The position numbers and the translations under genes were made by a program. Of a stretch of DNA of 64,000 bases, positions 1 through 64,000 are shown in pieces. Numbering within the stretch: position 1 is the stretch's first letter; each line of letters starts with the position of its first letter. Source of the stretch: Rudanella lutea DSM 19387 (GTDB taxonomy: Bacteria > Bacteroidota > Bacteroidia > Cytophagales > Spirosomataceae); assembly GCF_000383955.1 (NCBI RefSeq), contig NZ_KB913013.1:2014277-2078276 (forward strand). Direction: 5' to 3'. The notes beneath the pieces were generated by a model. It was not told where the DNA came from and did no database searches. It saw only the letters and a program-made list of their open reading frames with translations.

Positions 1-559
1 ACTGGTGAAACACGTCGGCCCGAACTACCAGACAAGCTCCCGTTGCCCAGAACACACGCCGGTTGTCATTGTACTGCCCCCGGTCGGGCTCGAAGGTGGC
101 AAACACGCGACCCCGGCAAAACACGTAGCCGAGATAGTCGATGTAGCCACCGGCTGCACCAGCATGTTCGAACAGGTCGCGCCGGTTAAAATCGCGGATT
201 TTGGGTTGGCAGGCCGCTACACGCGGGTTAGCGTCCATCAGGCGCAGAATCGGCTCAATCCAGCCCGCAGTCGGTTCAATGTCGGAGTTGACCAGTGCGT
301 AATACGTAGCCCCGCCATGTACCTGCCGAATCTGTTCGAGGGCTTCGTTGTAGCCACCCGCATAGCCGGTATTGCGTGTGAGCCTGACGACCGTTACGCC
401 CGGAAAATTGGCCTGCAAATAAGCCACCGACCCATCGGTCGAGGCATTGTCGGCCACAAAAACCGGGTGCCCGTCGGCGTGTTGGAGTACAAGCGGCAGA
501 AACTGCTGGAGAAATGTTTGTCCGTTGTAGTTAAGGATAACTAAGGCAAGCCGGGTCAT
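1..559 (-). CDS. Glycosyltransferase family 2 (3' end cut off by window)
   Basis: The minus strand reads open from an ATG at 559 to the window edge, so about 186 N-terminal residues are visible and the C-terminus is missing. The N-terminus has the GT-A nucleotide-binding strand VILNYNG (residues 7-13), DNASTDGS (37-44), the RNxGYAGGYN motif (about 62-71) and NSDIEP (91-96), which takes the place of the metal-binding DxD. This order is typical of GT2 rhamnosyl/glycosyl transferases that build surface polysaccharide from nucleotide sugars in the cytoplasm. The acceptor and sugar cannot be read from sequence. It is followed on the same strand, with YbaB upstream, by no obvious partner inside the window. 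Confidence 0.9.
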   Translation of the reverse strand, partial: MTRLALVILNYNGQTFLQQFLPLVLQHADGHPVFVADNASTDGSVAYLQANFPGVTVVRLTRNTGYAGGYNEALEQIRQVHGGATYYALVNSDIEPTAGWIEPILRLMDANPRVAACQPKIRDFNRRDLFEHAGAAGGYIDYLGYVFCRGRVFATFEPDRGQYNDNRRVFWATGACLVVRADVFHQ

Positions 560-646
560 TCAGGTGGTTTGCGGCTTACCCGTCTGGGTGTGCAGCAGCA
601 GGCAACTGCCAACTGTACACGCTAACCGGTAAGCTATGTTAAAAAA

Positions 647-1009
647 TTACGGCATCATATTGCCCAGATCCATTCCGGGAATGTTGGGCAGAAGGCCTTC
701 GGTCGATTTGCGGAGGTGTTCGCGGATTTTGGGCTCCATGGTCTCCATAGCCTTATTGATGGCAGCGACCACCAGATCCTGAAGCATCTCGCGGTCGTCG
801 TTGGAGGTGCCAATCGACTTCACCATGTCCGGATCAATTTCCAGTTTGATTACCTGCTTGAGACCGTTGACGGTGGCCCGAACCATACCCGCCCCCGACT
901 CACCCGTTTCGGTAAGGGTAGAGAGGCTTTGCTGGGCTTCCTGCATTCGGGCCTGAATGTCTTTCATCTTCCCGAACATGTCCATCATATTTCCTAAGTT
1001 CCCGAACAT
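647..1009 (-). CDS. YbaB/EbfC family nucleoid-associated protein
   Basis: The protein has 120 residues, a normal length for the family. It begins with a Met/Gly-rich stretch, then an amphipathic helix (KMKDIQARMQEAQQ), the central sheet with GLKQVIKLEIDP, and a C-terminal helix ending in a Met/Gly tail. Family members are small dimeric DNA-binding proteins that coat the nucleoid. In many bacteria the gene sits between dnaX and recR; neither is here, so the context gives no further hint. The ATG at 1009 is preceded by AGAAAGAT, a weak purine-rich ribosome site. Confidence 0.93.
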   Translation of the reverse strand: MFGNLGNMMDMFGKMKDIQARMQEAQQSLSTLTETGESGAGMVRATVNGLKQVIKLEIDPDMVKSIGTSNDDREMLQDLVVAAINKAMETMEPKIREHLRKSTEGLLPNIPGMDLGNMMP

Positions 1010-1020
1010 ATCTTTCTAAA

Positions 1021-1051
1021 GTTTTCAGTTTAGAGTTTATAGTTTTCAGTT
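1021..1051. repeat. Degenerate AAACTGAAAACT-type tandem repeat
   Basis: The 31 bases upstream of ybaB are made of variants of the unit AGTTT(T)CAG / AGTTTAGAG / AGTTTATAG. It resembles the other degenerate short-unit repeats found between genes elsewhere in this window, but has only one visible arm. Function unknown. Confidence 0.45.
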
Positions 1052-1131
1052 GCTGACGCCTGATTACTCATCCACGCCCCAGCTATACTGTAAACCACAA
1101 ACAGGTGAACGCTCACCACCAAAACTGTCTT

Positions 1132-3216
1132 TTACCGAATCAGCAGTACTGAATCTGATTTGACGGTCTTTCTACCCGATCCATCGGTCACCTCAACGCG
1201 CCAGACGTAGGTACTCGCCGGAGCGGGTTGCCCGTTGAGGGTGCCATCCCAGCCGTCGTTTTCGTCGGAACTCGTGGTGCTGTAAATCACCGATCCCCAG
1301 CGGTCGAAGATAGTCAGCCGGTAGTTGTCGGTGAAAAACCCTTTCGCCTGGAAGCGGTCGTTTTGGCCATCGCCGTTCGGGGTAAAGGCCGTCGGTGCAA
1401 AGATACCGGCTTCGAGGTTCAATTCATACGGGTTCGAGCGGCTACTAAACCCATTAGCCGCTGTGGCCACAATCACAAACCGGTACAAGGGCAGGTCGGG
1501 GTCGCTGCGGTCGGGCTCAAAATGGGTGTTACTGCCCACCGGTTGCCGGCGCAACACGTTGCCCGTGATCCGGTCAATAATCTCGACCTCGTACTCGACT
1601 ACGGCAATCGGGCCAAAGGGCGAGTCGGCGGTCCAATCGAGGGCACCCGGCGAATCGGAGCGCAGCCAAATGGTACAGGCCGAAGCCGAGGGGGCCGACT
1701 CCTGCCCGCAGGCATTGCGGTACACCACCCGGTAACAATACGCCTGACTACTCGTTTTGGCCGATTTGTCGATAAAAATGGCGTCGTTCGTCGTTTGCCC
1801 CACGACATTGAACGGCCCGTTTGGCGAGTCGGCGCGGGAGATGATCGTGGTAAAATTGGTGGTAGCCCCCACGCTCGGCTGTAACGCCTGATACCGAACC
1901 GACCCATCACTTTCGACACTCACCCGAATATCGGTCATAGGCTGGGGCGGCTGTCCGTTGGAGCCCGTCACACAGAGCGAGTTCGAAACAAGGGTTGTCA
2001 CGCCAATCTGTGCCTGTAGCTGATAGCAATAGCGCTCCCCGCATACAATCCCATTGGCATCGGAATACGTACTGGTGTTACGGTTCGAGGCCCCCTGAAT
2101 AGGCAATGTAAATCCATCTTTGTTAATGCTCCAGCGAAACGTGCCGCTGGTGGTAGCGGTGTACGGAGCCCACGTCAGATCGACCCGGTTAGCGCCCGAC
2201 TGTGCGTTCAACACCAGGCTGCAATACTCTTCCGTCGAATTCGGGGCCGGGCAATCGCTCGCGGTACGCAGTTGAAAGCACTGGCTCTGGGCGGTGTTAG
2301 CCACGATAGTAACGGTTTGGCCGTTCAGGGCCGTTTGGTTGGTAGGCTGAAACGCCCCCCCCGGTCCCCGCTGCCAAATCTGAATAGGCGTGTTGGCCAC
2401 CCCCCGCACCTGCATTCGGAGCGTGTTGGCATCTACCGTGGTCAGGTTTGTGACCACGGGGGCTGCTGGCGGGGTATCAACGGGGGTTACGGTAAACGTG
2501 CTCTGAAGCGCATTGCAATCATCCACATTGAAATATCGCCCGGTAACTTTGATCGTAACCGGATTGGTACTGGTGTACGTATGCTCAATAGCAGGGCCAT
2601 TTTGGGCCTGTGTTGTGTAGTAATCAATAACGGCCCCATCGCCCCAATCGACCCGAACAGCATCGTACTGGCTGGTGATGTTTGTCAGGGCAAAGCTCAG
2701 GGTTGCTTTCCGCCCCGAACAGGAAACAGCCGAAAACGAAATAGGTGAATTGGGCAGTACAGTGACGGTTTCGCACTTAGCCAGAGGAGCATTTGTTCCA
2801 CCACCACTTCCAATTTGTAGAATAGTGTAAGTGCCGGGTGTAGAACTTGTAGGGAGCGTAACGGTGGAGGTACCTGTCAAGTCGGAGACACCGCCGGTGG
2901 TTGGTAAACCGTTGCCATTGTAGCCAAAAATGTACTGGATATTTTTTGCACCAGCTACCGTGTTCGTCACCGAAAAATTGGTGTTGCTATTGGCACATAC
3001 CCGTGTGCGGTTGAGGGTAAAACCTCCCGCCGTAACGCCGGGCTGCGGCTGGCAATAGTTCTGCGCCAGGGAGATACCTCCGCCAAACCACCCCAGAGCG
3101 ATAGCGGCCCAGCCCAGTACCTTCAACAACCGGCCCGATACAGCAACGCCGTAAACCGCCCGGTTAAACGCAACCCAACCGGGCGCAAAGCCCCGGTAAT
3201 CCACAAAGCACCTCAC
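1132..3216 (-). CDS. T9SS type B sorting domain surface protein (gliding motility-associated C-terminal domain)
   Basis: A 694-residue secreted protein. The N-terminus carries a hydrophobic signal segment (about residues 30-50, ending near SLAQ). The middle is made of Ig/PKD-like and fibronectin III-like modules rich in Thr, Asn and Gly; a PKD-like stretch is near 165-245 and FN3-like stretches follow. The last ~95 residues match the CHU_C type B sorting domain: FAPTAFTPNGDGQND, then FDRWGSVIY and a WDG motif. Such domains direct export through the type IX secretion system and cell-surface attachment in Bacteroidota. The cargo function is not evident; adhesion is a guess. It faces ribBA across a 145-base divergent gap. 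Confidence 0.92.
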   Translation of the reverse strand: MRCFVDYRGFAPGWVAFNRAVYGVAVSGRLLKVLGWAAIALGWFGGGISLAQNYCQPQPGVTAGGFTLNRTRVCANSNTNFSVTNTVAGAKNIQYIFGYNGNGLPTTGGVSDLTGTSTVTLPTSSTPGTYTILQIGSGGGTNAPLAKCETVTVLPNSPISFSAVSCSGRKATLSFALTNITSQYDAVRVDWGDGAVIDYYTTQAQNGPAIEHTYTSTNPVTIKVTGRYFNVDDCNALQSTFTVTPVDTPPAAPVVTNLTTVDANTLRMQVRGVANTPIQIWQRGPGGAFQPTNQTALNGQTVTIVANTAQSQCFQLRTASDCPAPNSTEEYCSLVLNAQSGANRVDLTWAPYTATTSGTFRWSINKDGFTLPIQGASNRNTSTYSDANGIVCGERYCYQLQAQIGVTTLVSNSLCVTGSNGQPPQPMTDIRVSVESDGSVRYQALQPSVGATTNFTTIISRADSPNGPFNVVGQTTNDAIFIDKSAKTSSQAYCYRVVYRNACGQESAPSASACTIWLRSDSPGALDWTADSPFGPIAVVEYEVEIIDRITGNVLRRQPVGSNTHFEPDRSDPDLPLYRFVIVATAANGFSSRSNPYELNLEAGIFAPTAFTPNGDGQNDRFQAKGFFTDNYRLTIFDRWGSVIYSTTSSDENDGWDGTLNGQPAPASTYVWRVEVTDGSGRKTVKSDSVLLIR

Positions 3217-3303
3217 AGAAAGTAACCGTTTGATCGTTATCTAAAATCCGTTTGCTGATGCATTATCAACGCCTTACGGGTCGTTTTAGCGCCCTCCCGA
3301 ACG

Positions 3304-3311
3304 TATCTTTG
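3304..3311 (+). promoter_or_regulatory. Promoter -7 box for ribBA (TATCTTTG)
   Basis: TATCTTTG matches the Bacteroidota -7 consensus TAnnTTTG exactly and lies 50 bases before the ribBA start. No good -33 TTTG is seen at the expected distance. Transcription would start near 3318. The short leader leaves no room for an FMN riboswitch and none of its conserved sequence is present. Confidence 0.55.
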
Positions 3312-3361
3312 TGGTGAATCGTTAGTTCATCAACAAATTCACTGCTACCAGCCAACTCGCT

Positions 3362-4603
3362 ATGAGCAATAATAATACCAGTAGTGATGAAAATCCGATT
3401 CGGCTCGACCGAATTGAGGACGCCATCGCTGCCATCCGTGACGGAAAGATTATCCTCGTCGTTGACGATGAGGACCGTGAGAATGAAGGCGACATGATTT
3501 GTGCCGCCGAAAAGATTACGCCCGAAATTGTCAACTTCATGACCAAAGAAGGGCGCGGTCTTATGTGCGCCCCGCTTACGCAGGAACGCTGCGACGAATT
3601 GGGCCTTACCATGATGGTTGGCGACAATACCTCGGTGCACACTACTCCGTTTACGGTTTCGGTCGATTTGCTCGGTAACGGCTGTACCACAGGCATTTCG
3701 GCTTCTGACCGATCTAAAACCATTCAGGCGCTCGTAGACCCCAACACCCGACCCGAAGATTTGGGCCGCCCCGGGCATATTTTCCCGCTTCGGGCCGTTG
3801 AAGGGGGCGTAATCCGGCGGGCCGGCCATACCGAGGCCGCCGTTGATCTGGCCCGGCTGGCGGGTCTGCAACCCGTAGGCGTGCTGATTGAAGTCCTGAA
3901 CGAAGATGGTACGATGGCCCGGTTGCCGCAACTCCGCGAAATTGCCGACCGTTTCGGTATGGTGCTCGTGAGTATTCAGGATCTGATTGCGTACCGGCTT
4001 CGTACGGAGAGCCTTATCCGGCGCGAAATCGGCGTAGACATGCCCACCGAGTGGGGGCACTTCGACCTGATCGCGTTCAAGCAAACCAACACCGACGATA
4101 CGCACCTGGCCCTGGTGAAAGGGTCCTGGGAGCCGGGCGAGCCCGTGCTGGTGCGTGTACACTCCTCGTGCGTTACGGGCGATATTTTCGGGTCGTGCCG
4201 GTGCGACTGCGGGGGGCAACTCCACGCGGCCATGAGTATGGTTGAGCGCGAGGGTAAAGGCGTAGTGCTGTACATGAATCAGGAAGGACGCGGCATCGGC
4301 CTGATCAACAAACTAAAGGCGTACAAACTGCAGGAGCTGGGCCGCGATACGGTTGAAGCCAACCTGGAGCTGGGTCTGCCGATGGACGCCCGCGACTACG
4401 GCGTGGGTGCACAGATTCTGCGCGACCTTGGCATCAACAAAGTCCGGCTGATCTCAAACAACCCCAAAAAGCGGGCAGGCCTTATGGGCTACGGTATCGA
4501 AATCGTAGACTCAGTAGCCATTGAAATCCCGGCCAACCCACACAACGAAGCCTACCTGCGTACCAAGCGCGACAAGATGGGGCACGCGATTCTGAAGGGG
4601 TAA
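3362..4603 (+). CDS. ribBA: Bifunctional 3,4-DHBP synthase / GTP cyclohydrolase II (riboflavin biosynthesis)
   Basis: 413 residues, the normal fused length. Residues 1-205 are the RibB domain, converting ribulose 5-phosphate to 3,4-dihydroxy-2-butanone 4-phosphate, with the acidic motif EDRENEGD at 37-44. Residues ~206-413 are the RibA domain, opening GTP, with the zinc-binding region around 266-282 ([17 protein letters not shown], three cysteines) and the EGRGIGL motif. Together they supply both branches of cytoplasmic riboflavin synthesis. The gene stands alone with its own promoter and a strong terminator, rather than in a rib operon. The start follows the only ATG fitting the conserved N-terminus. 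Confidence 0.97.
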
Positions 4604-4690
4604 GCGTTTTGGTGAAACGTTGCAGAAACATTTACCTGCTACGCGACTCCGAACCAACCAAAAACGATAAACCAGAAGCAATAAACCGAA

Positions 4691-4740
4691 AATAAATCCC
4701 CGAAAACCGGAATCTTCCGGTTTTCGGGGATTTATTTTTT
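4691..4740 (+). terminator. Strong intrinsic terminator after ribBA
   Basis: A perfect 22-base inverted repeat (arms 4691-4712 and 4715-4736) with CCCCGAAAACCGGAA as its GC core, closed by a tetraloop at most, followed by TTTT. It ends ribBA transcription before the next gene. Confidence 0.85.
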
Positions 4741-4828
4741 GCCCGACGCAACCACTCTCCATTGCGCTCCGTATTGCCAGATGAACCGGTTCAACTGTCG
4801 TATTGCCAACTCACAATCACTGTTGACT

Positions 4829-5707
4829 ATGCATCTTACTATTCCTGGCCGCAGCCTGTTTCTGGCGCTGGCCGTGACTCTTTCCATGATGGCCTGCGAT
4901 AACGACACTACCGAACCGGTGGGTGCGGTCGATGACGCCAGCGTGAATCTCACCACCACCTCGCTCGGGCCAGTTCTGACGGGCAGTGGCGGCAAAACGC
5001 TCTACTTCTTTGCTTCGGATGTGAACGGGGCTTCGGGCTGTACATCGCCCCAGTGCCTCTCCAACTGGGTTACGTTCTATGCCGAACCGAGCGCCCTGCA
5101 AGTAGGTACCGGGCTCAGTACAACGGACTTTACCGTGATTAATCGGCCCGATGGGCGGCTCCAGACGGCTTATAAAGGCTGGCCGCTGTATTATTTTAAA
5201 AACGATGCCAAAGCGGGCGATGTACTCGGCGACAATGTGGGCGGGGTCTGGATGGCGGCTAAACCCAACTACTCCATCCTGATCGGTAACACCCAACTGG
5301 TGGGCCACGACGGCAAAAATTATGTCACCGCCAATACCATAGCCTACACCGAAGGCACCGGCAACACCCTGTATTTGACCGACGCCCGCGGAATGGCCCT
5401 GTACGCATTTGCGAATGACCGGAAAAACAAGAATAATTACACCCGGCAAGACTTTAGCAACAATCCCACCTGGCCGCTGTTTGAAGTGCCCGTGTCGGCC
5501 CTGGGCGAACTGCCCTCGTCGCTGAAAAAGGCAGACTTTGGCAGCATCACGGTTTTCGGGCGCAACCAGTTGACCTACAAAGGCTGGCCGTTGTATTACT
5601 TCGGCGGAGATGGTACCACACGCGGAGCTACCAAAGGGGTTAGTTTTCCCCGGCCCAACGTTTGGCCCATTGTGAATGCCAGTACGCCCGAAGCACCCCT
5701 ACCCTAA
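4829..5707 (+). CDS. Lipoprotein with secreted repeats of unknown function (PF03640-like)
   Basis: The start is taken at the ATG at 4829, which gives a clean lipoprotein signal (MHLTIPGRSLFLALAV...MMAC) and 292 residues; an upstream in-frame ATG at 4739 overlaps the terminator and is unlikely. The mature protein contains about four repeats of the type GKTLYFFxxD...W and YKGWPLYYFxxD...GD...W, clearly seen at two YKGWPLYYF copies. This is the Lipoprotein_15 repeat family, a periplasmic or surface domain of unknown function often found near redox proteins. It lies 96 bases before an ECF sigma gene; no shared operon is evident. Confidence 0.85.
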   Translation: MHLTIPGRSLFLALAVTLSMMACDNDTTEPVGAVDDASVNLTTTSLGPVLTGSGGKTLYFFASDVNGASGCTSPQCLSNWVTFYAEPSALQVGTGLSTTDFTVINRPDGRLQTAYKGWPLYYFKNDAKAGDVLGDNVGGVWMAAKPNYSILIGNTQLVGHDGKNYVTANTIAYTEGTGNTLYLTDARGMALYAFANDRKNKNNYTRQDFSNNPTWPLFEVPVSALGELPSSLKKADFGSITVFGRNQLTYKGWPLYYFGGDGTTRGATKGVSFPRPNVWPIVNASTPEAPLP

Positions 5708-5803
5708 TACCCCCCTACCGAAGCAGGCAGTTGGCGCACGGCCGCCTTGCTCGCGGTATAACCGATTAAGAGTAACGACCCGTTTTGATGAACGCTTGAT
5801 TGA

Positions 5804-6376
5804 ATGGCCAACTCGCCCAACTCACCGGCCCTACCTGACCTGATCGCCCGTTGCCTGCGCAATGAGCGACGGGGCCAGGAACTGCTCTACCGGCAGTTTT
5901 ACGGGTATGCCATGAGCGTTTGTATGCGGTACACCCAATCGCGGGAAGAAGCCCTGGAAGTACTGAACGACGGGTTTCTGAAGGTGTTTACCCGGCTCGA
6001 TGGATTCGACACCAACCTGCCGTTTAAGGGTTGGCTCCGCCGGATTCTGATCAATACAGCCGTTGACCACTACCGGGCGTCGGTACGCCATCAGCACGAA
6101 GATATTGGCGAAGCGGGGCAGGTATCGACCGACATGGCCGATGCCTATAGCCAGCTCGCCCACGAAGAATTGATTGCACTCATTCAACAACTGTCGCCGG
6201 CTTACCGGCTGGTGTTTAACCTGTACGTGATTGACGGATTTAGCCACGACGAAATAGCGGGGCAACTTGGGATTTCGGTGGGCGCATCGAAGTCGAACTT
6301 AGCCAGAGCGCGGGAAAACCTGCGGGCCATGATTCAAAAAAAAGCGAACGATGAGTATGCAAGAGCAACCCGATAA
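5804..6376 (+). CDS. ECF-type RNA polymerase sigma factor
   Basis: 190 residues with both ECF domains: region 2 around 20-90 (LLYRQFYGYAMSVCMRY, then LPFKGWLRRILINTAVD) and region 4 around 130-180 with HTH DGFSHDEIAGQLGISVGAS. It should redirect RNA polymerase to an envelope-related regulon. Its last 26 bases overlap the start of the next gene in another frame, so the two are translationally linked, as is usual for a sigma factor and its membrane regulator. Confidence 0.95.
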   Translation: MANSPNSPALPDLIARCLRNERRGQELLYRQFYGYAMSVCMRYTQSREEALEVLNDGFLKVFTRLDGFDTNLPFKGWLRRILINTAVDHYRASVRHQHEDIGEAGQVSTDMADAYSQLAHEELIALIQQLSPAYRLVFNLYVIDGFSHDEIAGQLGISVGASKSNLARARENLRAMIQKKANDEYARATR

Positions 6377-7967
6377 CGACGCGGCCTTCGACGGCCTCGA
6401 CCGGCTCTTCAGAAAGTCAGCTGAAGAGTTTGAGCCCCCGTATGACCCTGCCGCCTGGACAAGCATGAGCGCCCAGCTCGACGAACGCGACCGAATTGCG
6501 GGATGGGGCAGGTTGCTGCGCTGGAGCCTGGGTCTGTTGGGCCTCCTTCTGCTTCTGAGCGGGGGCTGGTACAGCTACCGGCAGGCCCAGACCGAACTCC
6601 CAAACCCGCCCAGACAAGGGGCAGCCCCCCGATTGCCGGTTGGAGCAGCGGCTTCGGGCGGGCAGCCCCTTGCCCGGGTATCTTCGGCGTCGCAGCCGGT
6701 AACAGAGCCATCCGCCATTCGGACCGGAACAAACAAGCCCACTGGTAGCGAGACGGGGTTATCGGCGGCTAAACCTGCCGAACCTGTGCTACCAGCCCTG
6801 GCAACGGCCACCAACAGCCCGGCAGGCGTAACGTTACGCCCAACGCAGGCTACGAACCCGACGCCAAACCGACCGTTGACCGGACGACAAAAAACAGCGC
6901 CCGGAGCCGATGATCAACATACAGCCATCAACCTTCGGGAGCGGGCAATCTCCCGCAACGACATTGCCGGACGACCTTCATACCAACCTATGCAGCGTGA
7001 GGCCAGCCAGAATCGGCGACTGCGCTGGCCTGTCGTCCGGCAACCTTTATTGGCTCGCTACACGGCAGCCAAACGCGACTTACCTTCTGGCCGGGCAATC
7101 GGGGCCAAAGCTGACCCGTCTATTCAATCGCCAATGGTTCAGCCAACGGATGAGATCCGGAATCGTCTTGAGGCTTTACAGTCAGGAGCAGGAGGGCAAA
7201 CGAACGGGCCTGCGCCCTCCGAAACGACCCTCCCGCTGGAACCGACAACGACCCTGACGCACCAGCAAACGCTGCATTGGCCCCAATGGACGCCCCTCGA
7301 CATACCTGAGCGCACGGCCCCACCGGTTGTCAATGTACCTACGGCGAGCCAACCTGTGCAGGAGCGGGGGCTGAGTGTTCGGGTGGTGGTATCGCCTGAT
7401 CTGAGCGGTATTGGCTTCTCGGGGTTCACCAAGCCCGGTACCAACGCCGGTTTGCTGGCCGAGTACCGTATTGCCAATCGGTGGAGCGTGCAGGCTGGCC
7501 TCATCCGCAGCGTCAAGCTGTACAACGCCCGGGCCGATCAGTATTATTGGCCGGGCTACCTGAAGTGGCCGGTGCGGCCCGTGGGGGTTGAGGGGCGGTG
7601 TGATATGTTTGACGTGCCGATCAATATTCGGTACGACATATTCCAACGGAGAGTTGACCCACTGCGTCCACCCACCCGTGTGTTTGTGAGCGCCGGAGCC
7701 ACCACGTACATCATGCGCAAAGAAACCTACGATTACCAGTACGAAGACCCCACCGACCCGCGCATCCGGTTCCGGTCCTGGACGGGCAATACCGGTCGGT
7801 ACGGGTTCAGTCAGTTAAATATCTCGGCTGGTTACGAACGCCCCCTGAGTCGGCGTTTTTCGTGGCAGGTGGAGCCGTTTCTGAAAATGTCGCTGAAAGA
7901 AATTGGGTATTTCAAGGTCCATTTGTTCAGCACAGGCGCTTTTTTATCACTTCGTTACAAACTGTAG
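6351..7967 (+). CDS. Single-pass membrane protein with C-terminal beta-barrel-like domain, candidate sigma regulator
   Basis: 538 residues. Residues 1-50 are cytoplasmic and acidic (FDGLDRLFRKSAEEFEPPYDPAAW, shown in part), like the N-termini of Bacteroidota anti-sigma proteins. One membrane helix spans ~57-72. A long Pro/Thr/Ala-rich linker (~75-340) follows, then a ~190-residue C-terminal domain with alternating aromatic strands (AEYRIANRWSVQAGLI, SAGYERPL) resembling an outer-membrane beta-barrel. The layout suggests an inner-membrane protein reaching across the periplasm. The overlap with the ECF gene suggests it controls that sigma factor; this is inference. An alternative start lies two codons downstream at 6357. 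Confidence 0.8.
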   Translation: MSMQEQPDNDAAFDGLDRLFRKSAEEFEPPYDPAAWTSMSAQLDERDRIAGWGRLLRWSLGLLGLLLLLSGGWYSYRQAQTELPNPPRQGAAPRLPVGAAASGGQPLARVSSASQPVTEPSAIRTGTNKPTGSETGLSAAKPAEPVLPALATATNSPAGVTLRPTQATNPTPNRPLTGRQKTAPGADDQHTAINLRERAISRNDIAGRPSYQPMQREASQNRRLRWPVVRQPLLARYTAAKRDLPSGRAIGAKADPSIQSPMVQPTDEIRNRLEALQSGAGGQTNGPAPSETTLPLEPTTTLTHQQTLHWPQWTPLDIPERTAPPVVNVPTASQPVQERGLSVRVVVSPDLSGIGFSGFTKPGTNAGLLAEYRIANRWSVQAGLIRSVKLYNARADQYYWPGYLKWPVRPVGVEGRCDMFDVPINIRYDIFQRRVDPLRPPTRVFVSAGATTYIMRKETYDYQYEDPTDPRIRFRSWTGNTGRYGFSQLNISAGYERPLSRRFSWQVEPFLKMSLKEIGYFKVHLFSTGAFLSLRYKL

Positions 7968-8047
7968 GCTTCCACATTTCGTACAGATGTACAGAGTATT
8001 CTAACTTTTTCGTTCAATTCGTGTAACTACATTTAAACAACCGACGT

Positions 8048-8554
8048 ATGCAACCCGAAGTAACCACCGAACCGATCAACCGGGGTCAATTTTTACGTAG
8101 TCTGGGCCTCAGCAGTGGTGCCCTCATGGCCCTGTACTGCATGGGTACACTTACCTCCTGCTCCAGCAGCAACGAGCCAGCCACGGTTACGCCCGCTCCA
8201 ACACCCGGCGCAGGCACGGGTCTGACAGGCAACCTCGACCCCACTAAAGGCGTGGTTGATTTCACCATTGACCTGAACAACACAAGCTACTCGAAACTGA
8301 AAACCGAAGGCGAATTTGTGCAACTGGGTCAGATTGTAGTTGCCAATGCTCAGGGAACGCTGGTGGCCCTCAGCAATGTGTGCACCCATCAGGGCGGGCA
8401 ACTTTCGTACCGCAAAGCGAACAACGATTTTCAGTGTAACGTCCATGCGGGGCTGTTTACCACAACGGGTGCCGTGAAGCAATCACCGCCCACAACGCCT
8501 GTGAAAGCATACAAAGCAACCCGTACCGGCGATTCGCTGCGTATTGTGGCTTAA
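8048..8554 (+). CDS. Rieske [2Fe-2S] lipoprotein
   Basis: 168 residues. The N-terminal signal (NRGQFLRSLGLSSGALMA) resembles a Tat signal but with NR in place of RR; a lipobox LTSC puts the lipid cysteine at 38. A Pro/Thr linker precedes a compact Rieske domain with cluster ligands C112-T-H114 and C130-x2-H133 and the usual GG after the first pair. Such small Rieske domains carry electrons at the outer face of the inner membrane. The following genes encode a four-helix, His-containing membrane protein and a YceI protein, suggesting a redox or quinone-linked module. Confidence 0.92.
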   Translation: MQPEVTTEPINRGQFLRSLGLSSGALMALYCMGTLTSCSSSNEPATVTPAPTPGAGTGLTGNLDPTKGVVDFTIDLNNTSYSKLKTEGEFVQLGQIVVANAQGTLVALSNVCTHQGGQLSYRKANNDFQCNVHAGLFTTTGAVKQSPPTTPVKAYKATRTGDSLRIVA

Positions 8555-8562
8555 TTTTTCTT

Positions 8563-8588
8563 CCCCCGCGAGGTTAACCTTGCGGGGG
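8563..8588 (+). other. Intergenic hairpin between Rieske and membrane protein genes
   Basis: CCCCCGCGAGGTT pairs with AACCTTGCGGGGG (one G-U pair) around a TTAA loop. There is no T tract after it, so it may be a processing or attenuation hairpin inside the transcript rather than a full terminator. Confidence 0.5.
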
Positions 8589-8643
8589 TCTTCCCGGCCC
8601 CCTGACCGGCCGTTTCTCCCGCTCTCATTCCTTTTACGGAACC

Positions 8644-9315
8644 ATGAAACATCTTTTTTGGGCCTTCGCACTGAGTGTTTTGCTCACACCCGCTTTTGGA
8701 CAAACCAGCCCAGCCGACACGCTTAAGCCGAACGCGGGCGCCACTTCAGCCGATGACCTGCTGGCCGGTCTGACCGACTCGACGGAGGCCGCCCCTCTCC
8801 TGCCCCGACACATGATTTTTACGCAACGCGCCTTTTGGGGGCCTAAAGGACTGTTGCGCCTGACCAACATAGCTCCGCTTACACCCGAAGGGCGGGCTAA
8901 AGAGCTGAAGATCCGGCGCACCATGCTCGTGACCCACCAGGTTCTGGGGTTTGCGACATTGGCGGGGTTTGTGGCGCAGGGTATTGTGGGGTCACGGCTT
9001 TACAAAGCACAGGGCACCGAGATTTTACGAATTCGCGAAACACACAGCAATCTGGCCACGGCTATCAACATTGGTTACACCACCACGGCCCTGCTGTCGC
9101 TAACGGCCCCGCCCAAGATGGTGAGCGAACGCCGGGGGCTCAGTTCCATCAAGCTGCACAAGTACCTGGCCATACTGCACATGGCAGGCATGGTTGCTAC
9201 CAATATTCTGTCGGAGCAGGCGTCGAAAAACGATCAGCTGAAAAGCTGGCACCGGGCTGCAGCCTTTACCACATTTGGGGCCTACGCAGCCTCCATTATT
9301 GCAATCAAATTTTAG
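8644..9315 (+). CDS. Secreted four-helix membrane protein, cytochrome b561-like
   Basis: 223 residues with a cleavable signal peptide (MKHLFWAFALSVLLTPAFGQ), a soluble stretch of ~85 residues and four hydrophobic helices. Each helix begins with or contains a histidine near the membrane face: TMLVTHQVLGF, ETHSNLATAI, LHKYLAILHMAG and SWHRAAAF. Paired histidines on four helices are the signature of b-type haem membrane proteins such as cytochrome b561, though overall family membership cannot be confirmed by eye. Sitting between a Rieske protein and YceI, it is a plausible haem-bearing electron carrier. The call is structural inference; haem ligation is unproven. Confidence 0.6.
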   Translation: MKHLFWAFALSVLLTPAFGQTSPADTLKPNAGATSADDLLAGLTDSTEAAPLLPRHMIFTQRAFWGPKGLLRLTNIAPLTPEGRAKELKIRRTMLVTHQVLGFATLAGFVAQGIVGSRLYKAQGTEILRIRETHSNLATAINIGYTTTALLSLTAPPKMVSERRGLSSIKLHKYLAILHMAGMVATNILSEQASKNDQLKSWHRAAAFTTFGAYAASIIAIKF

Positions 9316-9339
9316 GCATCACCTGTAATCAACTCAGTC

Positions 9340-9948
9340 ATGAACCTCTCTCAAACCGGCAGAGCCCTGCTCCTGTCAGGCGGTTTTCTTGCGCTCTTTA
9401 GTTTCGTTTCGCCCGATACCCCAACCCGGCCAACCAGCACTGAAGGCGCGCACCACGTCGCCAAACGCAAACTGATGGCCGACAAAAAAGCGTCGACAAT
9501 CACCTACGCCATGCGGCACCCCATGCATACCTGGGAGGGCGTTTGCCGCGATGTAAACGGCGCAATTGTGTACGACGATGAATCGAAAAAGGTGGAAACC
9601 GTGGCCATTGTGGCCAAGGTGGCCTCGTTCGACAGTCAGAACGCCAACCGCGACTCGCACGCCATCGAAGTACTGGAGGGCATTAAGTACCCCAACGTGA
9701 CCTTTGCCAGTCAACAGGTTCAGGACGACGGCTCGGGCAAACTGACCGTAACCGGTAGGCTCACCTTTCATGGCGTCACCAGAGCGGTGACGGTACCCGT
9801 TGTCCGGAAAGAAAGCGGAGGTGTGACGGTGTACGAAGGTTCATTCGTAACCAAGCTCACCGATCACCAGATTGAGAAGCCCAGCCTGATGATGGTGCCC
9901 GTAGAAGATGAGCTAAAGATCAAATTTTCGCTGGCGTTTCGGATGTAG
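9340..9948 (+). CDS. YceI family lipocalin-like periplasmic protein
   Basis: 202 residues with an N-terminal hydrophobic export segment. The YceI pattern is clear: TITYAMRHPMHTWEG near the start, then SFDSQNANRD, IKYPNVTFASQ and GRLTFHGVTR. YceI proteins form a lipocalin-like barrel that binds polyisoprenoid quinone-type or other amphipathic lipids in the periplasm. It starts 24 bases after the four-helix membrane protein and is almost certainly co-transcribed with it. The context suggests handling of a redox lipid for the Rieske/b561-like pair. Confidence 0.9.
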   Translation: MNLSQTGRALLLSGGFLALFSFVSPDTPTRPTSTEGAHHVAKRKLMADKKASTITYAMRHPMHTWEGVCRDVNGAIVYDDESKKVETVAIVAKVASFDSQNANRDSHAIEVLEGIKYPNVTFASQQVQDDGSGKLTVTGRLTFHGVTRAVTVPVVRKESGGVTVYEGSFVTKLTDHQIEKPSLMMVPVEDELKIKFSLAFRM

Positions 9949-9967
9949 ATACATAAGAAATCGAACA

Positions 9968-9998
9968 TTTGTCTAACCAGAAAACAAAAATTAATTTG
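9968..9998 (+). promoter_or_regulatory. Promoter for the S8 protease gene
   Basis: TTTG (9968-9971), 19 bases, then TTAATTTG (9991-9998) fits the Bacteroidota TTTG-N19-TAnnTTTG promoter with one mismatch. Transcription would begin near 10005, about 43 bases before the protease ATG. Confidence 0.45.
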
Positions 9999-10047
9999 AT
10001 TAATACCATAGTTCTGTATTTTGGTGGCCTAACTCTTTCCTTTGGTT

Positions 10048-11580
10048 ATGCACAACAAACTTTACGGAACTGCGCTGCTGGTAGCGCTCATGGCACAGAG
10101 TTGCCAGGTAAATACCGACATTCAGACGGCCCCGGCCACCCTTCGGACCAACACCGAAATTGACGCTTTCATCCGAACAACGCTGCAACAGAAAGGTGAT
10201 TTCCGGTGGGCAATGGCATCCGACGAACTGGTTTGGAGCGCCCTGCGGCAGTCCGACGGGGTAGTGTCGGTGGGCTACAAACCCGCCGGTTTATCGGCAG
10301 ATTTACGAGAGACCATCCACACGATCGACATTCAGGATGGTCCCTGGCAACAAGCCCGGCAGCAACTGCTCGATCTGGTGCTGCGAACTGAGCAGCAAAC
10401 CGACCCAACTCTGAAAGCAACTGATCTGGTGGCGTTTTCAGAAGAAACTCTGCCCGTACTCGATCTGCGAGTGAAACGTCTGGAGACTATTCAGCAGCTG
10501 CGAGCGTCGGGGCTGGTACGGTATGTGGAGCCGATGGGCTATCAGCCCGGCCAAAGCGACACCCGTGCCAAAACGGCTTCGAGTAGCGGATGTGGTTCCA
10601 ACATTGCCGATATTCCCCTCACCGAAGGGGCCGACTATACAACCCTCACCCCAGGCACCAAGTCGCCCTGGAACCACCCCTACCACGGCATCCGCGACGC
10701 CTGGAGCCGGAGCACCGGAGCAGGCACCAAAATTTTGCTTATCGATACCGGTATCAGCGACACTCAGGACAATCTCGGCAGTGCGTTCAACCAGGGAAGT
10801 TCAACCGGGCGCACCATCGAAAAACGGGTTACGCTGCCCAAAGCCTGGTTCTGGTCGTCGGCCGAAACGCCTGCCGATGGCTGTGGTCATGGCACCGCGA
10901 TGGCGGGGGCTATGCTAGCGCCACGCGGTACCGACGGTGCCGCCATGGGTGTTGCTTACAATGCCAGTCTGGTGAGCGTTCGGGCCGCTACCGATGTTTT
11001 TCTGGACGAATCGCGCGAGATGAAGGGCGTTGCCGATGCATACATTCTGGCCGGTAACCGCGACGACATCAAAATCACGAGTATGTCGCTGGGTACCATT
11101 CTGTATAACTCACAGGTGGCCGACGCCATTCGGTACGCTTTCAACAAAGGGAAGCTCATGTTTTGCGCGGGAGGTACCTCGTTTGGCTGGTCGGCGGGCT
11201 GGACAGGGGTCATCTTCCCCGCCAGCATGTCAGAAGTTCAGGCGATTACGGGCATTCAGGACAACCTGACCCGACGCTGCGAAACCTGCCACGAGGGAGC
11301 CGAAATTGACTTTGTGGTGGTCATGGAAAAAGCCGCCAATGGTCGGCACATCCCGACTCTGGCTATGAGTGGCAACCCACCCTCAACGGTAGGAGGCTCA
11401 TCGGTCGCTACGGCCACCACGGCGGGCATGGCGGCCTTGGTTTGGTCGCAAAACCCAACCGCGACCCGCACCCAGGTTCTGGACCGCCTGACCCGGTCGG
11501 CCAGCAACTACCCCAACCGAAGCAGCAATTTTGGCTGGGGCCGCATCAACGTCAATGCCGCCCTTACGGCCTTAAACTAA
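10048..11580 (+). CDS. S8 family subtilisin-like serine protease, lipoprotein
   Basis: 510 residues from the ATG at 10048; a TTG two codons earlier is less likely. The signal ends in lipobox AQSC (Cys 19), so the enzyme should be membrane-anchored outside the inner membrane. Residues ~25-175 are a propeptide-like region. The catalytic triad is readable: Asp ~233 in ILLIDTGI, His ~281 in GCGHGTAMAGAM, and Ser ~452 in GGSSVATATTAG. The usual GTSMAxP block is altered (GSSVATAT, no proline) but the serine context is intact. The substrate is unknown. It appears as a single gene between its own promoter and a hairpin. Confidence 0.93.
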   Translation: MHNKLYGTALLVALMAQSCQVNTDIQTAPATLRTNTEIDAFIRTTLQQKGDFRWAMASDELVWSALRQSDGVVSVGYKPAGLSADLRETIHTIDIQDGPWQQARQQLLDLVLRTEQQTDPTLKATDLVAFSEETLPVLDLRVKRLETIQQLRASGLVRYVEPMGYQPGQSDTRAKTASSSGCGSNIADIPLTEGADYTTLTPGTKSPWNHPYHGIRDAWSRSTGAGTKILLIDTGISDTQDNLGSAFNQGSSTGRTIEKRVTLPKAWFWSSAETPADGCGHGTAMAGAMLAPRGTDGAAMGVAYNASLVSVRAATDVFLDESREMKGVADAYILAGNRDDIKITSMSLGTILYNSQVADAIRYAFNKGKLMFCAGGTSFGWSAGWTGVIFPASMSEVQAITGIQDNLTRRCETCHEGAEIDFVVVMEKAANGRHIPTLAMSGNPPSTVGGSSVATATTAGMAALVWSQNPTATRTQVLDRLTRSASNYPNRSSNFGWGRINVNAALTALN

Positions 11581-11582
11581 GT

Positions 11583-11660
11583 GAATGAACCATGTAAAAT
11601 GCATAATGAAGTGACTGGCTGTGAGTAGGTCATTCAATTATGCATTTTACATTGTTCATT
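11583..11660. repeat. Inverted AT-rich intergenic element (ATGTAAAATGCATAATG family)
   Basis: Arms 11583-11615 and 11628-11660 are near-complements containing ATGTAAAATGCATAATG. It lies between the convergent protease and MFS genes and overlaps the last codon of the latter, so it may work as a two-way terminator. The same word family recurs near 34905 and 43622. Confidence 0.65.
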
Positions 11661-12930
11661 ATACATTCAATTCAGTCTGAGTACTTACCAGTTTGGGCTT
11701 ACGAAAACCGCGCCAGGCCAGCACGGCACTTATCACGGTCAGCACGGCGCTGAGCACGTACGGGGCACCCGGAAAATACACCGGCGCGCCCGTACTGGTG
11801 AAGTACGAAAACAGATTGGTCATAATAACCGGCCCAAAAATGGACGTGGTGCTGGCCAGGCTTGTCAGGGCACCCTGCACTTCGCCCTGTTCATTGGCGG
11901 GCACCTGCGTCGATATAATGCCTTGAATGGATGGTCCGGCAATGCCGCCGAGGGCGTAAACCCCCATGAACGCAAACATCATCCAGCTCTGACTGGCCAG
12001 GGCGAAAAGCGCAAAGCCTACGGCCGAAAATAGCAAACCCACATACACCGACCGCTGTTGCCCCAATTTCGGGATAATAATCCGGGTAAGGCCACCCTGT
12101 ACAATGGCAAAGCACAAGCCGATCATCGCCAGCGACCAGCCAACAATTTCCTCGTCCCAGCCAAACTTTTCCATGGTGTAAAATGTCCAGGTGCCCTGTA
12201 CCGAAAAGCCAGCAATGTAGATGAGCACGAGCGAGGCTACCAGACCCAGAATAACCGGGTAATGACACAGCCGGAGCAGAGAGCCTACGGGGTTGGCCCG
12301 TCGCCAGTCGAACGGACGGCGGTTTTCGGGAGCGAGCGATTCGGGCAAGACAAACAGACCGTACAGGAAATTGACAAACGAGAGACCAGCAGCCACAAAA
12401 AACGGCGTTCGCGGGCCAAACTGCGCCAGCGTACCACCCAGGGCGGGACCAAGAATAAAGCCAACGCCAAACGCGGCCCCTACAAGCCCAAAGTTCTGCG
12501 CCCGTTTTTCGGGGGTACTGATGTCGGCAATGTACGCACTCGCTGTAGTAAAGCTGGCCCCGGTAACGCCCGCCAGTAAACGCCCCAGAAAGAGCCACTC
12601 GATACTGGGAGCAAATCCCGTCAGAACGTAGTCGAGCCCGAACCCAAACAGGGAGAACAACAGCACCGGTCGGCGGCCGTACCGGTCGCTGAGCCCACCC
12701 AGTACGGGGGCAAACATAAACTGCATACCAGCGTACGCAAACGTCAGCCAGCCACCGTACCGGGCCGCCTGGCTCAAATCGCCCTGTATGAGTTGCTCAA
12801 TCAGCTTAGGCACCACCGGAATAATGATACCTAACCCCGTCACGTCGATCAGAAGGGTGATAAAAATAAACGCGAGAGCCGGGCCACGCTTGGCCGGGCC
12901 AGAGGTTACCTGGGTAGATTGAGTCGACAT
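11659..12930 (-). CDS. MFS transporter, TetA-like drug/proton antiporter family
   Basis: The ATG at 12930 gives 423 residues and about 12 membrane helices; the longer frame to 12999 runs into a hairpin. Signature motifs fit the TCR/TetA group: [15 protein letters not shown] in helix 1, the loop 2-3 motif [14 protein letters not shown], and in helix 5 [16 protein letters not shown]. Family members exchange protons for tetracycline or other small molecules across the inner membrane. The actual substrate cannot be inferred and there is no adjacent TetR regulator. The order dnaN then MFS on one strand, separated by a long hairpin, suggests separate transcription. Confidence 0.9.
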
Positions 12931-12938
12931 AAGAAAGG

Positions 12939-13007
12939 AATGCGAAATGATGAATGGGCTGGTGCGCAGTAGTTTATCTGGCGCCAGCCCATTCATCATT
13001 TCGCATT
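12939..13007 (-). terminator. 27-bp stem hairpin after dnaN
   Basis: Arms 12939-12965 and 12981-13007 pair over 27 bases with a single G-U, around a 15-base loop. It lies just past the dnaN stop and before the MFS start, so it likely terminates dnaN. It includes ATGCGAAATGATGAATGGG-type words like other repeat elements here. Confidence 0.7.
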
Positions 13008-13023
13008 ATGCATTACGCATTAG

Positions 13024-14145
13024 TTAAGCGTACGTATTCAGCATCACTGGCATCACCAGCATCAGCAGTTCTTCGTTTTCTTCTTTATCGGCCGGAATGA
13101 TAAGACCCGCCCGGTTGGGAGCCGACATTTCGAGCGAAATCATCTTGGCGTTCAGGTTACCGAGCATCTCTACGAGCAACTTGGCATTGAAACCAATCTC
13201 CATCGGCACCCCTTCGTAATCGCACAAAAGAATCTCGTTGGCCTCGTTCGAGTAGTCGAGGTCTTCGGCCGAAATGGTAAGCTTGTTGTCTTTCAGCGAC
13301 AGCCGAATCTGGTGCGTTGTGCGGTTGGCGTAGATCATAATCCGCTTGAGCGAATTGAGCAGATCGGTACGGCCAATCGTCATGACGTTCGTGTTATTAG
13401 TCGGGATGGCGTTTTCGTAGTCCGGGAAACGCTCATCGATCAGGCGGCAGATCAGCTGCGTAGAGCTAAACGAGAACGATGCGTTGGCCTGGCTGAACTC
13501 AGCCCGTACATCGACCCCCTCGGGCAACGACGCTTTGAGGAGCTGGAGGGCTTTCCGGGGCACGATAAGCGACGTATTGGCCGAGCCCGAAATGTCGGTC
13601 CGGCGGTACCGGATCAGGCGGTGCCCGTCGGTAGCCACAAACGTAGCCTTATCGTCGCTCAGGTTCAGGTACACCCCCGTCATGGCCGGGCGCAGATCGT
13701 CGGTGCTGGTGGCAAAAACGGTATTGTTGATCGCATCGAGCAGGGCATCGGACGACAATTCGACCGACAGATTTTTGTTAACCGCCGGGATTTTGGGGAA
13801 ATCAATCGGGTTTTCGCCGGAGAGTTTGTAACGGCCGTTATCCGTCAGAATCTGGGTACCAAATGTCTCGGTGTCGATCTGGAACGTGACGGGTTGCTCG
13901 GGGAGGCTCCGCAACGTGTCGAGCAACAACTTGGCCGGAATCGCAATCGCCCCATTCTCCGTCGCATCAACCGGGATTTGGGTGGTCATGGTCGTCTGGA
14001 GATCTGAAGCCGTAACGGTCAGTGTCCCGTCCTCGATTTTAAAGAGGAAATTCTCTAAAATGGGCACAATAGGGTTCGACGCGACAACCCCGTTTATATT
14101 GGAAAGATTCTTAAGCAGAACCGAGGAGGAGACAATAAATTTCAT
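13024..14145 (-). CDS. dnaN: DNA polymerase III sliding clamp (beta subunit)
   Basis: 373 residues, the normal length, with the three clamp domains recognisable: MKFIVSSSVLLKNLSNINGVV at the start (shown to Val), IPAKLLLDTLRSLP, the conserved TDGHRL motif in the middle domain, and the C-terminal LMLVMPVML. The protein forms the ring clamp that tethers replicative polymerase to DNA. It is not next to dnaA or recF here, so this is not a classic origin region. It diverges from the SpeD-like operon. Confidence 0.97.
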   Translation of the reverse strand: MKFIVSSSVLLKNLSNINGVVASNPIVPILENFLFKIEDGTLTVTASDLQTTMTTQIPVDATENGAIAIPAKLLLDTLRSLPEQPVTFQIDTETFGTQILTDNGRYKLSGENPIDFPKIPAVNKNLSVELSSDALLDAINNTVFATSTDDLRPAMTGVYLNLSDDKATFVATDGHRLIRYRRTDISGSANTSLIVPRKALQLLKASLPEGVDVRAEFSQANASFSFSSTQLICRLIDERFPDYENAIPTNNTNVMTIGRTDLLNSLKRIMIYANRTTHQIRLSLKDNKLTISAEDLDYSNEANEILLCDYEGVPMEIGFNAKLLVEMLGNLNAKMISLEMSAPNRAGLIIPADKEENEELLMLVMPVMLNTYA

Positions 14146-14170
14146 AAGGCCTGTGTCTATTACAATAGAG

Positions 14171-14178
14171 CAAAACTA
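14171..14178 (-). promoter_or_regulatory. Promoter -7 box for dnaN (TAGTTTTG)
   Basis: On the minus strand TAGTTTTG matches TAnnTTTG and lies 25 bases before the dnaN ATG. No -33 TTTG is obvious at the usual distance. Confidence 0.5.
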
Positions 14179-14290
14179 AAAAAAAAGGCGGTACTTTCTA
14201 TGCCGTACAGGGCATAAGTTTACCAGAATCCTGCCGAGTGAACATCCACCCAACCGAAGCTTTGGGTATGTGCCTACACAAAAATAGAGC

Positions 14291-14338
14291 CAAAAACCCA
14301 TTCATTTGACCTTCAAACCATTCAGACAAAAACCCATT
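14291..14338. repeat. Direct repeat CAAAAACCCATT in the dnaN/speD divergent gap
   Basis: Identical 12-mers at 14291-14302 and 14327-14338 flank a shorter variant CAAACCATTC at 14314-14323. The second copy abuts the -33 box of the speD-like promoter, so these could be binding sites for a regulator; no protein is identified. Confidence 0.45.
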
Positions 14339-14367
14339 TGTAAACGCGCCTAAAACGGATAGTTTTG
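14337..14367 (+). promoter_or_regulatory. Near-ideal promoter of the SpeD/DUF4178 operon
   Basis: TTTG (14337-14340), exactly 19 bases, then TAGTTTTG (14360-14367) matches the Bacteroidota TTTG-N19-TAnnTTTG promoter in full. Transcription would begin near 14374. The short leader contains CTGACCA (14373-14379) and its complement TGGTCAG (14395-14401) ending five bases before the ATG, so a leader hairpin could cover the ribosome-binding area. Confidence 0.7.
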
Positions 14368-14406
14368 TCGGGCTGACCATCAGCCAGATACCGTTGGTCA
14401 GAACCC

Positions 14407-14760
14407 ATGACTACCTACACCCCCGGCCTGCATATACTGGCCACATTTACGGCTCCACAAACGCACCTGACCGACCCCGACGGTTGCCGGGCCCTGTTCG
14501 ACGCGCTCATCGACGAGCTGGGCCTCGCCAAAGTAGGCGAAACCTACCATGCTTTCCCGAATGGCGGGTTTACGGCCGTCGTTTGCCTTACCGAATCGCA
14601 CGTATCGATTCATACCTGGCCTGAATTCGGCGTGGCCACTTTTGACGTGTTTTTGTCTAACTTTCAGCGCAATAACGAGGCCAAGGTGCGGCTGTTCTAC
14701 GCGCGTACGCTGGGCCATTTCGACGCTACCGAACAAACCCGCCACGAACTGACCCGATGA
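14407..14760 (+). CDS. S-adenosylmethionine decarboxylase-family pyruvoyl enzyme (SpeD-like)
   Basis: 117 residues, a typical class-B SpeD proenzyme length. The self-cleavage motif ESHVSIHTWPE is at 63-73, so Ser64 should become the pyruvoyl cofactor. His69 is present. At the position of the catalytic Cys (20 residues after the cleavage serine, usually in a FTCG motif) this protein reads FLSN, that is Ser84 in place of Cys. Classic members decarboxylate S-adenosylmethionine to provide aminopropyl groups for spermidine; some family members instead decarboxylate arginine or ornithine. Substrate therefore remains open. The gene leads an operon containing a spermidine synthase-like enzyme and overlaps the next gene by four bases. 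Confidence 0.85.
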   Translation: MTTYTPGLHILATFTAPQTHLTDPDGCRALFDALIDELGLAKVGETYHAFPNGGFTAVVCLTESHVSIHTWPEFGVATFDVFLSNFQRNNEAKVRLFYARTLGHFDATEQTRHELTR

Positions 14761-16070
14761 CCGACGCTCTCCCCTCCGACTCACAGCCCGCATCGGCAAC
14801 GCTTCAGTGCCCGCACTGCAAACACACCATTACGTACTATGACGTAACGGGTAGTTCATTTTATGGTTGCCCTAATTGCCAAACCTTTTTCAAATACGAA
14901 ACCGAAAGCCTGCCCCGGCGTCTGACGCAGTTCGATAATCAAACTAAGCCGGTACTGCCGGTTGGCACAGAGGGCTTTATGGAGGGGCAATTTCATCGGG
15001 TGGTGGGCTACATGCACCGAAAAGAACGGGGCAAGCCTTATAACTGGGTCGAGTACGTGCTTTTCCGGGCCGATGGCGTGTACACCCAACTGGCCGAGTA
15101 CGAAGGGCATTGGACATACATTGTACCCACCAAAGCCAAATACAACGAGTACGGCAAAGGGGGCAACGCCTACTACGTCGATACCGAAGAACGGCAATAC
15201 CGGCTCTACAACCGCTACGAACCCCAGACCCTGCTGGCCATCGGTGAGTTTGACTGGAACGTGCTCGACGACGACCGGATGCGCGTGTCGGAGTACATCA
15301 ACCCGCCCTACACCCTTGTGGCCGAAGTGGCCGCTACCCGCACCGATTGGTACAAGGGCATCTATAAAACCCGGCAGGAGATCGCCAACGCCTTTGGCCT
15401 AAGCCCCTCCGACCTCCCCAAACCACAAGGGACAGGTGCCGCCCAGCCCGCCATCAGCCCCGAAAAATGGCAGGGGGTATTATCATTTACGGGCGTAGCA
15501 CTGGTTATTTTGTTCAGCCTGCAACTTCTGCTGACGATTGTAAAACCCCGTCAGTTTGTGCTCGATACCACCTACAGCACCGAGCTCGATACCGGCGCTA
15601 CCAACGTGAGCAACGGCCTGTTCAAGCCGGTCATCTCGCCTTCGTTTAGCATCAACGGCCCGGCGGCCCTCGAAATTCGGGTGTCGGCCGACATCGACAA
15701 TCAATGGGTAGAGTTGCCGATGAGCTTAGTGAACGAGCAAACGGGCCAATCGTACGAGTTTACCAAGGTGCTGGAGTATTATCACGGCGTAGATGGGGGC
15801 GAAAGCTGGTCGGAGGGTGGGGCCGTCGACGAAGCCGAACTGTCGCGGATTCCGTCGGGGCGGTACCACCTGAACCTCTACCCTATCTCACAGGGGAAAC
15901 CAAGCGTGCGGGGCTCGCTCCGGGTGACCCAAAACCCAACGATTTTCAGTAACCTGCTGATTCTGTTGACACTCCTGCTTATTTATCCAATTTATCTCTT
16001 GTTCAAAAAGCAGATTCTGGAAAGTAACCGCTGGCAAAACAGCGACTTTGCGGATGAAGGAACCGAATAA
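14757..16070 (+). CDS. DUF4178 zinc-ribbon membrane protein
   Basis: 437 residues, starting in an ATGA overlap with the SpeD-like gene. A zinc ribbon is formed by C18-x2-C21 and C38-x2-C41. Residues ~60-220 match DUF4178 (WVEYVLFRADGVYTQLAEYEGHW and similar aromatic repeats, shown shortened). A membrane helix near 242-262 is followed by a ~140-residue extracytoplasmic domain and a second helix near 402-424. DUF4178 proteins are found next to SpeD, DUF350 and spermidine synthase-like genes in several phyla; no biochemical function is established to my knowledge. The two helices place the protein beside the membrane-embedded synthase of this operon. Confidence 0.85.
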   Translation: MTDALPSDSQPASATLQCPHCKHTITYYDVTGSSFYGCPNCQTFFKYETESLPRRLTQFDNQTKPVLPVGTEGFMEGQFHRVVGYMHRKERGKPYNWVEYVLFRADGVYTQLAEYEGHWTYIVPTKAKYNEYGKGGNAYYVDTEERQYRLYNRYEPQTLLAIGEFDWNVLDDDRMRVSEYINPPYTLVAEVAATRTDWYKGIYKTRQEIANAFGLSPSDLPKPQGTGAAQPAISPEKWQGVLSFTGVALVILFSLQLLLTIVKPRQFVLDTTYSTELDTGATNVSNGLFKPVISPSFSINGPAALEIRVSADIDNQWVELPMSLVNEQTGQSYEFTKVLEYYHGVDGGESWSEGGAVDEAELSRIPSGRYHLNLYPISQGKPSVRGSLRVTQNPTIFSNLLILLTLLLIYPIYLLFKKQILESNRWQNSDFADEGTE

Positions 16071-16084
16071 ACCCACCTACTCCC

Positions 16085-16288
16085 ATGCTCAAAAACCTTT
16101 CGACTATCAAGGTCTATGTTTTCCTGATTGCGCTTTTGCTCGGCGGATTCGCCTGGGCGGGCCTGACAGGTACCTGGCTCATCGGCGACGACCTCGACAG
16201 TGTCGAGAAACGTGACGACAAGCAGGGTTTTCACCGATCGGTGGGGCGCGGCTACCGGGGAGGTCGCAGCGGGTTTTATCATAAATAA
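16085..16288 (+). CDS. Small membrane protein with basic Gly/Arg tail
   Basis: 67 residues: a single membrane helix (VYVFLIALLLGGFAWAGLTG), an acidic patch (GDDLDSVEKRDD) and a C-terminal RGYRGGRSGFYHK tail. No family was recognised. It begins 14 bases after the DUF4178 stop, has normal codon use and keeps the operon direction, so it is probably a real component. The basic aromatic tail may contact lipid, nucleic acid or partner proteins; this is not inferable further. Confidence 0.65.
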   Translation: MLKNLSTIKVYVFLIALLLGGFAWAGLTGTWLIGDDLDSVEKRDDKQGFHRSVGRGYRGGRSGFYHK

Positions 16289-16425
16289 GGAGAAGGGAGG
16301 AAAGGGAGGAAGGAGAAAAGAGAAGCTTATTGGCAATCGCCTGTTGTTCGTTGTTCATTCTTCATTATCCATTGTTCACTGCTCGTTGTTCACTGTTCGT
16401 TGTTCGTTGATACCTGTTCATTGTT
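16287..16425. repeat. Purine tract plus TTGTTCATTG-type tandem repeat inside the operon
   Basis: Bases 16287-16328 are an almost pure purine tract of GGAGAAGGGA-type units. Bases 16341-16425 are about ten degenerate copies of TTGTTCATTG/TTGTTCGTTG. Together they form the only sizable gap in the operon. They look like the degenerate intergenic repeats seen elsewhere here, inserted between two co-directional genes; effects on the transcript are unknown. Confidence 0.6.
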
Positions 16426-16441
16426 TTAACTCTCCAATTGT

Positions 16442-16648
16442 ATGGAATACAAATACATCATTGCTTCGATTGTTTACTCGCTGGTGGGTATCGTGATTCT
16501 GGTCATTTGCTTCGTGACTATTGAAAAAATTGCCCCGGAAAACCTCTGGAAAAAGATTGTCGATGAGCAAAACGTGGCACTGGCTATTCTGGCGGCTGCG
16601 TTTATGATTGCCCTGTCGATCATTATCAGTTCGGCTATTCATGGCTGA
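16442..16648 (+). CDS. DUF350 family small membrane protein (YjfL-like)
   Basis: 68 residues with two membrane helices (ASIVYSLVGIVILVICFV and ALAILAAAFMIALSIIISS) and the hinge ENLWKKIVDEQNVALA typical of DUF350. In E. coli the relative YjfL lies beside a PspA paralogue and a glutathionylspermidine synthase-like gene, a similar polyamine/membrane setting. Longer DUF350 proteins carry several such units; this is a single one. The stop overlaps the start of the synthase gene by eight bases, indicating translational coupling. Confidence 0.85.
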   Translation: MEYKYIIASIVYSLVGIVILVICFVTIEKIAPENLWKKIVDEQNVALAILAAAFMIALSIIISSAIHG

Positions 16649-18248
16649 CGAACCCACCGACCCGTTGGCGGCCCCTGCCACCGGCACCCTGACCGACCGG
16701 AAATCGCACCGGCCTGAAGGCGAATCGCTCAATTCGTTTCAGGTTCTGCTGCTCCTGTCGGTGTTTGTGATTGCCACCTGCGGACTTATTTACGAACTCA
16801 TTGCGGGTACCCTCGCCAGTTATCTTCTGGGCGATTCGGTCACGCAGTTTTCGACCATCATCGGGGCCTATCTATTTGCTATGGGTATCGGCTCGTGGCT
16901 ATCGAAATACCTCGACGGTGATTTGCTGCGCTGGTTTATCCGAATCGAAATTCTGGTGGGCATCGTCGGCGGGTTTAGCGCCCCGCTGTTGTTTGTGCTG
17001 TTCGAATACGTGGCCTCGTTCCGGGTGGTGCTGTACGGGCTGGTGGGCCTCACGGGTATTCTGGTGGGGCTCGAAATTCCGTTGCTGATGCGGATTCTGG
17101 AGCATCAGCTTTCGTTTAAAGATCTGGTGTCGCGGGTGTTCACCGTCGATTACATTGGGGCCTTGCTGGCGTCGGTTATTTTTCCGCTGGTGCTGGTGCC
17201 GCAGCTTGGTCTTATTCGCACGGCCCTGTTTTTTGGCCTGCTCAATGTACTGGTGGCCGCTTTTGTCCTGTACAAATTCCCGCAAACGCGCCCCTACCGC
17301 ACAGCGCAGGGCGTGCTGATTGGCTTCACGATACTGGGCCTGCTCGCGGGCTTTGCCCTGGCCGAACGAGTGATGACCTACACCGAAAGTGTGGCCTTGC
17401 AGGACAAGGTGATCTATAGCCAATCAACACCGTACCAGCGCATTGTACTCACCAGCAACGCCCGCGAAATGCGCCTGTACCTCAACGGCAATCTTCAGTT
17501 CAGCTCGGCCGACGAGTACCGCTATCACGAGGCTCTGGTGCACCCGGCCATGCAGGCCAACCCGCGCGCCCGGCGGGTGCTGGTGCTGGGTGGGGGCGAC
17601 GGACTCGCCGTACGGGAGTTGCTCAAATACCCGGCTCTGCGGACCATTCGGCTGGTTGATCTGGACCCCGGCATGACGCAACTGTTCCGGCAGAACGAAC
17701 TCCTGCTGAAGCTAAATAAGCGGTCGTTGCTGTCGTCCAAGGTCGACGTGGTCAATGCCGATGCCTACACCTGGATTCGGCAGGACACCGCCCGTTACGA
17801 TGTGGTGGTGGTCGATTTCCCCGATCCCTCCAACTACTCCATTGGCAAGCTGTACAGCACCGCTTTCTACCGCGAACTCGACCGGGTACTGGCACCGGGG
17901 GGTGTCGTGGTGGTGCAATCGACCTCGCCCTACGTGGCCCGGCGGGCGTTCTGGTGCATTGCCCATACGCTGCAAGCGGTGGGCCTGCGTACCTTCCCCT
18001 ACCACGTGCACGTGCCGTCTTTTGGCGAGTGGGGCTACGTGCTGGCTGGCCGCACGACCGAGCGCACTGGCTGGCCCGAGCCCAACCGGCTGAACCTCCC
18101 CACCGGTCTGCGGTACGTAAGCCCACTCACCCTGCGCGACATGACCACCTTTGCCCCCGACATGGCCGAGGTGACGACCGAGGTCAACCGACTCAACAAT
18201 CAGGCTTTGGTGCAGTATTTTGAAGACGAATGGAGCGCCGTACCATGA
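16641..18248 (+). CDS. Membrane-embedded spermidine synthase-like aminopropyltransferase
   Basis: 535 residues from the ATG at 16641. Seven membrane helices occupy ~33-245. The C-terminal half is a spermidine-synthase fold: LNGNLQFSSADEYRYHEAL (the gate and substrate region), VLVLGGGDGLAVREL near 312-326 (binding decarboxylated AdoMet), VDLDPGM, NADAYTWI, and VVVDFPDPSNYSIGKLYS with both aspartates of the usual DxxDP motif. The enzyme should transfer an aminopropyl or related group at the membrane face. The polyamine acceptor is unknown. It sits between DUF350 and a secreted FAD oxidoreductase with overlapping junctions on both sides. Confidence 0.9.
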   Translation: MADEPTDPLAAPATGTLTDRKSHRPEGESLNSFQVLLLLSVFVIATCGLIYELIAGTLASYLLGDSVTQFSTIIGAYLFAMGIGSWLSKYLDGDLLRWFIRIEILVGIVGGFSAPLLFVLFEYVASFRVVLYGLVGLTGILVGLEIPLLMRILEHQLSFKDLVSRVFTVDYIGALLASVIFPLVLVPQLGLIRTALFFGLLNVLVAAFVLYKFPQTRPYRTAQGVLIGFTILGLLAGFALAERVMTYTESVALQDKVIYSQSTPYQRIVLTSNAREMRLYLNGNLQFSSADEYRYHEALVHPAMQANPRARRVLVLGGGDGLAVRELLKYPALRTIRLVDLDPGMTQLFRQNELLLKLNKRSLLSSKVDVVNADAYTWIRQDTARYDVVVVDFPDPSNYSIGKLYSTAFYRELDRVLAPGGVVVVQSTSPYVARRAFWCIAHTLQAVGLRTFPYHVHVPSFGEWGYVLAGRTTERTGWPEPNRLNLPTGLRYVSPLTLRDMTTFAPDMAEVTTEVNRLNNQALVQYFEDEWSAVP

Positions 18249-19888
18249 AAGCAACCCGCCGAACCTTTCTGACCCAAACCGCCCTTGGCGTAGCCGCTCT
18301 GGCCACGGCTCCGCTACTGCCGGGTTGCCGCACAGCGCAGGCCATACCCGGCCGAAACCTGGGGCCAAACCACCAGGCAGGGCACTGGTTGCGGGGGCCT
18401 TTGCCCACCCTGGCGCATACCGCCCCGGCCGAAACGCTTTCGGCAGAAGTAGTGATTGTGGGTGGGGGCATTGCCGGCCTGTCGGCACGGCGGTGGCTGG
18501 CCAAAGCTGGCATGACGGATGTACTGCTGCTCGAACTGGAAGAAAAAACGGGCGGCAACTCAACGTCGGGCCAAAACAGCGTGTCGGCCTACCCGTGGGG
18601 TGCGCATTATCTGCCCATTCCAGACATCCGCAACCGCGAACTGCTCGACTTTCTGGCGGAGGCCGGGAGCATCACCGGATACAACGAAGCCGGGCTCCCT
18701 ATCTACAACGAATACCACCTTTGTCACGACCCCGAAGAGCGCCTGTTTATCAACGGGCATTGGCAGGAGGGGCTGGTACCCGAAATTGGTGTCCCCACCC
18801 CCGACCGTGACCAGATTCGGCGGTTCTTTGCCGAGATCGAGACCCTCCGGCAAGCTGTGGGCACCGACGGCCGCGACGCCTTCGCCATTCCGCTCGACCG
18901 CTCATCGGCCGATGCCCGTTTTCGGAACCTGGATAAGCAATCATTTGCCGATTACCTAACCCAGAAAGGGTTTACCTCACCTTACCTGCGCTGGTACCTG
19001 AACTACTGCTGTCAGGACGATTACGGTATTACGCTCGATCAAACGTCTGCCTGGGCGGGGCTGCATTATTTCGCCGGGCGCAAAGGGCGGGCTGCCAACG
19101 CGCCGGGCTCGGCCGTGATGACCTGGCCCGAAGGCAACGCGTTTCTGGCCGACCGGTTGCGGCAACAGGCCGAAACACCCACCCGCACCAACACCCTGGT
19201 TTTTTCGCTCGAACAAACCGAAACGGGGGTTCGGGTGCTGGCCCGCGACCTTGGCCGCAACCAAACCGTAGCCATCAACGCTCAAACGGCTATTTTGGCT
19301 ACGCCCGCATTCATCGCCCGTCGACTGCTGGGCAAAGCGGCACCGGCTGCCGCACCCCAACCGTTGGCCCATACGCCCTGGGTGGTTGCCAACCTCACCG
19401 TCGATGCGTTGCCGCAGGGGCCTGGTGTACCCCTCTGCTGGGACAACGTGGTGTACGGCAACGATTCGGTCGGTTATATTTCGGCCAACCACCAGCACCT
19501 GCACGATAGCCCGCAGCGGGTAATCACGTACTACAAGCCCCTTACGAGTCATACGCCCACCCAGGTTGCCAACGCCCGACAGCGCGCCTACGGCACCACC
19601 CGCGACCAATGGATCACCGAAATTCTGACCGAACTCGAAACCGCTCACCCCAGCATTAGTCAGCACGTGCAGGAAATCGATATTTGGGTGTGGGGTCACG
19701 GCATGGCCGCCCCGTCGGTGGGGGCACTCTGGCATAGTGATCGTACGGCGCAACACCAATCCGTTGGCCACTCTATTTACGTTGCCCACACCGACTACAG
19801 TGGTATATCCATTTTTGAGGAAGCCTTTTACGGGGGTATCCGGGCCGCCGAAGCCCTGCTGGCTAACCGACAACCGGGTTCGCTTTAA
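18245..19888 (+). CDS. Tat-exported FAD-dependent oxidoreductase lipoprotein (amine oxidase-like)
   Basis: The ATG at 18245 overlaps the synthase stop (ATGA) and gives 547 residues; an ATG at 18230 is also in frame. The signal has the twin-arginine motif TRRTFL (R5, R6) and a lipobox LPGC with Cys 28, so a folded, cofactor-loaded enzyme should be exported and lipid-anchored. The FAD dinucleotide motif VVIVGGGIAGLSA lies near 69-80, and the C-terminal SGISIFEEAFYGGIRAA closes the FAD site as in amine oxidase/phytoene desaturase-type flavoproteins. The substrate is unknown; linkage to a polyamine synthase suggests an amine, which is inference. Confidence 0.88.
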   Translation: MKATRRTFLTQTALGVAALATAPLLPGCRTAQAIPGRNLGPNHQAGHWLRGPLPTLAHTAPAETLSAEVVIVGGGIAGLSARRWLAKAGMTDVLLLELEEKTGGNSTSGQNSVSAYPWGAHYLPIPDIRNRELLDFLAEAGSITGYNEAGLPIYNEYHLCHDPEERLFINGHWQEGLVPEIGVPTPDRDQIRRFFAEIETLRQAVGTDGRDAFAIPLDRSSADARFRNLDKQSFADYLTQKGFTSPYLRWYLNYCCQDDYGITLDQTSAWAGLHYFAGRKGRAANAPGSAVMTWPEGNAFLADRLRQQAETPTRTNTLVFSLEQTETGVRVLARDLGRNQTVAINAQTAILATPAFIARRLLGKAAPAAAPQPLAHTPWVVANLTVDALPQGPGVPLCWDNVVYGNDSVGYISANHQHLHDSPQRVITYYKPLTSHTPTQVANARQRAYGTTRDQWITEILTELETAHPSISQHVQEIDIWVWGHGMAAPSVGALWHSDRTAQHQSVGHSIYVAHTDYSGISIFEEAFYGGIRAAEALLANRQPGSL

Positions 19889-19899
19889 CCGCTACCGCC

Positions 19900-20934
19900 G
19901 TGACACAACCCTGGATCAAGTCGCCCCGATTCGACGGCCTGTTTATTCTGCTGCCCCCATTTGCGGCATTGGCAGTGGTGCTGTTGTTGCCCGAACGCTT
20001 CCGCAGTACCGATGAGATGCCCGTGATTGCCTGGGTGAGTCTGGTACTGCTGATCGACGTGGCTCATGTGTACAGTACCCTCTTTCGGACGTACTTTGAC
20101 CCGGCCCGGTTTCGGCCCCGGCGCCGGTTATTTCTAACCATTCCGCTGCTGTGCTACGCCGTGGGCGTTGGGTTGTACAGCCTCGATGCCGGGTGGTTCT
20201 GGCGCGTGTTGGCGTATCTGGCGGTGTTTCATTTTGTGCGTCAGCAGTACGGGTTTCTACGACTCTATGCCCGCACCGAAACCGCGCCCCGCCCCTATCG
20301 CCAACTCGATACCGTAGTCATTTACACGGCCACGCTCTACCCGCTGCTTTGGTGGCACCTGACGCCCGGCCGCCATTTCAATTGGTTTGTCGATGGTGAT
20401 TTCTGGCAGACGGCATCCCCACAAACGGGCATTCGCACGGTTCTGACGGCACTTTATGTCGGGTTGCTGCTATTGTATGTGGCCAAAGAGGTACGGCTGT
20501 ACCAGACCCGGCGGTGGATCAATTGGCCCCGCAATCTGCTGGTGGCGGGCACAGTGCTATCGTGGTACGCCGGTATTGTACTCTTCAATGGCGATGTGGC
20601 CTTTACCATGCTCAACGTAGTGGCCCACGGCATCCCGTACATCGCCCTGATTTGGGCTACCTCCCGGCCCAGCCGGGGCGTGTGGGCCTCGCTGCTGCGT
20701 TCGTACGGAATCGTATTTTTTCTGAGCGTACTGGTTCTGTTGGCCTATCTGGAAGAAGGCCTTTGGGATGGGCTTGTCTGGCACGAACACCCTTCGGTAT
20801 TCGGTTTGTTTGGGCAACTCCCTCCCGTTCAGACCGATGTCTGGCTTGCCTGGCTGGTGCCTCTGCTGTCGCTCCCCCAATCGACCCACTACGTACTCGA
20901 CGGCTTTATCTGGCGCAACCGACCCGGAGGCTGA
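19900..20934 (+). CDS. Polytopic membrane protein with conserved-looking histidines
   Basis: 344 residues starting at a GTG, 11 bases after the oxidoreductase stop. About eight membrane helices are visible. Histidines sit at several helix ends: DVAHVYSTLFRTYFDP, AVFHFVRQQYGFLRLY, LWWHLTPGRHF, VVAHGIPYIALIW and STHYVLDGFIWR. This spacing recalls membrane metalloenzymes such as the Brp/Blh-type or di-iron proteins, but no family was recognised with certainty. It ends the operon and is followed by a palindromic repeat. A membrane redox or oxygenase role is possible but not shown. Confidence 0.75.
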   Translation: MTQPWIKSPRFDGLFILLPPFAALAVVLLLPERFRSTDEMPVIAWVSLVLLIDVAHVYSTLFRTYFDPARFRPRRRLFLTIPLLCYAVGVGLYSLDAGWFWRVLAYLAVFHFVRQQYGFLRLYARTETAPRPYRQLDTVVIYTATLYPLLWWHLTPGRHFNWFVDGDFWQTASPQTGIRTVLTALYVGLLLLYVAKEVRLYQTRRWINWPRNLLVAGTVLSWYAGIVLFNGDVAFTMLNVVAHGIPYIALIWATSRPSRGVWASLLRSYGIVFFLSVLVLLAYLEEGLWDGLVWHEHPSVFGLFGQLPPVQTDVWLAWLVPLLSLPQSTHYVLDGFIWRNRPGG

Positions 20935-20955
20935 AGGAATGGGTTTACTCCTGCA

Positions 20956-21050
20956 TACTGGACACCAGACGTTAAACATTAGACTTACTACCATTCTGTA
21001 GAAAGTCTAATGTCTAATGTCCAATATCTAATGTCCGAATGTCCAGTACT
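20956..21050. repeat. Palindromic intergenic element, copy 1
   Basis: A ~95-base imperfect palindrome with outer arms TACTGGACA / TGTCCAGTA and internal degenerate copies of TCTAATGTC. The centre is TTAGACTT-ACTACCATTCTGTAGA-AAGTCTAA. Its reverse complement closely matches the element at 34751-34852. It lies between convergent genes and may terminate both. Confidence 0.8.
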
Positions 21051-21056
21051 GACGTT

Positions 21057-21383
21057 TTACTCCTCCCCTCCGCCGAAACTACTGGCCGGGTACGTTTTCG
21101 AGACAATCCGGTTCCATTCGGGATGGCGCTTGATGTAAGCCGCCACAAACGGGCATAGCGGCACAATGTGCAGATTGTTACGCTCGGCATACTCAAGCGT
21201 GCCCAGCACCAGCCGGGAGCCAATGCCTTTTCCCTCCAGTTCGGGATGTACTTCGGTATGGGTGAGAGCCATCGTCTCATCGTCGACCATCTGGTATTCC
21301 ACTATAGACAGGTGCCCGTCGGTGTCTAATTCGAACCGATGACGATGGGTATTCTGCTTGACAACAGTCGATGCTTCGTTCAT
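21057..21383 (-). CDS. GNAT family N-acetyltransferase, YjdJ-like small form
   Basis: The ATG at 21383 gives 108 residues. The order [34 protein letters not shown] (acetyl-CoA pyrophosphate loop GKGIGS) and [16 protein letters not shown] matches the short COG2388-type GNAT proteins. They transfer acetyl from acetyl-CoA to an unknown amine. An upstream in-frame Met at 21422 would run into the divergent iorA-like promoter region. Stand-alone gene. Confidence 0.88.
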
Positions 21384-21452
21384 GATGAAATAGTTTTTTG
21401 CTTCAAAACGGCATTTTTGCAAACTTTACGCAACAGAAAACAGCACAATCCA

Positions 21453-21938
21453 ATGGCTACTATCGCGCTTACGATCAACGGCAAAAAGCATTCGCTCAAC
21501 GTCGACCCCCAAATGCCCCTGCTTTGGGCGATTCGCGACGTAGTGGGCCTCAAAGGTACTAAGTTTGGCTGCGGTATGGCCCAGTGCGGCTCCTGTACGG
21601 TTCACCTCAACGGCGCACCGATTCGGTCGTGCGTAACGCCCGTGTCGGCGGTGGCCAACAAGAAAATTACCACCATCGAGGGCATCGGCACCGAAACCAA
21701 CCTCCACCCGGTTCAGCAAGCCTGGATCGACGAGCAGGTGCCTCAGTGCGGCTACTGCCAGTCGGGCCAGATTATGACCGCTGTGGCTCTGCTCAACAGC
21801 AAACCCAAACCAACCGATGCCGACATCGACGCGGCCATGCAGGGTAACCTATGTCGCTGCGGCACCTATGCCCGGATTCGGAAAGCCATTCACCGAGCTG
21901 CCGAGTCGGACAAACCGACAGCCACTACGGGCAAATAA
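21453..21938 (+). CDS. (2Fe-2S)-binding small subunit, isoquinoline 1-oxidoreductase alpha type
   Basis: 161 residues from the ATG at 21453. The plant-type ferredoxin domain has C40, C45, C48 and C60; the C-terminal helical domain has C99, C102, C134 and C136, giving two [2Fe-2S] clusters as in xanthine-oxidase family small subunits. The order and short length fit IorA. The partner molybdopterin large subunit (IorB, ~700 residues) normally lies directly after it, but here the next gene is a secreted DUF4440-like protein. The gene may work with a partner encoded elsewhere or be a remnant of a broken operon. Confidence 0.9.
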
Positions 21939-21941
21939 GGC

Positions 21942-22436
21942 ATGATTTCAGGGATACGGTCCTGGGGATACCAAGCGGGCGAAACCTCTCTCGCTCGTAC
22001 TCTATTGCGCGGCCTGCTTGTTTTCCTGTCTCTGTTGCCACTGCCGGGTTTAGCCCAGACAAAAGTGGAAGAGCAGATTCGGCAATTAACTAAGCAACGT
22101 TTCGACGCGCAGGTCCGGCGCGACACCGTTTTTCTGGAAAAGGTGCTCGCCACCGATTTGGTGTATCATCACCCCGACGGTGTTTCGGAGTCGAAACGTG
22201 ATTTTATCCACAGCGTCGCGCTGCCACGCATTCGGTACACCGCTATCGAGGTCGAAGATGCCACCGTGCGCGTGTACCGCACCACAGCCGTGGTAACAGG
22301 CAAGGCTCGCCTGATTCTGCTCCAAAAAGACCAACCAACGCCGGTTTATGTGCTTTACACCGACGTGTACGTAAAAGGCCGCTGGCTCTGGCAGTTGGTG
22401 AGTTCATCGCTCACCCCCGTACCGACAACGCCCTGA
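21942..22436 (+). CDS. Secreted SnoaL/DUF4440-like (NTF2 fold) protein
   Basis: 164 residues starting three bases after the iorA-like stop. A signal peptide (TLLRGLLVFLSLLPLPGLAQ) precedes an NTF2-like domain: EQIRQLTKQRFDAQVRRD, DLVYHHPDGVSESKRDFI and VYVKGRWLWQLVSS. Such domains are small cones that bind or, rarely, convert hydrophobic ligands. Tight spacing suggests co-transcription with the iron-sulfur subunit; no functional link is known. Confidence 0.8.
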   Translation: MISGIRSWGYQAGETSLARTLLRGLLVFLSLLPLPGLAQTKVEEQIRQLTKQRFDAQVRRDTVFLEKVLATDLVYHHPDGVSESKRDFIHSVALPRIRYTAIEVEDATVRVYRTTAVVTGKARLILLQKDQPTPVYVLYTDVYVKGRWLWQLVSSSLTPVPTTP

Positions 22437-22444
22437 CCTCCTCG

Positions 22445-22609
22445 TTATTCGGCGGGGCTATCGGCACCGTCGGCTTCGGTCGGACTCATGTAGGGAGCCT
22501 GTTCCTCGGCACCGTCGGCCGTAGCCTGTTCGCCCTGCGCCATTAGTTGTACCACGCCCTGATTATCATCGTCGGCGGGGTTGTAAGGGTTGTTCTGATT
22601 TGTTTCCAT
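22445..22609 (-). CDS. Small acidic hypothetical protein
   Basis: A 54-residue minus-strand frame with ATG at 22609 and TAA at 22445. It is very acidic and Gln/Asn/Ala-rich (METNQNNPYNPADDDNQG, EAPYM-like PYMSPTEADGADSPAE end) and probably disordered. Codon use resembles the neighbours, and it fills the gap between two plus-strand genes. No family recognised; it could be a chance frame. Confidence 0.45.
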   Translation of the reverse strand: METNQNNPYNPADDDNQGVVQLMAQGEQATADGAEEQAPYMSPTEADGADSPAE

Positions 22610-22715
22610 ACCCACACAACACGTTTACTCAATAAGGGTTTGGCCAATATGAGCGAACGCCTTTTTTGGTTATCTTGCCCAACCGTTTTGGAACCGTAAC
22701 CCGCCAAACGACCGT

Positions 22716-23375
22716 ATGAAACGAATTGCTTTACTAACCCTTCTTTGCTGCAGTACCGTCGTTTTAGGACGTCAGCCCATGACTCCGCGCACGGCTTCGT
22801 GGTCGAAATTATACGATCAGCTTCGATTGTCGAAAGTAGGCTTATCCCGGGTCGCGTTTGAGTATGCGATGGTCGGTTTACTCAACATGGAGACCCGTCC
22901 TACGGTCATTTCCATTGCCGACATGAGTCAGCCCTCGACCAACAAACGGCTGTACGTGATTGACTTAGCCAAGCAAAAATTACTATTCAATACGTACGTA
23001 GCCCACGGGCGCAACTCCGGCGACCGGCTGCCCCGTCAGTTTTCCAACGAAATTTCGTCGAACCAGTCGAGCCTTGGCTTTTACAAAACCATGGGCTCCT
23101 ATCATGGCAAACATGGCCTGTCGCTCAAACTAAAGGGGCTGGAGCCGGGCATCAACAACAATGCATTTGAACGAACAATTGTGTTTCACGGAGCCGACTA
23201 CGTAAGCGAAGACACGATTCGGCATACGGGCCGACTCGGCTGGAGTCAGGGATGCCCCGCCGTACCCAACCACATGAGTACGCCCATCATCAAAGTGATA
23301 GAGGGTGGTTCGTGCCTGTTCATTTTCTCCCCCGACCCTCGCTACCTGCGGCAGTCGAGTTTTTTGAGGGGGTAG
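22716..23375 (+). CDS. Murein L,D-transpeptidase catalytic domain protein (YkuD_2 type)
   Basis: 219 residues with a signal peptide (MKRIALLTLLCCSTVVLG). The catalytic block is GWSQGCPAVPNHM, with the nucleophile Cys, preceded by IVFHGADYVSE that carries the conserved His. Other family marks are YVIDLAKQKLLFNTYVAHGR and NEISSNQSSLGFY. The enzyme should act in the periplasm on peptidoglycan stems, making 3-3 crosslinks or attaching protein. It is a single gene. Confidence 0.93.
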   Translation: MKRIALLTLLCCSTVVLGRQPMTPRTASWSKLYDQLRLSKVGLSRVAFEYAMVGLLNMETRPTVISIADMSQPSTNKRLYVIDLAKQKLLFNTYVAHGRNSGDRLPRQFSNEISSNQSSLGFYKTMGSYHGKHGLSLKLKGLEPGINNNAFERTIVFHGADYVSEDTIRHTGRLGWSQGCPAVPNHMSTPIIKVIEGGSCLFIFSPDPRYLRQSSFLRG

Positions 23376-23550
23376 AAGTACCTTGACACATACGCTAAAA
23401 CAGGCTTATAGAGCTTGTAAAGCGGACTCTGGTTAACAGAAAATCACTCCAACGCACCTATACTCTTAGGATCAGTTACCCATGAGCAAAACGAGTGGAC
23501 TTTTTGTTGTACTATTGTAGAAAGCATTTCCCAGCAACGATAACAGAGCC

Positions 23551-23772
23551 ATGAAGACCCTGACTGTCAGCGACAAAGATTTCATTCGGACTAAAAAGTT
23601 ACTGGCCCAGAACGGTATTCCGACCGAACCAGAAGAGGATAAGCCCATTCCTTTTTTACGAAAGAGTAAAGCCGAACCCGATGAATCACCAGCCGCTTTT
23701 GGTGGTATTTGGGCTAGCGACGAACGAACATTAGCTACTATTCGGGCAAAAGCATGGTCAAAGCGAAGCTAA
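23551..23772 (+). CDS. Antitoxin-like protein of a VapBC-type pair
   Basis: 73 residues, basic at the end, with MKTLTVSDKDFIRTKKLLAQN at the start (shown in full) and a C-terminal DERTLATIRAKAWSKR likely to wrap the toxin. It precedes a PIN-domain toxin and overlaps it by 19 bases, the typical arrangement. The family name of the antitoxin is not clear. The pair is more AT-rich than its neighbours, which suggests transfer. Confidence 0.75.
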   Translation: MKTLTVSDKDFIRTKKLLAQNGIPTEPEEDKPIPFLRKSKAEPDESPAAFGGIWASDERTLATIRAKAWSKRS

Positions 23773-24170
23773 TTCTGTGTGACTCTAACGTTCTGTTCGA
23801 CTACTTCCGGGGTGTCCCAATAATGCTACAGGAACTAGATGAGTTGGGATTTGATCGCCTTTGCATTAGTGTTATTCCAGAAGCCGAAATGTATATAGGT
23901 ATGAAGCGCAGCGAGATGCGTAAAACAACCGAAACAATCAACCGATTTAATATCATTGGTCTGGATTCGGAAATTTCGCGACACCTATCAAACCTTACCT
24001 GGGAACACTACCTAAAACGCCCTGGCATTGCTGATATGATTATTGCCGCCACGGCCCTGACTTATCCAGTGGAATTATTCACCTTCAACAAAAAAGATTT
24101 TGATTTTGTAGAGGGTATCAAGTTTTATCGGCCTAAATACAAGCATTCGTACGGTTCCGATGTCGACTGA
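23754..24170 (+). CDS. PIN-domain ribonuclease toxin (VapC-like)
   Basis: 138 residues with the PIN acidic residues: Asp10 in ILCDSNVLFDYF, Glu in SVIPEAEMYIG, and Asp in GIADMIIAATAL, followed by FTFNKKDFDFV. VapC toxins cleave specific RNAs, often tRNA or rRNA. The start overlaps the antitoxin gene. Lower GC than the flanking genes. Confidence 0.9.
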   Translation: MVKAKLILCDSNVLFDYFRGVPIMLQELDELGFDRLCISVIPEAEMYIGMKRSEMRKTTETINRFNIIGLDSEISRHLSNLTWEHYLKRPGIADMIIAATALTYPVELFTFNKKDFDFVEGIKFYRPKYKHSYGSDVD

Positions 24171-24218
24171 CTTTGGCGTTTTCTTTCAACTTCGCCTTCC
24201 CAAACCATAAGCCCGAAC

Positions 24219-24255
24219 ACAAAGCCCCGACACGTTTGACGTGTCGGGGCTTTGT
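24219..24255. terminator. Bidirectional terminator between vapC and lgt
   Basis: Perfect 17-bp stem (24219-24235 with 24239-24255) around a TTG loop, with AAAGCCCCG at the base. It serves the convergent vapC and lgt genes. Confidence 0.85.
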
Positions 24256-24309
24256 ACTTTAATCGTTAGGAATGTCCCACCAACGAACCGAGTTGTTGGC
24301 CGACCTCTA

Positions 24310-25143
24310 TCATCCAGCGCTCATGGACCGGTTCTGGAAACTCCGTACCAGGAAGTAAATCCCCAGCAACACGGCCGGAATACTCAGAATTTGCCCCATG
24401 TTGAGGAACAGGGTGTCTTCAAAAGCTACCTGATTTTCTTTCACGTACTCGTACAGGAACCGGAGGGTAAACACCCAAATCAGGAAAATACCGAGCATAC
24501 TGCCGCGTGGGGTTTTCTCTTTGTGCCGGTTCCAGAACCACAACAGGAAGAAAAACAGGACAAAACACGACAACGACTCGTACAACTGAGCCGGATGGCG
24601 GGGCACCTTAAACGGCTCGGTGAGGCCCCGGTAATCGGCATTCATGAAAATAAAACCCCAGGGCAGGTCAGTTTGGCGGCCAATAATTTCGGAGTTCATC
24701 AGGTTACCCAACCGGATAAACGCTCCGCCGAGGGCCACCGTAATCACAATCCGATCGGTAACCCACAGGAATGTTTGCCCCGTTTTGCGGCTCCCCTCCC
24801 GGCGCGAATACAGCCAGAGCGCCAGCAGAATACCAATAGTAGCCCCGTGGCTGGCCAAACCGGCAAAGGGCGGCATGAAGACCTGAAACGGGTTCTGCAT
24901 GAAGGCTTCGGGCTCGTAGAAGATAAAATGCCCCAGCCGCGCGCCCAGCACGGTCGAGATCACCATGTAAATGAGCAGGGTATCGGTGTCTTCTTCGGGT
25001 TTGCCTTCTTTTTTGTAGATGTAGGTCATGATCTGCATCCCGATGAGGAAACCCAGTGCGAACAGCAAACCATACCAGCGAATGGAGAGGGGACCAATTG
25101 AAAAAATTTCGGGATCAACATCCCAGACAATGTATTTGTGCAT
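24310..25143 (-). CDS. lgt: Prolipoprotein diacylglyceryl transferase
   Basis: 277 residues with about seven membrane helices. The Lgt signature is seen as FIRLGNLMNSEIIG, with HGATIG earlier and RHPAQLYES later. The enzyme transfers diacylglycerol from phosphatidylglycerol to the lipobox cysteine of prolipoproteins at the inner membrane. Several lipoprotein genes in this window would be its substrates. It has its own promoter upstream. Confidence 0.97.
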   Translation of the reverse strand: MHKYIVWDVDPEIFSIGPLSIRWYGLLFALGFLIGMQIMTYIYKKEGKPEEDTDTLLIYMVISTVLGARLGHFIFYEPEAFMQNPFQVFMPPFAGLASHGATIGILLALWLYSRREGSRKTGQTFLWVTDRIVITVALGGAFIRLGNLMNSEIIGRQTDLPWGFIFMNADYRGLTEPFKVPRHPAQLYESLSCFVLFFFLLWFWNRHKEKTPRGSMLGIFLIWVFTLRFLYEYVKENQVAFEDTLFLNMGQILSIPAVLLGIYFLVRSFQNRSMSAG

Positions 25144-25183
25144 AACGGATTGTTTTCAGGGCCGTTGTGGTTTTGAGAACGGG

Positions 25184-25191
25184 CAAAGATA
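25184..25191 (-). promoter_or_regulatory. Promoter -7 box for lgt (TATCTTTG)
   Basis: The minus strand reads TATCTTTG, an exact TAnnTTTG match, 40 bases before the lgt start. No matching -33 box is obvious. Confidence 0.5.
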
Positions 25192-25302
25192 GCCGAAATG
25201 CGTTTTTTGTTTCGGGTTTCTGGTTCCAACTTTCGGGTTACCCGTATTTTAGTGAGTTTAGGGGCTCTGTTGCCTCTAAAACCGGCCCGGAATCAAAGGT
25301 GT

Positions 25303-25319
25303 ACTGTACATTGTACAGT
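25303..25319. other. 17-bp palindrome ACTGTACA-T-TGTACAGT before yidD
   Basis: Perfect 8-base arms around one base, 20 bases before the yidD start. It could be an operator or a degenerate intergenic repeat; a TGTACAGT-like word also occurs near 34742. Confidence 0.4.
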
Positions 25320-25338
25320 ATTCATTGTTTATGCACGT

Positions 25339-25548
25339 ATGAAATCTGTTGTTATTGCTTTCGTCCGACTGTATCAGGGGGCCATCTCGCCTTTCCTGCC
25401 CAATGCCTGCCGATACACGCCTACCTGTTCGCAGTACATGATTGAGGCCGTTCAGAAACACGGTGCCCTGCGCGGGGGGTGGATGGGCCTCAAGCGCATC
25501 GGGCGGTGCCACCCCTGGGGCGGACATGGCTACGACCCTGTTCCGTGA
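25339..25548 (+). CDS. yidD: Membrane protein insertion efficiency factor YidD
   Basis: The ATG at 25339 gives 69 residues, the usual length; the longer frame upstream is not conserved. The motifs [20 protein letters not shown] and [19 protein letters not shown] are hallmarks. YidD is a small amphipathic protein helping YidC-dependent membrane insertion; in many genomes it lies between rnpA and yidC, which are not here. Confidence 0.95.
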
Positions 25549-25701
25549 GCCAATCTAATTCACGCTGACATTTTGACAACCCGGCCTCGTTGTGCCCGAA
25601 ATTTGCAGCTTACGCGCTGGCAGCAGCCGGCAATGCTACTTACAGCCCTGTCAAATTTGATTGACCGACGGAAACCGTAAAGAGAAAAACTACCGACACG
25701 T

Positions 25702-26076
25702 ATGATTAACATAACCCCCGACAACAAACTGAAGCGTCTGCTCGTAGTAGGCGACCGTGTACTGATTCAGCCCAAAGACCCCAGCGACCGCACCGCCAGC
25801 GGACTGTACCTCCCCCCTACTGTCACGGAAAAAGAACAGGTACAAACCGGCTACGTGATCAAAGTGGGGCCAGGCTACCCGATTCCGTCCCCTGTTGACG
25901 ACGAACCGTGGAAAGAAACCGAAGAAAAAGTAAAATATATGCCCTTACAGGCGCAGGAGGGCGATACGGCCATCTATTTGCAACGCAACGCCATCGACCT
26001 GGAGTATCAGGGGCAGAAATACGTGATTGTTCCGCAGTCGTCGATTCTGCTGCTTGAGCGGTCTGAAGATTTGTAG
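25702..26076 (+). CDS. GroES-family co-chaperonin, not paired with groEL
   Basis: 124 residues. The GroES fold is seen as LLVVGDRVLIQPKDPSDRTASGLYLPP followed by GYVIKVGPG and the C-terminal KYVIVPQSSILLLE (shown shortened). It is longer than classic GroES (~95) because of an insert around YPIPSPVDDEPWKETEEK. No groEL is adjacent, so this is probably a second, divergent co-chaperonin of the type common in Bacteroidota. Confidence 0.88.
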   Translation: MINITPDNKLKRLLVVGDRVLIQPKDPSDRTASGLYLPPTVTEKEQVQTGYVIKVGPGYPIPSPVDDEPWKETEEKVKYMPLQAQEGDTAIYLQRNAIDLEYQGQKYVIVPQSSILLLERSEDL

Positions 26077-26084
26077 GAAACGCC

Positions 26085-26119
26085 TAGGGCAGTTCGTTGG
26101 CGATCAATGAACTGCCCTA
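26085..26119 (+). terminator. Hairpin after groES-like gene
   Basis: TAGGGCAGTTC (26085-26095) pairs with GAACTGCCCTA (26109-26119) around 13 bases. There is no T tract, so termination strength is uncertain. Confidence 0.5.
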
Positions 26120-26188
26120 AGACGCAAACTAAGCCGTACAACAATCCTCCGCCCGGTTGGTTATGACTCCAACAATCACTCAACGGAT

Positions 26189-26539
26189 ATGGAAAGTATT
26201 GGCAACTTACACAAGTCGCTCAAAGCGACACTTGACGAAAAGAAAAACAACCGGCGCGTGTTGCTCCTCTACGGCCGCGACGACGCCCAGCATTATATCA
26301 TCGACCAGCAGGAACAACTCCACGCGGCCGATGCCCAATTGAGCCAACACGATCTGGATGTGGTGGTGCTCATTGCCTCTACCACCGTCGAGCCCGACCG
26401 CTGGTACCTGATGCATACCGAAGGCTTCAATCTGATTCCGTCCGAAGATTTCATCGGCTGGCTCATCGACAAAGATGGCTCCGTAAAGCACCGGTTTACC
26501 CAGCCTCTTTCGCCCGATGAATTGCTGAAACACGTTTAA
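26189..26539 (+). CDS. DUF4174-like thioredoxin-fold protein
   Basis: 116 residues: RRVLLLYGRDDAQHYIIDQQ near the start, DLDVVVLIAS in the middle and WLIDKDGSVKHRFTQPLS near the end. The final G-KDG-xK pattern and the length fit DUF4174, a small thioredoxin-like fold. Unlike most family members it has no signal peptide at this start. Function unknown. Confidence 0.65.
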   Translation: MESIGNLHKSLKATLDEKKNNRRVLLLYGRDDAQHYIIDQQEQLHAADAQLSQHDLDVVVLIASTTVEPDRWYLMHTEGFNLIPSEDFIGWLIDKDGSVKHRFTQPLSPDELLKHV

Positions 26540-26572
26540 TCAGCCACGTGCCGAGCCGTTAGATCAGCCAAC

Positions 26573-26632
26573 GCAAAGCCCCGGTAAGGTTGTAGCATCA
26601 CATGTGATGCTACAACCTTACCGGGGCTTTGC
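26573..26632. terminator. 60-bp perfect palindrome, bidirectional terminator
   Basis: The 30 bases 26573-26602 are the exact reverse complement of 26603-26632, with no spacer and CATG at the centre. The ends share AAAGCCCCG with the terminator at 24219. It lies between the convergent DUF4174-like and sialate esterase genes. Confidence 0.8.
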
Positions 26633-26635
26633 ACG

Positions 26636-28111
26636 TTAGAAACGAGCCTGCTCCGTAATGCCTTTCCAGGTATCAGTACGGAACGGCACCGCCGGGAAGC
26701 CCTCCCGATTATACAAATTCACGTCTTTGTTATCGTCGGCCCACCCGTACCGCACGGCTACGGGCGCGGCTACTTCGGGCGATACAACCACCACGCTATC
26801 GCCCGTAATGCGAGCCTGTGCGTAATGGAATTTACCGTCAGCCCCAGCCACCTCAAAACCGGTCAGGTAGCCGTATTTATCGCGGGCCACCAACCCCATA
26901 CCTACGTACCGGAACTTCACTACAGCCTCCCGGCCCGATACACTCAACTGCTCAAACATAGGCCCGCGCGACGCGTCGGAGCCGCCCCCCTCAGTCGGGT
27001 ACGCTACGCGCAGAGCCTCAGCGGCCAGGCGCAACCCAACGGTTTTCTTGTCTTTGGGGTGAATATCTTTCGACTCGCCTACGTCGGACGCCACAGCCAT
27101 ACCCGTGTTGGGGAGCCGAAGCGTCATGGCCTGGGCTTCGCGGAGTTCGGCCCAGGTGCTACCCGTCTGGCTATCGCCGTTTTTAGCACTGAAACTGGCC
27201 AGTTGTACAAACAGAAACGGAAACGCACCCGCACTCGGCAATTGGCGGTTCCACTGCCGGCGCCAGTCTTCGATCATGAGCGGAAAGGCCGTCCGGTACT
27301 GATACGCCCGGCCCGCGTTCGATTCACCCTGGTACCAGATTACCCCCTGCATAGCCATCGGAATGAGCGGGTGCAGCATGGCATTGTACAACAGCGTGCC
27401 GTACAGGTTCGGCTTGTTCTGAATAGACCGGATAGTGTCGTTCGGGGCCGGAATCCGGGCCGCAGCTTTTTGCAGTTCAGGGTCCGATTCAAGGGCTTCG
27501 CGGCTTGTCCAGGTTTCCGAATGGGTACCACCCCACGAGGTGTGCATCAGGCCAATCGGCACGTTCAGCCGCTGCATGAGGGCAACGGCAAACTGGTATC
27601 CCACAGCCGTAAACCCACCCACCGTAGCCGGGCTGCACACCTGCCACGTACCTTCCACATCCGTTTGCGGGGCTAATGCCGTAGCCCGACGCACGGCAAA
27701 ATGACGAATACGCGGATGATTCGCCTGCGCGATTTCTTCGGTCGCGTTGGCCGAGCCACTCACTTTCATTTCCATATTCGACTGCCCCGAGCAGATCCAG
27801 ACCTCGCCCACCAGCACGTCGGCGAGGGTGGTTGTCCCCGACTTAGCCTGTACGGTCAGGGCAAAAGGCCCTCCGGCCTCCATTGGGTCGAGGTCTACAC
27901 GCCAGCGGCCATCTTTGCCTGCTTTTACCGATTTGGATTGCCCATTGAAACGGACAGTCAGCCGCTCACCGGCATCGGCCCAGCCCCAGACCGGAACCGG
28001 TTTCCGGCGCTGCAACACCATGTGATCGGCAAAGAATTTGGGTAAACGAACGGCCGCAGACAGGGGTAGACCGTACAGAAGAGAAACGAGAACCAGCAGA
28101 AGGGGGCGCAT
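26636..28111 (-). CDS. Sialate O-acetylesterase family SGNH hydrolase
   Basis: 491 residues with a signal peptide (MRPLLLVLVSLLYGLPLSAA). A beta-sandwich start (MVLQRRKPVPVWGWADAG) leads to the catalytic EVWICSGQSNMEM with Ser111. Further family marks are GVIWYQGESNA and the C-terminal region with DIHPKDKK carrying the catalytic Asp/His. It removes acetyl esters from sialic acids or plant glycans in the periplasm or outside. A single gene, not in a polysaccharide utilisation cluster here. Confidence 0.95.
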   Translation of the reverse strand: MRPLLLVLVSLLYGLPLSAAVRLPKFFADHMVLQRRKPVPVWGWADAGERLTVRFNGQSKSVKAGKDGRWRVDLDPMEAGGPFALTVQAKSGTTTLADVLVGEVWICSGQSNMEMKVSGSANATEEIAQANHPRIRHFAVRRATALAPQTDVEGTWQVCSPATVGGFTAVGYQFAVALMQRLNVPIGLMHTSWGGTHSETWTSREALESDPELQKAAARIPAPNDTIRSIQNKPNLYGTLLYNAMLHPLIPMAMQGVIWYQGESNAGRAYQYRTAFPLMIEDWRRQWNRQLPSAGAFPFLFVQLASFSAKNGDSQTGSTWAELREAQAMTLRLPNTGMAVASDVGESKDIHPKDKKTVGLRLAAEALRVAYPTEGGGSDASRGPMFEQLSVSGREAVVKFRYVGMGLVARDKYGYLTGFEVAGADGKFHYAQARITGDSVVVVSPEVAAPVAVRYGWADDNKDVNLYNREGFPAVPFRTDTWKGITEQARF

Positions 28112-28149
28112 AGAGTAACGGACGTTTCTACCAGAAGGCCCAAAACGGC

Positions 28150-28157
28150 CAAATCTA
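28150..28157 (-). promoter_or_regulatory. Promoter -7 box for the sialate esterase gene (TAGATTTG)
   Basis: The minus strand reads TAGATTTG, matching TAnnTTTG, 38 bases before the ATG. The -33 region is not convincing. Confidence 0.45.
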
Positions 28158-28176
28158 CGACGCCCCCAAACGGCAA

Positions 28177-28896
28177 TTATTTTTTACCACCGGGTAAGGT
28201 TGGCCGCACCTCTACTTTGCTGGGCAGAGTACGCGGGTGCATTTTCAAGAGGTCGTACACAATATGACCAATGTCTTCGGGCTGAATTTTCCAGGCATCG
28301 GCATCGGTGGGCGTATGATTGTCGAAATACGTAGCCACCGAGCCGGGCATGATCGTCGACACTTTGATGCCTTCTTTGCGCAGGTCGAGCATGATAGCCT
28401 GCGTGAAGCCCACAAGCCCAAACTTGCTGGCGTTGTAAGCCGACCCTTTCTCGAAAAAGTTGGTGCCCGCCAGGCTGGCAATCGAAATAAAATACCCTTC
28501 GGTTTGCTTGAGGGCTTCGAGCGAGGCTTTGGCCGTGTTGAAAACGCCCGTCAGGTTAATGTCGATGGTTTCGTGCCACTGCTCCGGCGTCAGCTCCTGA
28601 ATAGGCGCAAAATGACCCACGCCCGCATTGGCAATCACGTAATCGAGCCGCCCCCACTGCTGCACAATTGTATCAACGGCCCGTTGCTGCGACGCCAGAT
28701 CGCGCACATCGGCCGCCAAACCAAGGGCATACCCTTCTTTAATCGAGTTAAGTTGAGCCGCAGCCTTATCAGCAGCCTCCTGCGACCGGCTCGTGATGGC
28801 TACTTTGATTCCCTGCTGAATGAGTACTTCGGCTACCCCGTAGCCAATTCCTTTTGAGCCGCCGGTGATGTAGGCGGTCTTAATGTGGTCTGCCAT
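28177..28896 (-). CDS. Short-chain dehydrogenase/reductase (FabG-like)
   Basis: The ATG at 28896 gives 239 residues, the normal length. The cofactor loop TGGSKGIG is at 11-18, NAG follows near 85, and the catalytic Ser and YNASK are present (SIASL...YNASKFG). It should reduce a ketone or oxidise an alcohol with NAD(P)H; 3-oxoacyl reductase is one option. The substrate is not inferable. It lies alone between two hydrolase genes. Confidence 0.92.
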   Translation of the reverse strand: MADHIKTAYITGGSKGIGYGVAEVLIQQGIKVAITSRSQEAADKAAAQLNSIKEGYALGLAADVRDLASQQRAVDTIVQQWGRLDYVIANAGVGHFAPIQELTPEQWHETIDINLTGVFNTAKASLEALKQTEGYFISIASLAGTNFFEKGSAYNASKFGLVGFTQAIMLDLRKEGIKVSTIMPGSVATYFDNHTPTDADAWKIQPEDIGHIVYDLLKMHPRTLPSKVEVRPTLPGGKK

Positions 28897-29058
28897 GGAA
28901 ATGGTTTGTCGTTTTTCGTGTATTGTTTTTAGTTCTTGCCCCCTTACGCGGGCAGTATGGCCCCGTGCAGATGCGGGTGAATTACGGGCACGTTGCAACA
29001 CGCATCAGCCTACTGACACTGTATGCTAACCCGCAGACGTAACTGAAAGTTTAGCCGG

Positions 29059-29940
29059 TTAAGGCTTGGCCAGGGCGCGCAGATCGCGATACATGATGTT
29101 GTTTTTCCAGAAAAGGCCGGTCACCATGGGCACGTGTTTTTTACGGGGAATCACCCGATACTGGCTCTGCACGCCCAGTTTCTGGAGGGTTTGGTGAAAC
29201 TCCTCAGTACCTTTGATGATACTCGGGTAGGTACGCCCACCGGTGTACAAGAGCATGGGCGAGGCCCCGACCTGTACCTGATACTGGGGCGAAACTGCCT
29301 GCCAGCCCGCCGGTTCTTTCCCAAACGGAATGAGAAATTTCCGGTCGTCGGGGTATTCCATCTTTTGCAGGTAGTCGTACATATTGATCCCGGCCGGATC
29401 GTTCAGAACAGCCCCTTTCACCAGCCCGGCAGGCAGACCGTTGCGCGTAAATACCGTTGGTCCGGAAGCCAGCAACGCAGCCAGGCCACCACCGGCCGAG
29501 TGGCCCATCACATAAATCCGCGACGGGTCGCCCCCGTACGCACCAATCTGACTGGCCACCCAGCCCACAGCGCGCGCACAATCATCAGCCATAGCGGGTA
29601 CCTCCACCGCCGGGGCCAGCCGATAGTTGATAATCACGGCCACGAATCCCTGCTTTGCCAGCCGTCGGCCAATAAACCAGTACATATTTTTGCTACCGCT
29701 ATTCCAGCTTCCACCGTGAATAAACACCACCACCGGGCGCGGAGTAGCCGGCTTCCGGCGGGGTTGATACACATCAAGCAGATGCCGCTCCGGGTCGAAA
29801 CCGGCGGTGTTGGGAGCCAGATACGGAATATCGCGGGTGCGTTTGCTCGGCCGGGCCCAGCCGGTTGCGGCAGTTACGATCAGAAGAACGAGAACGATCA
29901 GTGCAACGGGCAAAGCGCCCATGAAACGAGTCGGTAACAT
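29059..29940 (-). CDS. Secreted alpha/beta hydrolase (esterase/BD-FAE type)
   Basis: The ATG at 29940 gives 293 residues with a clear signal peptide (MGALPVALIVLVLLIVTAATG); an earlier Met at 29997 is less likely. The oxyanion motif FIHGGSWNSGS, the nucleophile elbow GHSAGGG and a late RKKHVPMV with the catalytic His identify an esterase/lipase of the HGG class. It is probably periplasmic. The substrate is unknown. Confidence 0.9.
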   Translation of the reverse strand: MLPTRFMGALPVALIVLVLLIVTAATGWARPSKRTRDIPYLAPNTAGFDPERHLLDVYQPRRKPATPRPVVVFIHGGSWNSGSKNMYWFIGRRLAKQGFVAVIINYRLAPAVEVPAMADDCARAVGWVASQIGAYGGDPSRIYVMGHSAGGGLAALLASGPTVFTRNGLPAGLVKGAVLNDPAGINMYDYLQKMEYPDDRKFLIPFGKEPAGWQAVSPQYQVQVGASPMLLYTGGRTYPSIIKGTEEFHQTLQKLGVQSQYRVIPRKKHVPMVTGLFWKNNIMYRDLRALAKP

Positions 29941-30031
29941 GCAGTTGAATGGCAGAAATCGTCGGGCCAGTTGGCCTTTAGGTATATATACCACCAACCC
30001 GGCGCGAAGGTTTCAACACCCCGATTCCAAT

Positions 30032-31174
30032 TTAGACCCCGTGCAGGTCGAAGTCAGCCGAGTCGATAAAGTCGACCCAACGGCCCATTTTCTTCTGAAT
30101 TACCCGGAAATGATGCTCGTCGTCGGGCGTGATGAGCGAGATCGCCTGCCCGCTGGCATCGGCCCGGCCGGTGCGGCCAATCCGGTGCACATAGTCTTTG
30201 GGGGAGCGGGGCAACTCAAAATTGACCACATGCGGCAGGGCTTCAATATCAATCCCCCGCGAGAGCAGATCCGTAGCCACCAGCACCTGTAAACTACCGG
30301 TTTTGAACTGGTTAAGCACGCCGGTACGCCCACCCTGACTTTTCTGGCTGTGCATAGCGGCCGCCCGAATCCCGTTTTTGTTCAGCTTAACCACCAGGTT
30401 GTCGGCCGTCCGGACCGATGATACAAACACCAGCACCTGCTTCATGCCCTCTTTTTTGATGAGATAGCGCAGCAAAGGGCCTTTGCGCTCGTCGCTCACC
30501 CGGTAGGCTACCTGCTCAATCTGGCTCAGGTCGCGTTCCTGTTCTTCTACTTCCACCCAGAGTGGGTCGCGCAGGAGGTGTTCGCGCAGGGTTTGTACAT
30601 CGCCCCCGAGCGTTGCCGAAAACAGCAACGTTTGGCGTTTGCGGGGCAACATCCGAAACAGGTCGGTCATCTCGTCGGCAAAACCGAGGTCAAGCATCTT
30701 GTCGGCTTCATCGAGCACCAGCGTCGACACGGCCGACAGGCCCACGGCATTCTGGCTGATGAGGTCGAGCAGGCGGCCGGGCGTGGCTACCACCACATCG
30801 GTACCGCCCAGAGCCATCATTTGCGGGTTGATGGACACCCCCCCGAACACCGCCACCGTTTTGACGCGCCGGGGCAAATCGCGCCCGAAGGTCTGAAATA
30901 CCTCGGCCACCTGCACAGCAAGCTCGCGGGTAGGCACCAGCACGAGCGTCCGGACAGAGCGGCCCGTGGCGGGTGGCTGGCTTTGCAGACGTTGCAAAAT
31001 CGGGAGCACAAAGCCCGCCGTTTTGCCCGAACCCGTGCGGGCCAGCCCCATAATATCGCGCCCTTTCAGAATAGCCGGAATTACCTGCTCCTGAATGGGG
31101 TACGGCTTCTGATAGCCCTGATCAGCTACATTTTTAAGCAGCTGTTTCGACAGCCCTAATGCGGAAAATGACAT
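30032..31174 (-). CDS. DEAD-box RNA helicase (RhlE-like)
   Basis: 380 residues from the ATG at 31174. Walker A is ARTGSGKT (45-52), PTRELA at 81-86, the box is DEAD (155-158), SAT and HRIGRTGR motifs are intact. It is a bare two-domain core with almost no C-terminal extension. Such helicases remodel RNA in ribosome assembly or decay. It lies 51 bases downstream of another DEAD-box gene on the same strand. Confidence 0.94.
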   Translation of the reverse strand: MSFSALGLSKQLLKNVADQGYQKPYPIQEQVIPAILKGRDIMGLARTGSGKTAGFVLPILQRLQSQPPATGRSVRTLVLVPTRELAVQVAEVFQTFGRDLPRRVKTVAVFGGVSINPQMMALGGTDVVVATPGRLLDLISQNAVGLSAVSTLVLDEADKMLDLGFADEMTDLFRMLPRKRQTLLFSATLGGDVQTLREHLLRDPLWVEVEEQERDLSQIEQVAYRVSDERKGPLLRYLIKKEGMKQVLVFVSSVRTADNLVVKLNKNGIRAAAMHSQKSQGGRTGVLNQFKTGSLQVLVATDLLSRGIDIEALPHVVNFELPRSPKDYVHRIGRTGRADASGQAISLITPDDEHHFRVIQKKMGRWVDFIDSADFDLHGV

Positions 31175-31225
31175 AGAAAAACAGATCACGGCGCACCCAA
31201 AATGGCCCGCCGTGGGACACGAGTA

Positions 31226-32554
31226 TTACTTTTTACCACTGCGTTTGATAGGCCGGCCGTACTTTTTCCGTTTCTCAGCCTCATAGTCCCGCCGGACGTT
31301 TACTTTCTTGTTTTTGTCGATCTTTTCCTGAAACGCCGACTCCGACTCCCGAATGCGGGCCACTTTGGGCTCCAGCGTTTTCATGCGGATGTTGGGCTGC
31401 TCATGCTCGGCCAGTTCGTCCACCACCACAAGGTCGTCGGGCAGGGGCTGCATCGGGATGGGCTGCTTCATAAACGCTTCGATGGCCGTTTGTAGAGGTT
31501 CATCGGCGGGCCGGATAAACGACAGGGCTGTCCCCCGGCGGTCGGCGCGGCCGGTGCGGCCAATCCGGTGAATATAGTTTTCGGGTTCGTCGGGCAAATC
31601 GAAGTTGACCACGTGCGACACCTCGGCCACGTCGATACCCCGCGCCACTATGTCGGTGGCAATCAGCAAGCGATACCGGCCATCTTTGAACCGCTCCACA
31701 GCTTCGAACCGGTGCGTTTGGGCCTTGTTGCCGTGAATAAGGCCTACCTGCTCAGGTAGTGAGGGGGCCAGTTCGTCGTACAGCTCATCGGCCAGCTCTT
31801 TGGTCGCGGCAAACACCAGCACCTTGCTCATGTCGGCATGGCGATTGAGCAGCAACCGGAGCAGATTCACTTTAGTGTAAAAATTCGGGACGGCATACCC
31901 CTGTTGCTCGATGGTGTCGAGCGGGGTACCCACCGGCGCGGCCTCTACGCGCACGGGGTCGTTGAAAAACGTATCCATCAGGGCTTCGACCTCAGGCGTG
32001 AGCGTGGCCGAGAACAGTAGGTTTTGCCGTTTTGGGGGCAACAGGTCCAGAATAGCCGTCAGCTGCGCCCGAAAACCCAGATTGAGCATCTCATCGAATT
32101 CATCGATCACCAACCGCTTGAGGGCCTTGGTTTTGAGCACTCCACTCGCCAGCAAATCGACCAGGCGGCCGGGGGTAGCCACCACCACATCGGCCCCAGC
32201 CTGCACCTGAGCAGCCTGTGGTTTGAGGTTCACCCCGCCGTACACGCCCACCGTGAGCACGTTCATGTAAGCCGTCAGGGCCGTGATGGTTTCGACCACC
32301 TGCACCACCAGTTCACGCGTGGGCACCAGAATAATAATCTGGGGCGTTTTGGTCGGCGAAAACTGATGCTGACGCAGGCAAGGCAGCAGATACGCCACCG
32401 TTTTGCCGGTACCGGTCTGAGCAATGCCGCACACATCGCGGCCCGACATAGCCACGGGCAGCACCTTCTGCTGAATCGTTGTCGGGTGCGAATAACCGAG
32501 GTTGGCCAGGGCGTTGAGCAGGGGTTTGTTCAGATTCAGTTCGTCGAACGTCAT
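31226..32554 (-). CDS. DEAD-box RNA helicase with DEFD box
   Basis: 442 residues from the ATG at 32554. Walker A is AQTGTGKT (45-52); the Walker B box reads DEFD (151-154) rather than DEAD; SAT and HRIGRTGR are intact. A basic tail (RRDYEAEKRKKYGRPIKR) may bind RNA. It has its own promoter and is the first of two tandem helicase genes. Confidence 0.94.
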   Translation of the reverse strand: MTFDELNLNKPLLNALANLGYSHPTTIQQKVLPVAMSGRDVCGIAQTGTGKTVAYLLPCLRQHQFSPTKTPQIIILVPTRELVVQVVETITALTAYMNVLTVGVYGGVNLKPQAAQVQAGADVVVATPGRLVDLLASGVLKTKALKRLVIDEFDEMLNLGFRAQLTAILDLLPPKRQNLLFSATLTPEVEALMDTFFNDPVRVEAAPVGTPLDTIEQQGYAVPNFYTKVNLLRLLLNRHADMSKVLVFAATKELADELYDELAPSLPEQVGLIHGNKAQTHRFEAVERFKDGRYRLLIATDIVARGIDVAEVSHVVNFDLPDEPENYIHRIGRTGRADRRGTALSFIRPADEPLQTAIEAFMKQPIPMQPLPDDLVVVDELAEHEQPNIRMKTLEPKVARIRESESAFQEKIDKNKKVNVRRDYEAEKRKKYGRPIKRSGKK

Positions 32555-32578
32555 AGTCGTGTTGTTGGAGCGAAGTTG

Positions 32579-32586
32579 CAAAGGTA
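32579..32586 (-). promoter_or_regulatory. Promoter -7 box for the tandem helicases (TACCTTTG)
   Basis: The minus strand reads TACCTTTG, an exact consensus match, 24 bases before the ATG at 32554. A matching TACCTTTG on the plus strand at 32695 serves the divergent helicase. Confidence 0.55.
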
Positions 32587-32614
32587 CGGTATTAAAGAGT
32601 GCGGGCCGCGTGCG

Positions 32615-32694
32615 GCAAAGAGCGAAAGAGTGAAAGAGTGGCGTCCGCATCCCTCACTCTTTCACCCTTTCGCTCTTTCACTCTTTCACTTTGC
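32615..32694. repeat. Inverted GAAAGAGTGAAAGAGC-family repeat
   Basis: A left arm (32615-32640) of GAAAGAGTG/GAAAGAGCG units faces a right arm (32655-32694) of the complementary CTCTTTCAC units. It lies between divergent helicase promoters. The same family occurs at 61081-61174. Confidence 0.75.
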
Positions 32695-32702
32695 TACCTT
32701 TG
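32695..32702 (+). promoter_or_regulatory. Promoter -7 box immediately before a helicase start (TACCTTTG)
   Basis: TACCTTTG is an exact TAnnTTTG match and ends four bases before the ATG at 32707. The expected transcription start falls at or next to the start codon, pointing to a leaderless message. Confidence 0.5.
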
Positions 32703-32706
32703 GGGT

Positions 32707-34041
32707 ATGACGAATGAAAGACAAGGGCAAGTGCTGGCCAATTTGGGCATTGCGGCACTCAACCCCATGCAGGAAGCCGCCGGGCGGGCCATCGGAAACG
32801 ATTCGGATACGGTCCTTATAGCCCCGACAGGTTCGGGCAAAACGGTCGCTTTTCTGCTGCCCGTGCTGCGGTTACTCAAACCCGAACAGACAGGTGTACA
32901 ATGCTTAGTGCTGGCCCCCTCGCGTGAGCTCGCGCTTCAGATCGAACAGGTCTGGAAAACGATGGGCACCGGCTTCAAAGTAAACACCTGCTACGGCGGG
33001 CATTCGGTCGAAACCGAAATCAAAAACCTGAGCAACCCACCCGCCCTGCTCATTGGCACACCCGGCCGCATTGCCGACCATATCGACCGGGGCTCGTTTG
33101 ACGCGGGCCGTGTGCAGGTGCTGGTGCTCGATGAGTTCGACAAATCGCTCGAACTGGGCTTTCACGATCAGATGGCCTTTATTGTCGGGCAGTTGAGCGG
33201 CCTCCGCAAGCAGGTACTCGTATCGGCTACGCACGGCATTCAGATTCCGGGCTTTGTACGCCTGAAAAACCCGCAGACGGTTATCCATAAGGCGAGCGAA
33301 ACGGCCGCCCCCGCCCTGACAACTGAGGTGGTGTATGCGCCCGAAAAAGACAAGATCGACACGCTTTTCCGGTTGCTTTGTACCCTCAACTCCGAGCCGG
33401 CTATTATTTTTCTGAACCACCGCGAAGCCGCCGAACGCACCCGCGACCTGCTGGCCGAGCGCGGGATTTTGACAACCGTTTACCACGGCGGCATGGAACA
33501 GCCCGACCGCGAACGGGCCCTTATTCGGTTTCGGAACGGTAGCGTGCGTTACCTGATTACCACCGACTTAGCCGCTCGGGGCCTCGACATCCCCGAAATG
33601 AAGTACGTGATTCACTATCACCTGCCCCTCAAAGAACATGAGTTTGTGCACCGTAACGGCCGCACCGCCCGGTTGCACACGTCGGGCGCCCCTACGTCGG
33701 GCACGGTCTACGTAATTTTGCACACCGACGAGCCACGGCCCGATTTTCTGCCCCGGTCGCTGCCCGAGTTTACCCCGCCCCAACAGGCACCACTTCCCGC
33801 GCCCCCCGAGTTCCAGACGGTGTACATCAGCGGAGGGCGTAAAAACAAGCTCAACAAGGTGGATATTGTGGGATTCTTCTCCCAGAAAGGTGGCCTGGAA
33901 AAAGGCGACTTGGGCCGCATTGATGTGCAGGACTTTATCTCGTTTGCAGCCGTGCGGGCCGACAAGGTCCGTGGGTTGCTCGGGCGTATCAGTCAGGAGA
34001 AAATGAAGGGTAAAAAATACAAAATCGAGATCGCCCGTTGA
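32707..34041 (+). CDS. DEAD-box RNA helicase with DEFD box and HRNGRTAR motif
   Basis: 444 residues from the ATG at 32707; longer upstream frames run through the repeat. Walker A is APTGSGKT (39-46); the box is DEFD (142-145); motif III is SATHG; motif VI reads HRNGRTAR instead of HRIGRTGR. The C-terminal ~75 residues form a small domain (YISGGRKNKLNKVDIVGFF) resembling the DbpA/YxiN RNA-binding domain, suggesting a 23S rRNA role; that is inference. Confidence 0.92.
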   Translation: MTNERQGQVLANLGIAALNPMQEAAGRAIGNDSDTVLIAPTGSGKTVAFLLPVLRLLKPEQTGVQCLVLAPSRELALQIEQVWKTMGTGFKVNTCYGGHSVETEIKNLSNPPALLIGTPGRIADHIDRGSFDAGRVQVLVLDEFDKSLELGFHDQMAFIVGQLSGLRKQVLVSATHGIQIPGFVRLKNPQTVIHKASETAAPALTTEVVYAPEKDKIDTLFRLLCTLNSEPAIIFLNHREAAERTRDLLAERGILTTVYHGGMEQPDRERALIRFRNGSVRYLITTDLAARGLDIPEMKYVIHYHLPLKEHEFVHRNGRTARLHTSGAPTSGTVYVILHTDEPRPDFLPRSLPEFTPPQQAPLPAPPEFQTVYISGGRKNKLNKVDIVGFFSQKGGLEKGDLGRIDVQDFISFAAVRADKVRGLLGRISQEKMKGKKYKIEIAR

Positions 34042-34051
34042 GTGGCAAAAG

Positions 34052-34106
34052 GGTGTAGGACAAGTTTTTTTCTGTCGAACCTATGACAAAGAACTTGTCC
34101 TACACC
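34052..34106. repeat. Inverted element with GGACAAGTT / AACTTGTCC arms, copy 1
   Basis: GGTGTAGGACAAGTT (34052-34066) pairs with AACTTGTCCTACACC (34092-34106), 15 perfect base pairs. It starts 11 bases after the helicase stop and is likely its terminator. A second related element is at 51531. Confidence 0.7.
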
Positions 34107-34139
34107 TTGGCAAAACTACACCCTTTTAACAAACCAGCC

Positions 34140-34718
34140 ATGCAGAATTTAGATGCAACCCCCATCACAGGGCCTGTCACTGAGGAGCAACGGACCTACG
34201 CACTCGACGCCCTACGCAGCACCGCCGAAGCCCTGCACCAATCGGTAGCGGGCCTGAATGAAGCCCGACTGAACTACAAGCCGGCCGACAACCGCTGGTC
34301 GATTGCCGAAAACCTCGAACACATTGTCCTGGTCGAAGCCGGACTTATGGCCGGTATTCAGAAAGGGATGACTTACCCCGCCAACCCCGACAAACGGGCC
34401 GACGTTCGGCTGATCGACGTGGATGTAATCAAGGCCGTTCGGAGCCGGGCGGTCACGTTTCCGGCCCCCGACCCGTTTGTACCGACCGGGCGTTTTGGCA
34501 ATTCGGCCGGGTCGTTGGCGGCTTTCGATGCCGGGCGGGCCCAAACAATTGCGTTTGTCGAGACGGTGGCCGCCGACCTGCGTCAGCATTACATCCGGCA
34601 CATTGCCCTCGGCTGGCTCGACTGCTATCAGGGCGTGCTTACCATAGCTGCCCACGGCGAGCGGCACCGCAAACAGATTGAAGAAATTAAAGCCAATGCG
34701 GGCTTCCCGGCTTTATGA
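34140..34718 (+). CDS. DinB-family metal-dependent hydrolase/transferase fold protein
   Basis: 192 residues from the ATG at 34140; the upstream in-frame Met lies inside the hairpin element and is rejected. The DinB pattern is seen as LDALRSTAEALHQSV, KPADNRWSIAENLEHIVLVE (first His) and HIALGWLDCYQGVLTIAAHGERHRKQ (shown shortened; later His residues). DinB four-helix bundles bind a divalent metal and act in thiol or detoxification chemistry. The exact role is unknown. Confidence 0.88.
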   Translation: MQNLDATPITGPVTEEQRTYALDALRSTAEALHQSVAGLNEARLNYKPADNRWSIAENLEHIVLVEAGLMAGIQKGMTYPANPDKRADVRLIDVDVIKAVRSRAVTFPAPDPFVPTGRFGNSAGSLAAFDAGRAQTIAFVETVAADLRQHYIRHIALGWLDCYQGVLTIAAHGERHRKQIEEIKANAGFPAL

Positions 34719-34750
34719 CCGAGCCACAATCAAATGTATAATGTACAGTT

Positions 34751-34852
34751 TCAGTACTGGACATTAGATGTTGGACATTAGACGTTAGACCTTCCTACAG
34801 AATGGTAGTAAGTCTAACGTCCAGTGTCTGAAGTCCGAATGTCCAGTACTGA
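34751..34852. repeat. Palindromic intergenic element, copy 2
   Basis: A 102-base imperfect palindrome with ends TCAGTACTGG and CCAGTACTGA. The centre contains CTACAGAATGGTAGTAAGTC, the reverse complement of the centre at 20956-21050. Conservation of centre and ends in opposite orientation shows a dispersed repeat family. Confidence 0.8.
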
Positions 34853-34904
34853 AAATATACAGTGCAAAGTGGACAATTACGCGCTGATAATCAACAGCAT
34901 GAGC

Positions 34905-34938
34905 CATTCTGCATTTTACATTATTCATTGTTCATTCC
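34905..34938. repeat. Single arm of ATGTAAAATGCATAATG family
   Basis: Degenerate CATTTTACATTATTCATTG-type units, related to the right arm at 11628. No facing left arm is present, so it may be a half element just before the truC start. Confidence 0.45.
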
Positions 34939-34942
34939 CTTT

Positions 34943-35653
34943 ATGACCGAGCCATTACCCATTTTGTACCAGACCGAAACGCTCGTTGCGGTCAACAAAC
35001 CGCACGGACTGCTCGTACACCGGTCGCCCATTGCGAGCGATGTGAGCGAGTTTGCCGTGCAGATTCTGCGCGATCAGCTGGGGCAACGCGTGTACCCTGT
35101 TCACCGGCTCGACCGCAAAACGGGCGGGGTGCTTCTGTTTGCCCTGACCGAAGCGATGAACTCAGCCATGCAGGTGCAGTTTGCCGAGGGGCAGGTCGAT
35201 AAAACGTACCTCGCCATTGTACGCGGCTACACGCCCGATACCCAAACGATTGATTACCCCCTCCGGCGCGACGATGACAACGGCCGACCTGGGCCGTTGC
35301 AGGACGCCGTTACGCACCTGCGTACGCTCCGGCGCACCGAGATTCCGCTGGCTCATGGCAAGCACACCACCTCGCGTTACTCGCTCGTTGAGCTAACGCC
35401 CACCACCGGACGGATGCACCAGCTCCGAAAGCACATGGCGCACATCATGCACCCGATCATCGGCGACCGGCCCCACGGCTGCAATAAGCAGAACAAGCTG
35501 TTTTTGGAGCAATTTGGCATGAATACCATGCTGTTACATGCCGGTCGCGTGGCGTTTCGGCACCCCGACACGGGCGAAACCGTTACGATCGAAGCGCCCC
35601 TTCAAACAGAGTTTACCCGGATGCTCCAAACACTATTTGAGGCCACGGCCTGA
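34943..35653 (+). CDS. truC: RluA-family pseudouridine synthase, TruC-like
   Basis: 236 residues from the ATG at 34943. The catalytic motif HRLDRKTGG carries the conserved Asp; YLAIVRG and the GRMHQLRKHMAHIMHPIIGD block follow. The short length without an S4 domain and the overall pattern suggest TruC, which modifies U65 of tRNAs. It might be another RluA member. Confidence 0.85.
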   Translation: MTEPLPILYQTETLVAVNKPHGLLVHRSPIASDVSEFAVQILRDQLGQRVYPVHRLDRKTGGVLLFALTEAMNSAMQVQFAEGQVDKTYLAIVRGYTPDTQTIDYPLRRDDDNGRPGPLQDAVTHLRTLRRTEIPLAHGKHTTSRYSLVELTPTTGRMHQLRKHMAHIMHPIIGDRPHGCNKQNKLFLEQFGMNTMLLHAGRVAFRHPDTGETVTIEAPLQTEFTRMLQTLFEATA

Positions 35654-35763
35654 GCCGTTTTTGGGGTTTCTCAAAATAAACCCTGGCCCGTACAAACCCT
35701 GCTGACATAGGGCTGTCACTCACTGCCGCGACCTTTGTAAGGTAAAACAAACCCCCAAGGATT

Positions 35764-36261
35764 ATGTCGCACGTAGATGCTTTGATGAAGGAAATGCAGC
35801 AGGAAGCCCAGACCACCCGCAAGATGCTGGAGCGGATTCCGAACGATAAGCTGGATTGGCAACCCCACCCGAAAAGTATGACCATGCGGAGTTTGGCCAC
35901 CCACATTGCTGAATTGCCCGCCTGGGTACGACTGGCCGTGCATACCGACGAGCTTGACTTCGAAACGTCGCCCTACCAGCCCGCCACCGTCAATAGCACC
36001 GCCGATTTACTGGCCTTGCACGAAAAATCACTGGCCGAGGGCCTTGCCAGCCTGGAAACCGTGACCGAAGACCAACTCCAGCCTACTTGGACGCTACGTT
36101 CGGGCGATACCATTTTGAGCCAAACTACCAAGGGCGAGATGATTCGGATGTCGTTTTCGCAGATTGTGCACCACCGGGCGCAGTTGGGGGTTAACCTCCG
36201 CCTGCTCGATATTCCGATTCCCGGTAGCTACGGCCCCAGCGCCGACGAGCCGATGTTTTAA
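35764..36261 (+). CDS. DinB-family protein
   Basis: 165 residues: MQQEAQTTRKMLERIPNDKL, SMTMRSLATHIAELPAWV (first His) and RMSFSQIVHHRAQLGVNLR (HH pair) show a DinB metal-binding bundle. A GACCTTTG near 35730 resembles a -7 box. It is a different DinB from the gene at 34140, with low similarity. Probably a stand-alone enzyme of unknown chemistry. Confidence 0.88.
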   Translation: MSHVDALMKEMQQEAQTTRKMLERIPNDKLDWQPHPKSMTMRSLATHIAELPAWVRLAVHTDELDFETSPYQPATVNSTADLLALHEKSLAEGLASLETVTEDQLQPTWTLRSGDTILSQTTKGEMIRMSFSQIVHHRAQLGVNLRLLDIPIPGSYGPSADEPMF

Positions 36262-36282
36262 GCCGCCCATAGTTTCTGGATT

Positions 36283-36321
36283 TTGTGCGGCCGGTCGGAA
36301 TTGCCCCGACCGGCCGCACAA
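36283..36321. terminator. Bidirectional terminator, 16-bp GC stem
   Basis: TTGTGCGGCCGGTCGG (36283-36298) pairs perfectly with 36306-36321 around a 7-base loop, between convergent DinB and amidohydrolase genes. Confidence 0.8.
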
Positions 36322-36359
36322 ACCTGATGATGAACGTGGGGTATGAATTTCTGCCGATA

Positions 36360-37718
36360 CTACCGCTCCAGCTTTTTCAGCTCCTGCTGAATGTAGGTTT
36401 TGGGTAGCCAGTTGGTGCCCATCATCACCCCTTCAATGTTGCGGGTTTGGCCAATGTCGGCCAGGGGGTTACCACTCAGCAAGACCAGATCCGACACAAA
36501 GCCGGTTTTGATCATGCCCGAATCCCTTTTTTTGAGGTATTTGGCCACGTTTACCGTACCCGTACGTAGTGTCTGGTAGGGTGTCAGGCCCGCATCGACC
36601 AGGTATTTCATTTCGTGATGAATCGAGAAGCCGGGTACGTTGAACACCTGCGGGGCATCGGAACCGAGCAACAGCGGCACGTTATTTTTCTGGCATTCGA
36701 GCAGGAGTTGCCGGCGAACCTGAATCAGTTTCTCGGCATTCTCTTTCCGAAAGTTGGGGTCGCTCAGGTATTTGTTTTTAGCGTTGACCCATCCCTGAAT
36801 CTCCTGTGGTTTCATGTATTTCATCTCCGGGGCACTCGTGTACGCCGACGCCGGTAGCGGAGACTGCCACCGCTCAGCCAGGGCCTGCGTAGGCACCACA
36901 TGAATCTGCCGGTCGCTCAGGGCTTTGATGAGCTTCGGAATCAGGCGCGGATCGGCGCGGTGGGCAATCCAGGCTCCAAACAGGCCGGTTTCGGGTTCAG
37001 CGAGGGTATCGCTGCCGGGCGTGATGGCCTCAATAAACCCGTCGAGATGGTCGATAGAAGAATAGTCGGCTTCGATGGCCCGCCATACGCCCACATTGAA
37101 CGACACATGCCCCACAAACGGAATCCCGACCTCTTTGGCCGTGCGGGCAATGGCCGGAAACGTTTCTTTTGTCAGGCCGGGGTGTAGCTTCAGAAAATCA
37201 TACCCGGCGGCTTTTTGCTCGCGTACCATCTCGGCCCCACGGGCGGCCGTTTTGACCGACTGCCCATTGAACGAGGGCCCCGTTGCGTAAAAATGAGGAC
37301 CCAGAATTTCGCCCGCGTTGATCTTGCTCCGGAGTTCGAGGTGTCGCGAGTGCCCCAGCATCCCGCGAATGGTGGTAATACCGTTGGCAAGGTAGAGCGT
37401 GAGCACTTCTTTCATCGGCTCAATATCATCGATAGGCGGTACGTGCGCGTGCATTTCGGCCCAACCGGGCATGAGGTATTTGCCTTTTCCGTCGACGACG
37501 AGGGCATCTTTGGCAAACCGAACGCTACCTTCACGGCCCAGCGCCGTAATGCGTCCATTGCGCACAACCACTGTCTGGTTTTCGAGTACGCGCTCGGCAT
37601 CCATCGGAATCACATTAACCGACCGAAACACCACCTCCCGGTCCCAGTTGCTCACCAGACCCTGCGCCCGTACCGACACGGCGAGCAGTATCAGCACCAT
37701 ACATATTAGGCTTCGCAT
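36360..37718 (-). CDS. Secreted amidohydrolase (imidazolonepropionase-like)
   Basis: 452 residues with a signal peptide (MRSLICMVLILLAVSVRAQ). The metal motif EMHAHVPP, then LKLHPGL (usual Lys/His region), VGHVSF and the late LLGSDAPQVFNVPG (Asp) fit the amidohydrolase superfamily. The conserved C-terminal GSVSDLVLL-type end is VSDLVLLSGNPLADI. It hydrolyses an unknown amide or cyclic substrate in the periplasm. Confidence 0.92.
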   Translation of the reverse strand: MRSLICMVLILLAVSVRAQGLVSNWDREVVFRSVNVIPMDAERVLENQTVVVRNGRITALGREGSVRFAKDALVVDGKGKYLMPGWAEMHAHVPPIDDIEPMKEVLTLYLANGITTIRGMLGHSRHLELRSKINAGEILGPHFYATGPSFNGQSVKTAARGAEMVREQKAAGYDFLKLHPGLTKETFPAIARTAKEVGIPFVGHVSFNVGVWRAIEADYSSIDHLDGFIEAITPGSDTLAEPETGLFGAWIAHRADPRLIPKLIKALSDRQIHVVPTQALAERWQSPLPASAYTSAPEMKYMKPQEIQGWVNAKNKYLSDPNFRKENAEKLIQVRRQLLLECQKNNVPLLLGSDAPQVFNVPGFSIHHEMKYLVDAGLTPYQTLRTGTVNVAKYLKKRDSGMIKTGFVSDLVLLSGNPLADIGQTRNIEGVMMGTNWLPKTYIQQELKKLER

Positions 37719-38087
37719 ACGCTGTTTGATGTTATTCGTTTGACGATTTCAGGTTGGTGCCTACACAGTTATCAAGCTCCCAACGGGTACCAAGTCTGTA
37801 AGCCGCCTGACACGGGCATCTACTAAACGCCCCCCTTCATGAGTGGTGTCAGCGCTAATCTGTTCAGGCTGTTCGGTAGGTTATGTCAGCCCATACAGCC
37901 ACGCACAACACCTACTTACATCCTACATAGTATTGCGTTTTATACAATTTGTTTAAACAGGAATAAACACTTTACTTTATCAAAAATAGTAATGCGTTGG
38001 CAAGTAATCCTACGCACAAGTAAATCATATTTACTTAAGAGATACAATTTTACCTCAAAATGCTCCGATTAGATAAGAAATAATCTC

Positions 38088-38102
38088 GATTAGGGCCTAA
38101 TC
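38088..38102. promoter_or_regulatory. Operator-like palindrome before the degenerate sigma gene
   Basis: GATTAGG-G-CCTAATC, perfect 7-base arms, lies about 45 bases upstream of the -7 box. It could bind a dimeric regulator. Confidence 0.4.
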
Positions 38103-38146
38103 AGGCCAGATTCGAGCCAAATTGACTTATCAAACTGTTTCCGTAG

Positions 38147-38154
38147 TACCTTTG
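38147..38154 (+). promoter_or_regulatory. Promoter -7 box TACCTTTG for the sigma/anti-sigma pair
   Basis: TACCTTTG is an exact match. TTGAC at 38122 lies 22 bases upstream, slightly long for a -33 box. The resulting leader would be about 150 bases. Confidence 0.5.
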
Positions 38155-38202
38155 CGCACCCTACCCAAGAAAAGATTACCCGGTTAGATCACAAAGGCAG
38201 CA

Positions 38203-38239
38203 AGGAATCGGGCAAGCCATATTTGTATGGCTTAATTCC
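38203..38239 (+). other. Leader hairpin
   Basis: AAGCCATA-TTTG-TATGGCTT (38214-38233) with flanking GGAAT (38203) and ATTCC (38235) able to extend the stem across a bulge. It lies in the predicted leader, 75 bases before the ATG. Confidence 0.4.
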
Positions 38240-38312
38240 CCAACATTCGGTCTGAACTCAGGTTCTACCACTAATCGACATTTGTAAGCGTTTCAGAATA
38301 ACCAATCGCAGT

Positions 38313-38750
38313 ATGAATGAATGGGAAAGAGCAACACCATCGGTGATCACTAAACCTACCGAACAGCTTGCGCTTTATGATCGCTACGGTTCAATAGCTT
38401 ACGGCGTTATTCTCCAGATATTACCCCAGGCCGCACAGGCACAGGAGGTAATGATCGAGTTGTTTACATCGACCGACTTACTGAAGGCACCAAATCCGAC
38501 CGGAAACATGGCCCTTACCATTATTCGGTTGGCACGGACCAAAGCGCTTGAAGCCAAGGCCCGTCTGGGCGCACCGCTTCTACAGTCGATTGACCCCAAT
38601 GCAGCGAAAGCGAACTTACCCGAGACCGTATTCGACCTTTCGTTTCGGCAAGGGTACTCTATCGAGGCCATTGCCGAGAAGTTACAGCTCACCAAGGCTG
38701 AGGTTCTCAAGGCTATTCACGACTACTCCATCGCGTTCCGTCAGGCTTAA
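38313..38750 (+). CDS. Shortened, degenerate ECF sigma-like protein
   Basis: 145 residues. The N-terminus has LALYDRYGSIAYGVILQILP, clearly related to the region 2.1 start of Cytophagales ECF factors (LYDRYAAALYG type), and the C-terminus keeps a region 4-like HTH (FRQGYSIEAIAEKLQLTKAEVLKAI). Regions 2.3-2.4, which melt and read the -10 element, are reduced to a short linker. It may be a non-initiating decoy or regulator, or a reduced sigma. The next gene encodes an anti-sigma-like membrane protein, supporting a sigma origin. Confidence 0.7.
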   Translation: MNEWERATPSVITKPTEQLALYDRYGSIAYGVILQILPQAAQAQEVMIELFTSTDLLKAPNPTGNMALTIIRLARTKALEAKARLGAPLLQSIDPNAAKANLPETVFDLSFRQGYSIEAIAEKLQLTKAEVLKAIHDYSIAFRQA

Positions 38751-38764
38751 CTGTATTCACAACA

Positions 38765-39265
38765 TTGAAAACGAGCGAATATCAAACGAGTGGCATTCTG
38801 GAAGCTTACCTGCTGGATCTGGTTTCGGAAACTGACCGGCGGGATGTTGAGCAAATGATCAGTACCCACCCCGACCTGCAACAGTACATGGTTCAACTGT
38901 CGGGGCAATTGGCGGCTCAGTTTGGGCAGGGCCTAGTGCCTCCTCCGCCGAGCCTCCGGGAGCAGATCGCCCTCCGCACTGAGCCGCAGACCGTAAAACC
39001 GTACGAGGGGCCGTACGAACGGCGCGAGAGCAAACGCACAAACGGTACCGACGCTAACAAATCGGATTACGTGGATGTGCAGGTGAGCAACACCCACATT
39101 CAGGTGCACAAATACTGGCGGGCGGCCTTTATCGCCGTGTTTATCCTATCGAAAATCTTTCTGGTTTTTGGTCTCTACTACTATTTCAAGGCACAATCAC
39201 AAGCCGAAGAAATCCAGCGGCTCAACCAGCAGATGCAACAAACGCCCATAACGGCCCCGCGCTAA
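38765..39265 (+). CDS. Anti-sigma factor-like membrane protein
   Basis: 166 residues starting at a TTG, 14 bases after the sigma-like gene. The start TSGILEAYLLDLVSETDRRD matches the zinc-less anti-sigma N-terminus of Bacteroidota (SGILEQYVLGL type). A membrane helix occupies ~119-139 (AAFIAVFILSKIFLVFGLYY), and a short coiled C-terminus follows. The usual large periplasmic domain is absent. It probably binds the preceding protein. Confidence 0.7.
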   Translation: MKTSEYQTSGILEAYLLDLVSETDRRDVEQMISTHPDLQQYMVQLSGQLAAQFGQGLVPPPPSLREQIALRTEPQTVKPYEGPYERRESKRTNGTDANKSDYVDVQVSNTHIQVHKYWRAAFIAVFILSKIFLVFGLYYYFKAQSQAEEIQRLNQQMQQTPITAPR

Positions 39266-39326
39266 TCAACTGATTAAGAGCACTTATCATCTTTTACTGA
39301 GTTCCATTAAACACGCGAACGCATAC

Positions 39327-39373
39327 ATTAAACGCCAACGGAGCGGCTTATGGCCGCTCCGTTGGCGTTTAAT
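39327..39373 (+). terminator. 21-bp stem terminator after the sigma/anti-sigma pair
   Basis: ATTAAACGCCAACGGAGCGGC pairs perfectly with 39353-39373 around TTATG. It closes the two-gene transcript before the DUF3820 gene. Confidence 0.8.
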
Positions 39374-39422
39374 TGCCTCTGATTCGGGAACCCAACCGAT
39401 CCGCTTTCCCTTTCCCGTCTGT

Positions 39423-39662
39423 ATGACACCCGACAATACTGCCCCCGGCGACCCAAACATTTTGCTGGAGTTACTGCATTACCAGATGCCTTTTGGTAAA
39501 TACAAGGGCCGGCGACTGCGTGAGTTGCCGGTGACTTATCTGGAGTGGTTTGCCCAAAAAGGGTTTCCGCCCGGCAAACTCGGTATGCTCCTGCAAACGC
39601 TCTACGAGATCCGGCTTAACGGCCTCGACTACCTCCTCGACGAGCTACAAAAAAGACGGTAA
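39423..39662 (+). CDS. DUF3820 family protein
   Basis: 79 residues with MPFGKYKGRRLRELPVTYLEWF and GKLGMLLQTLYEIRLNGL, the two blocks of DUF3820. The fold resembles a small nucleic-acid associated module but its function is not established. A terminator hairpin overlaps the stop codon. Confidence 0.9.
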   Translation: MTPDNTAPGDPNILLELLHYQMPFGKYKGRRLRELPVTYLEWFAQKGFPPGKLGMLLQTLYEIRLNGLDYLLDELQKRR

Positions 39663-39681
39663 GCCCAGTGGGCTTACCGTC
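39655..39681 (-). terminator. Terminator for the DUF6600 gene
   Basis: GACGGTAAGCCC pairs with GGGCTTACCGTC around AGT; on the minus strand it is followed by six T residues (39654-39649). It terminates the minus-strand gene ending at 39714 and overlaps the DUF3820 stop codon. Confidence 0.8.
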
Positions 39682-39713
39682 TAGCACTTGGTTTCACTAA
39701 ATAATCAGGTTGT

Positions 39714-41201
39714 TTATCGTGGACCGCGCGAGCCGCCCCGGTTTCCAGCGCCTTCGGCCGGTGTGGGCTGGGTGGGCTCCCCACCCCGGTTACGCTGCTC
39801 AAAGCCACCCATCCGCTGCGGCTGTTCGCCGGTAGCGGTGCGGTCGGCCTCGGATTGCCCATTTCCGGGGGTAGGGCGGTTGTACTCAGGACGGGGCGAC
39901 TCCGGCCGATTGTATTCCGGGCGGGCCGGGGCAGGTTGGCCGGCGTCGGGACGGTTATAGCCGGGGGCGTCATAACGGGGCCGATTCTCAGGCGCACCTC
40001 CCCCACCCGGCTGGCTGTTACGCCAGTTGTCGCGGTTCCGGTTGTCGTCGCGCCGGGGGTTAGCCTCGCCGGTTTGCGGTTGCGGGGCTGGTTCTGGGCG
40101 TTGTGCCCGCTCCCAGGCCCGTTGGGGCGACTCAACCCGATCAATTTTATCAGGCACCGGATTGTTTACCGGTGGTTCATAGCGATTTCGATTCTGACCG
40201 CCCGGCGTAGTATCGCCCCGGGGGCCATACTGCCGGTTCTCGTAGTTAGGCCGATTGTATTCGGGTCGGTTGTCGCGGGGATTGGGCGTGTACGTGCCGC
40301 GTGAGTACTCCCGACGGTTGTCGTTCCGGTTTCCATCAGCGCGCCAGTTGCGGTTGCGGTCCATGTCGGGCCGGTACATACCTAACGAGTTCTGACGGAT
40401 CACATCGCGGCCGGGCCGACCACCGTGCTCAAGCCGGTACACGGGTACACTCCGGCGGGTTACGTACTCGATTTCTTCCCGACGGGGCCCGTAGTTATAC
40501 GAGCGGTTGTTCACCCGGTACACGTTGTTGATGATAGTTGTGCTTTGGTACACATTGACCACGCGGGGCCGGGGTACACAGTAGCTGTACAACCGCGGAC
40601 TGGTAATGTACATTTGGGGAACAAACGTCCACCAGCTTGGCGGAATGTTAACATTCACGTTGATATTGAGACCGGGGCCCAGCGGAGCCCAGCCGTAATA
40701 GCCGCCACCCGAACGCCAGCTAACCCAGGCCGGTGCCCATTCGTAGCCCGGTACCCACGCCCACCGGTTATACCGATCAAGAAACCAGCGGCCATAATGA
40801 AACGGAGCCCACCCCCAGGCGTAGTTAGACACCCAAGTGTTGCCGTACTCGGTCATGACCCAATAGCCATTACTGACGTAGGGCTGAAAACCCCGGTCGA
40901 CGTCGGGAATCCAGACGGTGCCGTACTCCGGCGTATTAACCCACTGGCCGTAAGGAGCCAGGTCATCGTAAAAGCCATCGTTCGGGCCGTAAGGGTCGTC
41001 GTATGGCCGGTTGTAGTACCCTGGCTGGTCGTAGTCGGGCCGGCCGTAACCGGGTTGACCGTATCCCGGCCGACCATACCCCGGTTGGCCGTACCCCGGT
41101 TGGGCAAAAGCGGTGGCGGCTCCCACCAGGTTGAGCGCAACGCCAACCAACGTTATCCAGAATGTGCCTGCTCGTTTCATTACCTTGTTGTTGTGGGACA
41201 T
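39714..41201 (-). CDS. DUF6600-like secreted protein with PGYG and PEYNRP repeats
   Basis: 495 residues with a signal peptide (FWITLVGVALNLVGAATAFAQ, shown from F). Residues ~34-70 are PGYGQ/PGYGR repeats. Residues ~80-190 form the DUF6600 core: LAPYGQWVNTPEYGTVWIP, WGWAPFHYGRW and WVPGYEWAPAWVSWR. The remainder (~260-495) is a disordered Arg/Asn/Pro/Gln-rich tail with PEYNRP repeats. A Met at 41180 is an alternative start. It is probably a cell-envelope protein; function unknown. Confidence 0.85.
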   Translation of the reverse strand: MSHNNKVMKRAGTFWITLVGVALNLVGAATAFAQPGYGQPGYGRPGYGQPGYGRPDYDQPGYYNRPYDDPYGPNDGFYDDLAPYGQWVNTPEYGTVWIPDVDRGFQPYVSNGYWVMTEYGNTWVSNYAWGWAPFHYGRWFLDRYNRWAWVPGYEWAPAWVSWRSGGGYYGWAPLGPGLNINVNVNIPPSWWTFVPQMYITSPRLYSYCVPRPRVVNVYQSTTIINNVYRVNNRSYNYGPRREEIEYVTRRSVPVYRLEHGGRPGRDVIRQNSLGMYRPDMDRNRNWRADGNRNDNRREYSRGTYTPNPRDNRPEYNRPNYENRQYGPRGDTTPGGQNRNRYEPPVNNPVPDKIDRVESPQRAWERAQRPEPAPQPQTGEANPRRDDNRNRDNWRNSQPGGGGAPENRPRYDAPGYNRPDAGQPAPARPEYNRPESPRPEYNRPTPGNGQSEADRTATGEQPQRMGGFEQRNRGGEPTQPTPAEGAGNRGGSRGPR

Positions 41202-41289
41202 TTACTGATTAGAGTGATAGCCGGGGCAAACGTTTAATCCGCTGATAAAAAATAAGATACTGCCGCTACGAGCCGGGATTGACCACCCA

Positions 41290-41337
41290 AAAAAAGCACT
41301 GGGCTGTAGTCTGACGACCACAGCCCAGTGCTTTTTT
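41290..41337 (-). terminator. 18-bp stem terminator after the Gfo/Idh gene
   Basis: AAAAAAGCACTGGGCTGT (41290-41307) pairs with 41320-41337 around 12 bases. On the minus strand the stem is followed by a T-rich run. Confidence 0.85.
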
Positions 41338-41352
41338 CAAACCAGACGTATA

Positions 41353-42801
41353 TTACACAGGGTTACCGATCTTCATCCGGACGGGATCCCAGGTAACGAT
41401 TTTCTTCTGGAAGTAGCTGATGTTGCCGCACTGCGTGGGGCCGCACGCCCGAAGACCAAACGTGGCATCTTCGATGTTGGGCTTATTGCTGCGAATCGAG
41501 TCGAAGAAGTTCACGAAGTGCTCGTACCGGTCGCCTTTATAGTCTTTGGGCACCATGTATTTAAACTCTTTCGGGCCTTCCATTTCGGGGCGGTTGGGGT
41601 ACATTTTGTTGTACTCCGCCACAAATAGCTCCTTCTGATCTTTCGGGAAGTTGTCGACCGACATACCCGGTGCTTTCGGGAATTTGTTTTTGCGCACGGT
41701 CAGGCTATCCCAACCAATAGAGAGGTCGCCTTCGGTACCTACCAAACGCACCAGATAGTTACCGCCACCGCCATCCACAAAGTTAGAGCGCGTAGTCAGG
41801 TTAAACTCCGGATGTTCGGCTGTTTTGGGGTAATCGTAGATACTCAGCTGAATATCAGGCACATCGCGGCCGTCTTTCCAGTAGCGTGTACCTCCGCTTG
41901 AGTACACTCGCGTGGGCCCGAGCGACCCCGTAATGGTGTGCAGGGTTGTGAGCAGGTGCACGTACAGATCACCCGCGATACCCGTGCCGTAGTCCTGATA
42001 GTTACGCCACCGGAAAAACCGGAGCGGGTCCCACGGGCGCTTGGGCGCACTGCCGAGGTAGGTATCCCAATCGACTGTCTGGGGCGATGCATCGGGCGGA
42101 ATAGAGTACTGCCATGCGCCGAGGGCACTATGACGGTCGTACTGAGCCTCCACAAAAACCAACTCGCCGATATCGCCGGCCTTCAGAAGCTCCTTTGCTT
42201 TTGAGACGATGATAGACGAGGCAAACTGGCTACCGACCTGGAAGATCTTGCCCGTTTCTTTCGCTACTTTAATCAGGGTATGGCCGTCCTCCACCTTTTG
42301 CACCATCGGCTTCTCACAGTACACGTGCTTGCCTTTGCGCATGGCGTCGGTCGATATTTTCTCGTGCCAGTGATCGGTAGTGGCGTTGATGACCACATCG
42401 ATGTCTGAGCGGTCGATCAGCTCGCGGTAGTCGCGGGTGGTGGTCAGGCCAGTGCCCCAAAGCTCCTTGGCCCGGCGCAACCGACCATCGTACAGGTCGC
42501 AGGCGGCTACCATCTCTATCCCGTCGACCATGAGGGCCGTTTGGGTATCGCCAATGCCCATACCACCCGTTCCGATGAGGGCGAGTCGCATTTTGCTATT
42601 GGCCGCCGTACTGGCGTGGTTTTTCACCAGATTCAGGTACTGCGTAGTAGGTGCCCCGGCTGCATTGGCGCCGGTGAGCGCTGCAGGTACGGCAGCAGCT
42701 CCTACACCGAGGGTTTTCAGAAACGAACGGCGGGTAGCTTCGCCACGGGCATTCGTGGATAGGTTGTTCGGATTGGTCGACTGCTTATCGCTGTTTTCCA
42801 T
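41353..42801 (-). CDS. Tat-exported Gfo/Idh/MocA family oxidoreductase
   Basis: The ATG at 42801 gives 482 residues; an upstream TTG is less likely. Tat signal EATRRSFLKTLGVGAA (RR at 24-25) is followed by a Rossmann fold (LALIGTGGMGIGDTQ), the EKP motif in CEKPMVQK and the C-terminal substrate domain. These enzymes use tightly bound NAD(P) to oxidise or rearrange sugars, here in the periplasm. The exact glycan is unknown; a related cytoplasmic-type gene is at 52571. Confidence 0.92.
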   Translation of the reverse strand: MENSDKQSTNPNNLSTNARGEATRRSFLKTLGVGAAAVPAALTGANAAGAPTTQYLNLVKNHASTAANSKMRLALIGTGGMGIGDTQTALMVDGIEMVAACDLYDGRLRRAKELWGTGLTTTRDYRELIDRSDIDVVINATTDHWHEKISTDAMRKGKHVYCEKPMVQKVEDGHTLIKVAKETGKIFQVGSQFASSIIVSKAKELLKAGDIGELVFVEAQYDRHSALGAWQYSIPPDASPQTVDWDTYLGSAPKRPWDPLRFFRWRNYQDYGTGIAGDLYVHLLTTLHTITGSLGPTRVYSSGGTRYWKDGRDVPDIQLSIYDYPKTAEHPEFNLTTRSNFVDGGGGNYLVRLVGTEGDLSIGWDSLTVRKNKFPKAPGMSVDNFPKDQKELFVAEYNKMYPNRPEMEGPKEFKYMVPKDYKGDRYEHFVNFFDSIRSNKPNIEDATFGLRACGPTQCGNISYFQKKIVTWDPVRMKIGNPV

Positions 42802-42862
42802 CAGTTGACTTGGTTTTTTCAATAAGATAAAGGCGGGGTTGTTCAGAAACTCACCACTTTTT

Positions 42863-42870
42863 CAAAGATA
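42863..42870 (-). promoter_or_regulatory. Promoter -7 box for the Gfo/Idh gene (TATCTTTG)
   Basis: The minus strand reads TATCTTTG, an exact match, 61 bases before the ATG. No convincing -33 element. Confidence 0.5.
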
Positions 42871-43062
42871 GCCGTTGCGGGTCAAATCACGTAGCCCGGC
42901 CCGATTGTTTCGTCTGCGCTGCCGGTCGGGCGCAAATTACCCTACCCGCTATACGTGTATTTTACACAATTGAACCGGTATGTTTTGCATTTCAGGTACA
43001 TAGGGCTGTTGGGGCGTTGTGCGTATAGCCAACTTTACGCTGTTCACTAACTGGTATGTACC

Positions 43063-43500
43063 ATGCTTTCTTTTTTGTCAACAAACCGCCCAAACGCGTA
43101 TCAACAACGCTCTATCCTACTTATTTGCACTCGTCTGCTCATCGGCCTTACGGCCTTCGGTATAGCGTCGGTAGCAGCTATGGCCTTCGCCAATCCGCAG
43201 GATGTAATGAGTCTGGTGGGTGTACACTTGCCTAATCCTGACGCCTACAGTTCGATCCGGGGTGTGTATGGTGGAGCCGGGCTGACCATTACGCTCTGGC
43301 TCGTGTATCTGGCCGCCCAGCAACCCCGGCAAGGGCTGATTTTTGTCGCTGTTTTGTGTGGGCTATACGCGCTGTCGCGGTTGATTACCCAACTAACTGA
43401 AGGACCTTTGGGCGACTTTGGCTACCAATGGATGCTGATCGAAAGCACGCTATGTGGATTGGCGTTGGTACTACTGGCCCTTACCCGGCGGCATAATTGA
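43063..43500 (+). CDS. DUF4345 family membrane protein
   Basis: 145 residues with four membrane helices. The family block IRGVYGGAGLTITLWLVYLA is present after a loop containing LVGVHLPNPDAYSS. Members are small inner-membrane proteins of unknown function. Ends in a GC hairpin. Confidence 0.85.
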   Translation: MLSFLSTNRPNAYQQRSILLICTRLLIGLTAFGIASVAAMAFANPQDVMSLVGVHLPNPDAYSSIRGVYGGAGLTITLWLVYLAAQQPRQGLIFVAVLCGLYALSRLITQLTEGPLGDFGYQWMLIESTLCGLALVLLALTRRHN

Positions 43501-43823
43501 GAACGGCTATTAGTCCGGGGCCTTCTGGCATTGGCCGTCGACCACCCCCTCCTTAATTCAAGGAGGGGGTGGCTTACCAGACCAGCCATGAATGTTTAGA
43601 TGCACCACTATGCTGGGCACCTAAGTGAATGTACTATGAATAATGCACAATAGCCAATAGATTACCCTGCTGATTATCAGCTAATTAATTAGTCATTCTT
43701 CACTATACATTTTGTCCTAGCACTTATAAGCCAAATCATTAATTATTGATCAAGGAGTTATCTCCGTTCATCTCTTTGGGCTAAGGGAAAGCAAAGAACC
43801 TGTAGCCACGCTACATGACTCCC
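43501..43823. other. 323-base gap with a terminator and an AT-rich inverted repeat
   Basis: CCACCCCCTCCTT (43542-43554) pairs with 43560-43572 around AATTC and should terminate the DUF4345 gene. Bases 43622-43717 hold an imperfect inverted element with AATGTACTATGAATAATG and its degenerate complement, related to the 11583 family, around CTAATTAATTAG. The rest shows nothing. Confidence 0.65.
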
Positions 43824-44870
43824 TTAAACAGTTACCGGTGTCAGTAGCGGCAGCGTTACACTGAAGCGGTTGTTGGTTTCTTCGACGGTCACATCTGCCC
43901 GGCTTACCATCTGGTACTTGGCAATCAAGGTCGATAGACCATCCCGATCCATCGCTACGGTCCGGGTACGGTGCTGTCGGTTATTGACCACCCGCAAGGC
44001 TCCGTCTGCCTCTACCTCTATCCGAATCACGAGCGGACTACCGGGCAACATGGCGTTGTGTCGGATGGCGTTGTCGATAAGCGTTTGTAAGCTCAGGGCG
44101 GGTAACTGACTGTCGGTTTTGGCGGGCGAGTTGGGTACGATGATACACAGGCTCCGGCCATACCGGGTATGCAGCAGCTCGGCGTATGTTCGGATAAAAT
44201 CGAGTTCGGCGGAGAGCGGAACGACGGGTTGCGAACCGGCCTGCAACATGTACCGGTACACCCGTGCAAGATCGTCGACAAAGCGTTCTGCCTGCCGGGG
44301 GTCTTCGCCAATCAGAGCCGATACCGAGCTGAGGCTGTTGAACAGAAAATGCGGGTTTACCTGCCCTTTCAACGCATCGAGTTTGTGCTGGAGGGCCGCC
44401 TGCTGCAGTCGCTCGGTTTCAGTTTGGTTCAGCCGCCACTGCTCAAACGAGTAAAATAACCCCAGCGCCGTGCAGAGCAAGACATCAAACAAAGCCCCCA
44501 GCCACCAGACAGGCCGTATCGTGTCCAGGTCGAACCGCACCCCCGTAATGGGGACGAGGCTGTACACCCACACATCGAAAACGGCCAAAACGACCGTCAG
44601 GGCACCTACTGCCAGCAACATACTGAGCAAGCGTAACCGGGTTTGACTCAGACACGGGTAACGGGTGATGATCCGCCGGATCACCAGCGTGAGCGTAATC
44701 ACCGCAAACCAGTACAGAATGAAGATAAGACCCGTACCAACGGCAAACGTGCGCGCATCGGCCAGATAACGGGGCCCGATTAGCAGCCAGTTACCGACCG
44801 GAAGCAGCACCGGCATCATGGCTAGGTGGTACCACCATTCGTAAGTCGAAAAGAATTGGGGGCGTTTCAC
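43824..44870 (-). CDS. LytS-type sensor histidine kinase
   Basis: 348 residues. Four membrane helices (~15-140) are followed by the His_kinase domain with QVNPHFLFNSLSSVS (phosphorylated His), LQTLIDNAIRHN (N box, Asn present) and DGLSTLIAKY (G box). This family usually acts with a LytTR response regulator; the nearest is at 50158. It is not adjacent to a regulator here. Confidence 0.9.
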   Translation of the reverse strand: MKRPQFFSTYEWWYHLAMMPVLLPVGNWLLIGPRYLADARTFAVGTGLIFILYWFAVITLTLVIRRIITRYPCLSQTRLRLLSMLLAVGALTVVLAVFDVWVYSLVPITGVRFDLDTIRPVWWLGALFDVLLCTALGLFYSFEQWRLNQTETERLQQAALQHKLDALKGQVNPHFLFNSLSSVSALIGEDPRQAERFVDDLARVYRYMLQAGSQPVVPLSAELDFIRTYAELLHTRYGRSLCIIVPNSPAKTDSQLPALSLQTLIDNAIRHNAMLPGSPLVIRIEVEADGALRVVNNRQHRTRTVAMDRDGLSTLIAKYQMVSRADVTVEETNNRFSVTLPLLTPVTV

Positions 44871-45269
44871 AACACAAAGAGCAGAGGAAGGGGATAGAAT
44901 AGTCGAATATAAGCCAGCTCTGCCCGCACCTACTCTACGGGCTGAATTGACTGCTCAAAATTCGGTGCGAATTGAACGAAATAGGCCGTGAATTGTACCA
45001 ATGGCCTAAAGAACCTTTTGAACGGTTAACACCTTTTTAATTTCCTCGTAGATTGGCCTCTGTACGACCCAACGTAGCGACGCCCGGCCTACGTGGCCCG
45101 GCCTACGCGGCTCAGGGTACAGTTCAGTTGGGGCTTCTTTCAGTTCGGGGGCTCGGGTCCGCAATTCAGGCGGTGTGCAGTTCCGAAAACGGGGGGCGGG
45201 CGCCCAATTTTGGGGTGTCGGCACAACCGCCGGTGAGTACCTCGTTCAAACAAACAGTAAACAACAACC
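44871..45269. other. 399-base gap, no gene seen
   Basis: The region between the divergent kinase and beta-helix genes contains GC-rich DNA with a partial direct repeat GGCCTACG near 45087-45110. Frames on both strands show no known protein. No clear promoter box or terminator was found. Confidence 0.5.
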
Positions 45270-46730
45270 ATGCAACGCCCTTCCCTTTTTGCCACCTTGT
45301 TGGCCCTTTCGGTCGCTACGCTGAGTAGCTGTAAAAAAGAGCCCGAAGTCGCTCCTACCCCAACGTCGCTCACGGCCCGCGCCGGGGCCGATCAGGCCGT
45401 ATTGCCCGAACAGGCCGTCGCCCTCGACGGCTCAGCCTCTACCGGCTCAGGCACACTCGCTTACCAATGGGCGGTGGTTCGTAAGCCACAGCGCAGCACC
45501 CTCACGCTCGGAGGAGCCTCCACGCCCAAAGCCACCTTCACCCCCGATATTGTGGGCGAATACGAACTCGAACTAACCGTGTCGAGCGGGGCAACTAAAA
45601 GCCAGGACCGTGTGGTGGTCCGGGCCGAACAAACCGGGCCGCTTACACTCAGCAGTGAGGTAAAGACCCAAACCCGTCTGAAAGATCGTTTGATTGACCC
45701 GTCCCAACCCGACTACATTGTGTCGCGGGATCTGGCTATTTCGGCCGAGCTGAGTATCGACCCCGGCGTAACGGTCGCTTTTGAACGCAACACGGCGATA
45801 AATCTTAAGTACGAGGGAACGCTGATTGCCGAGGGCACCGCCGATAGTCCGATTCGGTTTACGGGTGTGAAACCAGAGAGGGGCTTCTGGGCGGGCATTG
45901 CCAATTATTCGCCCAGTACGGCCAATAAACTGGCGTTTGTTCAGATTCAGTATGCCGGCAGCCGGGGGCTCCTTAGTTCAACTAAAGCGGGGCTTTCGCT
46001 ATTCGGCCCTAACAAGGCCCTGATGGCCCTGGCCAACTGCCAACTAAACGATACCGACGGCTACGGCCTGTATGTGCAGGAAGGGTCGGTGCTGCGCAGT
46101 TTTGCCCGCAATAGCTTCCGCAACAACACCGAAGCGGGCGTTATTATTGATGCCTACAACGCGGCCCTGCTCGACGCAGCCTCAACCTTTACCGGCGGCA
46201 ACACCCGCAACGTGGTGGAGGTGCTGGCGTCGGCTATCCGGGGCACTGCCGACCTGACCTGGGTCGCTTTGGCCGACAAAACACCGTACCGACTACTGGG
46301 GAATCTGGCGGTTGAGGCCGGCTGGATACTGAAACCGGGTGTTACGGTCGAACCGGCCCGCGATGCCATCATCAACGTAAACCGCGACGGCTACATTTCG
46401 GCCAAAGGTACCCCCGACCAGCGCATAACGTTTACGGGTTCGGCCACCGGATCAGGGCACTGGAAAGGCATCATGATTTACTCGGTGAGCAACCTGAATA
46501 CCCTCGAACAGGTCGACATCAGCGGGGCTGGCAGCTCGGTAATGGCCTCGGGCAAGCGGGCGGCCGTGGGGGTGTTCGGAGCCGGGGCCAAACTAACCAT
46601 CAAGAACTGCCGCATTACCAACAGCGGTGGCTATGGTATTGCCCACACGCCCAACGCCGAACTCAACAGCGATGCCGGTACGCTCAACACCTTCAGCGGC
46701 AACGCGCAGGGCAACGTGGCCCAGTTTTAA
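45270..46730 (+). CDS. PKD-domain, right-handed beta-helix lipoprotein
   Basis: 486 residues. The signal ends in lipobox LSSC (Cys 21). A PKD/Ig-like domain (~35-118: ARAGADQAVLPEQAVALDGS, shown short) is followed by a parallel beta-helix: repeated blocks such as VAFERNTAINLKYEGTLIAEG, GFWAGIANYS and HWKGIMIYS, each with a GxWxGI strand. Such surface lipoproteins often bind or cleave polysaccharide, but no catalytic site is evident. Confidence 0.85.
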   Translation: MQRPSLFATLLALSVATLSSCKKEPEVAPTPTSLTARAGADQAVLPEQAVALDGSASTGSGTLAYQWAVVRKPQRSTLTLGGASTPKATFTPDIVGEYELELTVSSGATKSQDRVVVRAEQTGPLTLSSEVKTQTRLKDRLIDPSQPDYIVSRDLAISAELSIDPGVTVAFERNTAINLKYEGTLIAEGTADSPIRFTGVKPERGFWAGIANYSPSTANKLAFVQIQYAGSRGLLSSTKAGLSLFGPNKALMALANCQLNDTDGYGLYVQEGSVLRSFARNSFRNNTEAGVIIDAYNAALLDAASTFTGGNTRNVVEVLASAIRGTADLTWVALADKTPYRLLGNLAVEAGWILKPGVTVEPARDAIINVNRDGYISAKGTPDQRITFTGSATGSGHWKGIMIYSVSNLNTLEQVDISGAGSSVMASGKRAAVGVFGAGAKLTIKNCRITNSGGYGIAHTPNAELNSDAGTLNTFSGNAQGNVAQF

Positions 46731-46766
46731 GGGATCGGCCCGGCGGCAGGCCGGGCTATACAATCA

Positions 46767-46814
46767 AACGGGGTTGCCTTTGCTGTCGGAACGGTAGGGG
46801 CAACCCCGTTTTTT
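46767..46814 (+). terminator. Terminator after the beta-helix gene
   Basis: AACGGGGTTGCC (46767-46778) pairs with GGCAACCCCGTT (46799-46810) around 20 bases and is followed by TTTT. Confidence 0.8.
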
Positions 46815-46838
46815 CGGTCCGAAACGTCAATCTGGCCG

Positions 46839-47624
46839 CTACTGACCAAAATCAAGTGTATGGTTGAGATTGAGCCGAAAGCCGTTGTTGATTTCGAACA
46901 CGGGTCGACCCGAAACGGGGTCGAGGTCGGCATGTTGGAGTACCTGATTGAGGAAATTTAGTTCGATTTGCAGGGCATCAGAGACCTGATAGCCCAACCC
47001 GGCCGACAGCCGGTTCTGGTTGAATATGTTTTGTCCCACGTTTCGGCCAAAACCAATAAACACCTCATCGAAAAAGTTGAGATAAAACTCCCGATTATCG
47101 ACTGTGGTGCCGTGCAGCGGCAGGTCGGCAGCTATCTGGTAGCGTATCCGGTTCTGAAACTCCCAGCCCGTAATCCGGCGCGGGTTGGGATCAGTTTGGC
47201 CAGCCAGCCAGCGTTGCTCCAGCCGAAACCGGTGCGTCAGGTTCAGCCGTCCGTAGGTTTCATCGAGCGACACATCGGCGTGAAGCCGGTGTTCGGGGTA
47301 CGGCACGCCCCGGTCGGCCTGCGGATACTGCCCAAACGGAAACGTGACAAAGTAGGTGTATCCCCCGCCAAACGTAATCCGGTCAGAGGCCTTGTACGAT
47401 GCCCCCAACCGGGCGAGCGACTGCTGCCAGGTCCGAATCAGGTCGATCCGGCGCCATTGGTACTCGGTCCGCAGGCTCCATTTCGGGTTGAGTTTATAGG
47501 CACCATTGTACACATACCAGCCAATAGACTGATGGTCGAGCAGGCGCTGCCCGTAGCCGGATTGACCAGCCAGCAGGCCGAGAGCCAGCAGCAGGGCGTA
47601 GCGGCAGGAATTGGAAAGAGTCAT
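46839..47624 (-). CDS. DUF2490 family outer-membrane protein
   Basis: The ATG at 47624 gives 261 residues with signal peptide (RYALLLALGLLAGQSGYGQ). The mature part is all beta with aromatic-ended strands: YKLNPKWSLRTEYQWRR, LTHRFRLEQRW, WEFQNRIRYQI and LSAGLGYQV, matching DUF2490, a Bacteroidota outer-membrane barrel family of unknown role. Convergent with the beta-helix gene. Confidence 0.88.
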   Translation of the reverse strand: MTLSNSCRYALLLALGLLAGQSGYGQRLLDHQSIGWYVYNGAYKLNPKWSLRTEYQWRRIDLIRTWQQSLARLGASYKASDRITFGGGYTYFVTFPFGQYPQADRGVPYPEHRLHADVSLDETYGRLNLTHRFRLEQRWLAGQTDPNPRRITGWEFQNRIRYQIAADLPLHGTTVDNREFYLNFFDEVFIGFGRNVGQNIFNQNRLSAGLGYQVSDALQIELNFLNQVLQHADLDPVSGRPVFEINNGFRLNLNHTLDFGQ

Positions 47625-47802
47625 ACATGCAAACGGGTTGAAGCAATACCCGCCAGTTAATAGACATTTTTCGGGGGGCAGGTGTTCACACGTTGAGCTG
47701 GCCCTGAGGACGATTTTACAGTTCATCCGCTTTTTCAGGCAATTCATGCATTCTGTTTCACAATTCGGAGCGGGTTGGCACGGGTACCTACTTCAGGCCG
47801 GG

Positions 47803-47810
47803 TACCTTTG
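47803..47810 (+). promoter_or_regulatory. Promoter -7 box for the first kinase gene (TACCTTTG)
   Basis: TACCTTTG is an exact match 32 bases before the ATG at 47843; TTGGCA lies upstream at a long spacing. Confidence 0.5.
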
Positions 47811-47842
47811 AATAAGGGGCTGTTTGACCCCACCGGAACGCC

Positions 47843-48952
47843 ATGCCCCGTTTGCTCACCCGTCTGGTTCAACTGTACACCCAACTCCGGCAGGACAATC
47901 TACGGCGCTACATCTATCTGTTTATGCTGCCGTGGTTCGTTCCTATTGTGACCTACCTCATTTTCGGGGAGATTATTTTGTCGGGCTGGGAAGCGTTTGT
48001 GAGCAGCAACGCCCTGATTCTGGTTTTGTCGGTGCTGGCCAACACGGCCGATACATACCTGCTCAAACGGGTCATTCGGGCCTACCCAGAGGCCGATCAG
48101 AGTGTACAACGGGTGGTCTGGATGACGCTGGCCTTCAGCCTCGTCAATATCAGCCTGGCCGAACTGACCCTGCGTGGACTCGACGCAACGCGGTTTCTGG
48201 CCTTTCGCTACGATCCCGAAACCAACATCTGGGTGTACAGCTTTGTGTTTGTGTCGAGCATTGTGGCCTCGGGGCTCATTGAAAGTGCGTACGCATTTAT
48301 GCAGTGGCAAACTAATCAGCTCGACCGGCAGAATCTGGAACAGGAACACCTAAAACTAGCCCTGAGCACGCTCAAATCGCGCATTAACCCCCACTTTCTG
48401 TTTAACAGCCTCAACTCGGTGTCGGCCCTGATTACCGATGAACCCCAGCAGGCCGAAGAGTTTGTCGACGAACTTTCCAAAGTTTACCGGTATATGTTGC
48501 AGGCCAACAAAACGCCCCTGGTGGCTGTTGAGGCAGAACTCCGGTTTATCCGGTCGTATGTGCAGCTGCTCCATGTGCGCTACGGCAAAGCCCTTCGGGT
48601 CGATTTGCCCCCGCAAACCGGCCCGGCCGAGCGTGGCCTCCCCCCGCTAACCCTGCAACTCCTGATCGACGATATTATTCAGCACAACACGCTCATGGCG
48701 TCGCGGCCGTTGCAGATTCAAATCGAGTTTGTGGATGCCGACAGAATCGGTCTCCGGCACAACTGCCAGCCCCGTAGTGTCCGGGTGGATACGCAGCTGC
48801 CGGGCTTTGCCGATGTGCTGAAGCAGTATGAATCGGTGGGTGGGGCCGCCCCCCAGCGCGAACTCGGCCCGGCAGAGTGCCGAATTTACCTACCGCTCCT
48901 GCCCATTTCTGCGGGCTTTTATCCCAACCCAGTCACCAAAACAGGCAGTTGA
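47843..48952 (+). CDS. LytS-type histidine kinase paralogue with degenerate ATP site
   Basis: 369 residues: four membrane helices, a coiled linker and the His_kinase region. The phosphorylated His184 is kept in INPHFLFNSLNSV. The N box reads LLIDDIIQHN, with Asp277 where the ATP-binding Asn is expected, and the G box is reduced to LPGFADVLKQYESVG without the usual Gly-Leu-xAsn pattern. It may be a pseudokinase or a phospho-acceptor partner for the neighbouring kinase. It precedes an intact kinase and regulator by 87 bases. Confidence 0.85.
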   Translation: MPRLLTRLVQLYTQLRQDNLRRYIYLFMLPWFVPIVTYLIFGEIILSGWEAFVSSNALILVLSVLANTADTYLLKRVIRAYPEADQSVQRVVWMTLAFSLVNISLAELTLRGLDATRFLAFRYDPETNIWVYSFVFVSSIVASGLIESAYAFMQWQTNQLDRQNLEQEHLKLALSTLKSRINPHFLFNSLNSVSALITDEPQQAEEFVDELSKVYRYMLQANKTPLVAVEAELRFIRSYVQLLHVRYGKALRVDLPPQTGPAERGLPPLTLQLLIDDIIQHNTLMASRPLQIQIEFVDADRIGLRHNCQPRSVRVDTQLPGFADVLKQYESVGGAAPQRELGPAECRIYLPLLPISAGFYPNPVTKTGS

Positions 48953-49039
48953 GTCATGCATTCCGTGTGAGGCCCAACTGGCCTTCGTAATTTGCCATTG
49001 ATCAGAGCCCAGTAAACTCCGCCCCTGAAATTAGCGCGT

Positions 49040-50161
49040 ATGTCGTCGTTTGTAACCTCGTTGACCCGTACCTGGCGGTACCGACCCACCAAGCAGCTCA
49101 AGTGGCAGTTGCTGCTGGTGTTCCCGTGGTTCATTCCGCTGATTACGTACCTGCTCCTGGGGCCGCGCTACCTGCATCACCTGCCTACCTTTCTGGGGGC
49201 TACACTGCTCAACGCCCTGATTGGGCTCGGGTGCCAGATGATTTTGGACCTGATTACCCAACGCATTGCCCGGCGCTACGCCGAACTCGGCCAAACCGGC
49301 CAACGGCTGGGCCTACTCCTGCTGGCATTTATGACCATTACACCGGCCGTGATTCTGCTGGCCTTGTGGGCCTACGACCACTGGCATCTGTTTGGGTACT
49401 CAACCCAGCCGGGGACCACCGCCCGAATTTTGCTTTTCAACGTAATGATCAACGTAATTTCGGTCGGGACGTTTGAGAGCATGTATTCGCTCAACAAATG
49501 GCGGGAAAACATGCTCCAGAAAGAGCAGCTCAAAAAAGTGACCTTGCAGAGCCAGTACGAAAGCCTCAAGAATCAGGTGAACCCCCACTTTTTGTTCAAT
49601 ACCCTGAACTCGCTCTCGTCGCTCATTGCCGACGAACCCGAACGCGCCGAGCAATTTGTGGATGAGATGGCCAAGGTGTACCGCTACCTGCTCCAAACCA
49701 ACCGGCGCACCGACGACGAAACCGACGGCGACCTGACTACACTGGCGGCCGAAATGGCGTTTATCCAGTCGTATTTTCACCTGCTCAAAACCCGCTACGG
49801 GGCTGGTATTCGGCTCGACGTAACGCTCCCTGAGGCCGACCTGGCCTGCCTGCTTCCTCCACTGACGTTGCAGATGCTGGTTGAAAACGCCGTGAAACAC
49901 AACGTCATTCACCCCAATAAACCGCTGGTAATCGAGATTCGGTCGGAGGGCGAAGGCCGCTTGCTGGTGCGTAACAACCGGCAACCCAAAACCACCCGTG
50001 TCCTGAGCAATCAGGTCGGGCTGAGCAACATAACCGCTAAATACCGCCTGCTGGCTCAACGTCAGGGCGCTCCCGGTACTACGGCACCGGGCGTTGTTGT
50101 CGACGAAACCGACGGATTCTTTTCTGTCCATCTACCGCTTTTAACCCCAACATTATCATGA
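49040..50161 (+). CDS. LytS-type sensor histidine kinase (intact)
   Basis: 373 residues with four membrane helices, VNPHFLFNTLNSLSSL (His), LQMLVENAVKHN (complete N box) and VGLSNITAKYRLL (G box). The last bases overlap the response regulator start (ATGA), showing a two-component operon. The signal sensed is not evident. It likely pairs with the degenerate paralogue upstream. Confidence 0.93.
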   Translation: MSSFVTSLTRTWRYRPTKQLKWQLLLVFPWFIPLITYLLLGPRYLHHLPTFLGATLLNALIGLGCQMILDLITQRIARRYAELGQTGQRLGLLLLAFMTITPAVILLALWAYDHWHLFGYSTQPGTTARILLFNVMINVISVGTFESMYSLNKWRENMLQKEQLKKVTLQSQYESLKNQVNPHFLFNTLNSLSSLIADEPERAEQFVDEMAKVYRYLLQTNRRTDDETDGDLTTLAAEMAFIQSYFHLLKTRYGAGIRLDVTLPEADLACLLPPLTLQMLVENAVKHNVIHPNKPLVIEIRSEGEGRLLVRNNRQPKTTRVLSNQVGLSNITAKYRLLAQRQGAPGTTAPGVVVDETDGFFSVHLPLLTPTLS

Positions 50162-50952
50162 ACGTACTGATTGTTGAAGACGAAGATTTAGCCGTTCGCA
50201 AACTCCGCAAGCTGGTGCAGGAGGTCGACCCTACGCTGGCCATTCAGGGCGTTACGTCGAGCATCGAAGACTCAGTCAACTGGTTGCAGAACCACCCCGC
50301 CCCCGACCTGATTTTCATGGATATTGAACTGGCCGACGGGCAGAGTTTCGAGATTTTTGAGCAGGTCGATATTCGCAGCCGGGTCATTTTCACGACTTCG
50401 TACGATGAATACGCCCTGCAAGCCTTCAAGGTCAACAGCATTGATTACCTGCTCAAGCCGATTCAGCGCGAAGATCTCCAGCGAAGCCTGAAAAAACTCC
50501 GCGACCTAATGCCCCTCAATGGCCGCCCCGATGCCCCCACCGACACGCCTGCGTTCAACATCGAAAAACTCCTGCGCGAGCTACAGGGTCAGGGCAATCC
50601 GGCGGGCCGGGAGTACCGCAAGCGATTTCTGGTAAAGCAGGGGCAGAAACTCCTGTCGGTGGAGGTCGGTGATATTCTGTACTTCTACACCGACGAGCGG
50701 TTCAGCTTTTTCAAAACCCGCTCGAACCAGAAGTTTCTGGTCGATTACACGCTCGACGAGCTGGCCGATTCGCTCGATCCGGGTCAGTTTTTCCGGGTCA
50801 ACCGGGGATTAATCGTAACGCACAATGCCGTGGAGCAAATTCAGCCCTACTTCGGCAACCGGCTGGCCCTCACGCTCAGACCCGCGTTTGACAAGGAGGC
50901 CATTGTGAGCCGCGAAAAAGTAAGCGATTTTAAAGTCTGGATGGGAAAATAA
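50158..50952 (+). CDS. LytTR family response regulator
   Basis: 264 residues. Receiver domain 1-115: acidic pocket VEDED, phosphorylated Asp55 in LIFMDIEL, TT at 79-80 and YLLKP near 97-101. LytTR DNA-binding domain ~160-264 (RKRFLVKQGQKLLSVEVGDI, FFRVNRGLIVTHNAVEQI). It should switch promoters in response to the kinases upstream. Confidence 0.95.
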   Translation: MNVLIVEDEDLAVRKLRKLVQEVDPTLAIQGVTSSIEDSVNWLQNHPAPDLIFMDIELADGQSFEIFEQVDIRSRVIFTTSYDEYALQAFKVNSIDYLLKPIQREDLQRSLKKLRDLMPLNGRPDAPTDTPAFNIEKLLRELQGQGNPAGREYRKRFLVKQGQKLLSVEVGDILYFYTDERFSFFKTRSNQKFLVDYTLDELADSLDPGQFFRVNRGLIVTHNAVEQIQPYFGNRLALTLRPAFDKEAIVSREKVSDFKVWMGK

Positions 50953-50960
50953 CCGCTACT

Positions 50961-51515
50961 CTAGGCGGTTCGGACCGTGTACCGGCTCTGTACAAAGCCG
51001 TTCGGGAAGGTGCGGGTTTCGGTATGGTGCAGGGCTATGTCGTGCCCGGTGGCCCCGAAGAGCGGAATACCCTCGCCCAGCAGCACCGGGATGCGGGTAA
51101 TGGTCAGCTCATGCACCAGCCCGGCCGCCAGAAACCCCTGAATGGTGAGGCCACCGTCGAGGTACACCTGCCGAACACCGCGCTCGCTTAATTGCGCCAC
51201 CAGCTCGGCCGGGGGCAGGTGCGTTACCTCCACCTCGTGCGCCAGTGCGGGCGGGATGGCGGGTTGTTTGCTGCTCAGAATCACCATGCGTTTGCCCCGG
51301 TACGGCCACTCGCCCCCAAAACCGAGCACCGTTTCGTAGGTATTCCGGCCCATGACGATCATATCCACCGAATCCATAAACGACTGATAGCCGAAGTCTT
51401 CACCATCGATCTGATAATCAGGATGAGTCAGCCAGTCGATAGCTCCATCGGTCCGGGCAATGAATCCGTCGAGGCTGGTAGCGATAAATACCGAAATGTT
51501 GGGCGTTGAGGTCAT
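50961..51515 (-). CDS. Dihydrofolate reductase family protein (RibD_C fold)
   Basis: 184 residues with VFIATSLDGFIARTDGAIDWL, MDSVDMIVMGRNTYETVLGFG and VYLDGGLTIQGFLAAGLV. This is the YyaP/RibD-type reductase family that uses NADPH. The substrate is unknown; it is not in a riboflavin operon. Confidence 0.9.
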   Translation of the reverse strand: MTSTPNISVFIATSLDGFIARTDGAIDWLTHPDYQIDGEDFGYQSFMDSVDMIVMGRNTYETVLGFGGEWPYRGKRMVILSSKQPAIPPALAHEVEVTHLPPAELVAQLSERGVRQVYLDGGLTIQGFLAAGLVHELTITRIPVLLGEGIPLFGATGHDIALHHTETRTFPNGFVQSRYTVRTA

Positions 51516-51530
51516 GGTTGTTTGGGATTA

Positions 51531-51582
51531 GTGTAAGACAAGTTTCTTTTTTGGCAAGCCTGCCGTAATGAACTTGTCTCAC
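51531..51582. repeat. Inverted element with AGACAAGTT / AACTTGTCT arms, copy 2
   Basis: GTGTAAGACAAGTT (51531-51544) faces AACTTGTCTCAC (51571-51582). The arms and the T-rich start of the spacer resemble the element at 34052. It is between two minus-strand genes and could terminate the isomerase gene. Confidence 0.6.
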
Positions 51583-51590
51583 CCCCGGCT

Positions 51591-52511
51591 CTACGAAGCC
51601 AGCAGGGCCGTACGGACCTTTTCGTAAAATACGGGTACTTTCTGGCGCGGGTCGCCTTTGCCGAGCGTTTCAATGGGCAGATACCCCCGATACCCCGACT
51701 GCCGCACAATTTGCATAATCTTGCCCAGGTCGGTTTCAGTCTCTTTCCCATTCACAAACAACTTCTCCTTGATTTGCCAGGTAGCCGCCTGGGGAGCCAC
51801 CTGCGCAATCTGAGCGTATGGGTCACCCGTACGGAAGCTGCCAATGTCCAGGTTAGCCGCAAACCAGTCGGAGTTGATGCGATTCAGAAGCTCCAGCATG
51901 TGATCGGCTGTTTCGATGAAGTCGGCATGATTTTGCAGGCCAAGCATCACCCCCCGTTTGGCCCCGTACGCTACGCACTCGTCAATAGCTTCCAGCATGT
52001 ACTCGGTCACCTCCTCGCGCATCAGTTCCGGCTGAACCCGTAGCCCCGAAAAGATACGCAGAATAGGTGCATCCAGTTTAGCGGCTACGTCGATCCAGGT
52101 TTTCACCAGGTCAATCTCCTCTTTTCGATGAATGGGGTCAGCCAGCGAGAAATCATTGCGAACACCCGTGCCGCTGATGTCCAGGCCCAGCCGAAACGCC
52201 TTTCGTTTGAGCGCGTAGATATAGCTATCGGGCGGGGCAGCCGGATACCCCGGAAAATAATAGCCCGTCGGGTCGACGGCATCAAACCCCACGTCGGAGC
52301 AAAAAGCCAGCACATCGTCGAGCGTCATCGATTTTCGGGTCAGCGGCTCGTTGAACGAATACAGATTACAACTGATCTTCAACGGCCCGCGCCGGGCAGG
52401 GTCAATACGGCTCGCCCGCTGGGTATCTGCAGCGGGCGAGCCGCCCAAAAGTGGCATTCCCAGGGCAACGGATTTGACAAAAGCCCGCCGGTCGGGTCGA
52501 CGCTCGTTCAT
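51591..52511 (-). CDS. Tat-exported sugar phosphate isomerase/epimerase-like TIM barrel
   Basis: 306 residues. Tat signal DRRAFVKSVALGMPLL (RR 8-9). The xylose isomerase-like barrel has KISCNLYSFNEPL, GVMLGLQNHADF, GSFRTGD and GYLPIETLGKGD, with conserved His, Glu and Asp metal ligands. It probably isomerises or epimerises a keto sugar in the periplasm. It follows a Gfo/Idh gene by 59 bases on the same strand, suggesting a shared sugar pathway. Confidence 0.9.
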   Translation of the reverse strand: MNERRPDRRAFVKSVALGMPLLGGSPAADTQRASRIDPARRGPLKISCNLYSFNEPLTRKSMTLDDVLAFCSDVGFDAVDPTGYYFPGYPAAPPDSYIYALKRKAFRLGLDISGTGVRNDFSLADPIHRKEEIDLVKTWIDVAAKLDAPILRIFSGLRVQPELMREEVTEYMLEAIDECVAYGAKRGVMLGLQNHADFIETADHMLELLNRINSDWFAANLDIGSFRTGDPYAQIAQVAPQAATWQIKEKLFVNGKETETDLGKIMQIVRQSGYRGYLPIETLGKGDPRQKVPVFYEKVRTALLAS

Positions 52512-52570
52512 AACAGGAAGGTGTTTACCCGAAAAGCGTGCAACTGAACGGGTTTACCGGGCAACGCATC

Positions 52571-53653
52571 TTACAACCGCACTACCTCGCCCGTGCGTAC
52601 GCTCTCGTCGCAGGCGAAGGCAATGCGCAGTGAGTTAACGGCATCGGCCAGGTGATCGGTCAGGTCGAGGTTCTCCCGAATCGACTTGAGGAAATACCGC
52701 TGCTCGCGGTTGCAAAGCTCCTGATGGTCGGGTTCGTCGGTCAGGTCGATCCACTCGTCGGGTTGGGTAAACTCGTCGTTGGCGTCGATCTCCGCGCGGT
52801 GTACCCGCAGTGATTCGGTTTTGGTGTGGGCGTCCACATTGTCGGAGTTACCAACAGCGCCCGCGTTTTTAGCCACGATAGACACGCAGCCGTTCGGCCC
52901 GATCACATCTTTCACAAAAAAAGCCGTTTCGCTCATCATGGGGCCCCAACCGGCTTCGTACCAGCCCACCGATCCATCGTCAAACCGGATTTGCAGTTGG
53001 CCGTAATTGTAGTTGTCGGCCGGAATATCGTTAGTCAGCCGGGCGCCGATGGCACTCACCCAAACGGGTTTCGAGCGGGTCATCTGGCACATCACATCAA
53101 TGTAGTGAACGCCACAATCCACAATTGGGCTGAGCGATTTCATCAGGTTGCGGTGCACGGTCCACATGTAGCCGTGGCTCTGCTGATTCAGGTTCATGCG
53201 CATCACGAGCGGCTTGCCCAACTGCTGGGCTTCCTGCACGAACCGCTCCCACGAGGGATGCACCCGCAGAATATACCCGACAACCACCTTCCGGTCGGCT
53301 TTCAAGGCCGCTTCGACCACGCGCTCAGCTCCTTCGACGGTGTCGGCCAGGGGTTTTTCGATAAAGACGTGACAACCGGCTTCGAGCGCCATAATGGCAA
53401 ACTGCTCGTGGGTATCGGGGTAGGTGGAGATACAAACCGCATCGGGGCGGGTTTCGGCGAGGGCCGTGGCGTAATCGTCGAAGAGCGGGTAGCCACCGCC
53501 GAGTTTTTCGTTCAGAACATGCTTGCTCTTACCGGTCGAAACGATACCGCAAATTTCGAAGCCGTCGAGAAGCTGGTAAGCCTGCGCGTGCGACGCGCCC
53601 ATATTGCCGCAGCCCACCACGAGGACACGGATTGGAGAGGGTTGAGAGGTCAT
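52571..53653 (-). CDS. Gfo/Idh/MocA family oxidoreductase
   Basis: 360 residues. The Rossmann start VLVVGCGNMGASHAQAY, the EKP motif in VFIEKPLADTVEGAE and the later DCGVHYIDVMCQMTR (catalytic Asp/His) identify the family. No export signal, so it acts in the cytoplasm. The gene appears leaderless (see promoter at 53658) and precedes the isomerase gene. Confidence 0.92.
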   Translation of the reverse strand: MTSQPSPIRVLVVGCGNMGASHAQAYQLLDGFEICGIVSTGKSKHVLNEKLGGGYPLFDDYATALAETRPDAVCISTYPDTHEQFAIMALEAGCHVFIEKPLADTVEGAERVVEAALKADRKVVVGYILRVHPSWERFVQEAQQLGKPLVMRMNLNQQSHGYMWTVHRNLMKSLSPIVDCGVHYIDVMCQMTRSKPVWVSAIGARLTNDIPADNYNYGQLQIRFDDGSVGWYEAGWGPMMSETAFFVKDVIGPNGCVSIVAKNAGAVGNSDNVDAHTKTESLRVHRAEIDANDEFTQPDEWIDLTDEPDHQELCNREQRYFLKSIRENLDLTDHLADAVNSLRIAFACDESVRTGEVVRL

Positions 53654-53657
53654 GTGA

Positions 53658-53665
53658 CAAAGATA
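53658..53665 (-). promoter_or_regulatory. Promoter -7 box immediately before the Gfo/Idh start (TATCTTTG)
   Basis: On the minus strand TATCTTTG ends four bases before the ATG at 53653, the same spacing as for the helicase at 32707. TTGG lies 21 bases upstream. A leaderless message is expected. Confidence 0.55.
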
Positions 53666-53813
53666 GGGAACTGGACTAAAACAGGACCAACTGAGGTCCG
53701 GTAACGTTCCCCGACGGGTTGCGGGCGTACCATCGATTTCTGCAACAACCGGTCGGGTACGGGGTTTTTAGGGATAAAAGCAGACATCACCCCTTTTTTC
53801 CTTTGTCTTTCCG

Positions 53814-54332
53814 ATGAGCCGCGCCTTCCTCAAAAACGAAACCGCCGACGACCCCGTTGTGATTCCGGCCCGGGCTCCGTTGCCACCCGGCGTTACCAAT
53901 TACGTGACACCCCGGGGGCTATCACTACTCCGCACCGAGTTGGCCGATCTGGAAGCCGAGCGGTTGCGGCTGCAAACGGACGAGCCCGACGAAACCGAGC
54001 GAACCCGCCAATTGGCGCTCACCAACGGCAAAATAGCGGCACTCAACAGCCGCATAGCGAGTGCCACCGTGGTTCATCCGCACGACCACGTCGACGATCC
54101 GGTAGTTCGGTTTGGCGCAACCGTAACGCTGACAAGCCGGACGGGATCGGCTACGACGCGCCAGTTGACCATTGTGGGGGTCGATGAGGCCGACGCTACG
54201 CAGGGGCGCATTGCCTTCACGGCTCCTTTGGCTCGCAGTATGCAAGGCAAACGCGTTGGCGACACCATTACCCTCCGCAGCCCACGCGGAAATGAGGAGT
54301 TCGAGATTCAGAGTCTATCATTTACAGCGTGA
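53814..54332 (+). CDS. GreA/GreB-family transcript cleavage factor
   Basis: 172 residues. The coiled N-terminal domain (TPRGLSLLRTELADLEAERL, then LTNGKIAALNSRI) and the C-terminal domain (VVRFGATVTL, IVGVDEADATQGRI, PLARSMQGKRVGDTI) match Gre factors. Gre proteins rescue backtracked RNA polymerase. The tip acidic pair is replaced in part (QTDEPDETER keeps acidic residues). A TTCCTTTG box lies eight bases before the ATG. Confidence 0.9.
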   Translation: MSRAFLKNETADDPVVIPARAPLPPGVTNYVTPRGLSLLRTELADLEAERLRLQTDEPDETERTRQLALTNGKIAALNSRIASATVVHPHDHVDDPVVRFGATVTLTSRTGSATTRQLTIVGVDEADATQGRIAFTAPLARSMQGKRVGDTITLRSPRGNEEFEIQSLSFTA

Positions 54333-54410
54333 ATCGGCTCCGGCTATCCGTTTCCAAACAGAATTGATTGGTACACAGATCGAACCGGATAAAACAGATC
54401 CAAGCGAATT

Positions 54411-54465
54411 CTCCTTTCTCCCTTTTCCCTTTTCCCTTCTCCTTTACTCCATTTCCTCCCCTTCT
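54411..54465. repeat. Pyrimidine tract of CTCCTTTTCCC units
   Basis: Degenerate TCTCCCTTTTCCCTTTTCCC units continue into the last codons of the minus-strand gene ending at 54444 and encode its Glu-rich tail (EGEEME). It is the complement type of the purine tract at 16287. Confidence 0.55.
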
Positions 54466-55517
54466 ATCCAATACTCCGCCACCAGTGCCCAGCAATGCGC
54501 TTCGCAAACCCAGCGCATCTGCACAAACGGACTGCCTGCCCATCGGTTCAGGAGTGGGTGCTCGTAGGCGGTAAGCATCCCGGCAATGAAGAAATGAAAC
54601 GTTTCGAACGACTGTTCGATCTGGGTCAGGTCGAGCGGGGGCGGGTTATCGCCAAGCCGACGCAGGGTGGTCGACAGAATGACCCTGTCCATCGGGTGGG
54701 TAGCCCGAACGAGTTGAGCACGGGCATCGGCCAGGAGCTGAGGCTGCACGGCTTCCAGTTCGGCCGGGCGAAAGGCAACGAGTAGCCGGACCAGATGATA
54801 CAAAATCAAGGGCGTTCGGGCGTAGTGCGGGGCACAGCGAAACGGCTGGGTTACGTACTGGCCCAAACGTACCATATTGGCCAGTAGGGTCAGGCTGTCG
54901 GTGTCGTGCTCATTACGGGGTAAATCGTACCGGAAAATCAAATACAACAGGTTGCTCAGCGCGCAGGCATCGAAGTCGATGGGCATGTTTTTGCCGAACC
55001 AGGTCGAGTAAGCGCGCAGGTGCCGGTACTCGGCAAACGTATTCTGAATATGGAGCCGGGTGCCGTTGGCGTGTTGGGTCAGTTTGTCTTTTAGCCAAAG
55101 TAAGGTATCGGGCGAGGGTGAATGGGTCAGAAACACCATCGCTGTATCGTCGATATCGTCGGGAATACGAAAATGGTCGAACCGGTGGAGCAGCCGCCCG
55201 TTGGGGAAATGCCGAGACGGGCGCGTGGGCCAGAAGTTGTACGTATCCAGCCCGTCTTTGTTTTGAAAGGCGGGATACGCATTCGTAGCCCGAACCACTA
55301 TCTGATCGATCAACTGTCCGCTTTCAGCCGAAACCCGGTCTCGAATCCCCTGCAACGTAAATAGGGTACAGGCCGTCAGAAACACATTGTTATCGGCCCG
55401 GCGGTAGCCTAACCATTGCGGTTGCACCCGGTATGCAGGAAACAGACCGGGCGAGAATCGCGAATCGGTATGCGATTGCAGGGCAGCCAGGTGAGCGATT
55501 ATAGAGTCGGGAGACAT
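54444..55517 (-). CDS. Unknown protein with DxDDTA class II terpene-cyclase-like motif
   Basis: 357 residues, no signal peptide. The sequence is helical with repeated pairs of helices, and residues 121-126 read DIDDTA after HRFDHFRIPD. DxDDTA is the catalytic acid motif of squalene-hopene and other class II terpene cyclases, which use alpha/alpha barrels. The protein is much shorter than those enzymes (600+ residues) and no QW motifs were seen, so it may be a single-barrel relative. The gene starts six bases after a RelE-type toxin gene and is probably co-transcribed with it. Family not recognised. Confidence 0.75.
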   Translation of the reverse strand: MSPDSIIAHLAALQSHTDSRFSPGLFPAYRVQPQWLGYRRADNNVFLTACTLFTLQGIRDRVSAESGQLIDQIVVRATNAYPAFQNKDGLDTYNFWPTRPSRHFPNGRLLHRFDHFRIPDDIDDTAMVFLTHSPSPDTLLWLKDKLTQHANGTRLHIQNTFAEYRHLRAYSTWFGKNMPIDFDACALSNLLYLIFRYDLPRNEHDTDSLTLLANMVRLGQYVTQPFRCAPHYARTPLILYHLVRLLVAFRPAELEAVQPQLLADARAQLVRATHPMDRVILSTTLRRLGDNPPPLDLTQIEQSFETFHFFIAGMLTAYEHPLLNRWAGSPFVQMRWVCEAHCWALVAEYWIEGEEME

Positions 55518-55523
55518 GCCTGT

Positions 55524-55853
55524 TTAACTTTCCAACAATGCCAGCAAATCATCCAATTCGTCACCAGAAACCGTGCTTCGCTCCGATTTATCATAAATGT
55601 ATGACAGGATCACGGTCTCGTTTACCACCTTCACGTATGTAATTACACGAGCTCCTCCTGCTTTACCCGTTTTCTTTGACGTGATTTTGAGCCGGACTTT
55701 ATAGAGATTACTCCCTAAAGCTTGACCAAGCGTAGGGTTTTCCTTGAGTTCCTCCCCCAAGCGAATAAGGTCCGATTTGATAGATGGATACTTTTTGGCC
55801 AGCCGCTTGATCTGTTTATCAAAAACGGACAAGGTAAGAATCTCATAACTCAT
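55524..55853 (-). CDS. RelE/ParE-superfamily toxin
   Basis: 109 residues: LSVFDKQIKRLAKKYPSIKSD, GSNLYKVRLKITSKKTGKAGG and ARVITYVKVVNETVILSYIYDKSERS (shown shortened). The fold and C-terminal IYDKS motif fit RelE-like toxins, which cleave mRNA on ribosomes or inhibit gyrase. The antitoxin gene overlaps its start by 11 bases. Confidence 0.88.
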   Translation of the reverse strand: MSYEILTLSVFDKQIKRLAKKYPSIKSDLIRLGEELKENPTLGQALGSNLYKVRLKITSKKTGKAGGARVITYVKVVNETVILSYIYDKSERSTVSGDELDDLLALLES

Positions 55854-56082
55854 TAAGCAGATTGGCTAAAGGCCTCGCTTGCTTTGCTCCCTGCTCAACC
55901 GCCTTAAGTTCAAGAATAGCTTCTTTCAATTCCGAAATTAGCTGTTCGCGACTCAGCTCTTCTATTTCGTAAGAAGATAAATCGGTATATTTCTTTTTGA
56001 GTTGATTCCAGTCGCGCATAGGTATAAAAACACCCGCCGGATTCCCTTTGCTGTCGTGAATAACCTGTACGCTCATCTTCAT
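55843..56082 (-). CDS. Antitoxin of the RelE/ParE pair
   Basis: 79 residues with VQVIHDSKGNPAGVFIPMRD at the start, a Phd/YefM-like or related N-terminal strand, and a Glu-rich helix likely to bind the toxin. First gene of a toxin-antitoxin transcript. Confidence 0.8.
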   Translation of the reverse strand: MKMSVQVIHDSKGNPAGVFIPMRDWNQLKKKYTDLSSYEIEELSREQLISELKEAILELKAVEQGAKQARPLANLLNEL

Positions 56083-56353
56083 TTGCTTTTAGTCAAATTT
56101 CCCTTTTTTTGGCGATACCACCAAACCCATCCGAATCGCGAGGGCATTCACGCGCACCCTCTCCACCTACCTTAACGATTTTTAACAGCCCCTTTCCGGT
56201 TGTCGGAGTCAATTTTAGTAATTTTGACCAATCAATACCGGTGTCAGACTGGCTTTCTTCTGCCATTGTCCCGTTTCGTTTCGGCGGATACGGAGTCATT
56301 GGGCAAGTTCAACCAGTCTTTAACCATCTCAAGTTTAACGCCTTACACGAATC

Positions 56354-59311
56354 ATGCAGTCATTCCGACGCTTGAACACCATTGCGGGCTGGGCCACCTT
56401 CGCGGTTGCGTTGCTAACCTACAGCCTCACGGTCGAACGCACCGCCAGCTTCTGGGATTGTGGTGAATTTATTGCCTGTGCCTACAAACTTCAGGTTCCG
56501 CACCCACCGGGCGCGCCGTTCTTCCTGCTCATCGGCCGTATTTTTTCCTTACTGGCCGGGGGCGATGTCACGCAGGTGGCCTTCTGGGTCAACATGGTTT
56601 CGGTACTGGCTTCGGCCTTCACCATTCTGTTTCTGTGCTGGACCATCTCGATGCTCGCCCAGAAACTGATTGGCAAGCCCGAATCGGAATACAACACCGC
56701 CGACTCATTGCTCGTGGTGGGTTCGGCCGTAGTGGGTGCGCTGGTGTACACGTTCTCCGACACGTTCTGGTTCTCCGCCGTTGAGGCCGAGGTGTACGGG
56801 ATGTCGTCGTTTTTCACGGCTATTGTGGTGTGGGCTGCCTTCCGCTGGGAGCGTATTCAGGACGAAGCCGCGGCTAACCGCTGGCTTATCTTCATTGCCT
56901 ACCTGATTGGCCTGTCTATCGGGGTTCACTTGCTCAACCTCGTAACCCTGCCCGCCCTAGCCCTCATTTATTACTTTAAGAAAACCGCCCGACCCACGTT
57001 CAAAGGAGGTGCCATTGCCTTCATCATCGGGTTTGCGGTGCTGGGCATCATCAACGCGGGCATTATTCCGGGTCTGCCGAGCGCGGCATTCGTCCTCGAA
57101 AAATTCTTTGTCAATACGCTGGGCATGCCGTTCAGCACGGGTATGACGGTGTTTGCGGTGCTGTTCTTTGCGGCCCTGATTTACGCCCTCTTCTGGTCGA
57201 ACAAGAACAAACGGGTGTACCTCAACACGGCCCTGCTGGGTCTGGCGTTTGTGCTGGTGGGCTACATCTCGTACATTCAGGTACTGGTGCGGTCGGATTT
57301 TAACCCGCCCATCAACGAAAACGACCCGAGCGACGCCCTCAACTTTATCTCGTACCTCAAGCGCGAACAATACGGTAGCCGTTCGCTCACCTACGGGCCG
57401 GTGTTTACCTCGCGACCGGTGGACCAGAAACCCGGCGACCCGCTCTACAAAAAAGAAGGCAACAAGTACGTAGAATACGGCAACTCACCCAAGTACGTGT
57501 ATGAGCCCGGCGACGAGATGCTGTTTCCACGGGTGTACAGCTCACAGCAAAACCACCCACAGCTGTATCGGCAAATGCTCGGCCTGGCCGAAGGGCAGAA
57601 ACCGACTTTTGGCGATAACCTGGAGTTTTTCTTCAACTACCAGCTGGGGCACATGTACTGGCGGTACCTGATGTGGAACTTCTCGGGTCGCGAGTCGGAT
57701 CAGGAAGGGGCCGGTTATCTGCTGCCCTGGTCGACGGACGAAGGAGCCCCCGAACTACTCAAGACCAACAAAGCCCGCGACAATTTCTACATGCTGCCGT
57801 TTTTGTTGGGTCTGTTTGGCATTGTATTCCAATACTACCGCAACCGGCGCGATTTTCTGATTGTTGGGCTGCTGTTCCTGTTCACGGGTATTGCGTTGCA
57901 GGTGTTCCTCAACTCACCGCCCTCTGAGCCCCGCGAGCGCGACTACATCTACGTGGCTTCGTACTATTTCTTCGCCATCTGGATTGGTTTGGGCGTGATG
58001 GCTCTGGCCGAGGGGCTGCGGCAATACCTCAAGTCGGACATGACCCGCAACGGGGCGATTGTGGGCCTGAGCCTGCTCGTGCCGGTGATGATGGGTGCCA
58101 AAAGCTGGGACAACCACGACCGCTCGAACCGGTACCACTCGGTTGATTTTGCAAAAAACCTGCTCAACTCATGCGCACCCAACGCCATTCTGTTCACCGG
58201 GGGCGACAACGACACCTTCCCGCTCTGGTACGCACAGGAAGTTGAAGGTTTCCGGCGCGATGTGCGGGTGTGTAACCTGAGCCTGCTGGGTACCGAGTGG
58301 TACATTCAGCAGATGAAACGCAAAACCTACGAGTCGGAGGCCCTCCCGATTTCGCTTGAGTTCGATCAGTTCAACAAAGGCGAAAACGACGTGATTCCGT
58401 TCTACGAGATGAGCGCCGTAAAAGACGGTATCGACCTGAAACAGTACATCAACCTCGTGAAGCAGGGTAGCCAGGCTGTTCGGGTGCCGCTCACCACCGG
58501 CGAAATGACGAGTATTCTGCCCTCGTCGGTGCTGTTCCTGCCCATCGACAAGGCGGCTGTCGACAAAGCCAACTTTGTTCCTTCGCTGCTGCGCCCGCTC
58601 GTAGGCGATACGCTCCAATGGACCATTGGCAAGCGCGACCTGTACAAGCCTGACCTGATTATGCTCGACATCATTGCGACGAACAACTGGCAGCGGCCTA
58701 TCTATTTCTCATCTACACTGGCCTCTGACAACTACCTCAACCTGAAAGATCACATGCAGGTAGAGGGCTACGCGTACCGCCTGATGCCGGTGCGGGTCGA
58801 TGGGGCTTCGGATGGCTTTGTGAACACCGATATTGCGGCCAATAACCTGATGAAGCGGTCGTTTTGGCGCGAGATGAACAACCCGAACACTTACTACGAC
58901 GAAACCTACAAGGGGTCGCCGGTACTGACAGCCCGGATCGCGTTTTTCCGGTTGGCCGATCAGTTGATTCGGGAAGGTAAGAAAGCCGAAGCCAAAAAGG
59001 TACTCGACTACTCGCTCAGCGTCATCCCCGACAGCACCATTCCCTTCGACCAGATTTCGTCGAACTTCGTGCAGCTGTACTTCAACGTAGGCGACACCAA
59101 GAAGGCCCTCGAAATTGCCGATACGATGGTGACCCGCATTGATCAGAACCTTACCTACAACAAAACGTCGGGACGGCAGTTTGGTGATGTTCGGTCGGAT
59201 CTGTACAGCCTTAACTCGATTGTAGAAGCCTGCAAAGAAGCCAAGCAGGACGCCCTCGCCCAGAAGTACGAAGCGCTGCTCGAGAAGCACTACTCGGCTT
59301 ACGGCGGCTAA
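56354..59311 (+). CDS. DUF2723 family membrane glycosyltransferase
   Basis: 985 residues. The N-terminal ~530 residues contain about 11-12 membrane helices with the GT-C motif SFWDCGEFIACAYKLQVPHP (acidic pair at the first loop) and PPGAPFF. A periplasmic C-terminal half follows, ending in TPR-like helices (AEAKKVLDYSLSVIPDSTIP). DUF2723 proteins resemble O-mannosyltransferases and are widespread in Bacteroidota, where they are linked to protein or lipid O-glycosylation. The donor is likely a polyprenol-linked sugar; not proven here. Confidence 0.92.
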   Translation: MQSFRRLNTIAGWATFAVALLTYSLTVERTASFWDCGEFIACAYKLQVPHPPGAPFFLLIGRIFSLLAGGDVTQVAFWVNMVSVLASAFTILFLCWTISMLAQKLIGKPESEYNTADSLLVVGSAVVGALVYTFSDTFWFSAVEAEVYGMSSFFTAIVVWAAFRWERIQDEAAANRWLIFIAYLIGLSIGVHLLNLVTLPALALIYYFKKTARPTFKGGAIAFIIGFAVLGIINAGIIPGLPSAAFVLEKFFVNTLGMPFSTGMTVFAVLFFAALIYALFWSNKNKRVYLNTALLGLAFVLVGYISYIQVLVRSDFNPPINENDPSDALNFISYLKREQYGSRSLTYGPVFTSRPVDQKPGDPLYKKEGNKYVEYGNSPKYVYEPGDEMLFPRVYSSQQNHPQLYRQMLGLAEGQKPTFGDNLEFFFNYQLGHMYWRYLMWNFSGRESDQEGAGYLLPWSTDEGAPELLKTNKARDNFYMLPFLLGLFGIVFQYYRNRRDFLIVGLLFLFTGIALQVFLNSPPSEPRERDYIYVASYYFFAIWIGLGVMALAEGLRQYLKSDMTRNGAIVGLSLLVPVMMGAKSWDNHDRSNRYHSVDFAKNLLNSCAPNAILFTGGDNDTFPLWYAQEVEGFRRDVRVCNLSLLGTEWYIQQMKRKTYESEALPISLEFDQFNKGENDVIPFYEMSAVKDGIDLKQYINLVKQGSQAVRVPLTTGEMTSILPSSVLFLPIDKAAVDKANFVPSLLRPLVGDTLQWTIGKRDLYKPDLIMLDIIATNNWQRPIYFSSTLASDNYLNLKDHMQVEGYAYRLMPVRVDGASDGFVNTDIAANNLMKRSFWREMNNPNTYYDETYKGSPVLTARIAFFRLADQLIREGKKAEAKKVLDYSLSVIPDSTIPFDQISSNFVQLYFNVGDTKKALEIADTMVTRIDQNLTYNKTSGRQFGDVRSDLYSLNSIVEACKEAKQDALAQKYEALLEKHYSAYGG

Positions 59312-59333
59312 CGAGATCACCCCTTAAACGCAC

Positions 59334-59374
59334 CAAAACACCCCTGTCGGCACCGCGTCGGCAGGGGTGTTTTG
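59334..59374 (+). terminator. Terminator after the DUF2723 gene
   Basis: CAAAACACCCCTG (59334-59346) pairs with CAGGGGTGTTTTG (59362-59374); the T tract lies in the right arm. Confidence 0.8.
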
Positions 59375-59514
59375 ATGACGGGCATACCTTAAATCAGCCC
59401 TTGAAAGGGAGGGGTGAATTGTTTACTTTTTGCCATCAAAAGTAGGCTTAAATGAGCTAAAATGGCCGTTTTTTTGTTCTATTAGCAGAACAGAAACAAC
59501 CCATACAACGCTCA

Positions 59515-59739
59515 ATGAAATCGCTAGAACTGCTGACTACCACTACGTACAATGCGCCTTCGGCAGTTCCGGCCCGCCGTCATAAGGCCAACGGTACGGC
59601 TACGGCTGCCCTGCTCATTCAGATCGCGAGCGAGATGCTGACCACCTCGCCCACCCTACGCAAACGCCTGGGCGTAACCCTCACCGACCTGGCCGCGGCC
59701 GAAAAGGTCCGCAAGGAATTAACCCGCAAAGGGCTGTAG
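59515..59739 (+). CDS. Small hypothetical protein
   Basis: 74 residues, Thr/Ala/Leu-rich, with a helical middle (LLIQIASEMLTTSPTLRKRL). No family recognised. Codon use is like neighbouring genes and it has its own long spacing on both sides. Confidence 0.55.
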   Translation: MKSLELLTTTTYNAPSAVPARRHKANGTATAALLIQIASEMLTTSPTLRKRLGVTLTDLAAAEKVRKELTRKGL

Positions 59740-59756
59740 CAGAAAAGCGTGGGGTA

Positions 59757-59813
59757 GGGAGATGGATAGACATGACATCTCTCTAAACGAGATGTCATGT
59801 CTATCCATCTCCC
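59757..59813 (+). terminator. 25-bp perfect hairpin with ATGACATCTC units
   Basis: Arms 59757-59781 and 59789-59813 are perfectly complementary around TCTAAAC. Probable terminator of the small gene. Confidence 0.7.
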
Positions 59814-59849
59814 TCACGAATCTCCATTTCCCTTCGTATTTTCATTAAA

Positions 59850-59880
59850 AAAGCCGTCAGGTCTGGGACCTGACGGCTTT
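59850..59880 (-). terminator. Terminator for dnaJ
   Basis: AAAGCCGTCAGGTC pairs with GACCTGACGGCTTT around TGG; on the minus strand it is followed by a run of T. Confidence 0.85.
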
Positions 59881-59910
59881 CTTGTATATCCATTGGGCTA
59901 AAAACGATTT

Positions 59911-61074
59911 TCACCCGTGAAAGAAGTCCTTCATTTTCTCGAAGAAGCCTTTCTCGTTTTTGTTCGGCTTGGGCTGGAAATTGGGCGATGCGCGCAGTTT
60001 TTCGAGCACAGCCCGCTCTTCCGACGAAATGGTGCGGGGAGTCCAAACGTTTACGTGAATCAGTTGGTCGCCCCGGCCGTAGCCGTTTAACTCTTTAATA
60101 CCTTTTCCTTTCAGGCGGAGAATTTTGCCGCTTTGCGTACCCGGTTCGAGCGTAATCCGGGCGCGCCCGTCGATGGTTGGCACCTCCACACTCGTACCCA
60201 AAGCCGCATCAGGGAACGTAACGTACAGATCGTACACCACGTTGCTGCCGTCGCGCTTGAGGTCAACGTCTTCCTCTTCTTCAACCACAATGAGCAGGTC
60301 GCCGGCTACACCCCCGCGCGGAGGTACGTTGCCCTTACCGCCTACCGAGAGCTGAATCCCCTCGGCTACACCCGCCGGAATCTTGATCGGGATTACGTCT
60401 TCTTCGAGCACCCGGCCTTCGCCAAAGCAGGCGTCGCAGCGGTCGGTTACAATTTTGCCCTCACCATTACAGGTAGGGCATGTGCTGGTCGATACCATCT
60501 GTCCGAGCATGGTATTCACCACCTTCCGAACCTGACCCGTACCGTTACACGACGAACAGGTCTGAACGGCTGTCCCGTTTTTCGAACCATTGCCTCCGCA
60601 GGTGGTACACGAAACGTGGCGCTTTACCTTGATCTTTTTCTCGACCCCGTTGGCTACTTCCTGTAGGTTCAGCTTCAGCTTAATACGCAGGTCGGACCCG
60701 CGCCGAACGCGCTGCCGCGAACCGCCACCACCCCGGTTGAAGAAGCTACCAAACGGAGACTCCTCACCAAAGATGTCGCCAAACTGGCTGAAAATATCTT
60801 CCATCGACGGCCCGCCCGGTCCGTAACCACCACCACTGGCAGCACCACCGAGTCCGGCATGGCCAAACTGATCGTAGCGCGCCCGCTTGTTGGCATCGCT
60901 CAGTACATCGTAGGCTTCGGCGGCCTCCTTGAATTTCTCTTCGGCCGAGGGGTCGTCCGGGTTTTTGTCCGGGTGATATTTGATGGCCATCTTCCGATAG
61001 GCCTTCTTGATATCTTCCGCCGATGCGCCTTTTTCAACGCCTAATATTTCGTAATAATCTCGTTTCGTCGCCAT
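59911..61074 (-). CDS. dnaJ: Chaperone protein DnaJ
   Basis: 387 residues with the J domain (HPDKNPD loop), a Gly/Phe-rich segment, four CxxCxGxG zinc motifs ([32 protein letters not shown]) and the C-terminal substrate domain. It delivers clients to DnaK and stimulates its ATPase. It follows grpE on the same strand, with a repeat hairpin between them; dnaK is not in the window. Confidence 0.97.
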
Positions 61075-61080
61075 AATTTT

Positions 61081-61174
61081 AAAGAGTGAAAGAGCGAAAG
61101 AGTGAATGGGTGGGCTTTGTCTGGTAGTGATTTCTCATTACCTCTCCACTCATTCGCTCTTTCACTCTTTCGCT
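61081..61174. repeat. Inverted GAAAGAGTGAAAGAGC-family repeat between grpE and dnaJ
   Basis: Left arm 61081-61113 and right arm 61145-61173 are degenerate complementary GAAAGAGTG/GAAAGAGCG units, the same family as at 32615. It starts six bases before the dnaJ ATG and ends at the grpE stop. Confidence 0.75.
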
Positions 61175-61175
61175 A

Positions 61176-61769
61176 TTAACTTCCTACGATCACCTTTGCA
61201 AACCGGATTACTTTGTCGTTGAGATAATAGCCCCGCTCGGTTTCGTCGATCACTTTGCCTTTCAGATCGTCGCTCGGAGCCGGAAACTGGGTGATCGACT
61301 CGTGCAGGTCTGCGTTGAACACTTCGCCCTTGGCCACCATCGGTTTCAGGCCTTTGCTTTCGAGTGTGCGGCTTAATTTATGGTAAATCAGGCTGACACC
61401 TTCTTTCACAGCAGCCACATCATCGGCCTTGTCGATGGCCTGCATAGCCCGCTCAAAATCGTCGACAACCGGCAGTAATGCCACCAGCATGCCTTCGTTG
61501 GCGTTGGCAATCAGTTCCATTTTCTCCTTAGCCGTGCGCCGACGGAAGTTCTCAAAGTCGGCATACAGACGTAGGTATTTATCTTTCAGTTCGACCAACT
61601 CCTTGTACGTCTTGTCTTCGGCCGATTCGGTAGCGGCCTGCTCCTCTCCTTCCGCTGTTCCACCGTTTACGATCACGGCCTCGTCGGTGGTGAGGGTTTC
61701 TTGATCGGTACTGTCAGTTTGTGGGTTGGTCTGCTGTTGTTCGTCGTCCAAAATGTCTTTATTTTCCAT
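61176..61769 (-). CDS. grpE: Nucleotide exchange factor GrpE
   Basis: The ATG at 61769 gives 197 residues; a GTG four codons earlier is possible. An acidic disordered N-terminus leads to the long coiled helix ([24 protein letters not shown], shown shortened) and the beta domain ending VIRFAKVIV. GrpE exchanges nucleotides on DnaK. Confidence 0.96.
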
Positions 61770-61912
61770 GCTGTAACGCACTTAGTATGTCATAATTCAG
61801 GTGTAAAAGTAGGCGCAAAAGCGTTGCCAAACCCCACAAATCTGCCAAGTTGTCCGAGTTTGTCGCGGTACCTGTGTCAATCGGATTTTTTGCCGGGCGG
61901 TTGGTGTTTAGC

Positions 61913-61926
61913 TTGGTACGTACCAA
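61913..61926. other. TTGGTACGTACCAA palindrome upstream of queG
   Basis: A perfect 14-base palindrome 33 bases before the queG ATG, with outer partial symmetry. A possible operator. Confidence 0.4.
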
Positions 61927-61958
61927 CTGTTTTTTCGTTTTTGCACAAGGGCCTCTTC

Positions 61959-62888
61959 ATGTCTGTCATTGAACACCATACCAACCTGATCAAAGCCGAG
62001 GCCGCCCGGCTGGGGTTCGACTTCTGCGGAGTGTCGAAGGCGGGGTTTCTGGAAGCCGAAGCCCCCCGGCTCGAAACCTGGCTTAATCGGAATTACCACG
62101 GACAGATGGCCTACATGGCCAACCATTTCGACAAGCGGCTCGACCCCCGCAAACTTGTCGAAGGCGCCCGCTCGGTGGTAACTGTTTTGCTCAACTATTA
62201 CCCCGAGCAGCGGCTACCCGAAGGCGACGACGACCTGAAAATCTCGAAATATGCTTACGGAGAAGACTACCACTTCGTCATAAAAGATAAGCTAAAAGAT
62301 TTCCTGTCGTTTATTCAGGAGGAGATCGGCGAGGTAGGGGGGCGCGTATTTGTCGATTCGGCCCCGGTTATGGACAAAGCCTGGGCACGGCAATCGGGTG
62401 TGGGTTGGGTAGGCAAACATTCGAACCTGATCAACCGGCAGATGGGCAGTTTCTTTTTCATCGGCGAGCTGATTCTGGACCTCGACCTGATCCCCGACGG
62501 CCCTATTGCCGATTATTGCGGGACCTGTACACGCTGTATGGATGCCTGCCCCACCGAGGCCATCACCGAACCGTACGTAGTGGATGGCAGCAAGTGTATT
62601 TCGTATTTTACCATTGAACTGAAAGATGCCTTGCCCACCGACATGCAAGGGAAATTCGACAACTGGATCTTTGGCTGCGATGTGTGTCAGGATGTGTGCC
62701 CCTGGAACCGGTTTGCCCGCCCACACCAAACACCCGCATTGTCACCCAAACAATCTCTTCTGGAGATGAGCCGCCAGGATTGGGTAGAAATTACTGAGGA
62801 AGTATTCCAGGAGTTATTCCGCCGATCGGCGGTTAAACGTACTAAGCTTGAGGGACTTAAGCGAAATATTTTATTTATGAACGATTAA
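61959..62888 (+). CDS. queG: Epoxyqueuosine reductase
   Basis: 309 residues from the ATG at 61959; an earlier Met is in a leader-like region. Two [4Fe-4S] motifs, [12 protein letters not shown] and [11 protein letters not shown], and [16 protein letters not shown] identify QueG, a cobalamin-dependent iron-sulfur enzyme that reduces epoxyqueuosine in tRNA to queuosine. Confidence 0.96.
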
Positions 62889-62917
62889 CCATTTAGCGAC
62901 AATTGGTGACCAGCCCA

Positions 62918-62948
62918 TTGACTATTTTTTCTAATTATGGTTACTTTG
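62918..62948 (+). promoter_or_regulatory. Promoter for the TetR gene
   Basis: TTG (62918-62920), 20 bases, TTACTTTG (62941-62948), one mismatch to TAnnTTTG. It lies 33 bases before the TetR ATG. Confidence 0.5.
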
Positions 62949-62981
62949 TAGTTAAAAGTAGACAACACGCCACAGGGAAAA

Positions 62982-63665
62982 ATGCCGAGGGATAGGATAA
63001 ACCAGGAACAAAAGTTGATTAAGGCTGTCGGTGAAATACTTCGCGAGCAGGGCTTCGATCAGCTTAAAATAAACAAAATAGCGCAACAGGCAGAGGTAAA
63101 TAAAGTACTTATATATCGCTATTTCGGCGGGCTCGAAGGGCTCTTGGCAGCCTATTATAAACAGGAACAACCCCAAATTGCCGCCCCTACCCTCGACGTT
63201 GAGCACCTAAAAACCCTTCCACTTGAAGGTGTTTTTCAAGTGTGCCTGGAATACATCCTGAATGAGTTTCGGGAACTCCGAACCAATGTAGTAGCCCAAG
63301 AATTCCTGAAAGCCGACCTGTACAACACCCATGACGAACGTAACCCGGTGGTACTCGAACGCGAAGAGCGGCTAAAAAAAATTATCGACGAACTGGCTTC
63401 GATGATCGGCAACAAAGACGGACGCGGCTTTCCGGCGGTCATTGTCAGCGGCCTGACTCTGCTAACCTTGTATGCCCACCAGCATAAAGAGGTAATGGGC
63501 ATTAATGTTGATACCGAAGAAGGTTGGGCGCGCATCGAAACCGCCCTGGCTAATATTTTCCACGGAGCGTATCTGTTTCACAAGGAGCGACTCGCCAACC
63601 TTAACCAATCAGCTTCCGGCGATACGTCGCTCGGCGATGCGTCGCCCGGCGAAGAAGCTGCGTAG
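62982..63665 (+). CDS. TetR/AcrR family transcriptional regulator
   Basis: 227 residues. The HTH reads FDQLKINKIAQQAEVNKVLIYRYFGG. The C-terminal ligand domain is unlike known families. The last ~18 residues (GDTSLGDASPGEEAA) derive from a 15-base tandem repeat and overlap the 3' end of the convergent kynureninase gene by 57 bases. The regulated genes are not evident. Confidence 0.9.
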   Translation: MPRDRINQEQKLIKAVGEILREQGFDQLKINKIAQQAEVNKVLIYRYFGGLEGLLAAYYKQEQPQIAAPTLDVEHLKTLPLEGVFQVCLEYILNEFRELRTNVVAQEFLKADLYNTHDERNPVVLEREERLKKIIDELASMIGNKDGRGFPAVIVSGLTLLTLYAHQHKEVMGINVDTEEGWARIETALANIFHGAYLFHKERLANLNQSASGDTSLGDASPGEEAA

Positions 63666-64000
63666 GGCCTCGCCCACCTGCCACACATCACTAAATGAGT
63701 TGTACAGCGGTGTAGGTGCCAGCCGAATACAATCGGGTTCGCGCCAATCTCCGATAATCCCCGACTCGGTCAGGTAATTGAACAGAGCTTTACCCTCCTG
63801 CTTCACGAGGAGTGATAGCTGACACCCTCGCCCGGCAGGGTCGGCGGGCGTGAGCACCTGAATAGCCTCCCCAAACGGTTGGAGCACGTAGGCCAGATAA
63901 CCCGTTAGCTGCTCGCTCTTCTGCCGCAGTGCTGCCATACCCGCTTCGGCCGTAATGTCGATAGCCGCCTTGTGCAGGGCTAACCCCATAATGTTGGGCG
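63609..64000 (-). CDS. kynU: Kynureninase, C-terminal part (5' end beyond window)
   Basis: About 130 C-terminal residues: PNIMGLALHKAAIDI, RGCQLSLL, GIIGDWREPDCIRLAPTPLYNSF. These blocks are typical of kynureninase, the PLP enzyme that cleaves kynurenine or 3-hydroxykynurenine to (3-hydroxy)anthranilate and alanine. The reading frame continues past 64000 without a start, so the gene is cut off by the window. Confidence 0.9.
   Translation of the reverse strand, partial: PNIMGLALHKAAIDITAEAGMAALRQKSEQLTGYLAYVLQPFGEAIQVLTPADPAGRGCQLSLLVKQEGKALFNYLTESGIIGDWREPDCIRLAPTPLYNSFSDVWQVGEALRSFFAGRRIAERRIAGS
63612..63657. other. Hairpin and 15-bp tandem repeat inside convergent gene ends
   Basis: GGCGATACGTCGCTC, GGCGATGCGTCGCCC and a partial third unit (63618-63652) can fold with the outer AGCTTC/GAAGCT. 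It may terminate both converging transcripts inside coding sequence. Confidence 0.5.

Follow-up and report, generated by a model that had tools for sequence, protein, structure and literature searches.

Polyamine-independent AdoMetDC clusters, in which the decarboxylase accompanies an MFS-SpdSyn fusion and DUF350, were reportedly described by Li et al. in 2019 (Biochem J). The acceptor was said to be other than putrescine, and the study reportedly named no acceptor, Lys-tailed carrier or flavoprotein. A peptide-spermidine ligase of the E. coli YgiC/YjfC type is likewise said to have been described by Pederick et al. in 2023. In RefSeq, YgiC and YjfC of E. coli are annotated as peptide-spermidine ligases and lie beside DUF1190 proteins (YgiB and YjfM), both of which end in GG; the yjf cluster also includes DUF350 and PspA. 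DUF1190 gave 42 matches in 39 genomes, and 27 of the 30 proteins returned as loci, for which the end was counted, terminate in GG, which we infer to be the ligation site of this partner.

The main text of Ravi et al. (2024; PMC11237479) describes an operon of a 7TM-synthase, DUF350, DUF4178 and a lipoprotein, and suggests the monitoring of polyamines or that of the aminopropylation of other substrates. The core considered below (synthase fusion, DUF350 and DUF4178) is thus already published; the terms 'SpeD', 'flavin', 'amine oxid' and 'C-terminal lysine' are absent from that main text. Protein lysines bearing aminopropyl units exist in diatom silaffins (PMC3820600). These proteins are eukaryotic, carry the units on internal lysines and serve silica formation, and we claim no sequence relation between them and the operon described here.

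Operon architecture

The window analysed is a stretch of 64,000 nucleotides from Rudanella lutea DSM 19387 (contig NZ_KB913013.1). Seven plus-strand ORFs occupy positions 14407-20934, with starts refined to ATG 16641 for SpdSyn and ATG 18245 for the FAD protein. The SpeD/DUF4178 and SpdSyn/FAD pairs overlap by 4 nt each and DUF350/SpdSyn by 8 nt, while the intergenic gaps in the operon measure 14, 153 and 11 nt. The features are as follows.

14337..14367, + strand: candidate Bacteroidota-type promoter, TTTG-N19-TAGTTTTG (pattern TTTG-N19-TAnnTTTG), 39 bp 5' of the first start
14407..14760, + strand: SpeD, S-adenosylmethionine decarboxylase-like, 117 aa, AdoMet_dc domain
14757..16070, + strand: DUF4178 protein, 437 aa, by domain match; two hydrophobic segments
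16085..16288, + strand: 67-aa peptide ending GFYHK, one hydrophobic segment; proposed carrier/substrate
16442..16648, + strand: half-length DUF350 protein, 68 aa, by domain match; two hydrophobic segments
16641..18248, + strand: about seven TM helices fused to an aminopropyltransferase (spermidine-synthase fold) domain, 535 aa
18245..19888, + strand: FAD protein, amine-oxidase superfamily, Tat-like and lipobox-like N-terminus (signal motifs by eye)
19900..20934, + strand: polytopic membrane protein (last gene), four invariant His in an alignment of 33 sequences

The initial annotation had proposed a seven-gene operon of overlapping genes containing a pyruvoyl decarboxylase, DUF4178, DUF350, a synthase and a FAD protein, and both the ORFs and the domain searches agree with it. 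SpeD matches AdoMet_dc (9.9e-21) and contains ESHVSIHTWPE, with a Ser (DVFLSN) at a position where many relatives have Cys. These residues presumably hold their usual motif roles, and the Ser in place of Cys may lower SpeD activity in the clade of the window. The DUF4178 protein (2.9e-8) has its hydrophobic segments at 244-262 and 396-414, a zinc-ribbon-like N-terminus that falls below the Pfam cut-off, and no Lys tail. The DUF350 match (1.2e-12) is limited to positions 6-66 of 133, which indicates a half-length 2TM version, and the FAD protein matches Amino_oxidase at 2.1e-9.

The operon had also been credited with one near-ideal promoter. A match does lie at 14337-14367, to what we take to be the Bacteroidota-type consensus. 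However, the motif alone is not significant, as the window holds 2 matches against 0.98 expected and at least 2 occur in 26 of 100 shuffles. With a count this near chance, we dropped any argument for the operon from the promoter only.

The locus shares with the operons described in the main text of Ravi et al. (2024; PMC11237479) the 7TM-SpdSyn fusion, DUF350 (half-length here), DUF4178 and an exported small protein, theirs being the lipoprotein Ctha_1186. It differs from them in having a 67-aa peptide instead of the lipoprotein and, in addition, SpeD, the FAD protein and the four-His protein. Judged by position, no lipoprotein of the Ctha_1186 type is in the operon, the peptide lying between DUF4178 and DUF350. 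No CesT/Tir-PspA dyad was found by domain search among the seven genes, the flanking ORFs being read by eye only.

The likeness to the YgiC/YjfC system lies in the DUF350 of its yjf cluster, in a Gly/Ser/Arg-rich partner tail with a fixed end and in polyamine chemistry. Whereas that system pairs an ATP-grasp-type ligase, acting on a carboxylate, with a GG-ended partner, here an aminopropyltransferase accompanies a Lys-ended one. Domain searches of the seven proteins returned no ATP-grasp-type ligase, and no partner with a GG end was found, the window peptide ending in HK.

The order DUF4178, peptide, DUF350, synthase, flavoprotein, last gene recurs in loci labelled Bacteroidota, Verrucomicrobia, Cyanobacteria/Obscuribacterales and Asticcacaulis, in keeping with the recurrence in other phyla that had been claimed for parts of the cluster. 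The position of SpeD is variable, and it may be last (L081, L082). Because gene order recurs across these phyla the cluster is more than chance, and the operon is real and widely recurrent. Several loci of other phyla feature a longer cluster, in which the peptide is preceded by two DUF4178 proteins and an SPFH/Band-7 protein; the latter has a Pfam match in L079 and L082, and L061 and L073 contain ORFs like it.

Lysine-ended proteins beside the synthase

The 67-aa peptide has no match in domain searches. All 39 loci that have both DUF4178 and DUF350, from a set of 49 loci found with the last protein, contain an ORF ending HK between the two, as does the window; measured from the longest start, these ORFs span 45-111 aa. 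As background, 39 of 4918 small ORFs in all frames of those loci end HK, the peptides included. A peptide HMM found the peptide in 32 of the 49 loci, and distant peptides were located by their position in the gap. When the ORF was chosen blind to K, as the most hydrophobic of those that end in the gap, it terminated in K in 32/37 and 28/31 loci, two sets which may share species. Seven of the eight exceptions are overlapping frames or missed ORFs at loci with an HK peptide, and in the eighth (L205) DUF4178 itself ends GHK. Across 16 diverse peptides, picked among those ending HK, nothing is invariant besides that end, and one Gly is nearly so. The small membrane peptide had been correctly listed in the initial annotation, which gave it no part in the proposed pathway; its C-terminal Lys makes it, rather than a free polyamine or lipid, a concrete candidate for the substrate.

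In other clades the Lys end beside the synthase belongs to a different protein, exported or membrane-bound: a small peptide (tails such as GGGPRYGK and RGGGLRGGK), a lipoprotein-like protein (SRSRSGGFGK, TSRSFRRGK), or DUF4178, with a tail after a C-terminal hydrophobic segment (YTSGGSHK, SGSHK, SSRGFGK). We sampled the phylum of the window, those of Asticcacaulis and of the Verrucomicrobia locus, together with seven plasmids and six of the genomes that hold last-gene loci. Of 99 synthase loci, 85 yielded a carrier, one pick (L206) being unconvincing, under a rule which was devised with examples already in view and which requires a hydrophobic segment; this count has no control of its own, and the opposite-strand, near/far and K-blind counts serve as controls. 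Ten of the 14 loci without a carrier by this rule have no DUF350 or DUF4178 match in the region. As for the rest, L251 is a 4-kb contig and the peptide of L252, ending HGGK, failed the hydrophobicity limit; L038 and L039, in which no carrier was found despite a DUF350 or DUF4178 match in the region, are so far true exceptions.

In a stricter count with the rule fixed, a Lys-tailed carrier occurs on the same strand in 76 of 82 synthase clusters versus 4 of 82 on the opposite strand. Among greedy-called ORFs, 47 of 618 near and 13 of 1121 far end in GK or HK (p 8.6e-12), and four of the far ones (L201, L205, L211 and L212) resemble carriers in their own right.

The carrier kind, roughly assigned, changes about eight times across a synthase tree whose 82 rows were all selected for a Lys-ended carrier; a penultimate His changes twice and a nearby flavoprotein six times. 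The tree leaves out L206 for its unconvincing tail, L222 and L224 (synthase match in two pieces, ORFs continuous) and the 14 carrier-less loci. Labels were set by hand for L147, L177 and L178 (small) and for L157 and L167 (DUF4178, both passing the Pfam cut-off), and the remaining, rough labels come from length and HMM. The residue preceding the tail lysine varies (H, G, V, I), leaving the lysine as the common element, and a lysine end that is kept while the carrier changes is the pattern expected of a modification site. A literature search found no paper naming a Lys-terminated carrier, most subscription papers being outside its coverage; the carrier looks new, and would make a concrete acceptor candidate.

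The tree confines all 31 flavoprotein rows to one 37-row clade. An association of FAD protein with HK ends (29/4/6/46) does not represent independent events because this one clade accounts for it. An independent link between FAD protein and a penultimate His is unsupported, since the His differs in about one of six independent pairs.

The membrane-fused synthase

The synthase matches polyamine aminopropyltransferase NF002956 at 671.8 bits (cut-off 472). Its catalytic domain resembles polyamine and thermospermine synthases in sequence and predicted fold, and retains both the fold of the SpeE family and the D..DP and Q....DE.YHE motifs, whose residues presumably play the roles familiar from that family.

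The predicted model places about seven TM helices N-terminal to the catalytic domain. Across 24 synthase sequences, mean Lys+Arg is 2.04, 3.96 and 3.00 in loops 2-3, 4-5 and 6-7, against 0, 1.08, 1.04 and 1.42 in loops 1-2, 3-4 and 5-6 and the stretch after TM7. This distribution puts loops 2-3, 4-5 and 6-7 inside and hence the domain after TM7 outside, so that from charge counts and one predicted model the catalytic domain is predicted to face the outside of the membrane. Decarboxylated AdoMet arises in the cytosol and would have to be transported to an outward active site; the 7TM part of the synthase may itself be a candidate for this step.

Carrier tails that follow a hydrophobic segment (as the rule asks), Tat-like flavoproteins and an outward synthase domain would all three meet on the same side. 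Among ten DUF4178-type carriers, seven have one predicted TM segment, two (L209, L214) have two and one has three; two segments would leave the tails of L209 and L214 inside, contrary to this outward model.

Flavoprotein and last gene

The FAD protein contains an FAD-binding motif and resembles amine oxidases, most of the PDB matches listed spanning its FAD-binding part only. Its N-terminus shows, by eye, a Tat-like RRTFLT and a lipobox-like LPGC, in line with the Tat export and lipoprotein nature claimed for it. Among 75 flavoproteins, R-R/K-x-hydrophobic precedes the FAD motif in 69 and a lipobox-like motif is found in 26. The last protein carries four His (56, 111, 243 and 330) invariant in 33 sequences. 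Its two domain matches are both below cut-off, so that no family was found above it, and searches returned no PDB sequence match, no Foldseek match at E <= 0.001 and no PHROG match.

Scanning named genomes with the last protein yielded the set of 49 loci, labelled as Bacteroidota genera, Verrucomicrobia (2), Cyanobacteria or Obscuribacterales (2), Asticcacaulis (2), Nitrosomonadales, and Myxococcales/Archangium/delta-proteobacterium (5). Within about 10 kb of the last gene, these contain a flavoprotein in 42 cases, a synthase in 40, DUF350 in 42, DUF4178 in 39 and SpeD in 36. The flavoenzyme and last gene, whose failure to accompany the others would have refuted the proposed pathway, thus do co-occur with them, in unrelated as well as related genomes. 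Nine loci lack a linked synthase. For each of the six that were followed (L070, L074 and L087 were left out) a synthase lies elsewhere in the genome; its sequence is similar in five cases and more distant in L090. The unlinked orphans L078 and L088-L090 indicate that the last gene is not position-bound to the operon.

Among the 17 closest Bacteroidota synthases (E < 1e-200, the window included) a flavoprotein is nearby in 15 and the last gene in 11, as against none for either among the other 12 of the 29 found. The flavoprotein therefore marks one clade and the last gene part of that clade, of which it is an accessory. In 27 synthase-bearing genomes without the last gene nearby, a search that had no positive control found none elsewhere in the genome either. 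The suggestion that these genes may define a complete pathway is partly supported: flavoenzyme and last gene co-occur with the rest, but the core is already described and the last gene is an accessory of one clade.

Proposed mechanism and alternatives

We propose that the synthase aminopropylates the C-terminal Lys of an exported or membrane carrier, so that the operon would serve to modify the end of a protein post-translationally on the outer side of the cytoplasmic membrane; reasoning from sequence, we would give this proposal an even chance. SpeD would supply decarboxylated AdoMet, and the outward-facing aminopropyltransferase would move its aminopropyl group onto the side chain of the terminal lysine, the carrier in this operon being the 67-aa peptide ending YHK, small and membrane-anchored or exported. 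Conservation and chemistry both point to lysine as the acceptor: its side chain, -(CH2)4-NH2, resembles putrescine, and adding an aminopropyl group would give a protein-bound tail like spermidine. The route of decarboxylated AdoMet to the outside, the functions of DUF4178 and DUF350 and the reactions carried out by the last two proteins are matters that we infer: DUF4178 and DUF350 would form a membrane assembly, in one clade the Tat-exported flavoprotein would act on the tail afterwards, perhaps oxidising it, and in part of that clade the four-His membrane protein would act on the tail as well. The earlier scheme of aminopropylation at the membrane followed by a step outside, putatively an oxidation, fits the Tat-like signals and the charge-based topology.

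The comparison with E. coli offers a broader, and slightly more doubtful, version of this proposal. A ligase that needs a carboxylate pairs with a GG end and a transferase that needs an amine with a Lys end, and both would yield a polyamine-tipped protein. Several phyla might then share an extracytoplasmic aminopropylation of the carrier's C-terminal Lys (a protein-borne spermidine), as the amine-side twin of GG-end peptide-spermidine ligation, with two unrelated enzymes using the same DUF350-linked membrane machinery and an exported flavoenzyme oxidising the tip in one clade. We regard this combined reading as falling a little short of even.

Instead, the synthase may aminopropylate a small molecule or membrane lipid, such as the phosphatidylethanolamine head group, with the flavoprotein oxidising the product; the Lys-tailed protein would then be a subunit, chaperone or sensor that binds enzyme or lipid through its tail. 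The 7TM domain adjoining the active site would suit such a substrate, and the DUF350, DUF4178, SPFH/Band-7 and PSP partners point to membranes. However, it alone explains neither why different kinds of Lys-ended carrier accompany the synthase nor why GG ends lie beside carboxylate-using ligases, and we consider it unlikely, if the strongest of the alternatives. Less probable again is that the Lys tail is an unmodified recognition signal, for assembly, retention or metal binding, and that the enzyme substrate is something else. His-Lys ends could bind metal, and the tails are rich in Gly, Ser and Arg (for which the rule selected), but the lysine is constant while the preceding residue varies, and the same cluster encodes a member of an enzyme family that aminopropylates amines. 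Ordinary polyamine synthesis, with SpeD and synthase making spermidine or thermospermine, has the above-cut-off NCBIfam name and the nearest solved folds (polyamine and thermospermine synthases) in its favour and is nevertheless very improbable, given NspC in the genome, membrane partners and an exported flavoprotein for which it has no need, and the report attributed to Li and colleagues that such fusions fail to rescue a speE deletion and that spermidine is absent.

That an exported or membrane protein with a Lys end usually accompanies the synthase suggests an enzyme which acts on protein ends at the cell surface and not in the making of free polyamines. The Lys-ended carrier provides a concrete acceptor candidate for MFS-SpdSyn fusions, testable by mass spectrometry. 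If true, its modification would be a new kind of protein modification in bacteria, and it would explain AdoMet decarboxylases that occur apart from polyamine synthesis and join the MFS-SpdSyn system to peptide-spermidine ligases and PSP membrane-stress operons.

Distribution

The host genome is 99.83 % complete; its NspC, for polyamine synthesis, scores 514 bits (cut-off 409), and no second SpeE was found in it beyond a 24-bit match. Among named relatives Rudanella paleaurantiibacter is closest, with 94 % identity in the last protein. The cluster is present in one of three other genomes assigned to the same genus. The other two, G002 (96 % complete) and G003 (71 %), gave no synthase, flavoprotein or last gene and only weak synthase-like matches (E 3e-5 and 2e-6), making the distribution patchy. 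The synthase was detected in 29 of 395 genomes of the phylum of the window (E <= 1e-40), in 44 of the 398 genomes sampled from Pseudomonadota, the phylum of Asticcacaulis, and in 11 of 240 from the phylum of the Verrucomicrobia locus. Among the 395, a further 11 genomes carry a remote relative of the last gene (E 1e-11 to 1e-20) with no synthase match, and one genome (G390), also devoid of a synthase, retains a broken fragment of the last gene.

SpeD and neighbouring intervals

The operon's SpeD departs from many of its relatives in the motif DVFLSN:

14407-14760, plus strand: SpeD, with Ser in DVFLSN; the corresponding residue is Cys in many relatives (DVFxCG)

Across 82 SpeD sequences, this site is occupied by Ser in 33 and by Cys in 41, the Cys of DVFxCG being presumably the catalytic residue. 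In the near twin genome G001, the dnaN-speD interval holds an extra divergent gene of 769 aa (locus L035, 12166-14475), which is missing from the window. Low-complexity TTCATTGTTCA-like repeats were noted by eye in the 153-bp gap separating the peptide and DUF350 genes (window 16289-16441).

Relatives of the four-His protein and flavoprotein

Remote relatives of the four-His membrane protein (window 19900-20934), in frames of about 380-450 aa, were detected in 11 other genomes of the same phylum (L104-L114; E 1e-11 to 1e-20). No cluster genes were found around them in the four loci whose surroundings were inspected (L173-L176). Genome G019 encodes an unlinked flavoprotein relative (~26 % identity; L042, 8054-9649), and none occurs at its synthase locus, L040.

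Shared C-termini

DUF1190 proteins, partners of the E. coli-type peptide-spermidine ligases, terminate in GG in 27 of 30 cases (L258-L287), the remaining three ending in GS, GS and GT, and many have in common a Ser/Gly/Arg-rich tail with GGFG. On a haloarchaeal plasmid (L183, 3424-7363), a spermidine-synthase fusion adjoins DUF2617 and a pair of proteins that begin with signal-like sequences and both end in WKVSPRI, a sequence different from the other shared ends.
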